This document shows, in pieces, positions 1 to 38,240 of a stretch of DNA of 38,240 bases (positions within the stretch are counted from its first letter, which is position 1; every line of letters begins with the position of its first letter). The notes beneath the pieces are model-generated. The model saw nothing but the letters and a program-made list of their open reading frames with translations, did not search any database and was not told the DNA's origin. The DNA comes from a virus: positions 1-38,240 of the IMG/VR virus record IMGVR_UViG_3300010885_015144; one strand, given 5' to 3'. The translations under genes were made by a program, and so were the position numbers.

Positions 1-2
1 CT

Positions 3-395
3 GCTGGAACGGATTATGTTGCTCCAGGAACTGCTACAACCTTTACAAAACCTCAAACTCCTTCTACTTCAGCAGAAACTGCTCCATCGACTAATGCAGT
101 TACATGGGATTTGACTACTAATCAGATTTTCAGAATCAATCTGAATGCTAATATTACTACATTCAATTTGACTGGAACATTAAGTAGTTTGGTTGGTAAT
201 CAATATGAAGCAATTGTACGGTATAATGGTGGTAGTACAATTTCATGGAATGCTAATATGAAATGGACGGCTTCTACTGCTCCTACATTAACCGGAACAA
301 GTGGAAAAATTGATGTATTGACTTTTGTGGTAGCAAGTACAGACGGGACCAATTATTATTTGGTTAATACTGGCATTAAATTGAACGTGGGTTAA
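3..395 (+). CDS. Tail fibre-like virion protein, 3' part
   Basis: The reading frame is open from the left edge and stops with TAA at 393-395, so only the last 130 residues are visible. The visible part is rich in Thr, Ser, Asn and Gly with alternating hydrophobic residues (for example FRINLNANITTFNLTGTL), the pattern of beta-stranded fibre tips, and it ends in a segment about a value, a constant and VVASTDGTNYYLVNTG. Such C-termini are common in phage tail fibre and structural proteins. It is followed within a few bases by a homing endonuclease gene. No specific family can be assigned. The start lies outside the window; an internal TTG at 111 is not needed as a start. Confidence 0.6.
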   Translation, partial: AGTDYVAPGTATTFTKPQTPSTSAETAPSTNAVTWDLTTNQIFRINLNANITTFNLTGTLSSLVGNQYEAIVRYNGGSTISWNANMKWTASTAPTLTGTSGKIDVLTFVVASTDGTNYYLVNTGIKLNVG

Positions 396-423
396 ATTAT
401 GTTTCCAATAGCAGGAATTGAAT

Positions 424-1167
424 ATGAATAATTATTATACATACGCTTTAATAAATCCATTTACTAATCAACCATTCTATATTGGTAAAGGTAAGAAAAA
501 TAGAGCAATGGACCATATAAATGAAGCGGCTTACCCAGATACTAAGAAATCAAATAAGCATAAACTTAACACTATTAGAGAAATTGTATCTAAAAATGGT
601 GAAGTCATTATAAAATATATTGATACAAATTTGACAGAAAAACTTGCCTTTGAATTAGAAATGTTTGTAATAGAATTGCTTGGTAGACGTGATAATAAAA
701 CTGGAATACTTACCAATCTAACTGATGGCGGTGAAGGATTGTCTGGCTTAAATAGAAATTTATCTGGAGAAAATAATCCAAACTACGGAAAACGCGGAGA
801 AGATTCTATATGGTGGGGAAGACACCATACCGAAGAAACTAAGCGTAAGCAGTCAGAAAAACAGAAAGGAAAAACAATCAGTGAAGAACACAAGCAAAAT
901 ATGAGAAAACCTAAATCGGAACAAGGTAGACTTAATATTGCAAAGGCAAGATTAGAATCGGATTACAAACCATCTGAAGAAACAAAAAGAAAAACATCAC
1001 TTGCCTTAAAAGATATACCTAAAACACAAGAACACAGTTTAAAGATATCCAAAGCCTTAATTGGTGTTCCTAAACAAAAAGTAAAGTGTCCGCATTGCAC
1101 TAAAATGGGTGGTATTGGAATTATGAAAAGATGGCATTTTGATAATTGTAAGGAGTTAGTGATATGA
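424..1167 (+). CDS. GIY-YIG homing endonuclease, free-standing (Seg-like)
   Basis: A 247-residue protein from ATG 424. A GIY-YIG nuclease domain occupies roughly residues 4-105: YAL (6-8) and FYIGKG (18-23) are the two halves of the signature, Arg27 matches the catalytic Arg, Glu77/Glu79 offer the metal-binding Glu, and NLTDGGEG (98-105) is the usual closing motif. Residues about 114-165 carry NUMOD3-type DNA-binding repeats (GENNPNYGKRG, then HTEETKRKQSEKQKG and SEEHKQNM). The C-terminus has a zinc-finger pattern Cys222, Cys225, His238, Cys242 (CPHC...MKRWHFDNC), which phage GIY-YIG enzymes often carry. Such enzymes cut at a site in phages lacking the gene and spread by recombination repair. 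The stop overlaps the next start as ATGA. A TTG at 418 is an alternative start. Confidence 0.9.
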   Translation: MNNYYTYALINPFTNQPFYIGKGKKNRAMDHINEAAYPDTKKSNKHKLNTIREIVSKNGEVIIKYIDTNLTEKLAFELEMFVIELLGRRDNKTGILTNLTDGGEGLSGLNRNLSGENNPNYGKRGEDSIWWGRHHTEETKRKQSEKQKGKTISEEHKQNMRKPKSEQGRLNIAKARLESDYKPSEETKRKTSLALKDIPKTQEHSLKISKALIGVPKQKVKCPHCTKMGGIGIMKRWHFDNCKELVI

Positions 1168-3113
1168 GTTTAATGTTAAATTCTAATTCTGATGATGGTG
1201 AAACTCTTTATTCCGATTCGGTCTTTTCAACCTATCTCTATACCGGCAACGCCTCAACGCAAACCATCACTAACGGCATTGACTTGGCGGGTAAAGGCGG
1301 GATGGTTTGGTTAAAAAGTAGAAGCACAACATATAACAATTATTTACAAGATACAACTAGAGGTATTCAAAACAGTCTTGTTAGCAATGACACTAGCGCA
1401 CAATCTGTTGGCAATGATATTGTAGATTCTGTAAGCGCATCAGGGTTTGCTGTTTCATTAAATAATGGTGGTAATAATTCAGGTTCTACCTACGTCTCAT
1501 GGACATTCCGCAAAGCCGCGAAGTTTTTTGATGTGGTGACTTATACGGGGACAGGTAGTGCAAGAACGATTGCACATAGTCTTGGTGTTGCTCCGGGAAT
1601 GATTATAGTTAAGCGTACTGACACAACAGCAGATTGGCAGGTTTATCATAGAAGTTTAACGTCAGCCGCATATTCAATACAGCTAAATTTACGTGATGCA
1701 CAAGCCTCAGTACCTACCGTATGGAACTCAACAGCACCGACAAGCTCCGTGTTTTCTGTGGGTACAGATGCTACTGTTAATGCTTCTGGCGGTACTTACG
1801 TCGCCTACCTATTCGCTCATGACACGTCATCAACTGGAATTATTCAGTGCGGGTCGTTTACTAGCACTTATTTGCAATACCCAAATATAACTTTAGGGTG
1901 GGAACCTCAATACATTTTAATAAGACGTACTGATATTGCAGAAAATTGGGCTGTGATGGATGTTATGCGCCCTGCATTTAACGCTATCGCAGCATCGGGT
2001 AATGACGTTACTCAAGTATTAGCCCCAAACACTAGCGGTTTTGAAACAGGAACGTCTTATTATCTTGGTCCTAACGCTACGGGGTTTAGCGGAGTATCTA
2101 ACTTTACTCCTAGTACGACTGCCACTTACATCTACATGGCAATCCGTCGCCCAAACAAGCCGCCAACGAGTGGGACGCAGGTTTATAACGCTATTGCGAG
2201 AACTGGCAACGCAACCATAACTACAATTACCGGAATTGGATTTTCTCCAGACGTAGTTCGTGGTCAACGTCGTGATGCTGCGGGATGGCATCCAGTTTGG
2301 TGCGATAAATTACGAGGTCCCAACTCATATTTGAGAAATGATAATACTGAAGCAGAACGTTCAGACACTAGCGCAATTCAAAGTTTTGAAATGGATGGTA
2401 TCAAACTTGGTTCCGATGGAAATAGCTCGCAATCGTTTAATGGAAGTGGTTATACATATATCCAACATCATCTCAAACGCGCCCCCGGATTCTTTGATGA
2501 AGTTTGTTATACGGGGAATGGGGCTACACAAAACATAAACCACAATCTAACTAGCTCACCAGAACTACTTATTTTTGCTGACAGAACGTCAAGTGGCGCA
2601 AATTTTACAACTTGGCAAGTTGCATGCTCTCAACTAGGTTTGAGTGCAAAGGGTGCGTGGTTATATTTTACCAACGCATTTTCAACTTCATATGCAAATA
2701 TTATTACCGCTGCTACATCGACTACATTTAGTTTAGACAGTTCGTATGGATCATATACACCAAATGTATCAACACACACCTACGTCGCCTACCTATTCGC
2801 CACACTCGCAGGAATCTCTAAAGTAGGCTCCTACACAGGTAATGGTTCTAGTCAAAATATCGAATGTGGATTTGCGGCAGGCGCAAGATTTGTCTTGGTA
2901 AAAGCTACCTCAACTACTGGTGACTGGTTAGTGGCCGATACTGCTAGAGGAATCGTATCTGGAAATGATCCAATATTATCTCTTAATTCATCAGCGGCTG
3001 AAGTTACTGGTGAAGATTGGTTAGATCCTTATGCGCCTGGATTTACAGTAAACCAAACAACTGCTTCAGCAAATGCTTCTGGAGTATCCTACATCTTCTT
3101 AGCAATATCATAG
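1164..3113 (+). CDS. Tail/fibre structural protein with repeated YTGNG modules (DUF7483-like)
   Basis: A 649-residue protein built of repeated beta modules. Each module starts with a line like YTGNGxxQxIxHxL followed by a hydrophobic strand and a VKRTDxxxDW segment; such starts lie near residues 25, 125, 449 and 556. Closing strands TYVSWTFRKA, TYVAYLFA and TYIYMAIRRP recur. I recognise this as the repeat type found in large virion proteins of marine T4-like phages (DUF7483), believed to be tail- or fibre-associated; the exact role is unknown. The ATG at 1164 overlaps the endonuclease stop, so its translation may be coupled to that mobile gene. GC-richer patches occur inside the gene (for example around 1240-1310 and 2150-2300) compared with its neighbours, consistent with module exchange. 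Confidence 0.65.
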   Translation: MSLMLNSNSDDGETLYSDSVFSTYLYTGNASTQTITNGIDLAGKGGMVWLKSRSTTYNNYLQDTTRGIQNSLVSNDTSAQSVGNDIVDSVSASGFAVSLNNGGNNSGSTYVSWTFRKAAKFFDVVTYTGTGSARTIAHSLGVAPGMIIVKRTDTTADWQVYHRSLTSAAYSIQLNLRDAQASVPTVWNSTAPTSSVFSVGTDATVNASGGTYVAYLFAHDTSSTGIIQCGSFTSTYLQYPNITLGWEPQYILIRRTDIAENWAVMDVMRPAFNAIAASGNDVTQVLAPNTSGFETGTSYYLGPNATGFSGVSNFTPSTTATYIYMAIRRPNKPPTSGTQVYNAIARTGNATITTITGIGFSPDVVRGQRRDAAGWHPVWCDKLRGPNSYLRNDNTEAERSDTSAIQSFEMDGIKLGSDGNSSQSFNGSGYTYIQHHLKRAPGFFDEVCYTGNGATQNINHNLTSSPELLIFADRTSSGANFTTWQVACSQLGLSAKGAWLYFTNAFSTSYANIITAATSTTFSLDSSYGSYTPNVSTHTYVAYLFATLAGISKVGSYTGNGSSQNIECGFAAGARFVLVKATSTTGDWLVADTARGIVSGNDPILSLNSSAAEVTGEDWLDPYAPGFTVNQTTASANASGVSYIFLAIS

Positions 3114-3121
3114 GACATCAA

Positions 3122-3601
3122 ATGGAAATTATCTTTACAAAAACTCAACAAGTGGTTTCTGAACAGGAATTCAGAAACCTTAATGCTAACACTAGTTTCC
3201 CTCCAATCATTACTGAAGATATCCTAGCAGATTTTGGTGCTGCTCCAGTTCTTGAAGGTGAACAGGCTGTTCCGACTACGCCTTATCAATATTCATTCCG
3301 TGAGGGTGTTAAGAAAGTCAAAGGTCAATATTTTACTAAGTATAGTTTGGGACCAGTCTTTACTGATAATGAAACTCAGACTGCTCTTGAACAAGAAGCT
3401 GAATACAAAGCACGAATTGATACCCAACAAGGTACTTCGGTAAGAAACACAAGAAACCAGTTATTGAAGGATACTGATTGGACTCAAGTAGCAGATGCTC
3501 CAGTTGATAAAGATGCTTGGTCGATATATAGACAAGAATTAAGGGATATCACTAGCCAAGAAGGATTTCCGTTTACCGTGATTTGGCCAACTCAACTATA
3601 A
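3122..3601 (+). CDS. Tail fibre assembly chaperone-like protein (Phage_tail_APC type)
   Basis: A 159-residue protein from ATG 3122, which has AGGA about six bases upstream; a longer in-frame reading from 3017 would overlap the previous gene by about 100 bp and is not preferred. The C-terminal half carries the typical line RNQLLKDTDWTQVADAP, then WSIYRQELRDIT and GFPFTVIWP, the signature of the phage tail assembly chaperone family (Phage_tail_APC). These proteins assist folding or attachment of fibres and are encoded next to the fibre they serve; here it sits between a modular fibre-like protein and a Gly-rich adhesin-like protein. Confidence 0.75.
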   Translation: MEIIFTKTQQVVSEQEFRNLNANTSFPPIITEDILADFGAAPVLEGEQAVPTTPYQYSFREGVKKVKGQYFTKYSLGPVFTDNETQTALEQEAEYKARIDTQQGTSVRNTRNQLLKDTDWTQVADAPVDKDAWSIYRQELRDITSQEGFPFTVIWPTQL

Positions 3602-3612
3602 GGAAATAAGAA

Positions 3613-4497
3613 ATGACAAAAAGTCTTTCAAATATATTAAGAGCAGGTGGCGGAACTAATCCATTGCAGGTTGCAAATGGTGGTACTGGTGTAACGGTAT
3701 CTACTGGTAGCGGTAATAATGTATTATCAATATCCCCTACACTTGTTACGCCGGTACTTGGAACGCCTTCTAGCGGTAATCTTTCAAGTTGTACATATGC
3801 AATAGCTTACGGTATAAAATCAGCAACAACAACTGTATCTGTCAGCGGAGCAACTGCTCCAACAGCCGGACAAGCATTAATAGCAACAAGTTCAACTGAT
3901 GCAACTTGGCAAACGCCATCTTCAGGTTCTCTTTTAAGAATGACAGTTTTTACATCTTCTGGGACTTGGACTAAAGGTGCTGGGACTAATAACATTCGTG
4001 TTACTGTTACTGGAGGCGGAGGAGGTGGCAGTGGTGGTGCGTCTAGCTCGTTTAACGCATACGGTGGTTCTGGCGGAGCAGGCGGAACAAGTATTAAATT
4101 CTTAAGTGCTACTAGTCTTACTACTGTAACTGTAACTGTAGGAGCAGTCGGAACTGGCGGTGCTACAGGCGGAAATGGAACTAGTGGAGGAAGTAGTAGT
4201 TTTGGTGCTGATGGAACTGGAGACGGTGGTACTGCTGGCACAATTTCAGGCGGCAGTGGTTATGCTGGCAATGGAGGAAGTGCATCTGCTGGTAATATAA
4301 ATTTATATGGTGGAAAGGGAATTCCAAGCACAGGAACAGGTTCTACAAACTCAAATAAGATGCCAGGGGGCGTATCTTACTGGGGAGGTTCTTCTAATAG
4401 TAATGCCGCGTATGGAGCAGGGGGGACTGGAGGTGCTCCAAATGGAGCAGGTGATAATGGTGGAGCGGGTATTGTAATCGTTGAGGAATACGCATAA
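3613..4497 (+). CDS. Glycine-rich tail fibre / receptor-binding adhesin
   Basis: A 294-residue protein with SD AGGA upstream. Residues 1-60 contain lines typical of phage fibre stalks (NGGTGVT, SPTLVTPVLGTPSSGNLS). Residues about 133-287 are extremely Gly-rich with many GG and GGxGG runs (GGGGGGSGG, GGSGGAGG, GGATGGNG), ending in GGAGIVIVEEYA. This arrangement is like the polyglycine-II adhesin tips of T2/S16-type gp38 and of Gly-rich fibre-end domains, where loops between Gly strands contact the bacterial receptor. It is directly followed, with a 1-bp overlap, by a likely fibre chaperone. A role in host recognition is inferred from composition and context. Confidence 0.7.
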   Translation: MTKSLSNILRAGGGTNPLQVANGGTGVTVSTGSGNNVLSISPTLVTPVLGTPSSGNLSSCTYAIAYGIKSATTTVSVSGATAPTAGQALIATSSTDATWQTPSSGSLLRMTVFTSSGTWTKGAGTNNIRVTVTGGGGGGSGGASSSFNAYGGSGGAGGTSIKFLSATSLTTVTVTVGAVGTGGATGGNGTSGGSSSFGADGTGDGGTAGTISGGSGYAGNGGSASAGNINLYGGKGIPSTGTGSTNSNKMPGGVSYWGGSSNSNAAYGAGGTGGAPNGAGDNGGAGIVIVEEYA

Positions 4498-4805
4498 TGA
4501 ATAATTACGCAGTAATAGAAAATAATAAAGTAATCAATAATGTTGTATCAGGACCAGAATATGCGGCAGAGCAGGGTTGGATTCTAATGCCAGAAGGTGT
4601 AGGAATTGGTTGGGCATATATCAATGGGAATTTTATAAATGAAAATATACCCGTTATAGATGAGAAAGCGAAAATCAAAGCAAACATTGCCGTACTAGAA
4701 GCGTCAGTGACACCGCGCAGACAGCGTGAAGCTATTTTAGGTATCGGCACAGCATGGCTTGCAGACGTTGAACTTCAAATTGAAACATTAAGATCTCAAT
4801 TATAA
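4497..4805 (+). CDS. Probable tail fibre assembly protein
   Basis: A 102-residue protein whose ATG overlaps the stop of the adhesin gene by one base (TAATG). The N-terminus MNNYAVIENNKVINNVV followed by a segment on what is seen (QGWILMPEGVGIGWAYINGNF) is the common beginning of phage proteins encoded just after fibre genes, where it is thought to help fibre assembly. The C-terminal 40 residues are helical and charged and include the line VTPRRQREAILGIGTAWLADVE, which recurs in this protein class. Exact function is inferred from family resemblance and gene order. Confidence 0.6.
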   Translation: MNNYAVIENNKVINNVVSGPEYAAEQGWILMPEGVGIGWAYINGNFINENIPVIDEKAKIKANIAVLEASVTPRRQREAILGIGTAWLADVELQIETLRSQL

Positions 4806-4806
4806 C

Positions 4807-5316
4807 ATGACAATACCATTACTACTAGCACAATTTAGCAATCTTGCTTATAACGATAACCAGGACTTCCCTGGCTATCAAAGTATTCTTATTGATAAGA
4901 AAGGTTCTCAAGCCTATTTCCTATTCAATATAGACACTATCATTATAGTTTGCCGAGGTACTCAAGTTACCGAGTGGCAAGACATAGTTGCCGATATTAG
5001 ATTCAAACTTGTGACTAGTAGTTCTGGTATTGGTAAAGTCCATAAAGGATTCAAAGCATCCGTTGACCATGTCTGGGATGATATAGTCAAACTTTTAAAG
5101 AAATATAAAGTTGGCATTATTGGAATAGGCGCAACTTCAAAATTAGTAATAGTTGACAGAAATTTATCCATAATTGATTCAAAATCTATTTCAAATCTTA
5201 GAATAACAAGCACAAGTATTGTTCAACCAATTTTTAATGATGCTGCTACAACAGCACAAAAAAATACATACGGACCAACAACGACTCTTAGAATCACTGG
5301 AATAAAAACGGTATAA
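4807..5316 (+). pseudogene. Chimeric lipase N-terminal fragment fused to an unrelated tail
   Basis: A 169-residue open frame. Residues 1-100 match the N-terminal part of the complete lipase encoded at 13831; over the 68 residues from GSQAYFLFN to the KKY line I count 53 identities. The match stops at about residue 101, just before where the lipase would have its GHSLG nucleophile motif. The remaining about 68 residues (VGIIGIGATSK onward, then DAATTAQKNTYGP) are unrelated and look like a virion-protein segment. There is therefore no catalytic Ser, Asp or His, and the product cannot be an active lipase of this type. The frame is intact, so it may still be made as a hybrid protein; I label it pseudogene because the enzyme is truncated. 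Confidence 0.6.
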
Positions 5317-5325
5317 GGAAATAAT

Positions 5326-5628
5326 ATGTTAACAGTATCAACAGTATCAACCGCATCCGCGCTAGTCGCACCTAGAACTATATCGGCAAAAAGCGGTTCA
5401 ACAAACACAGTCATATACACTGTTCCTTCTGGCAGAGTATTTAATGGTATCGCAATTTGTCAAAATGGATATGGTCAATTATCCATTAATGGCGTGGAGG
5501 TGTATTCATCAGGCACTGGTGTATCAACGGGCATATCGTATTTTCCACTGAATGGTATGCAAGGAGGTACAGTATTTACTAATGGTGTATCTTATGTAGG
5601 GTTTGCCATTTTAGGAGTAGAATCATAA
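5326..5628 (+). CDS. Small virion-associated protein, unknown
   Basis: A 100-residue protein, start ATG 5326 with AGGAAATA just upstream. It is Ser/Thr/Val/Gly-rich with short predicted strands (TVSTVSTASALVAPRTIS, VIYTVPSGRVFNGIAI, YVGFAILGVES) and no membrane segment or signal peptide, compatible with a compact beta-sandwich. Its stop overlaps the next start by one base. I do not recognise a family; the location among fibre genes suggests a tail accessory or decoration protein. Confidence 0.5.
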   Translation: MLTVSTVSTASALVAPRTISAKSGSTNTVIYTVPSGRVFNGIAICQNGYGQLSINGVEVYSSGTGVSTGISYFPLNGMQGGTVFTNGVSYVGFAILGVES

Positions 5629-6002
5629 TGATAGTAACAATTAATGATGATTTAACAAGCACAATAACTACAGATGATGATGCCCTATATGAGTGTGTAT
5701 TACCATCATATAATCCCGAAACATTGGTTCCATTTAGTTCCGCAGAAGAAGTAGAATTTTTCGCAGCAACTTTGGGTGGAAATATTAATTATTTCAGACC
5801 TAAGTTATCTGATGAAGAAAAGGCTATTTTACATGCCAAAAATATTGAGTTTATCCAAACTGAGTATCAAAGACAACGGGCGGCTGAATACCCAGACTTT
5901 AAAGATTACTTGGACGGGATCGTCAAAGGTGACAAAGTTCAAATGAAGTCATACATTGATGCATGCCTAGCAGTTAAAACTAAATATCCAAAACCAGAAT
6001 AA
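5628..6002 (+). CDS. Possible tail fibre assembly/chaperone protein
   Basis: A 124-residue acidic protein. The first 60 residues are mixed beta (MIVTINDDLTSTITTDDDALYE, PSYNPETLVPFSSAEEVEFF); the C-terminal half is helical and holds YQRQRAAEYPDFKDYLDGIVKGDK...SYIDACLAVKTKYPKP. The block RAxxYPxxxDYLDxxVKGD...KYPKP occurs at the C-terminus of many small phage proteins encoded after fibre genes. I infer a chaperone or accessory role; no catalytic motif is seen. The start overlaps the preceding stop as TAATG. Confidence 0.5.
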   Translation: MIVTINDDLTSTITTDDDALYECVLPSYNPETLVPFSSAEEVEFFAATLGGNINYFRPKLSDEEKAILHAKNIEFIQTEYQRQRAAEYPDFKDYLDGIVKGDKVQMKSYIDACLAVKTKYPKPE

Positions 6003-6044
6003 GCATAAATTAAACACATCAAGAAACAATTAAAAGGATTTAAA

Positions 6045-6461
6045 ATGAATGAGACTATTCCACTGGTTGCCAAACTGTTTAGTAGTTTTTCAGCATTTCT
6101 TGGTGGTATCAGTATCGGTTTATTTTGGCAACCAAAACAGCTCCATAAATACGGTGAATTCGTAGCCGGTTTAATGATTGGCGGGATGTCAATCGGAGCT
6201 AGTTTTGCGCTTTGTGGGATTGCTTTGCGCATGCTTGAAATACCGCCTACTGATACTGAATCTATAATGGGAGTTGGTTATATTATCGGAATTTGTGCTG
6301 TGGGTGTGTTATCATTCATAGCCAAATTTTTCGATAATAGAGAAGGGCAAGATATTCTTGAAGTGACTCAAGAACTGCGTAAAACAGCTCCAAAGGCTAC
6401 CAGAAAGCCACCTACTAAACCAAGAAAACCTAGAACACCAAAAGAACCAACCGGTAAATAG
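6045..6461 (+). CDS. Three-helix membrane protein, holin candidate
   Basis: A 138-residue protein with SD AAGGA seven bases before ATG 6045. Three hydrophobic segments lie near residues 10-28, 38-62 and 74-95, followed by a soluble tail that is very basic and proline-rich (KTAPKATRKPPTKPRKPR, 113-130). Size, three helices and a charged C-terminus fit class I holins, which open the inner membrane at lysis time. It forms a tandem with the next gene, which has the same topology and a similar basic tail. No sequence family was recognised with certainty, so holin is an inference from topology and phage context. Confidence 0.5.
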   Translation: MNETIPLVAKLFSSFSAFLGGISIGLFWQPKQLHKYGEFVAGLMIGGMSIGASFALCGIALRMLEIPPTDTESIMGVGYIIGICAVGVLSFIAKFFDNREGQDILEVTQELRKTAPKATRKPPTKPRKPRTPKEPTGK

Positions 6462-6463
6462 AC

Positions 6464-6856
6464 ATGATAGCAGACGTTGGATTTGTAGCATTAACATTTT
6501 TTAACATACTTGCTTCCGTAATATTGTTTTGCGGCTTACTTAGCGACAGACTTCGTTTGTATCCAGTTTGGCATAAAATAGGGTTACTGTTAGCTGTTGT
6601 TGGGTTACTTTCACAAGTATTCAGAAACATCATTTATTTGGGAACTGGCGTGTCGCCTAGTGATGCGACTTTACCACTTTGGGCATGTAAAGATATTGGG
6701 ATTGATATAATAGCCTTTTATTATTTTAGCAAAGCAGTTGAGCGGTTTATTGATAAACCAAATGAAGTCCAACCTGCTAATGGAACACAAATATTGAAAA
6801 CGGGTAAAGCGCCGGTAACACGGAAACCAAGAGTCAAGAAAGAAATTACTAAATAA
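6464..6856 (+). CDS. Three-helix membrane protein, second holin/antiholin candidate
   Basis: A 130-residue protein two bases after the previous stop. Hydrophobic segments near residues 5-27, 37-58 and 72-92 are followed by a basic tail (KTGKAPVTRKPRVKKEITK). The shared topology and Lys/Arg/Pro tails of the two adjacent genes suggest a functional pair such as holin and antiholin, or two subunits of one membrane complex. The membrane parts themselves look dissimilar, so this is not an obvious recent duplication. Function is inferred. Confidence 0.45.
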   Translation: MIADVGFVALTFFNILASVILFCGLLSDRLRLYPVWHKIGLLLAVVGLLSQVFRNIIYLGTGVSPSDATLPLWACKDIGIDIIAFYYFSKAVERFIDKPNEVQPANGTQILKTGKAPVTRKPRVKKEITK

Positions 6857-6871
6857 AATAGAGTTTATAAT

Positions 6872-7306
6872 ATGGGTAATGTAACATTACGTTCAGCAAA
6901 AGGTTCTCCTCTCACATCTAATGAGATGGATGCTAATTTTAATTTTTTAGATACAAACAAAGCGCCTTTAACGTTATCCATTACAGCTGCTATAACTTTA
7001 GGCGGTAACAGGGTTGTTATTATGACTCCAACAGGATGCCAATATGCTGATAAAGATACACCATCTCATATTGGTAAAGTAGTAGGTGTAACAACTCAAG
7101 CTGTGACTTCTGGTAATGTTGCTAATGTTATGTCGTCTGGAACACTAAATGGATTTTCTGGTTTAGTTGCAGGAACAACCTATTATTTGGGAAACAACGG
7201 CAATATTGTTACAGCAGTTTCTACCGGTATATCTCAACAAATCGGTGTCGCGTATTCTTCTGATACACTTATTATATCTTTATCTCAACCTATTTTAATC
7301 GAGTAA
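6872..7306 (+). CDS. Virion structural protein, fibre/decoration type
   Basis: A 144-residue protein. The N-terminus MGNVTLRSAKGSPLTSNEMDANFNFLDTNKA is the common start of phage tail fibre and structural proteins (a short trimerisation-like lead). The C-terminal about 70 residues, with GLVAGTTYYLGNNGNIVTAVSTG, QQIGVAYSSDTLIISL, form the small beta domain found in many virion proteins that reads GLxPGTxYYLGxxG...IGVAxSxTxL. The next gene has the same domain type. Probably a tail-exposed structural component. A CTAAATA sequence at the end of the previous gene (about 6849) might serve as a late promoter. Confidence 0.55.
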   Translation: MGNVTLRSAKGSPLTSNEMDANFNFLDTNKAPLTLSITAAITLGGNRVVIMTPTGCQYADKDTPSHIGKVVGVTTQAVTSGNVANVMSSGTLNGFSGLVAGTTYYLGNNGNIVTAVSTGISQQIGVAYSSDTLIISLSQPILIE

Positions 7307-7310
7307 ACAT

Positions 7311-7823
7311 ATGGCTATTCAAAAATTTGTTACATTATCTGCCGGAAATCATAAATTGATTGATGGTGGAGTACAGACTTCTGCTGGTGCAGGCGACGCG
7401 GGTAAATTACCGGCGTTAGACGTTAGCGGAAGATTAGATTCATCTTTTCTTCCTGTTGGTATTGGTGCTGATACAGCGGCTATTGCTACCAGTGAATCAT
7501 TAAGCGCGGGTAAATTTGTTAACATTTGGAATAACTCAGGTTCGCCTGCTGTTCGTTTAGCAGATGCCACAACTGTTGGTAAAGAAGCACATGGATTTGT
7601 TTTATCATCATTTACTCATCCGTCAACTGCGACTGTATATTTTGAAGGATCGAATAATACTGTTACGGGCGCTACCGCTGGAAACGTATTTTTAAGTACA
7701 ACTCCAGGAGGATTTACTAGCACTCCTCCATCAACAACTGGTAACGTTGTTCAAAAAGTAGGGGTTGCAACCAGCGCAACTACGATTAATGTTGAATTTG
7801 CTGATCCAGTTGAATTAGCATAA
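7311..7823 (+). CDS. Virion structural protein with GIGADT/beta domain
   Basis: A 170-residue protein. The lead KFVTLSAGNHKLIDGGVQTSAGAGDAGKLPALDVSGRLDSSFLPVGIGADT, then SLSAGKFVNIWNNSG and ADATTVGKEAHGFVLSSF, ATVYFEGSN, and GNVFLSTTPGGFTSTPP is a well-known pattern in virion proteins of many tailed phages. In those phages it occurs in tail fibre or head/tail decoration proteins; the exact place in the particle is not known to me. It shares the terminal beta domain with the preceding protein. Confidence 0.6.
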   Translation: MAIQKFVTLSAGNHKLIDGGVQTSAGAGDAGKLPALDVSGRLDSSFLPVGIGADTAAIATSESLSAGKFVNIWNNSGSPAVRLADATTVGKEAHGFVLSSFTHPSTATVYFEGSNNTVTGATAGNVFLSTTPGGFTSTPPSTTGNVVQKVGVATSATTINVEFADPVELA

Positions 7824-7824
7824 T

Positions 7825-8208
7825 ATGCGCCCTATAGTTATAGAAGATGGAAGACTCCGTCAATTAAAAGATACTGATACTCTTTCTGGTATAACTCAAA
7901 CTAAAACTTTAAATTTTTTTGGTCAACTAGAACCTACCTATGGAACTGCTAGATGGTATCCAGATAAACCAATTACAATTTTAAGTGTTTTTGCTACTAT
8001 TGGTGTAGTGTCATCTGATAATATTCAAATAAATATAAAAAAGAATGGCAGTAGTATTTTAGGATCTTACCTTACCTTAACATCAACTCAACATAAATCA
8101 AATTCTGTTTCTGTTAACGTACAGCTGACAACGGAAGATTTTATAACTATGGACATCATTTCTGCTACTGGTGGATCTAACTTAAACATAACATTGGTAT
8201 ATTCATGA
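7825..8208 (+). CDS. Small beta-rich virion protein, unknown
   Basis: A 127-residue protein that begins one base after the previous stop and ends with TGA overlapping the next ATG (ATGA). After the lead RPIVIEDGRLRQLKDTDTLSG, which resembles the fibre/structural N-terminal leads of its neighbours, it shows alternating strands (TILSVFATIGVVSSDNIQINIKKNGSSILG, SVSVNVQLTTEDFITMDII) that fit a jelly-roll or Ig-like sandwich of the kind seen at fibre tips. No family recognised. Confidence 0.5.
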   Translation: MRPIVIEDGRLRQLKDTDTLSGITQTKTLNFFGQLEPTYGTARWYPDKPITILSVFATIGVVSSDNIQINIKKNGSSILGSYLTLTSTQHKSNSVSVNVQLTTEDFITMDIISATGGSNLNITLVYS

Positions 8209-10409
8209 CAATTTCAGCCAAATACATAGGTACATCAACTGTACAAGTATCAACCCAATTTACACCTACCTCAGGTGCTGGGAATTTAACTACATTTATG
8301 ACATTCGCAAATACAATTGCTGATGCTATTACCGATACTACACCAGGAAGTGCAGGAGCATTAGGTGGCGTCACATTTACTGCTGCATCTGGCGTAACTG
8401 CTCAAACCGATAGCGGATGGACACTATTTGATTCATTCTGGGGTGGTCAAGATAATACGACCGGAACACAATCACCAATTTATACTCAAGTTTTTAGATG
8501 TATTAACAAAGATGCAGTGACATATAAAAATGCCGTTATTAGATACAATCTAAAACGATTAACAGCCAACATTACTTGCTTTGAATATTGGGACAACCCA
8601 GTTAACTATGCAGCAGCATCTCCTGCCGCTGTATCAAGTCATACTGGTGTAAATGAAGCATATACCTATATGGATAGTGCACCAGTCGCTTTCAATTTAA
8701 CTTCATGTGATTTTATCGTTAATTTCTCTCCACGCTGGGGTGTCATTCACTCATATATCAATAATGAACCATCAATGTGGGCAGGCATTTTTGAAACTCA
8801 ACGTGAAGATGTTATGGATACAACAACAGCAAATTATCCTTGCTGGGGTTGGGTATCATCTACATTATGGACATTGGGCGCTCAAACTGCTGGAGGTTCT
8901 GGTAAACCATTGAATGCTGGCGACTATACGCTTATAAGCATGCCTAGAGTTCGTAATGGTAATACTAGTATCAATGCTGCTAAAAACTGGGGTGGTGACT
9001 ATGGTGCAACATTTATGCCAAACTGGTTATCTACTACAGTAAATGCTTTCATTTGGTATTTGGGCAATGGTGCAAATAAATTCATATCAAATGGTTGGGA
9101 TTCTACACGAAGATTAACTTTGCCAATCAAACCAATATATGATTATGCAGGTACAATAACAAACTATGGTCAAATTTATGGGTTAAAAGTTTTGGCTCCT
9201 ATTGGCCAAAACATGAACAAGATTACTATACCTTGTGATTCTGATGGTAATGCGTCTGCAACCGGTACTGATAGATCTCATTGGTTATTGAATTGCCACC
9301 ATAAAACAGCAAGTACAGATAATACATCGTGGTTTGCTAATACCTCGTGGACTAACGAGGTATATGCATTTGGTGGACGACCTGATGCAGTATGTTATAC
9401 AGGAACAGCAATTTATGCTATTTTAGCAGGTGGTGCTTCGGTTGTTAGATTTAGACTTGACACAAAAACGGTAAGTACAGTTGCTTCGGGCGGCGGTTAT
9501 ACTGATATTGAATTTGATGGTGAGCGTTATGTGTATTTTACATCAAGTACAGTAGGTATCTCGTTATCGCGTTTAGATACTGCTGATGATACAACTTTAG
9601 TAACATACAGTTCCGTTGGTTATGGATCAATTGGTATCAGCGGTGGTACTATTATATGCTCACCAGCTGCAGCATCAAATACACCAATCTTTTACAGATT
9701 TAATACTCAAGCTTCAACTGGTACATTATCAGCAATTACTCCTGCTACAACAGCAACGGTTACTTGCCCTGCATTACCATCGGCTGAAACTCAAATTGTT
9801 CGTGATATTAAACCTGATTTTGAAGGTAACTTCTTAGCGACTCCAATTCCAGTAGCTGCAGCAAGTTTCAGAATTATCAAAATTCCATACAACGGCACTG
9901 CACCTACCCTGTTTATAGCTCTTGCAACAGCTGGTATTCCTGTTAATGTAAACTTGCAAATACTAGATGGCAATAATGCTATTTCATGGCAAGCAGTATC
10001 ATCAGGTGCAATTTATCAAACTCAATTCAATACAAGAACTGGCGCATTAATTAGTGCAACTTCAGTTAGTACAGCATCAGCATTGACATCAAACGTAGCA
10101 TTAACCGCGTTTAAATGTCAAGGGTCGATAGTTATGATACCTAGAAATTCTGTTGTTGCTAATAACTGGTTCATAACTTCGGTTGGTAAAGGTATAACAA
10201 CTTCATTGACCGCTCCTGTGTTAATGATAGACCAAGGAACAACCAACACATTTGCTACAACAAACTGTTTAGCATATTTTGATGGTTCGAGAATTTACGT
10301 ATCAGTTGATACTGGATTAAAAGTTTACAGCAATGTAAATGGTGGGCTTTCAGTTGGAGGAAACCCAACTGGTGTAATTAACCTTGCTCAAATAGCAATG
10401 CCTGCATGA
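8205..10409 (+). CDS. Large virion protein, 734 aa, probably tail-associated
   Basis: No signal peptide or membrane segment. It is rich in Thr, Ser, Ala, Asn and aromatic residues. Residues about 1-330 have Trp-rich strands (SGWTLFDSFWGGQDN, WGVIHSYINNEPSMWAGIF, YPCWGWVSSTLWTLG). Residues about 390-730 carry repeating strand patterns of the sort AIYAILAGGASVVRFRLDTKTVSTV, DIEFDGERYVYFTS, LAYFDGSRIYVSVD, which resemble beta-propeller blades. I infer a tail or baseplate accessory protein that may face the host surface; no named family. It overlaps both neighbours by 4 bp, so it is translated as part of one unit. Confidence 0.5.
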   Translation: MTISAKYIGTSTVQVSTQFTPTSGAGNLTTFMTFANTIADAITDTTPGSAGALGGVTFTAASGVTAQTDSGWTLFDSFWGGQDNTTGTQSPIYTQVFRCINKDAVTYKNAVIRYNLKRLTANITCFEYWDNPVNYAAASPAAVSSHTGVNEAYTYMDSAPVAFNLTSCDFIVNFSPRWGVIHSYINNEPSMWAGIFETQREDVMDTTTANYPCWGWVSSTLWTLGAQTAGGSGKPLNAGDYTLISMPRVRNGNTSINAAKNWGGDYGATFMPNWLSTTVNAFIWYLGNGANKFISNGWDSTRRLTLPIKPIYDYAGTITNYGQIYGLKVLAPIGQNMNKITIPCDSDGNASATGTDRSHWLLNCHHKTASTDNTSWFANTSWTNEVYAFGGRPDAVCYTGTAIYAILAGGASVVRFRLDTKTVSTVASGGGYTDIEFDGERYVYFTSSTVGISLSRLDTADDTTLVTYSSVGYGSIGISGGTIICSPAAASNTPIFYRFNTQASTGTLSAITPATTATVTCPALPSAETQIVRDIKPDFEGNFLATPIPVAAASFRIIKIPYNGTAPTLFIALATAGIPVNVNLQILDGNNAISWQAVSSGAIYQTQFNTRTGALISATSVSTASALTSNVALTAFKCQGSIVMIPRNSVVANNWFITSVGKGITTSLTAPVLMIDQGTTNTFATTNCLAYFDGSRIYVSVDTGLKVYSNVNGGLSVGGNPTGVINLAQIAMPA

Positions 10410-11410
10410 TAACGCTGGTTGATGTAACAGGAAGTTATATTTTTGGATTCGGTAGCCGCTCAGCGGCTATTGGATCGTTAACTCGTGGGATATCACCATT
10501 AAACCCTATGAAAATTGGAAGTTATAGTATTGCGACTTCCAATAGAATAACAAGCATACAATCTCCAAAAAATATTACGACTTTTGTTAGATTTGCGACA
10601 ATGCTTATATTTGAGCATTCATTTGTGAAAACTACAATATTGTCATCAAGCTATTCTATAGCAACAACCAACAATTTTACGGCTATACAACCGGCAAAAG
10701 TATTTACCAATAATGCCATAAACAACATTTATAAGTATGCTGGGTTAAGTACACAAAAATTATTCACAATTTTGAATAATAGTAAACTTAGATTTGATGT
10801 TGGTGCTATATTATACACACCAAAGATAATATCTGTTAAGTTTTACCTGAATACAGAATTGTTCAAAACAACGTTTCCTATAATACCAAAATTAGTAAGT
10901 TTTATAAAGTATCCATACGTATTCGGCGATAATCCATCTATAGATATTATGCGAAGTGCATTTTTTGGTATGACATTACCAGTTTTTGGTAATGTCAGGT
11001 ATACATCACTAAATACTCCACTGGATAAAATTGCGTTTAGTTTTTGTGGTCCAGGCGAAGTGTTATCCGTTAAGTTTTATCGTGATACAGAACTGTTCAA
11101 AACCTCAACTATAAAGGCGTCGAGTCCTTTTAGCAAAATACAAGAACTCCAAACTATATTTGGTGGAACATCGACAATTAAAGCACCTGTAATCATATCA
11201 TTAACAGATTACAAGTTTACAACTACATTCAATTATGGATCAGGTATGAATACATCATACCTTGCTAATATATTGACAAAATTAAATTCCGAATATTCAA
11301 CTGTGCCGTTTACTGGTATGAGAATAGTAAAAATTTACTCAGCATTACCACCTGGATGGCAACAAACAGATAAAACACCAACCAAAATATTAATCCAATT
11401 CTGGAGCTAA
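10406..11410 (+). CDS. Virion protein with two kinds of internal repeats, unknown
   Basis: A 334-residue protein. Two pairs of internal repeats are visible: GSYSIATSNRITSIQSPK (38-55) with SSYSIATTNNFTAIQPAK (81-98), and ISVKFYLNTELFKTT (142-156) with LSVKFYRDTELFKTS (220-234). The rest is beta-prone and Ile/Thr/Ser-rich. The C-terminus (about 265-334) reads like a small alpha/beta domain with NTSYLANILTKLNSEYSTVPFTG. Co-translated with the preceding gene (ATGA overlap). Tail-associated by context only. Confidence 0.45.
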   Translation: MITLVDVTGSYIFGFGSRSAAIGSLTRGISPLNPMKIGSYSIATSNRITSIQSPKNITTFVRFATMLIFEHSFVKTTILSSSYSIATTNNFTAIQPAKVFTNNAINNIYKYAGLSTQKLFTILNNSKLRFDVGAILYTPKIISVKFYLNTELFKTTFPIIPKLVSFIKYPYVFGDNPSIDIMRSAFFGMTLPVFGNVRYTSLNTPLDKIAFSFCGPGEVLSVKFYRDTELFKTSTIKASSPFSKIQELQTIFGGTSTIKAPVIISLTDYKFTTTFNYGSGMNTSYLANILTKLNSEYSTVPFTGMRIVKIYSALPPGWQQTDKTPTKILIQFWS

Positions 11411-11413
11411 ACT

Positions 11414-11605
11414 ATGGCAACACTAAAATTATCAGACAAATTACCAAATTGTTCACATTTTTATCAAGGGTTAACCCAAGAAGAAATTGACTCTATTATA
11501 GTACAAAAGTATATTGATGTAGAAACTGGAATTGTAGGAACAATTTCTGAAGTCCCAGAGTTTTCCAAACATGAATATGTTTCTATCGGAATGTCTTTTG
11601 AGTAA
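11414..11605 (+). CDS. Small protein, unknown (63 aa)
   Basis: It starts three bases after the preceding stop and is followed three bases later by another small gene. The sequence is mixed (LKLSDKLPNCSHFYQGLTQEEIDSII) with no membrane helix. Compact spacing and consistent strand support a real gene in the tail operon; function unknown. Confidence 0.45.
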   Translation: MATLKLSDKLPNCSHFYQGLTQEEIDSIIVQKYIDVETGIVGTISEVPEFSKHEYVSIGMSFE

Positions 11606-11608
11606 ATT

Positions 11609-11797
11609 ATGGCATTAATATATACAACAAAAGGTGATGTTGAAGAATCTCTTTTAACTAAAACCATTAATCGTATTGAGGGAGATGGCACTGTGTCTAT
11701 TCTTACTGAATATGTGTTACATGGTGAAGTTGTTAGATTAGATACTGATGTTGCAATTAAGCCTATAACAACATCGTCAGAAATAGGGAATTTCTAA
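11609..11797 (+). CDS. Small protein, unknown (62 aa)
   Basis: A short beta-prone protein (MALIYTTKGDVEESLLTK, TVSILTEYVLHGEVVRLDTDVAIK) with an ATG overlapping the next gene's start region by one base (TAATGG). The line GDVEESLL resembles leads of other phage structural proteins, but I cannot assign a family. Confidence 0.45.
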   Translation: MALIYTTKGDVEESLLTKTINRIEGDGTVSILTEYVLHGEVVRLDTDVAIKPITTSSEIGNF

Positions 11798-12255
11798 TGG
11801 CTAATACACAAGCGATGTGTAACACATTTAAAAAGGATTTACTGAACGGCATTCATGCGTTTGGTCCAAGTGTAGTAAGGGCGTCAACAGCAAAAGATAC
11901 TTTTTACGCGGCGCTTTATTTATCGACTGCTACTATTAATGCATCAACTACAGCATACACATCAACTGGTGAAGTTACTGGAACAGGTTATACTGCCGGT
12001 GGTGTTGCTGTTGAATTTAATACTGCACCGTTGGTGACAAATGGCGTCGCTTACGTTACGCCGACAGCATCAATTATCTTTTCTAATGTTACATTATCTA
12101 CTCCGTTTGATACTGTCCTAATTTATAATTACACGTCAAGCGGTAAAAACGCGGTTTCAGTTCATACATTTGGTAATCAAATTGTAACGGCTGGAACATT
12201 TACACTAACAATGCCTGTTAACGATAATGTTACTGGTCTTTTAAGATTAACCTAA
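11797..12255 (+). CDS. Conserved virion structural protein
   Basis: A 152-residue protein beginning MANTQAMCNTFKKDLLNGIHAFG, then VVRASTAKDTFYAALYLSTATINASTTAYTSTGEVTGTGYTAGG and ending with FGNQIVTAGTFTLTMP. I recognise this as a widely conserved phage protein, annotated as a structural or tail protein in many marine and soil myo- and podoviruses. It is probably a virion component; its place in the particle is unknown. Confidence 0.65.
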   Translation: MANTQAMCNTFKKDLLNGIHAFGPSVVRASTAKDTFYAALYLSTATINASTTAYTSTGEVTGTGYTAGGVAVEFNTAPLVTNGVAYVTPTASIIFSNVTLSTPFDTVLIYNYTSSGKNAVSVHTFGNQIVTAGTFTLTMPVNDNVTGLLRLT

Positions 12256-12262
12256 TACGCCT

Positions 12263-13516
12263 ATGTCAGATATTACCATAGCATTATCTAATGTTTTTAA
12301 ATATCTGGACAGTTGGGAATATTACGTTGAAGCAAACTATATTGAACCAGATGCCTATGTTGTCACGTCTGGTTCAATAAATGCTGTCAATAATGTATTG
12401 GCTCCATATAATAACCTATCTTCATTATCAATAACACCATTTGTAAATTCAATATCAAATAAATTTAACACGCTTACCCTTAGTAACACAACAACAATAA
12501 CAAACATAGGGTCTGTTGCTATTCGTTTAGATTCAAATGATATTTTAACCGGCGTTTATGGTTCAACAAGCATCAACTCCGTTTATTCAAATACACGCAA
12601 ATTATTACAAACTAATTCTATTGCGTCTGAAAATAATGCCTTTGCTTCATACAGTTCAGTTTTATCTAATTTACGGTTTAACTCTATACAGTCAAATCTG
12701 GCTAATCTAAATCCAAATAATCTGGCGCCAATTCAGTCAAATTATTTTAGTTCTTATGTTGGCACATTAGATAAAAGCTTATCAAACGTTCTCCCATCAA
12801 TAGTAACCTATTCTGGATTAGAATCATTCGGTGTTTCATCAGATTCAACCGTTAATGTTTCTGGTTACACAGCAGCTTCTTCAGTTGAAAATTTATCTTC
12901 CGTTACCTATAAATCTGTAGAATCTAATAGCCTATCTTCTGATATCCAATCTATTTTAACATCTATAGGATTTGGATTAACATCTAACACAATTAAAACT
13001 GAAATATCAGACGTGTTCGTTGTCTATACAGCAGATATATCTGGCATACAATTTGGGTCTAACGTTTCAAGTGTTACGGGCGCGGCGGCATTACCATTAA
13101 GAAGCAATAACATATTTGTTGAATTAGGTAATTTAGACCACTTCAAATCTGAATTATCTGTGCTCTATACATCAAGGGCGTTTACTGAAACAGATTATGC
13201 TGATATTAGTTTCACTAAATTCTTGTATCCAAGCAGCGAATTTAGTGCTATTGAAAGTGTTGAGTCTACGTTCTTACCGGTTATTTCGTCTAATGAGAAA
13301 TTTACCAAATTTGATTATACGACATCTAACTTTAGCCAAGCAATTTATCATAAAGCCAAATTTACTGATGTTGATAAAACGATGGTCAACGCGGGTAAAA
13401 CTATTAATGCGAATAATAAATTTACAAATGTTATCAAATCTACAGATTCTGTTACGACTGAAGAATCTACGATTTCTGAATTCACTAACAAACTAAATGC
13501 GAAAGGGTTGAAATAA
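12263..13516 (+). CDS. Ser/Asn/Thr-rich virion protein, unknown
   Basis: A 417-residue protein of very low complexity character, dominated by Ser, Asn, Thr, Ile and Val. Recurrent short lines such as SIxSNxNxF, SSVxSN and FTxVDKTM suggest degenerate tandem repeats of roughly 20-30 residues forming a fibrous beta structure (for example NAFASYSSVLSNLRFNSIQSNL... and SNEKFTKFDYTTSNFSQAIYHKAKFT). No domain recognised. The stop overlaps the next start by one base (TAATG). Likely a fibre or tail accessory protein. Confidence 0.45.
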   Translation: MSDITIALSNVFKYLDSWEYYVEANYIEPDAYVVTSGSINAVNNVLAPYNNLSSLSITPFVNSISNKFNTLTLSNTTTITNIGSVAIRLDSNDILTGVYGSTSINSVYSNTRKLLQTNSIASENNAFASYSSVLSNLRFNSIQSNLANLNPNNLAPIQSNYFSSYVGTLDKSLSNVLPSIVTYSGLESFGVSSDSTVNVSGYTAASSVENLSSVTYKSVESNSLSSDIQSILTSIGFGLTSNTIKTEISDVFVVYTADISGIQFGSNVSSVTGAAALPLRSNNIFVELGNLDHFKSELSVLYTSRAFTETDYADISFTKFLYPSSEFSAIESVESTFLPVISSNEKFTKFDYTTSNFSQAIYHKAKFTDVDKTMVNAGKTINANNKFTNVIKSTDSVTTEESTISEFTNKLNAKGLK

Positions 13517-13821
13517 TGTATAATTTCGTCGAAGGAGATACAGGGTCTGCGATTCAAGTAAAATGTATTGATACTGTTTCTTCTGCACCAATAGACTTAA
13601 CCGGCTCAACGGTAAAAATTAGATGGGTGACTAAGGCTAAAGTCACAAAATTAAAAAATATGATTATTTTAGATGCACCTGCTGGTATCGTCCAATATAA
13701 TTTTGATGTCGGTGAGTTGGAACCTCCATCAATGTCGTTTGATGTTGTCATAACAGATGCTAATACAAAAATTGTTACATGTAAAGATGTTATACAGGTG
13801 ACTGTAAGAAAACGCTTATAG
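13516..13821 (+). CDS. BppU-N-like Ig-fold virion protein
   Basis: A 101-residue protein starting MYNFVEGDTGSAIQVKCID, with IDLTGSTVKIRWVTK and GIVQYNFDVGEL. The pattern GDTGxxIxxxx...IDLTGxTVxxRW is that of the N-terminal domain of baseplate upper proteins (BppU_N) and of other small phage structural proteins with an Ig-like fold. Probably a baseplate or fibre linker. It lies just before the lipase gene. Confidence 0.6.
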   Translation: MYNFVEGDTGSAIQVKCIDTVSSAPIDLTGSTVKIRWVTKAKVTKLKNMIILDAPAGIVQYNFDVGELEPPSMSFDVVITDANTKIVTCKDVIQVTVRKRL

Positions 13822-13831
13822 GAGGTGAAAA
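13821..13831 (+). promoter_or_regulatory. Strong Shine-Dalgarno deciding the lipase start
   Basis: GGAGG at 13821-13825 stands five bases before ATG 13831. The in-frame GTG at 13825-13827 overlaps this ribosome binding site itself, so the ATG is chosen as start. Confidence 0.7.
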
Positions 13832-14538
13832 TGATTACGCCGTTAATGATGGCAAAATTCAGTGAATTAGCTTACACTGATGATTACAAATTCCAAGATT
13901 GGAATACCATATTTTTGGATAAAAACGGCTCGCAGGCTTATTTTCTTTTTAACATTGATACAATTATTGTTGTTTGTAGAGGAACTCAACCTACTAAACT
14001 TGAAGATATTATCGCGGATATTAGATTCAGATTAGTTCCTAGCAGTTCCGGTATAGGTAAAGTCCATCACGGCTTTAAAGCATCTGTAGATAATATTTGG
14101 GATGACTTATCTAAATTATTCCTCAAATACCCTAACAGAAAAGTGTATCTTACAGGACATTCGTTAGGCGCGGCTATGGCTACTCTTATTGCTGGTCGTT
14201 GCCACAGATTTCCTGATATGCCAAATCCAGTCCTATATACCTTTGGTTCACCAAGAGTTGGGAATTATACCTATATCAATTTCTTAAACACATTAAATAT
14301 TGAGCATCATCGTTGGGTTAATAATGCTGATATTGTACCTAGAAATCCAATATTCCCATACTATCATCATGGTGAATTAAATTATTTTGATCATAACGGT
14401 GACTTAACTGATATGACTGTCTTTCAAATGGTTAAAGACAAAATCAAAGGAACTATTTTGGGATTAAAGAAAGGAAAGGTCAATTTTTTCGTTAATCATG
14501 AAATGAAAAACTACATTAAAAACTTGGAGAAATTATGA
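13831..14538 (+). CDS. Class 3 lipase (alpha/beta hydrolase)
   Basis: A 235-residue protein from ATG 13831. It has the class 3 lipase architecture: IIVVCRGTQ (oxyanion region, near residue 50), nucleophile elbow GHSLG with Ser111, strand and YTFGSPRVGN (137-146), Asp167 in NNADIVPR, and a C-terminal catalytic His223 in VNHEMKNY. Triacylglycerol- or phospholipid-ester hydrolysis is expected. No signal peptide is visible, so export would need a holin or it acts within the virion or at lysis. The next gene, overlapping by 4 bp, encodes a small lipoprotein, suggesting a joint envelope/lysis role. A truncated relative lies at 4807. Confidence 0.8.
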   Translation: MITPLMMAKFSELAYTDDYKFQDWNTIFLDKNGSQAYFLFNIDTIIVVCRGTQPTKLEDIIADIRFRLVPSSSGIGKVHHGFKASVDNIWDDLSKLFLKYPNRKVYLTGHSLGAAMATLIAGRCHRFPDMPNPVLYTFGSPRVGNYTYINFLNTLNIEHHRWVNNADIVPRNPIFPYYHHGELNYFDHNGDLTDMTVFQMVKDKIKGTILGLKKGKVNFFVNHEMKNYIKNLEKL

Positions 14539-14726
14539 AATTAGTATTATTGGCGGCGCTTACCCTTATGTTAACAGGATGTGCGGCTTTGGTTGAAACG
14601 GAAACTTTAATCAGCGCGGCGGTAACGGATTACTGTAAAGCACCAGAGTTTGCTAGAATTACTTTGCGTGAAAAAGTAGCAAAAACATTAGAACCAAACT
14701 CAATAGAAATTCACTGTAACAAATAA
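14535..14726 (+). CDS. Small lipoprotein, possible spanin-like
   Basis: A 63-residue protein with a lipoprotein signal: MKLVLLAALTLML followed by lipobox LTGC with Cys16. The mature part is about 48 residues and contains YCKAPEFARITLREKVAK and IEIHCNK, a pattern (two Cys flanking an Arg-rich helix) seen in small lipoproteins of several phages. An outer-membrane location is expected. It could be an o-spanin-like lysis factor or a superinfection-exclusion lipoprotein; the sequence does not decide. It is translationally coupled to the lipase. Confidence 0.6.
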   Translation: MKLVLLAALTLMLTGCAALVETETLISAAVTDYCKAPEFARITLREKVAKTLEPNSIEIHCNK

Positions 14727-14747
14727 ATCATATTGAATTGTTGTGCT

Positions 14748-14783
14748 AACCCTGTCAATCTTAACTGGTTGACAGGGTTTTTT
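14748..14783 (+). terminator. Rho-independent terminator after the tail/lipase operon
   Basis: An 11-bp perfect stem (14748-14758 with 14769-14779, core CCCTGTCAA / TTGACAGGG) with a 10-base loop is followed by a T run to 14783. It separates the tail-fibre operon from the neck gene cluster. Confidence 0.9.
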
Positions 14784-14784
14784 A

Positions 14785-14801
14785 TTTCACTAAATATAAT
14801 A
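14785..14801 (+). promoter_or_regulatory. Candidate late promoter before gp13
   Basis: TTTCACTAAATAT at 14785-14797 is identical to a 13-base sequence ahead of the sheath gene (17041-17053). It sits right after the terminator and about 35 bases before gp13. The core CTAAATA/TATAATA resembles the T4 late box TATAAATA. Confidence 0.5.
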
Positions 14802-14830
14802 TACCAAAGCCAACTTCAAATAGGTAAAAT

Positions 14831-15559
14831 ATGATTCGTTCAAGAGAACAATTAAAACAGTACGCATTAAGAGCGTTAGGCGCTCCTGTTATTGAAGTCA
14901 ATGTGGCAGATGAGCAATTAGAAGATAGACTTGATGACGCCATAGCATATTATAACATGTATCATTATGATGGTGTGGAAAAGATGTATCTTAAGCATCT
15001 TATCACTAGCACTAATATGACAAACAAATATATTCAGTTGCCTGACGACATACGCGGTATAACTCGAGTTTTTTCTTTAAACGCAAATTCGTCTAACTCA
15101 ATTTTGAATTATGAAACGCAGTTCCGTATGGATATGATTGCGAATTTACACAATTCAAATATTACAGATTACCAAATGACAATGAATCATCTTCAGATGT
15201 TAGACACATTGTTATCTGGACAAAATCAGTTGAGATTCAATAAAAATAACGGTAAACTGTACATCGATATGAATTGGGATAAATTATCACCATTTCATTA
15301 CATTATTGTTGATTGTTATCAGGCTATAGATCCTGAATTAGAAACTAAAATGTATGATGACGTTTGGTTAAAGGCTTATGTGGTTGCCAAATTCAAAATG
15401 CAATGGGGTCAAAACCTAAGCAAATACAACGGCGTTTCTCTTCCAGGTGGGGTTACTATTGACGGACAATCAATGTATGATACAGCCGTTTCTGAGATTT
15501 CCGCATTAGAACAACAAGCGGCTAATGAATCTGGCTTATTAGATATGTTTATTGGTTAA
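14831..15559 (+). CDS. 13: Neck protein gp13
   Basis: A 242-residue protein matching the T4-type neck (head completion) protein gp13 as known from cyanophages and related phages. Visible markers are MIRSREQLKQYALRALGAPV, then VADEQLEDRLDDAIAYYNMYHYDGVEKMYLKH and the C-terminal DVWLKAYVVAKFKMQWGQNLSKYNGVSLPGG. gp13 forms a ring with gp14 at the portal after DNA packaging, ready to accept the tail. It begins a new operon after a terminator and candidate late promoter, and gp14 follows 10 bp downstream. Confidence 0.85.
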   Translation: MIRSREQLKQYALRALGAPVIEVNVADEQLEDRLDDAIAYYNMYHYDGVEKMYLKHLITSTNMTNKYIQLPDDIRGITRVFSLNANSSNSILNYETQFRMDMIANLHNSNITDYQMTMNHLQMLDTLLSGQNQLRFNKNNGKLYIDMNWDKLSPFHYIIVDCYQAIDPELETKMYDDVWLKAYVVAKFKMQWGQNLSKYNGVSLPGGVTIDGQSMYDTAVSEISALEQQAANESGLLDMFIG

Positions 15560-15569
15560 GGATTAAATT

Positions 15570-16226
15570 ATGCCACGCAACCAATATTTTAATTTTGGTA
15601 AATCTACATCAGAACAAAACCTTTATGAAAGTATAATCATAGAAACAATCAATATTTATGGACAGGAAATGTTTTATATTCCTAGAACATTGGTTGGTGT
15701 TGATGATATTTTAGGGGAAGATACCCTATCTCAATTTAACAATTCATACCCTATAGTGACTTATTTTGAGAACATAGACTCGTTCGAAGGACAGGGCGCG
15801 TTTATGTCTAAATTTGGTTTAACTATGGATCAGTCTGCTACGCTTACCGTAGCAAGAAAAGAATGGTTAGATTTAGTTGGGGCATACGGGACAACTATCC
15901 TACCTGAAAGACCAGCTGAAGGAGATTTGCTGTATTTTCCTTTAACGGGCGGTTTGTTTGAAATTAAATTTGTTGCACATCAAGATCCATTTTATCAAAT
16001 TGGCAGACTTTATGTGTATAAGCTTACCGTTGAATTATTCCAGTATTCTTCAGAAAAAATTAATACAGGTGAAGTTGATATTGATGTGTTTGAAACCTTA
16101 AAATCATTTGATATTGATATCAATACAGATACTGACGATCAGGATTCATTTGGTGATAATAGCAAATTCCAAACTAAGGCTTCTACAATTAAATTCGACG
16201 AAACTAATATTTTTGGGGAATTTTAA
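15570..16226 (+). CDS. 14: Neck protein gp14
   Basis: A 218-residue protein of the T4 gp14 family. Signs are NLYESIIIETINIYGQEMFYIPRTLVGVDDILGED, then SKFGLTMDQSATLTVARKEW and a DLLYFPLTGGLFEIKFVAHQDPFYQIGRLYVY segment. Together with gp13 it closes the filled head and makes the tail binding site. The C-terminal acidic stretch (SFDIDINTDTDDQDSFGDN) is typical. The stop overlaps the gp15 start by one base (TAATG). Confidence 0.85.
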   Translation: MPRNQYFNFGKSTSEQNLYESIIIETINIYGQEMFYIPRTLVGVDDILGEDTLSQFNNSYPIVTYFENIDSFEGQGAFMSKFGLTMDQSATLTVARKEWLDLVGAYGTTILPERPAEGDLLYFPLTGGLFEIKFVAHQDPFYQIGRLYVYKLTVELFQYSSEKINTGEVDIDVFETLKSFDIDINTDTDDQDSFGDNSKFQTKASTIKFDETNIFGEF

Positions 16227-16939
16227 TGACACCACATTACGCCGGTATAATCAAAAAGACTATTACAGTTTTCGGTAGCTTGTTTTCTCAATTTCAAATT
16301 GAAAGGCTAAATACTGATGGTACAGTCGGACAAACTATTAACATACCTATAGCATATTCTAGCAAACAGAAATGGCTTACTAGAATTGAACAAGACCCAA
16401 ATTTGACCAATCATACGTTAACTACGATGCCTAGATTTGGGTTTGAAATAACTAATTATTCGTACGATTCAAGTAGAAAGGTTAATTCGATGCAAAAGAT
16501 AGCATCTAGCGCTACGCCTACTGAAGCGAATACACAGTTTTCACCTGTTCCATATAATATTGATATTAACCTTTATCTACAAACTAAAAATGTTGAAGAC
16601 GGGTTGATGGTGATGGAACAAATACTGCCAATGTTTACTCCGCATTATACAATTACGATTGATGCTGTTCCAGATATGAATATCATCAATGATGTGCCTT
16701 TAGTTTTAAACGGGGTGTCAGTAGAAGATGATTATGAATCAGATTTTAGAACAAGACGATCTATAATTCACACATTTTCTTTTACGCTTAAAGTTAATTT
16801 ATTTGGTGAAATAACAAGATCTAAATTGATTAGACATGTAACGGCTAATCTACCTGATGTAAATGGAAACTATCAAACGGCGGCTACAGTTCCAGGAACA
16901 TTAACTCAAGACCAATGGACATTTAACTTTGGGGTATAA
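16226..16939 (+). CDS. 15: Tail completion and sheath stabiliser gp15
   Basis: A 237-residue protein of the T4 gp15 family: HYAGIIKKTITVFGSLFSQFQIER, INIPIAYSSKQKWLTRIEQDPN, MPRFGFEITNYSYDSSRKVNS, the line MVMEQILPMFTPHYTITID and the C-terminal RRSIIHTFSFTLKVNLFG correspond block by block to gp15. The protein caps the tail and joins it to the neck. In T4 the terminase genes 16 and 17 follow; here an about 157-bp gap and then the sheath gene follow. Confidence 0.85.
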   Translation: MTPHYAGIIKKTITVFGSLFSQFQIERLNTDGTVGQTINIPIAYSSKQKWLTRIEQDPNLTNHTLTTMPRFGFEITNYSYDSSRKVNSMQKIASSATPTEANTQFSPVPYNIDINLYLQTKNVEDGLMVMEQILPMFTPHYTITIDAVPDMNIINDVPLVLNGVSVEDDYESDFRTRRSIIHTFSFTLKVNLFGEITRSKLIRHVTANLPDVNGNYQTAATVPGTLTQDQWTFNFGV

Positions 16940-16948
16940 TATTTTAGC

Positions 16949-16985
16949 CGCTTAACCTCAATTCACGCCCGACTAGGCTATTATA
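16949..16985 (-). repeat. 37-bp inverted repeat, copy A (promoter-linked)
   Basis: This 37-bp sequence is the exact reverse complement of 28984-29020. It begins, read on the minus strand, with the TATAATA of a promoter and continues about 30 bases into the presumed transcript (AGCCTAGTCGGGCGTGAATT and on). It lies between gp15 and gp18. The perfect conservation of both -10 box and downstream sequence suggests a mobile or regulatory cassette. Confidence 0.85.
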
Positions 16986-17008
16986 GTCTCATTGGTCTAA
17001 AAAGTAAA
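16980..17008 (-). promoter_or_regulatory. Sigma70-like early promoter, minus strand, antisense to gp15
   Basis: Read on the minus strand: TTTACT (17008-17003), 17-bp spacer, TATAAT (16985-16980). The same -35 (AAACTTTACTTT) and spacing are seen upstream of uvsY and several early genes. Transcription would run leftward from about 16973 into the 3' end of gp15 in antisense direction; no minus-strand gene is there, so the product may be a small or antisense RNA. Confidence 0.6.
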
Positions 17009-17040
17009 GTTTCATTTTTGAACATAAATTAAAAATCATT

Positions 17041-17053
17041 TTTCACTAAATAT
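17041..17053 (+). promoter_or_regulatory. Candidate late promoter before gp18
   Basis: TTTCACTAAATAT is identical to the 13-mer upstream of gp13 at 14785. It lies about 45 bases before the sheath start, which itself has a good SD (TTAGGAG) seven bases before ATG. Confidence 0.5.
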
Positions 17054-17096
17054 TTTTATAACTATAATTTAACAACCAATTCTCTTAGGAGTACAT

Positions 17097-19676
17097 ATGT
17101 CATACCAAGTCTCGCCAGGAATTGAAGTCAATGAAATTGACAACACTTCAACAGTTTCTGGTCTTAATTCAACAGCCGCTGCGCATGTAGGGTTGTTTAA
17201 CTGGGGACCAGTTCTTCAACCGACTACAGTTACTTCAGAACTCAATTTGAAAGAATTATTCTGGAAACCTACAGATTCAAATGCTCAAAGTTGGTTTACA
17301 GCTGCTAATTTTTTAGCTTACTCTAATAACTTAATTAACATTCGTGCTGATGCTGATGCTCAATACACCTCTGTTAAAACTCCTTCTGTACTTTTAACCG
17401 GTACTGCGCATTTTGTTGCTGGTTCTACTGCTGTTTTTGGTTTTAATGGAACACAGTTTTCTACATTAACAATTGGTCAAAACTTAATTGATGCTGACTA
17501 TAATGTTATTGGTTCAGTTGCTTCTATTACAAATAATACACAGTTAACTTTAAGCACTGCTTCAACTACATCTTCTATCGATTCATTAACAGGTACAATT
17601 ACAGCTTCAACTGGTTCTAGTTCTGTTGTTGGTGTTGGTACGTTATTTACAACAGAGCTTGCTGTTGGCGGTTTTGTTACTAAATTAACAGCAAGCTCTG
17701 CTGGTTTTGATATTTTAGGCACAGTTCTTTCTATCGCAGACGATACACATATCACGTTAGCGGCTAATTCAGCTGTTGTTGCTTCAGGTGTTTCATTTGG
17801 CACAGCTCCAAAATTAGTAGGAACAATTACAAGCTTAACAAATTCAACAACTGTTGTTGGTGTTGGTACTAATTTCTCTGAAATTTTAGCTATCGGTGAT
17901 GTTTTAACAACTGTTGCTGGTATCGTTATCGGTACGATTGCTTCTATCACAAATAACACACAGTTAAGTTTAACTGCTAACGGTGTAGTTGGTGTTTCTG
18001 GTGTTTCATATAATATACAAATAAAAACCTTTAAAGATAATCGTATCAAAATCAATAACTATGACGATTATGAATCAAACTATATTAACGGCGGTTTGAA
18101 TATCGGTGAATTTGCTGCTCGTTATCCAGGCAAATTAGGTAACTCTATTCAAGTCGTTGTTGTTGACTCTAACACTTTCCAATATCAATCTCGTGTTGGA
18201 ACTGTTACTTCTACAACATCTTCTAAAACGCTTACCGGTGTTGGTACTTCTTTCTTATCAACTTTAAAAGTTGGTGAAGTTATCCATAAAGCTGATTCAA
18301 CCCATACAGTTATTGGCACAGTTGCTTCTATTGAAACTAATACATCTTTGACTTTAGTTAATTTCGGCAAAGTTGCTGTTTCAGGTGTTGCCTTTGAAGT
18401 TTCAATTGCAAGTTCTTATACTGGTCAATTTACTTCAGCTCCTGCTACTTCTTCTTATGCGAAAAGCAAAGGCGTATTAAATGCTAAAGACGAAATCCAT
18501 ATCTTAGTTATCGACAAAGATGGTGCGTTTACTGGTGTGAAAGGTGCTACCCTTGAAAAGTATTCATTCTTATCTAAAGCATCTGATGCTAAATATGATG
18601 ATGGTTCTTCAAGCTACTATAAAACTGTTATCAACAGCGCGTCTGCTTATGTTTACTGGTTGGATATTCCAAGTGCCGTTTCTGGTACAGGTATCGCATG
18701 GAACACAGAATTAGCTGATGTGATTGTTAAAACTCAATCATTCAAATCTTTAACATATCCATTATATGTTGAATTAAGCGGCGGTACTGATGCTGCATCG
18801 ATTACAGATGGTGAAAAAATTCTTGCTTTAGATTTGCTTGCAAATAAAGACTTATATAATTTTGCCTTTATCGCTTTAGGAAAAGCTTCTTCAACTGTTG
18901 CTAGTCATGCTGTTGCTTTAGCTGAAACAAGAAAAGACGTTATCGTATTTATTTCTCCAGAAGATACTATTACCGGTGAATTCATCAAAGGTACTGGTTC
19001 TGATGCTATTGATAAATTGCTTGAGTATCGTTCAGAATTACCATCGTCTTCATATGGCTTCTTAGATACAGGCGCTAAATATCAATATGACGCTTATAAT
19101 GATAAACGTCGTTGGATTGCTTTAAACGGTGACATTGCTGGTCTTGCTGCTATTACATCTGAACCATGGGTTTCAAATGGCGGCTTTAACAACGGTCAAA
19201 TTAAAAACGTTATCAAATTAGCAGTTAATCCTACAAAAGCTGATCGCGATAATTTGTATCCTCAAAATGTTAACCCAGTTGTTACCTTTAAAGGTCAAGG
19301 AACTGTATTGTTCGGCGATAAAACTTTGTTAGACCGCCCAAGCGCGTTTGACCGTATCGGTGTTCGTAGATTGTTTATTTTGTTAGAAAAATCTATCGAA
19401 AAATCTGCTCAATATCAATTGTTCGCTATTAATGATGACACAACAAGAGCACAGTTTAAAAACTTGATCGAACCTTTCTTAAGAGATATTAAAGGTAGAC
19501 GCGGCATTAACGACTTTAAAGTTGTTTGTGATGCAACTAACAACACCGCTAATGTTGTTGAAACAAATAATTTCGTTGCCGACATTTTCGTCAAACCTAA
19601 TTATAGCATCAACTATATCACTCTTAACTTCGTTGCAACTCGTCAATCAGTTGCGTTTACTACAGCAGGAGCATAA
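17097..19676 (+). CDS. 18: Tail sheath protein gp18 with inserted beta-repeat modules
   Basis: An 859-residue contractile tail sheath protein, about 200 residues longer than T4 gp18 (659). The N-terminus (SPGIEVNEIDNTSTVSGL, VGLFNWGP) and the C-terminal half (EPWVSNGGFNNGQI, GQGTVLFGDKTL, RIGVRRLFILLEKSI, FVKPNYSINYITLNF) are the conserved sheath core. Between about residues 99 and 435 four related modules are inserted (about 99-157, 164-234, 240-305 and 367-435), each reading roughly GTxTxxxxSTxVxGVGTxFxxxLxxGxxI...IGTVASIxxNTxLTLxxN. These probably decorate the outer surface of the tail. SD TTAGGAG decides the start. Confidence 0.9.
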   Translation: MSYQVSPGIEVNEIDNTSTVSGLNSTAAAHVGLFNWGPVLQPTTVTSELNLKELFWKPTDSNAQSWFTAANFLAYSNNLINIRADADAQYTSVKTPSVLLTGTAHFVAGSTAVFGFNGTQFSTLTIGQNLIDADYNVIGSVASITNNTQLTLSTASTTSSIDSLTGTITASTGSSSVVGVGTLFTTELAVGGFVTKLTASSAGFDILGTVLSIADDTHITLAANSAVVASGVSFGTAPKLVGTITSLTNSTTVVGVGTNFSEILAIGDVLTTVAGIVIGTIASITNNTQLSLTANGVVGVSGVSYNIQIKTFKDNRIKINNYDDYESNYINGGLNIGEFAARYPGKLGNSIQVVVVDSNTFQYQSRVGTVTSTTSSKTLTGVGTSFLSTLKVGEVIHKADSTHTVIGTVASIETNTSLTLVNFGKVAVSGVAFEVSIASSYTGQFTSAPATSSYAKSKGVLNAKDEIHILVIDKDGAFTGVKGATLEKYSFLSKASDAKYDDGSSSYYKTVINSASAYVYWLDIPSAVSGTGIAWNTELADVIVKTQSFKSLTYPLYVELSGGTDAASITDGEKILALDLLANKDLYNFAFIALGKASSTVASHAVALAETRKDVIVFISPEDTITGEFIKGTGSDAIDKLLEYRSELPSSSYGFLDTGAKYQYDAYNDKRRWIALNGDIAGLAAITSEPWVSNGGFNNGQIKNVIKLAVNPTKADRDNLYPQNVNPVVTFKGQGTVLFGDKTLLDRPSAFDRIGVRRLFILLEKSIEKSAQYQLFAINDDTTRAQFKNLIEPFLRDIKGRRGINDFKVVCDATNNTANVVETNNFVADIFVKPNYSINYITLNFVATRQSVAFTTAGA

Positions 19677-19679
19677 TAA

Positions 19680-20225
19680 ATGTCTACAACTATCGACAGA
19701 TTTAAAGCTGCTCTTTCAACAGGCGGCGCGAGAGCAAATCAATTCAGTGTTATCCTTCCAGGTGACCGTGGATTTGATACCACTAAAGCAGTTTTATTGA
19801 AAGCAGCTGCTTTACCAGCATTTGATGTTGGTGACGTAGCCGTACCATTTCGTGGTAAAACTATCCATTTTGCCGGTGAAAAAACTTTTGCGCAATGGAC
19901 TGCTACCTTTATTAACGATAATGAATTCAGTAACCGTAGAGTGTTTGAAGAATGGCACTATGCTATTTCTAACAATGATTCTATCGGCGGTGATTTACGT
20001 GGCTATTGGGGAAACATTATAGTTAACCAATTAGACAGAAATGCTGATACCATTCTACGTCAATACGTGCTACATAATGCATACCCTAGCAGTGTTAGCG
20101 ATATTCAGTTAGATTACGGTCAGGGTGATGCTATCGAAGAATTTACAGTAACATTTACATATGATTACTTTACCTTTGCAGATGGTGACAAACCTGAAGT
20201 ATTATCTACAGGACCAACTAATTAA
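19680..20225 (+). CDS. 19: Tail tube protein gp19
   Basis: A 181-residue protein three bases after the sheath stop. It has the T4 tail tube features: DRFKAALSTGGARANQFSVIL at the start, LKAAALPAFDVGDVAVPFRGKTIHFAGEKTFAQWTATF and NDNEFSNRRVFEEWHYAI, and an ending VTFTYDYFTFAD. It polymerises into the inner tube that contacts the host during injection. An AGGAG nine to ten bases upstream serves as SD inside the sheath gene end. Confidence 0.92.
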   Translation: MSTTIDRFKAALSTGGARANQFSVILPGDRGFDTTKAVLLKAAALPAFDVGDVAVPFRGKTIHFAGEKTFAQWTATFINDNEFSNRRVFEEWHYAISNNDSIGGDLRGYWGNIIVNQLDRNADTILRQYVLHNAYPSSVSDIQLDYGQGDAIEEFTVTFTYDYFTFADGDKPEVLSTGPTN

Positions 20226-20252
20226 AACTTTATTTTTGGAATAATATAAATT

Positions 20253-23060
20253 ATGGCTGGAATATTCGGATTTACTATCGGTAAAAAAGAAGATAAATCT
20301 AAGAAAAAAATTGAATCGATTGTTCCTCCATCTAATGACGACGGCTCGATCATAAGCGCTTATTCTGCTTATGGTCTAGCCTTAGACTTAGACGGCGTTG
20401 TTAAAGACGAAAATCAGTTAATCAGACAGTATAGAATTGCTGCTGATTATCCTGATTGTTCATCTGCTATTGATGATATTACGAATGAAGCAATTACGTT
20501 TGATGGCATTAAATCTCCAGTTTCTATTAATCTGGACGGGGTTAAATACTCTGAAGGGATTAAAAATAAAATTAGAGATGAATTTAATGGCATATTAAGC
20601 ATTCTTGACTTCAATAAAAAAGGGTATGATTTCTTTAGACAATGGTACATTGATGGAAGAATGTATTTCCATATTGTACTTGATAAAGATAATCTGAAAA
20701 ATGGGATTGTTGAAGTCCGGTATATCGACCCAAGAAAAATTCGTAAAATTAAAGAAGTTAAAAAGGTAAAAGACGCATCAGGGAATGATGTTCACGTTGA
20801 TGGTGATTCTTATTATCTTTACAACGATAAAGGGTTTACTTCTACTACAAACCAAGGTATCAAACTCTCAACAGATTCTGTAATTTATGTTAATTCCGGT
20901 TTAATTGATTCTAATACTGGATTGGCTAAGAGTTATCTGCATAAATGTGTCAAATTGGTCAATCAGCTTAAAATGGCTGAAGACGCAATGATTATCTACC
21001 GTTATACCCGCGCACCAGAACGCCGTGTGTTTTATATTGATGTTGGTTCTTTACCTAAAATTAAGGCTGACCAATATGTTCAAGATACTATGGCAAGGTT
21101 TAGAAATAAACTTGTCTATAACTCAACGACTGGAGAAATAAGCGAGGATCGCAAATCTCCTTCAATGATTGAAGATTATTGGATGCCACGGAGAGACGGC
21201 TGTTTTGATTTATCGACTAAAATAAAACTTTTAGATGGCAGAGATGTAGAATTAGGTCAACTCATAGTTGAGCATAATGCAGGAAAAGAAAACTGGGTCT
21301 ATTCTGTTTCACCTACCGGTAAAGTTGTTCCTGGATTAATTTCTTGGGCAGGTGTTACTCGAAATGATGCGACAATTGTTGATGTTTATCTAGACAACGG
21401 TCAAATCGTAACGTGTACCCCAGACCATAAATTTATCTTAAGAAATGGCTTAAAGGTAGAAGCTAAAGATTTATCTGCTGGCATATCATTGATGCCTTGT
21501 GATGTAGAAAAACGTGTATTGTATGAAAATAAAGATTACAATTATGTTTTTGATAATGAATCCAACAAATGGATTACTACTCATAAAATGGTATCTTCGT
21601 TTGCCGAAAGAAATTTAGTCAAAAATGAAGTTGTCCACCATATAGATTTTAACAGATTCAATAATAATCCATCTAATTTGGTTATTATGGATAAAGATGA
21701 CCATTTTAAATTGCATTCTGGATATTCTACTCATTGGAGAACGACAGAAAAGGTTGATGAATGGAAACTTAAACTGTCTGAATCAGGTAAAGCCTTCTTT
21801 TTAACTGAAAATGGTTTAGCTCGCAAAGAAGAGATTTCTAAGTTTAATGCAGAATGTGAAAATGTTTGGAAAGGTTTAAAACTCGGAAGAGAACATATAA
21901 CTGAATCAAGAAATGCAGATAAACTTATTTTATCAAAAGAAGAATATCTTAAAAAATGGTCTCCAGGATTTACCAAAGAAATGCCTTTGATTGGTTCTGT
22001 TGCTTCTGAAAAACGTAAAATAGATAAAGAAATTTTATCAGAAACTGAATTTAATGAAAAATGGAAAAAGAATTTAGCTAACCGTAACGAAGCATTTTCT
22101 TCTTTATGCAAAAGTTATGATTTTAATGTGTTGGTTGAGTCAATCAAACAATCATATTATCCAAATATAAAAAACTCAGAAATTGTTGAAATTGCCAGTT
22201 CTATTTACCCTAACTTATCAAGCAAAAAATCTTTAAGTAGAGCATTGTTTGAACAAGGGTATGATTCAATTTCAGATTTTGTCATTAGAAATTTTGATGA
22301 AGTTGGAAAACGCCGTTCGTACAAAGCAAAATCCTTAAATAATCATAAGGTATTAAAAGTTGTAACTAGAACGGATACAATTGATGTCGGTACGTTAACT
22401 ATCGATGAACAGCATATACATCACGATTATCACAATTTTGCTTTATCTTCAGGCATTTTTGTGATGAACTCTAAAGGCACAGAAATTGTTACCCTTCCAG
22501 GTGGACAATCGTTAGGTCAAATTGACGATGTTGTGTTTTTCCAAAATAAACTTTACAAATCTTTGAATGTTCCTGCTTCAAGATTAACTCCAGAATCTGG
22601 GTTTAATATAGGGCGTTCTTCTGAAATATCAAGAGACGAAGTTAAGTTTGCTAAATTTATTGGTCGATTAAGACATAAATTTACTGCTCTGTTTATTGAT
22701 TTATTAAGAGTCCAAACGATCGGTAAAGGTATTGTCAGTTCTGATGACTGGGAAGAACTTGAACGAATTTTGTATTTTGAGTTCGCGGAAGATAACCATT
22801 ATGCTGAATTAAAAGATAATGAGATTATTCAAGGAAGAATTCAAACTCTACAATTAATTGACCCATATGTAGGTAAATATTACTCTGTTGATTGGATACG
22901 CAAAAACGTATTACATCAAACTGAAGAAGAAATTAAACAGATAGATAAAGAAAACAAGGAAGATTCAACTTTGCAGGCTAATGCTGAACAGCAAACATCT
23001 GACCAATCTACTGAAGATAATACGCAACAAACAACACAGGATACACAAAATGAACAATGA
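20253..23060 (+). CDS. 20: Portal vertex protein gp20 interrupted by an intein
   Basis: A 935-residue precursor. Residues 1-316 and 740-935 together form a 512-residue T4-type portal (T4 gp20 is 524): AYGLALDLDGVVKDENQLIRQYR, YPDCSSAIDDITNEAI, RRVFYIDVGSLPK, EDYWMPRRDG and then, after the intein, KGTEIVTLPGGQSLG. The intein spans residues 317-739. The mature portal dodecamer is the DNA entry gate and head initiation complex. The C-terminus is Gln/Thr/Asp-rich. The precursor must splice to give a functional portal, because the insert sits in the middle of the highly conserved PRRDG/KGTE block. Confidence 0.93.
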   Translation: MAGIFGFTIGKKEDKSKKKIESIVPPSNDDGSIISAYSAYGLALDLDGVVKDENQLIRQYRIAADYPDCSSAIDDITNEAITFDGIKSPVSINLDGVKYSEGIKNKIRDEFNGILSILDFNKKGYDFFRQWYIDGRMYFHIVLDKDNLKNGIVEVRYIDPRKIRKIKEVKKVKDASGNDVHVDGDSYYLYNDKGFTSTTNQGIKLSTDSVIYVNSGLIDSNTGLAKSYLHKCVKLVNQLKMAEDAMIIYRYTRAPERRVFYIDVGSLPKIKADQYVQDTMARFRNKLVYNSTTGEISEDRKSPSMIEDYWMPRRDGCFDLSTKIKLLDGRDVELGQLIVEHNAGKENWVYSVSPTGKVVPGLISWAGVTRNDATIVDVYLDNGQIVTCTPDHKFILRNGLKVEAKDLSAGISLMPCDVEKRVLYENKDYNYVFDNESNKWITTHKMVSSFAERNLVKNEVVHHIDFNRFNNNPSNLVIMDKDDHFKLHSGYSTHWRTTEKVDEWKLKLSESGKAFFLTENGLARKEEISKFNAECENVWKGLKLGREHITESRNADKLILSKEEYLKKWSPGFTKEMPLIGSVASEKRKIDKEILSETEFNEKWKKNLANRNEAFSSLCKSYDFNVLVESIKQSYYPNIKNSEIVEIASSIYPNLSSKKSLSRALFEQGYDSISDFVIRNFDEVGKRRSYKAKSLNNHKVLKVVTRTDTIDVGTLTIDEQHIHHDYHNFALSSGIFVMNSKGTEIVTLPGGQSLGQIDDVVFFQNKLYKSLNVPASRLTPESGFNIGRSSEISRDEVKFAKFIGRLRHKFTALFIDLLRVQTIGKGIVSSDDWEELERILYFEFAEDNHYAELKDNEIIQGRIQTLQLIDPYVGKYYSVDWIRKNVLHQTEEEIKQIDKENKEDSTLQANAEQQTSDQSTEDNTQQTTQDTQNEQ
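21201..22469 (+). mobile_element. Intein with HNH homing endonuclease inside gp20
   Basis: A 423-residue in-frame insert (codons 317-739 of gp20). It begins with Cys (CFDLSTKIKLLDGRDV, block A), has block B TCTPDHKF with Thr/His at insert residues 73 and 76, and ends HHDYHNFALSSGIFVMN followed by Ser as first C-extein residue. An HNH endonuclease signature, VVHHIDFNRFNNNPSNL with a later His at DDHFKLH, lies at insert residues about 144-172. The penultimate residue is Met rather than the common His. The insert's Lys/Glu-rich middle part (about 180-380) resembles DNA-binding regions of phage HNH enzymes. Confidence 0.9.
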
Positions 23061-23202
23061 GTTACTAGAAGCCATTGAGCAAGGTAATGTGGATTTAATC
23101 CAAGAAACCTTTAATGCTATTATGGCAGACAAAATTCAAGATAATCTTGAACACCTTAAACAAAATATTGCTAAAAATTTAGTGATTGATACGGAAGAAT
23201 AA
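23050..23202 (+). CDS. 67: Prohead core protein gp67-like
   Basis: A 50-residue protein, ATG 23050 overlapping the 3' end of gp20 by 11 bp. The line NNELLEAIEQGNVDLIQETFNAIMADKIQDNLEHLKQNIAKNLVI is similar in position and pattern to the helical first half of T4 gp67; the long acidic tail of T4 gp67 is absent. In T4 the protein is part of the scaffold core and is later cleaved by gp21. Gene order 20-67-(68)-21 supports it. Confidence 0.7.
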   Translation: MNNELLEAIEQGNVDLIQETFNAIMADKIQDNLEHLKQNIAKNLVIDTEE

Positions 23203-23204
23203 TC

Positions 23205-23633
23205 ATGGCTGTCACTAAGAGTATCATCAAAGCATCTGAAAAAGAATGCTTTTTGAAAATAGCCGGTAACGCCGGTTCTGCTACTATTAGTTTAGACACC
23301 GACCTTAAAGTTAGTACAGAAACACTTGCTGCTGTTCCTAGACGTGTGAATGTTGCTGCTCTCCAATGGACTGGGGACGCAACTAGCGTTATAACAATGG
23401 TAAGAAATTCAGTGACTGTGTTTACCCTTAACTGCGGTGCGTCAGGCTTTTTTGATTTTTCTGGTGCTATGGTTCCTCCAGATGATACAGAAAACGCATC
23501 AAATATGGTTGTAACAATTTCAGGTGGTGAAGCGCAACTTTGGGTTAGATTAAGAAAAGTTGATGGCTACCTATCTAAAATTGAAACTCCATTATTTGGT
23601 GAATATGACAACACTGATGTGGTGGGATCGTAA
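23205..23633 (+). CDS. Head-region structural protein, unknown
   Basis: A 142-residue beta-rich protein between gp67 and the protease: AVTKSIIKASEKECFLKIAGNAGSATISL, VAALQWTGDATSVITMVRNSVTVFTLNCGASGFFDFSGAMVPPDDT and GGEAQLWVRLRKVDGYLS. Similar proteins occur at this place in marine T4-like phages instead of T4 gp68. Probably a virion or decoration component; not recognised as a named family. The stop precedes the gp21 start by one base. Confidence 0.55.
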   Translation: MAVTKSIIKASEKECFLKIAGNAGSATISLDTDLKVSTETLAAVPRRVNVAALQWTGDATSVITMVRNSVTVFTLNCGASGFFDFSGAMVPPDDTENASNMVVTISGGEAQLWVRLRKVDGYLSKIETPLFGEYDNTDVVGS

Positions 23634-23634
23634 C

Positions 23635-24285
23635 ATGAAATTATTTACTGATTTGTCTGAAAGTGTTTCGTACAGCATTTTAGAAGGTGCTGATAAGCAA
23701 AAAAGTTATTATATTGAGGGTGTTTTTGCTCAAGCCGGCGTAACTAATAGAAACGGAAGAGTTTACGAAGCGGACACTATGAACCGTGAAGTTAATAACT
23801 TCCAGTCTTTAATTAAAGAAAACCGTTCAACTGGTGAGTTGGGTCATCCCGATACTATGACGGTTAACCCTGATAGAATTTCTCATAAAATTACCGATTT
23901 AAGATTTGAGGGTAAAAATGATGTTTATGGGAAAGCTAAGATTTTAGAATCGATGCCACAAGGAGCTATAGCGGCGGCGCTTTTAAAAGAAGGGATTAAG
24001 TTAGGTGTTTCAACTCGTGGGATTGGTAGTCTGAAACAGGTTAACGGTGTTAACCAAGTTCAACCGGATTTCTTTTTAAGAACTATTGACATCGTGTCTG
24101 AGCCGTCTGGTATAGATTGTTGGGTTAACGGTATTATGGAAAATGCTGAATGGGTTTTGATTAACGGACATTATCAACCTATGTATGCTGAACAAACTAA
24201 ACAGGCTATTTTATCTGCATCTTCAAAGGATCTTAAACGGGTTTGCGTTGAATCTTTTGAACAATTTCTTAGAAATGTAAAATAG
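23635..24285 (+). CDS. 21: Prohead core protease gp21
   Basis: A 216-residue protein from ATG 23635 (T4 gp21: 212). It shows the phage prohead protease motifs: GVTNRNGRVYEADTM, catalytic His71 in GELGHPD, a LRFEGKNDVYGKAKIL strand and catalytic Ser126 in GVSTRGIGSL. It cleaves scaffold and capsid precursors at (L/I)xE sites, for example the LNE site seen in gp23 below. A longer in-frame reading starting at 23560 overlaps the previous gene and is not preferred. Confidence 0.92.
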   Translation: MKLFTDLSESVSYSILEGADKQKSYYIEGVFAQAGVTNRNGRVYEADTMNREVNNFQSLIKENRSTGELGHPDTMTVNPDRISHKITDLRFEGKNDVYGKAKILESMPQGAIAAALLKEGIKLGVSTRGIGSLKQVNGVNQVQPDFFLRTIDIVSEPSGIDCWVNGIMENAEWVLINGHYQPMYAEQTKQAILSASSKDLKRVCVESFEQFLRNVK

Positions 24286-24294
24286 CTAAATAAT
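24286..24294 (+). promoter_or_regulatory. Candidate late promoter before gp22
   Basis: CTAAATAATA stands 31 bases before the gp22 ATG, in the first short gap after gp21, and shares the CTAAATA core with sequences ahead of gp13 and gp18. Confidence 0.4.
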
Positions 24295-24322
24295 AAAATA
24301 AGAATTTAATTAGGGGAAATTG

Positions 24323-25144
24323 ATGTCAATCAAAGAAAAATTATACGAATCAATGGTTAATGATGCGTCATTAACTGATGGTTCTATTGACGGTTTACTA
24401 GAAGGATTCGATGATGAAGCCAAAGGTAAATTAGTTGAGGCATTTGAGAATGCTGTTGCTCAACGTGCTAAGTCAGAAATACAAGTTATTGAAGAAATGT
24501 ATGAATCAAAATTCAATAAGTTGGAAGAATCTTATGAAGTTAAATTTGACGAATTATCTGATGTATATGAAGACAAATTTAATGAATATACAGAGTCTTT
24601 AGATGAAAGCATCGATGGTTATTTGGGTTATGTTTCTGAACAGTTCATTAAACAAAACGCTTTAGCTATCGACACTGGATTAAAAACCGAAATTGTTGAA
24701 GGATTCATTGGCGGCTTAAAAGGTTTATTCGAATCTTCTTATATCGAAATTCCTGAGTCAAAAATTGATGTTGTTTCTGAACAAGCACAACAAATTGAAA
24801 CCTTACAATCTAAATTAAAAGAAGCTGTTGATACTTCTATTCAATATAAATATAAATTAGAAGAATCTGCTCGTTCTTTAATCGTTGAAGAATTCACTTC
24901 TAAACTCGTAGATACTGATGCTGAACGTTTCCGTGAACTTGCTGAAGAATTATCTTATTCTAGTGAAGCGGCTTACCGTTCAAAATTGAATACAATCAAT
25001 GAGCATTATTTCAGCAAACCGAGTTCAACAAAACCTTCTGTATCTTTTATTACTGATGCTCCAGTTGAACAGCTAAACGAAAGCTACAACTCAAACCCAT
25101 CTATCAATAAATATGTTGCGGCAATTGACCGTCACGTTAAATAA
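24323..25144 (+). CDS. 22: Prohead scaffold protein gp22
   Basis: A 273-residue, acidic, strongly helical protein. It starts MSIKEKLYESMVND, has coiled-coil heptads (EIQVIEEMYESKFNKLEESYEVKFDELSDVYEDKF) and ends with SINKYVAAIDRHVK, like T4 gp22, the main internal scaffold. It is degraded by gp21 during head maturation. ATG 24323 follows AGGGGA by seven bases; a TTG one codon earlier is less likely. Confidence 0.88.
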   Translation: MSIKEKLYESMVNDASLTDGSIDGLLEGFDDEAKGKLVEAFENAVAQRAKSEIQVIEEMYESKFNKLEESYEVKFDELSDVYEDKFNEYTESLDESIDGYLGYVSEQFIKQNALAIDTGLKTEIVEGFIGGLKGLFESSYIEIPESKIDVVSEQAQQIETLQSKLKEAVDTSIQYKYKLEESARSLIVEEFTSKLVDTDAERFRELAEELSYSSEAAYRSKLNTINEHYFSKPSSTKPSVSFITDAPVEQLNESYNSNPSINKYVAAIDRHVK

Positions 25145-25179
25145 TTTTTGCTTCATCTATTATAAGGAAATTTTTAAAA

Positions 25180-26526
25180 ATGTCTACACGTCCTGAATTA
25201 TTAAAAAAATGGAATCCTATCCTTGAGCATTCTGCAATGCCAGAAATCAAAGATAAATATCGTCGTGAAGTAACAGCGGTATTATTGGAAAACCAAGAAA
25301 ATGATATGCGCACACAATCAAGCGGTATGCTTAATGAAGCAGCTCCTGCTAATGCCGGCGGTACTGGTATCGCTTTAGGTGGTACAGGCGCGGGTACTGG
25401 TACTGTTTCTGGTTACGATCCTATCTTGATTTCTTTGGTTCGTCGTTCAATGCCACAACTTATTGCTTATGATATTTGCGGCGTTCAACCTATGACTCAA
25501 CCTACTGGTTTGATCTTCGCGATGAAATCACGTTACGGTTCACAAAACGGCACAGAAGCGCTTTATAACGAAGCTAACACAGAATTCGCCGGCGCTACTA
25601 ATGCGTTGTTTGACGGTACTGGCACTCCAGTAAACGGCGACCAAACTGGTACTTATCCTGGTGCTGCTAGTTATAATACTGGCACTGCTATGTCTACAGC
25701 TACAAAAGAAGCTTTAGGTTCTAGCGGCGGCGCTACTTTCAACGAAATGGCGTTCTCTATCGAAAAAACTCACGTTATTGCTAAATCACGTGCGTTGAAA
25801 GCTGAATATACAAATGAATTAGCACAAGATCTTCAATCAGTACACGGCTTGGATGCTGAGTCTGAATTGGTTAACATCTTAAGCACAGAAATTCTTGCTG
25901 AGATTAACCGTGAAGTTATCCGTACTGTTTATCTTTCTGCTCTTCCAGGTGCACAAAACGGTACAACTACTGCTGGCATCTTCGACTTAGATACAGATTC
26001 AAATGGTCGTTGGTCAGTTGAAAAATTCAAAGGCTTATTGTTCCAAATTGAACGTGAAGCTAATGCGATTGGTCAATTGACTCGTCGTGGTCGTGGTAAC
26101 TTCATTATCACTTCAGCTGACGTTGCTTCAGCTTTAGCGATGGCTGGCGCATTAGATTATGCTCCTGCTTTGAACACTAACTTAAACGTTGACGATACAT
26201 CTACAACTTATGCTGGTGTATTGAACGGTCGTTATAAAGTATTCATCGATCCTTATTCAAGTAACTTGAGCAACGAACAATACTTCGTTGTTGGTTATAA
26301 AGGTACAAGCGCGTTTGACGCCGGTATTTTCTACTGCCCATATATTCCATTGCAATTAATGAGAGCTTCTGATCCTAACACGTTCCAACCAAAAATTGGT
26401 TTTGCTACACGTTATGGTATCACTGCTAACCCATTCTGCACATTGGATGCTGGTTCTGGTAACACTGGCTTATATGCAGCTAAAAACTATTTCTATCGTG
26501 TTGTTCGTGTACGCAACATTATGTAG
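25180..26526 (+). CDS. 23: Major capsid protein gp23
   Basis: A 448-residue capsid protein of the T4 gp23 family. The N-terminal helical propeptide (RPELLKKWNPILEHSAMPEI) ends at LNE, residues 51-53, a gp21 cleavage site, followed by AAPANAGG. The core lines YDPILISLVRRSMPQLIAYDICGVQPM, TGLIFAMKSRYG, FSIEKTHVIAKSRALKAEYTNELAQDL, RGRGNFIITSADVASAL and PNTFQPKIGFATRYGI are typical. It builds the head lattice. It is followed by a strong hairpin terminator. Confidence 0.95.
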   Translation: MSTRPELLKKWNPILEHSAMPEIKDKYRREVTAVLLENQENDMRTQSSGMLNEAAPANAGGTGIALGGTGAGTGTVSGYDPILISLVRRSMPQLIAYDICGVQPMTQPTGLIFAMKSRYGSQNGTEALYNEANTEFAGATNALFDGTGTPVNGDQTGTYPGAASYNTGTAMSTATKEALGSSGGATFNEMAFSIEKTHVIAKSRALKAEYTNELAQDLQSVHGLDAESELVNILSTEILAEINREVIRTVYLSALPGAQNGTTTAGIFDLDTDSNGRWSVEKFKGLLFQIEREANAIGQLTRRGRGNFIITSADVASALAMAGALDYAPALNTNLNVDDTSTTYAGVLNGRYKVFIDPYSSNLSNEQYFVVGYKGTSAFDAGIFYCPYIPLQLMRASDPNTFQPKIGFATRYGITANPFCTLDAGSGNTGLYAAKNYFYRVVRVRNIM

Positions 26527-26550
26527 AATTTATTTTACATTAATGTAAAT

Positions 26551-26580
26551 GAAAAGGGAGCTTCGGCTCCCTTTTCTTTT
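26551..26580 (+). terminator. Strong hairpin terminator between convergent gp23 and uvsY
   Basis: An 11-bp perfect stem GAAAAGGGAGC / GCTCCCTTTTC with a TTCG tetraloop (26562-26565) followed by TTTT. On the minus strand the same stem is preceded by the uvsY stop, so it may serve both directions. Confidence 0.92.
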
Positions 26581-26589
26581 GTTAAAATT

Positions 26590-27027
26590 TTATACGCCGG
26601 CTTGAAACTTCTTAAATTCGATAGCGTTTCTAATACTCCAAGTTCTATCTTTTATTGAATTTAATATAGACTCAAGCATGTATATCATAGATACCATATA
26701 TTCAATTTTGGTTTCGATTGTAGTTAAGTCAGTATCACCCTTCAATATCTCGTCCATCTCAGATTTTAGCGGCTTTCCTAACTGGCACTGTACCCAGTTT
26801 AATTCTGCTAATTCTGTTCTAGATAATTCCCCACGGTAATACCTAAACTTCAATGTTCTTAAATTAGCGTATTCCTGTCTCAGCTTTATCAGTTTCAGTT
26901 TAGACTCAACCAATATCCCAATATATTTTGAATGAAGTTTTGAAGATTTAATGGATTCTATGTCTAACTGTACTCCATCTATTTCCGAATCAATTTCCCA
27001 CTGTTCTTGTAGTTCGCTTATATTCAT
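26590..27027 (-). CDS. uvsY: UvsY recombination mediator
   Basis: A 145-residue protein, the only convincing minus-strand gene in the window. The pattern is that of T4 UvsY (137 aa): N-terminal ISELQEQWEIDSEID, a charged helical middle (YANLRTLKFRYYRGELSRTEL) and C-terminal KGDTDLTTIETKIEYMVSMIYMLESILNSIKDRTWSIRNAIEFKKFQAG. UvsY loads the UvsX recombinase on single-stranded DNA by displacing gp32. It has its own early-type promoter on the minus strand (27086-27058) and ends against gp23's terminator. Confidence 0.88.
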   Translation of the reverse strand: MNISELQEQWEIDSEIDGVQLDIESIKSSKLHSKYIGILVESKLKLIKLRQEYANLRTLKFRYYRGELSRTELAELNWVQCQLGKPLKSEMDEILKGDTDLTTIETKIEYMVSMIYMLESILNSIKDRTWSIRNAIEFKKFQAGV

Positions 27028-27057
27028 ATGCCCTCACGGTTGTATTCTATAGTATGT

Positions 27058-27086
27058 ATTATAAATAATTTCGTTATAAAAGTAAA
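27058..27086 (-). promoter_or_regulatory. Early promoter of uvsY
   Basis: On the minus strand TTTACT (27086-27081), 17-bp spacer, TATAAT (27063-27058), about 30 bases before the uvsY start. It is one of at least seven such promoters. The plus strand at 27060-27067 reads TATAAATA, a T4 late box, so the site may carry overlapping divergent promoters. Confidence 0.7.
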
Positions 27087-27133
27087 CTATTTTCAACCCT
27101 ACCTTACCTACAGGGTCACCAATTTAATTTTAC

Positions 27134-27219
27134 GTTTTTCGTAAGTCATTGATTTCATTAGCTTTTATTTTTATCCCTAATTTTAATAAACCTTTATAAA
27201 TCAATGACTTACGAAAAAC
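27134..27219. repeat. 22-bp perfect inverted repeat with 42-base spacer
   Basis: 27134-27155 is the exact reverse complement of 27198-27219 (core TTCGTAAGTCATTGA / TCAATGACTTACGAA). The spacer is nearly all A and T. There is no T run directly after the right arm, so it is not a standard terminator. A late-box-like TATAAATC (27195-27202) spans the spacer and the beginning of the right arm. Confidence 0.8.
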
Positions 27220-27292
27220 CTAGATAAAAATTATAGATAAAATAGAAAAGTCTAGCTTTTTATATTTGATGAAAAATAATTTAAAATAAAGC

Positions 27293-27320
27293 TTTACTTT
27301 TACAAAAATCATAGTATAAT
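27293..27320 (+). promoter_or_regulatory. Early promoter for the 27357 gene cluster
   Basis: TTTACT at 27293-27298, 16-bp spacer, TATAAT at 27315-27320. The promoter and the following leader (TAATGAAGTTAA, then GGAGTGT before ATG) are nearly the same as those at 29056-29130, which points to a duplicated promoter-leader unit. Confidence 0.75.
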
Positions 27321-27356
27321 AGATCTTAATGAAGTTAAACCTTAATGGAGTGTAAT

Positions 27357-27632
27357 ATGAAAAACAAATTATTGATTGCGGCGTTAGCCTTAACTATCCC
27401 TTCTGTTGGGGTTGCACATGAAAATGATTGGATAGCACCTGCTATAATCGGCGGTGTTATTCTTGGGTCAGTATATAGTCAACCTGTGGAAAGAGATGTT
27501 GTTATCTTACGTGAAAGGGAATATGGATATAGAGAGTATGAAAGAAGAGAAATGTTAAGAGAACAAATTAGAGAAAACCAATTAAGACAGCGTATGCTTG
27601 AGCGTGGAGAATATGAACTATACAGATGGTAA
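27357..27632 (+). CDS. Small exported protein, unknown
   Basis: A 91-residue protein from ATG 27357 with GGAG seven to ten bases upstream. The first about 21 residues form a signal peptide (MKNKLLIAALALTIPSVGVAHE, likely cut after Ala20 or His21). A hydrophobic stretch WIAPAIIGGVILGSVY follows, then a very Arg/Glu/Tyr-rich helical tail (REREYGYREYERREMLREQIREN). Probably a periplasmic or membrane-attached early protein. Function unknown. Confidence 0.6.
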   Translation: MKNKLLIAALALTIPSVGVAHENDWIAPAIIGGVILGSVYSQPVERDVVILREREYGYREYERREMLREQIRENQLRQRMLERGEYELYRW

Positions 27633-27786
27633 AATAAAAGGTGGGTACAATTATGATGATTTAACAAAGGAAAAGATTTTAAACAGTCCTTTGTTAAGAA
27701 AAAGTCATGTTCATTTACCTAAGAAAAAACGAACCCGTGAGATTGAAGACGGGATTAAAGCTTACTTGCGCGGTGATTATGAATAA
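27613..27786 (+). CDS. Small basic protein, unknown (57 aa)
   Basis: ATG 27613 lies inside the end of the previous gene (20-bp overlap) with GGAG four bases before it. The product has YNYDDLTKEKILNSPLLRKSHVHLPKKKRTREIEDGIKAYLRGDYE, a charged small protein without a membrane segment. Both neighbours overlap, which supports a translated gene. Confidence 0.5.
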   Translation: MNYTDGKIKGGYNYDDLTKEKILNSPLLRKSHVHLPKKKRTREIEDGIKAYLRGDYE

Positions 27787-27982
27787 GATAAAAAACATCA
27801 GTGTGAGTGATGTAAACGATATTTCTAGTTTGTTACAGAAATTCCCTGAAGTACAGCATATTGATTTATTACATACAGATACAACCGGCATCGGATATAC
27901 TTTGCATGTAAAATTTGAATATCAGGTTAACGGTATTATGACAGAATTGACCATTCCGGTCGTTGATGAATCTAATTGGTAA
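27779..27982 (+). CDS. Small protein, unknown (67 aa)
   Basis: From ATG 27779, overlapping the previous stop by 8 bp. The product has an N-terminal helix (ISVSDVNDISSLLQKFPEVQHIDLL) and beta strands (YTLHVKFEYQVNGIMTELTIPVVDE). A longer in-frame reading from 27707 overlaps the previous gene heavily and is not preferred. No family recognised. Confidence 0.5.
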   Translation: MNKIKNISVSDVNDISSLLQKFPEVQHIDLLHTDTTGIGYTLHVKFEYQVNGIMTELTIPVVDESNW

Positions 27983-27998
27983 ATTTGAGGATTATATT

Positions 27999-28181
27999 AT
28001 GATAGAAATTGGCTATAACCTTGCGTCAACGCTTAAAGCAGCAATGGGTTGCGGAATTGTAGTTTACGCTATTTACACAGTGTCAAATTTGTTGAACGGG
28101 TATCTACCATTAAATACTAGTGGAAGTAAAAATGTCACGAGCAAAATTACTCCCAAAACTAAAGAGGTTACTCAACCGTGA
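27999..28181 (+). CDS. Small single-helix membrane protein (60 aa)
   Basis: ATG 27999 has TGAGG eight bases upstream; in-frame starts at 27963/27966 are less well placed. One hydrophobic segment (LKAAMGCGIVVYAIYTVSNLL) is followed by a short polar tail. Its stop overlaps a GTG start of the next gene (GTGA). Function unknown. Confidence 0.45.
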   Translation: MIEIGYNLASTLKAAMGCGIVVYAIYTVSNLLNGYLPLNTSGSKNVTSKITPKTKEVTQP

Positions 28182-28399
28182 GTAACATTATTTCAACCCT
28201 ACAATGGGATTTTTCAATTATGAAAAAAAGCGAGTATTATACAATTTACACCAACGGGTTAGCCTTTATTGGTATCCTGTTGATGGTAACCGGTATTGAA
28301 CCAATTCTAGGAACATATATTGCGCTATTTGGTGTTGGTATGTTTTTTATCCAAGTAGCACAGATAAGCCTAAAAATTCCACTTTCGTTAAAAGGTTAA
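28178..28399 (+). CDS. Small two-helix membrane protein (73 aa)
   Basis: The probable start is GTG 28178, overlapping the previous stop, with AGAGG about ten bases upstream; ATG 28220 is an alternative. Two hydrophobic segments (NGLAFIGILLMVTGI and LGTYIALFGVGMFFIQVAQI) form a helical hairpin. No family recognised. It precedes a virion protein gene by two bases. Confidence 0.45.
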   Translation: MSNIISTLQWDFSIMKKSEYYTIYTNGLAFIGILLMVTGIEPILGTYIALFGVGMFFIQVAQISLKIPLSLKG

Positions 28400-28401
28400 A
28401 A

Positions 28402-28914
28402 ATGGCAAACTTTGTCGCAAATCAGCATAATGTGAATCCGTTAAGTGCGTCTGGATTTACATTCAGCATCCAGAAGATACCTGAGTTAACTTACTTTGCT
28501 CAAGAAGTAACGTTACCCAGTGTGTCTTTACCTCCAGCTGAAATTCAAACTCCTCTATCTACTTTTTATACATCAGGGGTCAATCTTCAGTATTCAGACT
28601 TGACTGTTAGCTTTATAGTAGATGAAGATATGAGCAATTATCTAGCTATTTATAAATGGATGGTTGGGTTAGGGTTTCCCGAAGCAAGAATCCAGTTTAG
28701 CGATTTTATAGCGGGGAGTAATTTGAATGAAGTATCTGATGGTAATTTACAAATTTTATCTTCATCTAATAATGTGATTCGAAATATAACGTTTTATGAT
28801 TTACGACCGATAGAATTAGGTGGGTTGACAATGGTTACTAACCAGTCAGATGTTACTTATCTAACATGTGATGTGACGTTCAATTATACTTTCTTCAAAT
28901 TTGAAACCCTATAG
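28402..28914 (+). CDS. Tail tube-related baseplate protein (gp19/gp54-like)
   Basis: A 170-residue protein resembling T4-type tail tube family members found in T4-like phages of non-enteric hosts. Visible lines are VNPLSASGFTFSIQKIPELTYFAQEVTLPSVSLPPAEIQTPLSTFY, LTVSFIVDEDMSNYLAIYKWMVGLGFPE and YDLRPIELGGL...VTYLTCDVTFNYTFFKFE. The pattern (lead, beta strand pair, then VDEDMxNYxxIYxWMxGLGFP) is shared by tube and tube-initiator proteins. It stands apart from gp19 among early small genes and ends at a strong terminator. It may be the tube initiator. Confidence 0.55.
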   Translation: MANFVANQHNVNPLSASGFTFSIQKIPELTYFAQEVTLPSVSLPPAEIQTPLSTFYTSGVNLQYSDLTVSFIVDEDMSNYLAIYKWMVGLGFPEARIQFSDFIAGSNLNEVSDGNLQILSSSNNVIRNITFYDLRPIELGGLTMVTNQSDVTYLTCDVTFNYTFFKFETL

Positions 28915-28915
28915 C

Positions 28916-28944
28916 AAAAAGCCGACTTAATCGTCGGCTTTTTT
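28916..28944 (+). terminator. Rho-independent terminator after the tube-like gene
   Basis: Stem GCCGAC (28921-28926) / GTCGGC (28933-28938) with loop TTAATC, extended by A/T pairs, followed by TTTTTT. Directly upstream of the next early promoter. Confidence 0.88.
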
Positions 28945-28960
28945 GTGCCTAAAATAAAAC

Positions 28961-28989
28961 TTTACTTTATATCTTCAAACACGTATAAT
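28961..28989 (+). promoter_or_regulatory. Early promoter with inverted-repeat leader
   Basis: TTTACT 28961-28966, 17-bp spacer, TATAAT 28984-28989. The -10 box is the first part of the 37-bp repeat shared with the minus-strand promoter at 16980-17008. Confidence 0.75.
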
Positions 28990-29020
28990 AGCCTAGTCGG
29001 GCGTGAATTGAGGTTAAGCG
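28984..29020 (+). repeat. 37-bp inverted repeat, copy B (promoter-linked)
   Basis: Exact reverse complement of 16949-16985. It starts with TATAATA and continues AGCCTAGTCGGGCGTGAATT. In this copy the end reads TTAAGCGCTTAA, a 12-bp perfect palindrome, of which only the first part is shared with copy A. It would lie at the 5' end of a transcript reaching the gene at 29128. Confidence 0.85.
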
Positions 29021-29055
29021 CTTAAAAATATTTTAGGTTTTATTAAAAATAAAGC

Positions 29056-29083
29056 TTTACTTTTGATAAAAACATAGTATAAT
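29056..29083 (+). promoter_or_regulatory. Second early promoter for the 29128 gene
   Basis: TTTACT 29056-29061, 16-bp spacer, TATAAT 29078-29083, about 70 bases after the preceding promoter. Highly similar to the promoter and leader at 27293. Confidence 0.75.
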
Positions 29084-29127
29084 AGATATTAATGAAGTTA
29101 ACCTATAACGTTATTGGAGTGTTTAAT

Positions 29128-29376
29128 ATGATTAAGTTTGAAAGAATTAACCGTACTGTTGATGGTAACCCAAGAGTTGTTTGCCATTTTTTTACGTTCA
29201 TTAAAGAAAGTGATGGGTATGATATTGACGCTACTTATAACATTGCGTTATCAAGAGCCAAAAAGATAGGCGGTAAAAAGTACAGCAACAAATCTTATGG
29301 CGGCGGTATCTCTTTTATATGTTTTAATGAAGCTGAATTAGAATCTAAAATTAACGAATTAATGTCTAATATCTAA
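29128..29376 (+). CDS. Small early protein, unknown (82 aa)
   Basis: ATG 29128 is preceded by TTGGAG eight bases upstream; an in-frame ATG at 29092 would add 12 residues but lacks an SD. The product is beta/alpha mixed (KFERINRTVDGNPRVVCHFFTFIKESDGYDIDATY) with a Lys/Gly-rich middle (KKIGGKKYSNKSYGGG). No family recognised. It is the first gene after two early promoters, so it is probably made in quantity early in infection. Confidence 0.6.
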   Translation: MIKFERINRTVDGNPRVVCHFFTFIKESDGYDIDATYNIALSRAKKIGGKKYSNKSYGGGISFICFNEAELESKINELMSNI

Positions 29377-29388
29377 TTGGAGAATACC

Positions 29389-29736
29389 ATGACTGAAGCA
29401 ACTACTTTACCACTATCTGAAGTATTCATCAACTCTTTCCCTGTTGAACAAAGAAAACACGTTAAACAAGTGATTTATTCTAAGCTTAAATTTAAGACTT
29501 CTAAAGGTAAAGATTTAGAATATTTTGCGTGCGATTTTATTGACGCTAACATCAAACTTGGTGCCAAAGTTGAGGTTTATATCGATGAATATGGAGTAGA
29601 ACAGCGCGGTATGTTAAACAAAATCTTTGAAGGCGATCTTAATGAAAATGAAGAAATGCCAAGTATTTGTTTTGATTACGCTGAACGTTTAATTCGTTCT
29701 AACAAAAGAAAGGCTACTGCAAAACGTAAAGGATAA
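29389..29736 (+). CDS. Early protein, unknown (115 aa)
   Basis: ATG 29389 with TTGGAG seven bases upstream. Mixed alpha/beta protein with LSEVFINSFPVEQRKHVKQVIYSKLKF and IKLGAKVEVYIDEYGVEQRGML, ending in a basic tail (RLIRSNKRKATAKRKG) that could bind nucleic acid. No family recognised. Followed three bases later by the recombinase. Confidence 0.55.
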   Translation: MTEATTLPLSEVFINSFPVEQRKHVKQVIYSKLKFKTSKGKDLEYFACDFIDANIKLGAKVEVYIDEYGVEQRGMLNKIFEGDLNENEEMPSICFDYAERLIRSNKRKATAKRKG

Positions 29737-29739
29737 ACA

Positions 29740-30408
29740 ATGAAAGCAATTGGTTATGTAAGAGTTAGCTCTAAAGAACAAGGTGAATCAGGGTTAGGTT
29801 TAGAATCTCAGCAAAAGCAAATCGAACAGTTTTGTATTTCACATAATATTGATTTGGTAAAAATTGAGTATGAAATTAAATCTGCTAAAGGTGAGTTTAA
29901 AAATAGGAAAGTCATAAGTAAAATTTTATCAGAATGCAAAACTGACAATTTAATGTTGATAGTCAGTTCTGCAGACAGGTTAAGTAGAAATGTTTGGGCT
30001 GTTTCCAATTTGTTACAGCAAAACGTAAAATTGGTTTGTGTTGATATTGGGTTACCTATAGACAATTCTAAACTTTTATTGAATGTAGCTAAAGCCGAGG
30101 AAGAAGTTTTATTAATTTCTAAACGCACTAAAGCTGCTCTAAAAGTAAAAAAGGATAAAGGAGAAACTTTAGGAAATTTACAAAGCTTACCTATTGCTAG
30201 AAAAAAGGGTTTACTTGTTAGAAAGGCTAATGCTGATTTGTTTGCATATTCTATATTCGATATTATTATAGACAACATAAAAAATGGAGAATCCTTAAAT
30301 TCTATTGCGAATAATCTTAATAAATTAAACGTAAAAACGTCTAGAGGTTGTAAATGGCAAGCAGTTTCAGTCCAACGAGTACTTGATAGAGTTAAAATTA
30401 ATGGATAA
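29740..30408 (+). CDS. Serine recombinase (resolvase/invertase family)
   Basis: A 222-residue protein. The catalytic domain (1-140) has YVRVS with Ser10 as nucleophile and Arg8, and DRLSRN (79-84) with the active-site Arg residues, followed by a regulatory helix AEEEVLLISKRTKAAL. The C-terminal about 60 residues (YSIFDIIIDNIKNGESLNSIANNLNKLNVKTSRGCKWQAVSVQRVLDRV) form the helix-turn-helix DNA-binding part typical of small recombinases. It makes staggered double-strand cuts through a Ser-DNA link for resolution, inversion or integration. Its target site is unknown. T4 has no such enzyme; it was probably acquired. Confidence 0.85.
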   Translation: MKAIGYVRVSSKEQGESGLGLESQQKQIEQFCISHNIDLVKIEYEIKSAKGEFKNRKVISKILSECKTDNLMLIVSSADRLSRNVWAVSNLLQQNVKLVCVDIGLPIDNSKLLLNVAKAEEEVLLISKRTKAALKVKKDKGETLGNLQSLPIARKKGLLVRKANADLFAYSIFDIIIDNIKNGESLNSIANNLNKLNVKTSRGCKWQAVSVQRVLDRVKING

Positions 30409-30658
30409 CAAATCACTTTTTCTGTATAGATTATGGCAAATTGAACGAAGCGGCTACGATACATACGATTCTATGGTCGTATCTGCATATTCTGAGGAAG
30501 AAGCTAAAGAAATTCATCCTAGCAGACAATATGGAGGAAGATGGGGTTCTGATGTTTGGGCATATTCTCCTGATACTGTTAATGTTGAAATTATCGGGTT
30601 AGCCTATAAAGGAATCAAACCAAACGAAATTATTATATCTTCATTCAACGCCGGCTAA
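30401..30658 (+). CDS. Small protein, unknown (85 aa)
   Basis: ATG 30401 overlaps the end of the recombinase gene by 8 bp. The sequence SLFLYRLWQIERSGYDTYDSMVVSAYSEEEAKEIHPS...WGSDVWAYSPDTVNVEIIGLAY resembles small phage proteins often seen in early regions (pattern: lead of strand, YDTYDSxVVxAxSEExAxxxHP). No function known. A longer in-frame reading begins at 30383. Confidence 0.6.
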   Translation: MDNKSLFLYRLWQIERSGYDTYDSMVVSAYSEEEAKEIHPSRQYGGRWGSDVWAYSPDTVNVEIIGLAYKGIKPNEIIISSFNAG

Positions 30659-30663
30659 ATCAG

Positions 30664-30706
30664 AAATCCTTATATATAATTCATTATAGAATATATGAGG
30701 ATTTTT
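30664..30706 (+). promoter_or_regulatory. RBS-sequestering hairpin with embedded late-box-like sequence at uvsW
   Basis: 30664-30677 (AAATCCTTATATAT) pairs with 30691-30704 (ATATATGAGGATTT): 14 bp with one G-T wobble and a 13-base loop. The right arm holds the GAGG (30697-30700) that would serve as SD for ATG 30708. TATATATA at 30671-30678, one mismatch from the T4 late box TATAAATA, lies inside the left arm, so a transcript started there would begin in the loop and lack the left arm. Confidence 0.6.
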
Positions 30707-30707
30707 A

Positions 30708-32066
30708 ATGTCGAACGGCACGCTTTATGTTGAAAAACTGAATGAAGCCTTTATTAAGATAACAGCTGATGATTTTGGTATAGAATCTGAATTGTATGAA
30801 TACTTCTCATTTTTTGTTCCTGGATATAAATTTATGCCACTTTTCCGTAACAAAATTTGGGATGGAAAAGCACGGTTATACGATATTCATAAAAAGCTGT
30901 TACAGACCGGTTTAATAGGTTATGTTGAAAAATTCGCAGATATTAATGAATACAAAATCGCATATAAAAATGATGTAAAAGAACAAAACAATTATCCACT
31001 TGAATTGGTAAACAATTTTTGTTCTGCATTAAAGCCACACGCAAGAAGCAAACCTATTGATTTTAGACATTACCAACTTGACGCGGTACATAAGGCGCTT
31101 AATCTTAATAGATGTATTCTTGTGTCACCAACATCATCTGGTAAGTCTTTAATGATTTACAGTTTAATTCGTTGGTATATTAACGCCGGTAAAAGATGTT
31201 TGATTATCGTTCCATCAACAACCTTAGTTGAGCAAATGTATTCTGATTTTCAAGATTACTCAAGCCATAATGGGTGGAGTGTAGATGCTAACTGTAACAA
31301 AATCTATTCAGGGTTTACTAGAGAATTTAAACATAACTGTGCTATTTCAACATGGCAAAGTTTGTACAAATTAAAGCCTAAAGACCTTGAAAATATAGAT
31401 GTTGTTATCGGAGATGAGTGTCATACATACGCGGCTAAATCAGCATCAACTTTGCTGAATAATATGCCAGATGTAAAATACAGATTTGGTACAACAGGAA
31501 CGCTTAATGGTAAAAATATATCAGAACTACAATTAACCGGCTTATTTGGTGAAGTTTATAAGGTAATAACAACAAAAGAGTTGATGGATAATAAAGAAGT
31601 CACTCCATTAAACATTAATTGCCTTATATTAAATCACCCTAAAGAATCTAAAGACTTATGTAAAAAAATAGAATACCAAAAAGAAATTAAGTTTTTGACG
31701 TTAGACAGTAAGCGAAACAAATTTATCTCAAATTTGACATTGTCTTTAGACGGCGTTACTTTGATTCTGTTTAACTATATATCACACGGAAAGGCAATAT
31801 TAGAGCTGTTAAAAGATAAAGGTTCTGACAGAACGATACATTATGTTTCTGGGGAGGTTGATACCTCTGAACGGAATGATATTCGTAATTTGCTGAATTC
31901 AACTAAGAAGTCTAGAAAGGTTTACTTTGGTGAGGCATATCTAGTGATTGCCGATAATGAAGATGTAGTATTAACCGGCGGCGCTATTATAAAGGGTAAA
32001 GATTTGACATTAGATAATGATATTGATAATTCTTGGATTAAATCTAAGAAACTACATAAGGAGTGA
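30708..32066 (+). CDS. uvsW: UvsW-like helicase, truncated in the second RecA domain
   Basis: A 452-residue protein whose first about 398 residues follow T4 UvsW (503 aa): N-terminal substrate-binding part (FFVPGYKFMPLFRNKIWDGKARLYD), Walker A SPTSSGKS (140-147), DECH box (236-239), motif III GTTGTL (261-266), and the beginning of domain 2 (TLILFNYISHGKAI, YVSGEVDTSERNDI). Then the sequence changes to KKSRKVYFGEAYLVIADNED... and ends with no motif V or VI (T4 has VASYGVFSTG and QTIGRVLRK there). Without the arginine-finger motif VI ATP hydrolysis is doubtful. T4 UvsW unwinds branched DNA at late stages. Start decided by GAGG at 30697. Confidence 0.8.
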   Translation: MSNGTLYVEKLNEAFIKITADDFGIESELYEYFSFFVPGYKFMPLFRNKIWDGKARLYDIHKKLLQTGLIGYVEKFADINEYKIAYKNDVKEQNNYPLELVNNFCSALKPHARSKPIDFRHYQLDAVHKALNLNRCILVSPTSSGKSLMIYSLIRWYINAGKRCLIIVPSTTLVEQMYSDFQDYSSHNGWSVDANCNKIYSGFTREFKHNCAISTWQSLYKLKPKDLENIDVVIGDECHTYAAKSASTLLNNMPDVKYRFGTTGTLNGKNISELQLTGLFGEVYKVITTKELMDNKEVTPLNINCLILNHPKESKDLCKKIEYQKEIKFLTLDSKRNKFISNLTLSLDGVTLILFNYISHGKAILELLKDKGSDRTIHYVSGEVDTSERNDIRNLLNSTKKSRKVYFGEAYLVIADNEDVVLTGGAIIKGKDLTLDNDIDNSWIKSKKLHKE

Positions 32067-32068
32067 AA

Positions 32069-32599
32069 ATGAACATCTGGCTTACTTCGGATTTGCACTT
32101 TGGGCATCACGGAATGTGTAAATTTTTAAATTATGATGGGAGTAAACTTAGACCATGGGATTCAATCGAAGAAATGGACGAAGTTTTAGTTGAGCGTTTC
32201 AACGAAAGGGTTAAACCAGAAGATAAATGTTACATTTTAGGTGATGTTGCTTTAAATTTAAGAGCGCTCCCTATGTTAGAACGGCTGAACTGTAAAGATT
32301 TGAGGTTGATTAAAGGGAATCATGATATTTTCAAATTGGACAAATATCTACCTTACTTTAAAGACATCAGGGCATATCATGTTATTGATAATATGTTGTT
32401 TGGTCATATTCCGGTCCACCCAGATTGTTTAGGGCGGTGGGGGTTTCAAATTCATGGACATTTACATAATGAAGTTGTACTTTTACCGGACGGAACTCCA
32501 GATAATAGGTATATGAACGTCAGTGTTGAAAGAACTGATTTTTACCCTATTTCGTTAGATGATATAATTGAAGAGAGAAAAAGACGTGGCATTCGCTAA
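32069..32599 (+). CDS. Metallophosphoesterase (calcineurin-like)
   Basis: A 176-residue protein, ATG 32069 five bases after AAGGAG. The five metal-binding motifs are complete: SDLHFGH (Asp8, His10), LGDVA (Asp59), KGNHD (Asn84, His85), GHIPVH and IHGHLHN (His129-His133). Such small phage enzymes hydrolyse phosphodiesters or phosphomonoesters; the substrate is not evident from sequence. It overlaps the helicase gene's downstream border by a few bases (SD lies in the helicase end) and is followed by a nucleotide-metabolism gene. Confidence 0.85.
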   Translation: MNIWLTSDLHFGHHGMCKFLNYDGSKLRPWDSIEEMDEVLVERFNERVKPEDKCYILGDVALNLRALPMLERLNCKDLRLIKGNHDIFKLDKYLPYFKDIRAYHVIDNMLFGHIPVHPDCLGRWGFQIHGHLHNEVVLLPDGTPDNRYMNVSVERTDFYPISLDDIIEERKRRGIR

Positions 32600-32930
32600 T
32601 TACAGTAATTCTAAAAATGAAACAGAAACAAAAGACCTATCCTCAGTTGGAAGAAAATTTGATACTGGAAAGGTTAAATACAGATTGTTAAGTCCATATT
32701 TCATAGAGGGTGTTGGTTCTATACTAACAAGCGGCGCTGAAAAGTACGATGAAGATAATTGGTTAATCGTACCAGATGCTAGAAAACGTTATACTGATGC
32801 GTTATTACGACATGTGTACGATTACCTTAAAGGTGATAAAAATGATGACGAAACAGGCAAATCCCATTTACTCCACGCCGCATGTAATTTAATGTTTTTG
32901 TATGAGTTTGATGAACGGGGTATTGAATGA
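32586..32930 (+). CDS. dATP/dGTP diphosphohydrolase N-terminal-like protein (DUF5664 type)
   Basis: A 114-residue protein with probable GTG start at 32586 (no in-frame ATG nearby; TTG 32568 is another option), overlapping the phosphoesterase end by 14 bp. The lines GRKFDTGKVKYRLLSPYFIEGVGSILTSGAEKYDEDNW, RYTDALLRHVYDYLKGDKNDDETGKSHLLHAACNLMFLYEFD match the DUF5664/dGTP_diPhyd_N family, all-helical MazG-like proteins. Likely acts on deoxynucleotides or as a nucleotide-binding regulator. Confidence 0.75.
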   Translation: MAFANYSNSKNETETKDLSSVGRKFDTGKVKYRLLSPYFIEGVGSILTSGAEKYDEDNWLIVPDARKRYTDALLRHVYDYLKGDKNDDETGKSHLLHAACNLMFLYEFDERGIE

Positions 32931-33127
32931 AATCCTCAGTAAGATATACCGGTAAAAACTTCAAAGCTTTATCAGATTTAATTCACGACCACTGTAAACA
33001 TGGGTCTATGGTTTACCGTAGAGGTGACGATGTTTTGATTGACGATATGATTATTCCTGTTGGATACTGTTTACATGTTGAAACGTCAGAACAAAGTGAA
33101 CGGGTTTATATTAGCGCAGATTATTAA
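32927..33127 (+). CDS. Small protein, unknown (66 aa)
   Basis: ATG overlaps the previous stop (ATGA). The product is basic with an N-terminal helix KNFKALSDLIHDHCKHGS and strands MVYRRGDDVLIDDMIIPVGYCLHVET. No family recognised. Supported by coupling to the upstream gene and by the promoter that follows directly after its stop. Confidence 0.5.
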   Translation: MKSSVRYTGKNFKALSDLIHDHCKHGSMVYRRGDDVLIDDMIIPVGYCLHVETSEQSERVYISADY

Positions 33128-33134
33128 AAAAAGC

Positions 33135-33162
33135 TTTACTTTTTATAAAAACAGAGTATAAT
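33135..33162 (+). promoter_or_regulatory. Early promoter upstream of the 33207 gene
   Basis: TTTACT 33135-33140 (in AAGCTTTACTTTT), 16-bp spacer, TATAAT 33157-33162; the same design as the promoters at 27293 and 29056. Confidence 0.75.
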
Positions 33163-33206
33163 TGCTATTGTAGTTTAAATTTATTATTAATTTTTGAGGT
33201 GATACC

Positions 33207-33380
33207 ATGATTAGCGAGAAAGACGAATTGTTTTCGATTATTACTCCAATGCGTAAATCAAGAGAGCATTTGAACCGTAAAGTTAGGATTGACATAAAAC
33301 GCGATAAATTCTATACATATAGAAAAATCCATTACGGCGATAGAATCCGTGTTGTTAACACTAATCCAATGGGGAGATAA
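33207..33380 (+). CDS. Small basic protein, unknown (57 aa)
   Basis: ATG 33207 with TGAGGTG about ten bases upstream, TAA at 33378-33380. It reads MISEKDELFSIITPMRKS and then a strongly basic part with RKVRIDIKRDKFYTYRKIHYGD and ends NPMGR. It is the first gene behind an early promoter and is followed by the next gene one base later, which supports translation. No family recognised. Confidence 0.5.
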   Translation: MISEKDELFSIITPMRKSREHLNRKVRIDIKRDKFYTYRKIHYGDRIRVVNTNPMGR

Positions 33381-33381
33381 T

Positions 33382-33609
33382 ATGAGCCTTATTACGCTTT
33401 CTGTTATAAATAACAACAAAAACCTTACGCTAGAAGCTATTCGTCAACCCTATAAAATTGTTTTACGTGTTGAGGGTGATGTTTCTGATAACTTAGAAGG
33501 TATCGTTTACGACGACCTGTTTGAAGTTAATGCTGAAGATGATGCTACATACGAAAAAGCGATTGAGTTTTTAACCCGCAACAAACTGGACTTCAAGGTG
33601 AAATTTTGA
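33382..33609 (+). CDS. Small acidic protein, unknown (75 aa)
   Basis: ATG 33382 with GGGGAG six bases upstream. The product has beta strands (SLITLSVINNNKNLTLEAI, KIVLRVEGDVSDN) and an acidic helix (EVNAEDDATYEKAIEFLTRN). An in-frame extension to 33349 overlaps the preceding gene and is not preferred. No family recognised. Confidence 0.5.
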   Translation: MSLITLSVINNNKNLTLEAIRQPYKIVLRVEGDVSDNLEGIVYDDLFEVNAEDDATYEKAIEFLTRNKLDFKVKF

Positions 33610-33794
33610 AAACATTTATATTATTGATTACAACTATGACTCATATAGACGGCGGCTATGACTTAAAAATTACGTCAACTGAATTAAATAACGCATTAAC
33701 ATGTGAAAACGCCTTAAAAATTGAAAAGACTATTCTTGCTAGCATGTTCAGCGATATTTCAGGTTCGTATACATTACAGTGTATTCAAAAGTGA
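33606..33794 (+). CDS. Small protein, possible TTG start (62 aa)
   Basis: The reading frame starts at TTG 33606, overlapping the previous stop (TTGA) with AAGGTG about eight bases upstream; an internal ATG at 33636 would give 52 residues. The product starts with a short hydrophobic segment (MKTFILLITTM) and has two Cys residues (LTCENALKI, LQCIQK). It may be exported or a Cys-containing small protein. No family recognised. Confidence 0.4.
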   Translation: MKTFILLITTMTHIDGGYDLKITSTELNNALTCENALKIEKTILASMFSDISGSYTLQCIQK

Positions 33795-33855
33795 ATTTTA
33801 CTTTTGACGCAAAATCATTTACTATATATTTTTATTTACATTATTAAGGAACATT

Positions 33856-34515
33856 ATGAAATTGTCAAAAGAAACCCAAGCAATTCTAAAAAACTTTGCG
33901 TCTATTAATCCTAATGTGATGCTAAAACCTGGAAACAAACTTTCTACGGTTTCAGTACAAAAAAACATTATGGCTGATAGTGCTATTGCTGAATCATTTG
34001 ATACCACTTTTGGCATCTACGATATTTCAGAATTCTTGGGTGCTGTTTCTTTGTTTAACGATCCTGAGTTGACATTTAACGATAAATATGTCACTATTGC
34101 TGAGGGCAATAACTCCATTAAATATTACTCAGCGGCTGAAAACGTTTTAACCGTACCGACTAAAGAAATTAAATTTCCTGATGCAGATATTGAGTTTGAG
34201 TTAACCGACAGTATGCTTGATATGATTAATCGTACAGCATCGGTATTGAAAGCGCAAGACTTAGCCTTAATTGGCGATGGCAATAAGATTGTTATCCGAG
34301 TCGGCGATAAAAAGGTTGATTCGTCTAACGTGTATGAAGTTGAAGTTGGTTCCACTTCTACCACATTTAAAGTTTACCTAAAAATTGGTTTGTTAAAATT
34401 AGTACACGGCGATTATACCGTATCTATCTCGACTAAAAAGATTTCAAGATTTAAACATAAAACCAAAGATACCGTGTATTTCCTTGCCGTTGAGTCAGAT
34501 TCTTCATTCGAGTAA
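33856..34515 (+). CDS. 45: Sliding clamp gp45
   Basis: A 219-residue protein of the T4 gp45 family (228 aa): MKLSKETQAILKNFASINPNVMLKPGN, TTFGIYDISEFLGAVSLFND, IKYYSAAENVLTVP, then DSMLDMINRTASVLKAQDLALIGDGNKIVIRV and an ending VYFLAVESDSSFE. The trimeric clamp holds the DNA polymerase on the template and, in T4, also activates late promoters together with gp33/gp55. SD TTAAGGA lies ten bases before ATG. It heads the cluster 45-44-62-regA as in T4. Confidence 0.92.
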   Translation: MKLSKETQAILKNFASINPNVMLKPGNKLSTVSVQKNIMADSAIAESFDTTFGIYDISEFLGAVSLFNDPELTFNDKYVTIAEGNNSIKYYSAAENVLTVPTKEIKFPDADIEFELTDSMLDMINRTASVLKAQDLALIGDGNKIVIRVGDKKVDSSNVYEVEVGSTSTTFKVYLKIGLLKLVHGDYTVSISTKKISRFKHKTKDTVYFLAVESDSSFE

Positions 34516-34525
34516 GATAGCCGGC

Positions 34526-34560
34526 TTGAAGCTGAGCCGATAATCAGCTTCAATTGTTTA
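34526..34560 (+). terminator. Hairpin between gp45 and gp44, weak terminator or attenuator
   Basis: A 10-bp perfect stem TTGAAGCTGA (34526-34535) / TCAGCTTCAA (34544-34553) with an 8-base loop, followed by TTGTTTATT. The T run is interrupted, so partial termination is more likely; it could lower gp44 relative to gp45. Confidence 0.6.
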
Positions 34561-34585
34561 TTATGATATTATTGAGGATACACTT

Positions 34586-35536
34586 ATGAGTTTGATAGCA
34601 AAACCAGAAGAATTTTTGTACGTTGAAAAATACCGTCCATCTAAAATTGAGGATTGTATTTTACCTGAACGAATGAAACAAACATTAAAAGATATCGTAA
34701 AACAAGGCGAGATTCCTAATATGTTATTTTCAGGCGGCGCGGGTACTGGTAAAACTACAGCAGCATTTGCGCTTTGTAATGAATTAGATGCTGACGTTTT
34801 ATTCATTAACGCATCTATGGAGTCTGGTATTGATGTTCTTAGAAGTAAAATCCAATCATTTGCTTCTACTGTATCATTTGGCGGTGGCACTAAAGTTGTT
34901 ATTCTTGATGAAGCTGACGGCTTAAACGCTAATTCTTTTCAGCCAGCATTGCGTGGTTTTATTGAAACTTTCAGTGCTAATTGTAGATTTATTCTTACTT
35001 GTAATTTTCCTCAAAAGTTGATTGCACCTATTCATTCAAGATGTACGGCTTTGAACTTCACTATTGAAAAAAGTGAGAAACAAGAGTTAGCGGCTAAATT
35101 CTTTAAAAGAGCATGTGCTATTCTTGTTGAAGAAAAAGTTGAATACGACCCAAAGGTGGTAGCTGAGGTTATTACTAAATTCTTCCCAGACTACCGTAGA
35201 GTTCTTAATGAATTACAGCGTTATTCTGTATCAGGTAAAATTGATTCTGGTATATTGTCTAACTTTAGTGATGATTCTTATAAAGCATTAATCGGCTATA
35301 TAAAAGAAAAAAACTTTACTGAAGTTAGAAAATGGGTAGGTATGAATGATGTTGATTGCGTAGAGTTATTCAGACATTTTTATGATTATTCATCGACTTT
35401 GGTTGAGCCTAATTCTGTTCCTCAGTTGATTTTAATTATGGCAGACTATTCATATAAATCTGCTTTTGTTGCCGATCAAGAGTTAAATATTATGGCGGCG
35501 CTTACTGAAATTATGTCCAGTGTAAATTTCAAATGA
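34586..35536 (+). CDS. 44: Clamp loader large subunit gp44
   Basis: A 316-residue AAA+ ATPase (T4 gp44: 319). Walker A GGAGTGKT (50-57), Walker B ILDEAD (106-111) and the SRC motif with arginine finger (151-153) are present, together with EKYRPSKIEDCILPE at the start and FPDYRRVLNELQRYS (sensor 2 region). With gp62 it opens and loads the gp45 clamp. The leader TTGAGGATACACTTATG resembles that of gp62 (GGGATACACTATG), a possible shared RegA target. Its stop overlaps the next small gene (ATGA). Confidence 0.95.
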   Translation: MSLIAKPEEFLYVEKYRPSKIEDCILPERMKQTLKDIVKQGEIPNMLFSGGAGTGKTTAAFALCNELDADVLFINASMESGIDVLRSKIQSFASTVSFGGGTKVVILDEADGLNANSFQPALRGFIETFSANCRFILTCNFPQKLIAPIHSRCTALNFTIEKSEKQELAAKFFKRACAILVEEKVEYDPKVVAEVITKFFPDYRRVLNELQRYSVSGKIDSGILSNFSDDSYKALIGYIKEKNFTEVRKWVGMNDVDCVELFRHFYDYSSTLVEPNSVPQLILIMADYSYKSAFVADQELNIMAALTEIMSSVNFK

Positions 35537-35652
35537 ATACATTAGCTGTAATTATTAGCTGTATCATAAACGTTTTAACCGGTATATGGTACACAGCTGA
35601 ACAAATAATTAAATTTATTTTCCATCCTTTTGAGACATTACATAAATTATGA
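35533..35652 (+). CDS. Tiny hydrophobic peptide (39 aa)
   Basis: ATG 35533 overlaps the gp44 stop (ATGA) and its own stop overlaps the next start (ATGA at 35649). It reads MNTLAVIISCIINVLTGIWYT followed by AEQIIKFIFHPFETLHKL: a transmembrane helix plus an amphipathic helix. The double coupling argues that it is translated. Function unknown. Confidence 0.5.
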   Translation: MNTLAVIISCIINVLTGIWYTAEQIIKFIFHPFETLHKL

Positions 35653-35900
35653 TTCAATTAATCTCTACTGTTTGTTTAATGGCGGCTTCTTTTTTTCTAG
35701 GTATGTTATACGGGCGCACTCTTAAGTTTGATGGTGCGAAATCTATTTACGTTAAAATAGAAAAACATGACGACCTATTTTTCGCCTATGAAAATAAGAC
35801 TTCAAAGTATCTGGGTAAAAGCGATGATTATAACACTTTAATTCAGTATTTGAAAGATTCGTTTCCAGATTACATTATCTATATTATTGACCAAGAATAA
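35649..35900 (+). CDS. Small protein with N-terminal membrane anchor (83 aa)
   Basis: The first about 21 residues are hydrophobic (MIQLISTVCLMAASFFLGMLYG), then a cytosol- or periplasm-facing soluble part with SIYVKIEKHDDLFFAYENKTSKYLGKSDDYNTLIQYLKD. The soluble part resembles small domains with the FAY-N-x-KxFL pattern found in phage membrane proteins. Coupled to the peptide gene before it. Function unknown. Confidence 0.5.
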   Translation: MIQLISTVCLMAASFFLGMLYGRTLKFDGAKSIYVKIEKHDDLFFAYENKTSKYLGKSDDYNTLIQYLKDSFPDYIIYIIDQE

Positions 35901-35905
35901 AAACT

Positions 35906-35913
35906 TATAAATA
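35906..35913 (+). promoter_or_regulatory. T4-type late promoter box TATAAATA before gp62
   Basis: An exact TATAAATA stands 35 bases before the gp62 ATG. The first seven bases can pair with ATTTATA at about 35926-35932, so a small stem is possible. Confidence 0.45.
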
Positions 35914-35947
35914 ATAATGATGTCACATTTATATTATGGGATACACT

Positions 35948-36346
35948 ATGGCAAAATTGTTTGATTACTTAACAGCTATAAACTTCACGAAAGAAAATTT
36001 ACTTGTTGATGAACAATCTGTTAAAGAATATACACCTTTTATCATTAACAGGGGTTTATCTTATTATGTCGACACGGTGTTACAGGCTAACGAAATGAAC
36101 CGTTATCCTAATCTACCAAAAGATATGGCAAATGATTTTTTACTGGCGTCTATTAAAAAGAAAAAACGATTTTCTAAATGGGTCAAGAAAGCCGATAGTT
36201 CAGATGATTTGAATTTGGTGTGCGATTATTTTAATTACAGCAAAGAAAAAGGAGCGTTGGCTCTTACCTTATTAACTGAAAGTCAAATTGATACTGTCAG
36301 AGAACAAATGGGTACGGGTGGGAAACAAAAACATGGAAAAGTATGA
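35948..36346 (+). CDS. 62: Clamp loader small subunit gp62
   Basis: A 132-residue protein from ATG 35948 (an earlier in-frame ATG at 35936 would add four residues; the leader GGGATACACT before 35948 matches that of gp44). Lines PFIINRGLSYYVDTVLQANEMNRYPNLPKDMANDFLLASIKKKKRFSKWVKK and CDYFNYSKEKGALALTLLTESQIDTVREQM correspond to the short gp62 type of cyanophage-like T4 phages; T4's own is 187 residues. It is the non-ATPase subunit that completes the gp44 tetramer. regA begins inside its 3' end. Confidence 0.85.
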   Translation: MAKLFDYLTAINFTKENLLVDEQSVKEYTPFIINRGLSYYVDTVLQANEMNRYPNLPKDMANDFLLASIKKKKRFSKWVKKADSSDDLNLVCDYFNYSKEKGALALTLLTESQIDTVREQMGTGGKQKHGKV

Positions 36347-36722
36347 TTTATTAGAAATCACATTAAAACAGCCTGATGATTTTTTAAAGGTTCGTGAAAC
36401 ATTAAGCCGTATCGGTATTGCTTCTAAACAAGAAAAGAAACTTTACCAGACTGCTCATATATTACATAAACAGGGTAAATATTATCTGGTGCATTTTAAA
36501 CAATTGTTTGAACTTGATAATAAGCCTACCTCTATATCAGATGATGATATTAAACGCAGGAACACAATTGCCAAATTATTGAACGATTGGGGTTTACTAG
36601 AAATTGTCAATAAAGTTGACCTTGAAACTTGCTCACTAAATACCATAAAGATTCTTTCTTTTCAAGAGAAATCTGACTGGGAACTATGCCCAAAATACAA
36701 TTTGGGAAACAACAAATCTTAA
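36333..36722 (+). CDS. regA: RegA translational repressor
   Basis: A 129-residue protein from ATG 36333 (T4: 122), overlapping gp62 by 14 bp. It follows RegA from end to end: LLEITLKQPDDFLKVRETLSRIGIASKQEKKLYQTAHILHKQGKYYLVHFKQLF, DDIKRRNTIAKLLNDWGLLEIV and the C-terminal ILSFQEKSDWELCPKYNLGN. RegA binds initiation sites of early mRNAs including genes 44 and 45 and lowers their translation. Its location just after 62 is the same as in T4. Confidence 0.92.
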   Translation: MEKYDLLEITLKQPDDFLKVRETLSRIGIASKQEKKLYQTAHILHKQGKYYLVHFKQLFELDNKPTSISDDDIKRRNTIAKLLNDWGLLEIVNKVDLETCSLNTIKILSFQEKSDWELCPKYNLGNNKS

Positions 36723-36739
36723 CCTTTTGGAATGACTAT

Positions 36740-36922
36740 ATGCTGATTACATTAGAATTACCTGTTGAAGAAGTGAATTTTATCCTTGAAATGCTTTCTG
36801 AAGAACCTTATCGTGATGTTAGTGAAATTATCACTAAAATTCAAAATCAGGGTCGTCCTCAAGTAGAAGCCGCAGAATTAGCGGCGGCTCAAGAAGAACA
36901 AGCTGAAGCAACTGAAGAATAA
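36740..36922 (+). CDS. Small acidic phage protein, unknown (60 aa)
   Basis: ATG 36740 with TGGA upstream; an in-frame ATG at 36686 lies within regA. It reads MLITLELPVEEVNFILEMLSEEPYRDVSEIITKIQNQG and then an Ala/Glu/Gln-rich tail. The first 40 residues are a pattern I know from many phages as a small protein of unknown function, probably a helical dimer. Confidence 0.6.
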   Translation: MLITLELPVEEVNFILEMLSEEPYRDVSEIITKIQNQGRPQVEAAELAAAQEEQAEATEE

Positions 36923-36944
36923 ATAAAATGGAATATATATTACA

Positions 36945-37298
36945 ATGAATAAAATGCCACAGCTAATTGCTTTATTGTTTGATGCTAGAAATAAAGCACA
37001 TATCGCACATTTACAAACAACAAGTTTTTCTCAGCACAAGGCGCTGGAGGAGTTCTATAATGCAGTTATTGACATTGCGGATTCGCTTGCGGAAAATCAT
37101 CAAGGGAGAAATGGGATTATTAATGATTATCCTGTTGTTAATAACCCTAGTGATGCAGTCCAATTGGTTTCTACCTTACGTTCTTGGGTAGATGCTAATC
37201 GTGCTGATTGTGGTTCTGAAACTGAAATTCAGAACATTATAGATACTTTACAATCTTTGAACAACGAAACTTTGTATAAGCTAAACAATTTGAGATAA
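36945..37298 (+). CDS. Helical protein of the DUF5856 type
   Basis: A 117-residue protein that starts MNKMPQLIALLFDARNKAHIAHLQTTSFSQHKALEEFYNAVIDIADSLAENHQGRNGI. The spacing of His and Glu in AHIAHLQT...HKALEEFY and in DxxDSLAE resembles ferritin-like or Dps-like four-helix bundles, which phages of T4 type often encode (DUF5856). Whether metal is bound is not known. No strong SD is visible; start taken as first ATG. Confidence 0.65.
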   Translation: MNKMPQLIALLFDARNKAHIAHLQTTSFSQHKALEEFYNAVIDIADSLAENHQGRNGIINDYPVVNNPSDAVQLVSTLRSWVDANRADCGSETEIQNIIDTLQSLNNETLYKLNNLR

Positions 37299-37302
37299 CA
37301 TC

Positions 37303-37548
37303 ATGAATATTTTTTCTAAAATCGGTCACGCTGTTAAACATGAAGCTGAGGCAGTTGGTAATGGCGTGGTTGATATTGCTACCGGTGTAGCGGCTAAAAC
37401 TGCTTATGATGCTATTGTATCAACTGGTACAGCCGCTGTAGAAGGAACTGTTGCCGCCGCTGGTACTGTAGCTGAAGTTGCTGGTAGCGCGGAAACTATC
37501 GCGGTTTTGACAGAAGTGGGTGAAGTAGCGGCGATTGCTGCTCTTTAA
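37303..37548 (+). CDS. Ala/Val-rich small protein, unknown (81 aa)
   Basis: After a short basic lead (MNIFSKIGHAVKHEAEAVG) the sequence is almost only Ala, Val, Gly, Thr and Glu (DIATGVAAKTAYDAIVSTGTAAVEGTVAAAGTVAEVAGSAETIAVL). It forms one or two long amphipathic helices that could lie on or enter a membrane. Such proteins are frequent in phages and their role is unknown. Last gene before the RNA region. Confidence 0.5.
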   Translation: MNIFSKIGHAVKHEAEAVGNGVVDIATGVAAKTAYDAIVSTGTAAVEGTVAAAGTVAEVAGSAETIAVLTEVGEVAAIAAL

Positions 37549-37555
37549 ATAAAAC

Positions 37556-37584
37556 TTTACTTTATTGTGTAAATAAATTATAAT
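37556..37584 (+). promoter_or_regulatory. Early promoter of the RNA region
   Basis: TTTACT 37556-37561, 17-bp spacer, TATAAT 37579-37584, followed by a gene-free region and the tRNA genes. Transcription should start near 37591. Confidence 0.75.
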
Positions 37585-37590
37585 ATACCT

Positions 37591-37920
37591 GTAGTTTGAG
37601 TTAAAGAGTTTTGGTAGCCTATTCGGTTTGGATCGGGGTTACTATCAAAATTGGAAGCACTACCAATTAAAAGTGGCAAATGTATGTTCTGCGGAAAGCC
37701 TTAAAGCACAAAAAAGAACTGACAGTTTGGAAAGACAAACATTATGAAGCATAAGTATTACATTCTAGTCGGGTTTGTGGTCATACTAGGCAGCACATGT
37801 AACTCCGTTAAATACTTATGACTTGATAGTTAATGCGTAGGTTGATACGCAAGAGAATAGGTTGACTGCCCAATAGAACAGTAATGCCGGAGGTTCAGTA
37901 CCGGTGACTATCTAAAAAAT
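37591..37920 (+). ncRNA. Candidate structured RNA between promoter and tRNA genes
   Basis: About 330 nt without a gene. Stems I can draw: 37609-37617 / 37642-37650 (9 bp, one G-U), 37649-37654 / 37663-37668 (AATTGG/CCAATT), 37725-37729 / 37736-37740 (GTTTG/CAAAC), 37750-37759 / 37811-37820 (10 bp perfect, CATAAGTATT) enclosing 37760-37763 / 37797-37800 and CTAGT/ACTAG (37765-37769 / 37785-37789), and GATAGT / ACTATC (37825-37830 / 37907-37912) enclosing three hairpins: TGCGTA/TACGCA, ACTG/CAGT and CCGG/CCGG (37887-37890 / 37901-37904). Its class is unknown; large phage RNAs such as GOLLD and ROOL are also found near tRNAs but are longer. The ends are approximate. Confidence 0.55.
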
Positions 37921-37922
37921 TT

Positions 37923-37994
37923 GCCCTTTTAGCTCAACGGCAGAGCGTATTCCTCATAAGAATTTGGTTCCAGGTTCGAATCCTGGCGAGGGCA
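37923..37994 (+). tRNA. tRNA with CAT anticodon (Met or Ile2)
   Basis: A 72-nt cloverleaf: acceptor GCCCTTT with CGAGGGC (one mismatch at the inner end), D-arm GCTC/GAGC, anticodon loop CTCATAA (CAT at 37955-37957), T-arm CCAGG TTCGAAT CCTGG, discriminator A. No CCA is encoded. CAT may be elongator Met or, after lysidine modification, Ile; the sequence does not decide. Confidence 0.9.
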
Positions 37995-38032
37995 CAAATA
38001 GTTTTAAACCTTTACTTTTTTAAAAAATATTT

Positions 38033-38116
38033 GGAGGTCGAGCGGCATAGGCGACTGCAGCGGACTGTAAATCCGTGCCCAAAGGGCACCTGGTTCGAAT
38101 CCAGGGATCTCCACCA
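38033..38116 (+). tRNA. tRNA-Tyr (GTA), CCA encoded
   Basis: Acceptor GGAGGTC pairs with GATCTCC (one G-U), anticodon loop CTGTAAA with GTA at 38067-38069, a long variable arm (GCCC/GGGC) as expected for type II tRNA-Tyr, T-arm CCTGG TTCGAAT CCAGG and genomic CCA at 38114-38116. Confidence 0.92.
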
Positions 38117-38136
38117 ATTACAAAGACTTATTAGGT

Positions 38137-38210
38137 GTGACTATGACGGAATTGGTAGACGTCCTCGATTGTGATTCGAGATTTTGTGGGTTCGAGTCCC
38201 ACTAGTCACC
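38137..38210 (+). tRNA. tRNA-His (GTG)
   Basis: Acceptor GTGACTA pairs with TAGTCAC, short D-stem ACG/CGT around a GAATTGGTAGA loop, anticodon stem CTCGA/TCGAG with loop TTGTGAT (GTG at 38171-38173), T-arm GTGGG TTCGAGT CCCAC and discriminator C, as in bacterial tRNA-His. No CCA follows. Confidence 0.9.
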
Positions 38211-38227
38211 CCTAATAAGTTTTAAAC

Positions 38228-38240
38228 GCCACTGTAGCTC
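38228..38240 (+). tRNA. Start of a fourth tRNA, cut by the window edge
   Basis: GCCACTG TA GCTC at the right edge has the form acceptor strand, T8-A9/U8-A9 and first D-stem strand of a tRNA. The rest is outside the window, so the identity cannot be given. Confidence 0.6.

Follow-up and report, generated by a model that had tools for sequence, protein, structure and literature searches.

The large structured phage RNAs GOLLD (RF02032) and ROOL (RF03087) are found near tRNA islands, assemble via kissing loops and sometimes carry tRNAs in a linker; their function is unknown (PMC12286853). STnc100 (RF02076) is a prophage sRNA that is expressed and Northern-positive in EHEC (E. coli EDL933; PMC5331693); it has been linked to PasD, and one paper discusses the targets of PasD/STnc100 (PMC13192938). 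T4 encodes two small stable RNAs, rnaC and rnaD, and Proteo-phage-1 (RF03044) is a further phage RNA described in Rfam.

The window analysed here (that is, the whole stretch of 38,240 nt of viral DNA) derives from a T4-like myovirus, with a T4 neck protein, a gp19-type tail tube, tail sheath, portal, clamp, clamp loader and UvsW. Its portal ORF (20253-23060, 935 aa) matches portal proteins over residues 1-336 and HNH endonuclease families over residues 431-541, and may contain an intein or an inserted endonuclease. Near the end of the window, positions 37549-37922 are flanked by an 81-aa ORF on one side and a tRNA-Met gene on the other. An earlier note had described this region as a gene-free stretch before tRNAs with a promoter ahead of it, and both claims were borne out: no ORF of at least 50 aa was found between 37548 and the tRNA-Met at 37923, and a TTTACT-17-TATAAT promoter occurs as an exact match. 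The window has five promoters of the type TTTACT-N16..18-TATAAT (27293, 28961, 29056, 33135, and 37556), the last of which is kept in the related contigs L001-L005 and L057. Downstream of the 28961 promoter, the sequence TAGCCTAGTCGGGCG is similar to the 5' end of the RNA (GTAGCCTATTCGG). We inferred a transcription start at ~37591. The 3' end, also inferred, presumably results from RNase P cleavage where the tRNA-Met starts, 9 nt past the closing stem on the same strand. One more tRNA probably begins at the window end. The features of the locus are as follows.

37556-37584, + strand: early-type promoter, exact match (-35 TTTACT 37556-37561, 17-nt spacer, -10 TATAAT 37579-37584)
37592-37922, + strand: whole RNA, about 330 nt, both ends inferred (promoter upstream, same-strand tRNA downstream)
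37611-37648, + strand: 5' hairpin TTGGTAG / CTATCAA, present in the MFE structure of 37605-37740
37650-37667, + strand: hairpin ATTGG / CCAAT, from sequence and fold
37686-37719, + strand: hairpin GTTCT / AGAAC, with the compensatory form GTTAT / ATAAC in L003
37725-37740, + strand: GAAAGA hairpin GTTTG-GAAAGA-CAAAC; the stem covaries, the loop is invariant in the window's subfamily
37741-37822, + strand: swappable module A, type A0, with a long stem
37823-37831, + strand: closing stem, 5' strand TTGATAGTT; the strand preceding module A is an alternative partner for its first part
37835-37850, + strand: core hairpin 1, GCGTA-GGTTGA-TACGC (helix 2 of the 43-sequence core alignment)
37851-37885, + strand: swappable module B, type B0, one of 19 B types
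37886-37905, + strand: core hairpin 2, GCCGG-AGGTTCAGTA-CCGGT (helices 3 and 4 of the core alignment)
37895-37899, + strand: kissing loop TCAGT, complementary to GTTGA 37841-37845 in loop 1
37906-37914, + strand: closing stem, 3' strand GACTATCTA (helix 1 of the core alignment)
37923-38212, + strand: tRNA-Met(cat), tRNA-Tyr(gta) and tRNA-His(gtg), downstream of the RNA

Every stem that the earlier note had drawn could be located in the letters: the perfect 10-bp stem (CATAAGTATT 37750-37759 / AATACTTATG 37811-37820), the alternative pairing of TTGGTAG (37611-37617) with either CTATCAA (37642-37648) or CTACCAA (37660-37666), the closing stem GATAGT 37825 / ACTATC 37907, and the motif CCGG-N10-CCGG (37887-37890 and 37901-37904, ten bases apart). 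The folding energy of the complete 331 nt did not exceed chance (z -1.23, 12 of 100 shuffles folding as well). The window's module A, which is a long stem and lacks a T-arm, did so when folded alone (z -3.1, none of 200 shuffles). Thus, the evidence exceeding chance is the covariation across homologues and not the folding energy of the full region.

Searches of cultured phages with the window itself (blastn/megablast) gave no useful match, and relatives could be reached only via IMG/VR and, afterwards, by chaining to cultured phages. An IMG/VR search with the upstream 81-aa protein retrieved five close contigs, and pattern searches based on the two best conserved pieces yielded 41, 47 and 73 stretches. 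The short pattern GGAAAGACA..CAYTATG by itself was too loose (115 stretches, the majority without the core). A generic hairpin-plus-kissing descriptor was also over-permissive (1637 matches, and 190 in 345 kb of shuffled sequence), and we therefore anchored the core search on GG[CT]TGA. The core model R1, run with cmsearch, recovered 37823-37914 of the window at 38.8 bits, the window unit being part of the training set.

The resulting alignments showed the window stretch to be a unit of a conserved structured RNA in which, on comparative evidence, a closing helix surrounds two hairpins with mutually pairing loops. The core consists of these two hairpins inside a closing stem of 7-9 bp, with the swappable domain B between them. 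The earlier note had proposed covariation in homologues as a check, and compensatory change was strong. In 43 aligned core sequences, 97.3% of the cells in the proposed structure are standard pairs, and 15 of the 24 pairs show double-sided changes (101 double-change cells). None of 500 shuffles attained any of these pairing or double-change values, and sliding the partners lowered pairing to 26-51%. Both sides have changed in eight of the nine pairs of the closing stem, with variants such as UUGAUAGUU/AACUAUCAA, GUUGUGGUG/CACCACAAC, GAUUGGAUG/CAUCCAAUC, GAUGCAGUG/CACUGCAUC and AUGCAGGUG/CACCUGCAU; core hairpin 1 is 100% paired, with three of five pairs changed on both sides. The recurrent G-U pairs (13 and 8 sequences at two pairs) point to an RNA rather than a DNA element. 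We also used a separate set of 120 viral contigs, among the matches listed for a search pattern that leaves the closing helix largely free. There, the seven outer closing pairs were formed on average at 5.6 of 7 positions, versus at most 4.34 in 500 shuffles, with at least 35 distinct closing helices; hairpin-1 positions were picked by best closing pairing, so that the observed value is somewhat favoured.

The loops GGCUGA and AUCAGC are complementary. This kissing helix has changed from C-G to U-A in L031, reads GACUGA/UCAGU in phage PLPE, and includes many G-U variants (GUUGA/UCAGU in the window). Since most of its positions are invariant, it is backed by fewer changes than the other helices. 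Outside the core, the outer stem of module A also covaries (6.5 of 8 pairs versus a shuffled maximum of 5.0), with G-C replacing A-U in the long stem of L057. In the 5' hairpin, L003 has TTGATAG, so that a G-U pair is replaced by A-U. The GAAAGA hairpin, found in Iodobacter phage PLPE too, has the stem variants GCTTG/CAAGC, GCCG/CGGC, GCTG/CAGC and ACTCG/CGAGT. A subclass with another hairpin pair, GCCGGACGCTGTAACCGGC, occurs in L022 (650-740), L113 (about 7310-7420), L047 and L152; its loop could pair with an upstream CAGC-containing loop, which would represent a different kissing sequence.

The units share a common layout, from 5' to 3': the GAAAGA hairpin (in most units), a long stem with the variable domain A, the closing strand TTGATAGTT, hairpin 1, the variable domain B, hairpin 2, and the closing strand AACTATC. 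Among 57 distinct units we recognized about 20 types of A module and 19 of B in many combinations, arranged singly or in tandem. The module borders are sharp. L002 shares 98.4% and 97.4% identity with the window in two stretches spanning 34849 to 37851 and switches to unrelated sequence exactly at 37851, the end of hairpin 1 (GCGTAGG[CT]TGATACGC); its module B differs from that of L001, and it holds a second unit in tandem. Likewise, the A module that comes after one and the same gp32-like gene end (acidic tail ...DDESEEDDF*) varies from contig to contig. L057, read directly over 2000-2360, retains the 5' part and module A of the window RNA without hairpin 1, B and hairpin 2, and hence the core is not indispensable. 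L010 is, like L057, a close relative of the window that has lost the core; both are natural deletion variants. The commonest B module (B6) was found outside the core too, near tRNA-like fragments (L187 1501-1542, Salmonella phage SA002), and modules may therefore predate the scaffold. The units diverge by module swapping and vary in length, which fits the absence of a conserved reading frame, a coding frame being what the earlier note would have taken as refutation. Its proposal of a candidate new phage RNA is thus supported as regards a structured RNA; rather than standing alone, this RNA is a single unit in a modular family whose members often occur in tandem.

The core family reaches many phages of Pseudomonadota, including Escherichia phage P1, Alcaligenes CASP1, Pseudomonas AH02, PAJU2 and ZC03, Klebsiella KP591P1, the BASEL phage Bas77, Iodobacter PLPE, Enterobacter BUCT554, Erwinia vB_EhrS_59 and the Salmonella phage-plasmid-like record L186. 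In CASP1 the unit is located in an 884-nt gap upstream of tRNA-Met and tRNA-Arg. In P1, dmt and ban are separated by an array of ~1.7 kb that comprises two core units, at 2434-2648 and 2943-3044 of L195, as well as tRNA-Asn, tRNA-Thr and an STnc100-related last unit, and is overlain by the annotated ORFs plp and upl. A widespread structured RNA has thus remained unannotated in one of the best-studied phages, sometimes beneath doubtful ORFs such as these. Of 5426 complete E. coli genomes, 1055 contain a match to the 215-nt P1 unit, and in 225 of these the match covers at least 80% of the unit. Much of the total is therefore due to partial matches; counting the P1 unit or parts thereof alone, the RNA occurs in about one fifth of these genomes. 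A 23-base seed of the enterobacterial form is present in at least 120 IMG/VR contigs. The element is rare among the genome representatives of GTDB: the strict 3' pattern found nothing and the core pattern only one contig, from a Methylomonas MAG, carrying primase and terminase genes; model R1 had no match beyond that contig in 321 genomes of the same class. It is hence mainly a phage or accessory element. Scattered phage dark matter is thereby joined into one family with a testable core, and its presence in P1 opens its function to immediate testing.

Adjacency to tRNAs, which the earlier note had stressed, proved common without being defining: 24 of 158 units have a tRNA within 1.5 kb, several of them within 10 nt, and 23 of these 24 lie on the same strand as the nearest one. 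At least two of the 24 nearest "tRNAs" are A modules called as tRNA by ARAGORN and several loci are closely related, so the strand count does not represent independent events. As for the modules themselves, a strict (canonical) tRNA T-arm is present in 8 of 40 distinct A segments, where 40 segments drawn at random from these contigs would be expected to give 0.16, and in 2 of 33 B segments; the other 32 A modules lack it. The P1 module A folds as a three-armed, tRNA-like structure with its acceptor stem extended into the core helix (z -4.6), and ARAGORN reads module A of L113 as a tRNA with an odd anticodon. By this comparison, some of the exchangeable domains are degenerate tRNAs. They retain T-arms and D-arm-like parts; unlike in true tRNAs, the acceptor stem continues into the core helix and the anticodon arm is absent or odd. 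We infer that such modules are not chargeable as they stand. In the window itself, tRNA and tmRNA models (ARAGORN, Rfam) run over the RNA region found only the downstream tRNAs.

Comparison with Rfam, a check proposed at the outset, detected no family in the RNA region apart from tRNAs, consistent with a new RNA. Despite its resemblances, the window RNA belongs to no Rfam 15 family; its unit does show the features of the core family (closing stem, two hairpins and complementary loops, with covariation, and the 38.8-bit score of a training member). STnc100 is the closest known RNA, probably as a distant relative, and the two probably form a larger superfamily. Like the core family, STnc100, known from Salmonella and E. 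coli, is prophage-borne; it measures about 200 nt and, by alignment inspection, shares the outline of a closing stem (..GGUG-AAU / CACC..), a hairpin, a variable middle and a G+C-rich hairpin. Its hairpin and loop sequences are different, however, and neither an exchangeable tRNA-like module A nor tandem arrays have been described for it. The STnc100 model (threshold 47 bits) had no match in the window and reached at best 38.5 bits in related arrays, in the last unit of L186; the last P1 unit scored 33.9 bits and the ES2 unit was spanned at 23.8 bits. Only 1 of 50 core-seed records contained STnc100 above threshold. Conversely, R1 had no match on an STnc100 locus scoring 80 bits; neither model detects clear members of the other. 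The core family nevertheless gives this poorly understood prophage sRNA a probable evolutionary context.

As identities for the RNA, GOLLD, ROOL and tmRNA were rejected for lack of a model match: GOLLD and ROOL did not reach the Rfam gathering threshold anywhere in the window or in 35 related loci, and 37500-38240 gave no match to them even at E values up to 10. Both are likewise large structured RNAs of phages, have kissing loops and occur near tRNA clusters; they differ in sequence and structure, are much longer, and lack the plan of exchangeable modules set around a short core. The T4 RNAs rnaC and rnaD, also small RNAs at the end of the tRNA cluster of a T4-like phage, were discarded as homologues, an R1 search of the T4 tRNA region giving none at E<=1. 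Proteo-phage-1 is likewise a phage intergenic RNA and, in Pseudomonas phage PS-1 (L202, 971-1050), precedes a core unit by 150 nt; it is a separate element, present in only one of the loci searched. A literature search for Proteo-phage-1 and core sequence strings found no paper.

What the RNA does can only be inferred. We tentatively favor, with somewhat less than even confidence, a conserved modular unit freed by RNase P, in which a kissing-loop scaffold carries swappable decoy or adaptor domains. Most likely it would function as a stable RNA that acts in trans and confronts host factors with exchangeable decoy domains, in part tRNA-like. The window RNA would start at the early promoter and be co-transcribed with the tRNAs, as the strand agreement supports, and cleavage by RNase P at the tRNA-Met would release it. 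The pseudoknotted kissing-loop core would act as a rigid, nuclease-resistant scaffold and source of stability, and the swappable domains as working ends, serving in trans as decoys or adaptors for RNA-binding factors of the host or of competing phages. The tRNA-like domains may bind readers of tRNA shape (anticodon nucleases, tRNA-sensing defences, processing enzymes), which suggests a use for degenerate phage tRNAs. Domains would be swapped by recombination within the conserved core, allowing a phage lineage to change targets. We favor decoys or adaptors because the constant part has no obvious output, because the variable parts are compact, folded, partly tRNA-shaped and exchanged as blocks, and because CRISPRi knock-down of genes of the P1 region is tolerated in the laboratory, trnT, plp, upl and tciABC having been scored non-essential (PMC10695390). 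By analogy, a region dispensable under laboratory conditions would suit a defence or host-range factor. On the other hand, no B module has an identified target, most A modules (32 of 40) lack the strict T-arm, the proposed scaffold has been lost in L057, and module shuffling could be plain phage mosaicism. A more specific version, a combinatorial system in which recombination shuffles domains, many of them tRNA-derived, on the kissing-loop scaffold so that each neutralizes another host factor (e.g., a tRNA-cutting defence enzyme), appears possible but rather doubtful.

The related STnc100 has been regarded as a regulator acting by base pairing, and this other mode of action also weighs against decoys. 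The units could accordingly be regulatory sRNAs like STnc100 and PasD, their variable domains being mRNA seed regions. We consider this unlikely, even though STnc100 is prophage-borne, expressed and Northern-positive in EHEC (PMC5331693), PasD/STnc100 targets have been discussed (PMC13192938), and the STnc100 model matches the P1, L186 and ES2 units, albeit always below threshold: the modules are compact structured domains without single-stranded seeds, R1 does not match STnc100, and the window unit is followed by tRNA-Met without a terminator or poly-U Hfq tail. The position of the window unit, directly between an early promoter and a tRNA array, would also suit a cis-acting transcription element. 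The put RNAs of HK022 provide the model: the core, as it emerges, would bind RNA polymerase and let it continue through the tRNA array, which is untranslated and rich in hairpins, and through the genes nearby. The units of PAJU2 and ES2, between the antiterminator-Q gene and the lysis genes, agree with such a role. Nonetheless, it seems quite unlikely, as merely 24 of 158 units have a nearby tRNA, tRNAs also precede units in P1, related segments in phiV10 and BUCT554 are oriented opposite to the neighbouring genes, and swappable tRNA-like domains would not be needed. Still more doubtful is a self-assembling RNA, in which intermolecular kissing loops would build a multimer or cage with the modules as interior or exterior cargo. 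The core family does share phage carriage, tRNA proximity and conserved kissing loops with GOLLD and ROOL, yet it matches neither, its units measure about 80-330 nt versus about 600-800 or more, and intramolecular pairing suffices, both loops lying in one closed domain. Finally, sharp module borders at conserved core sequence and modules that are degenerate tRNAs could betray a mere recombination cassette or a graveyard of decayed tRNAs kept by phage mosaicism, with no functional RNA. This we regard as very improbable, given that selection has preserved the closing stem, the hairpins and the kissing-loop pairing through many double changes and G-U pairs, and that strand agreement with tRNAs is nearly complete (23/24).

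Two further elements came to light in Shewanella phage KASIA and other phages. A group I intron (RF00028, 59.8 bits) lies at L170 786-1129, inside the KASIA terL; as it occurs only within that gene, it was excluded as part of the RNA. A second conserved RNA-like segment, GGAGAGTCACTACCGTTAAGTGTGAAGTTAAAA, is present in L170 (KASIA, 2465-2889), L190 (1501-1542) and L192 (1501-1540). It occupies tRNA arrays or gaps in phages of Cronobacter, Serratia, Vibrio and Shewanella, and pieces of the 420-nt KASIA gap match 66 phage records.
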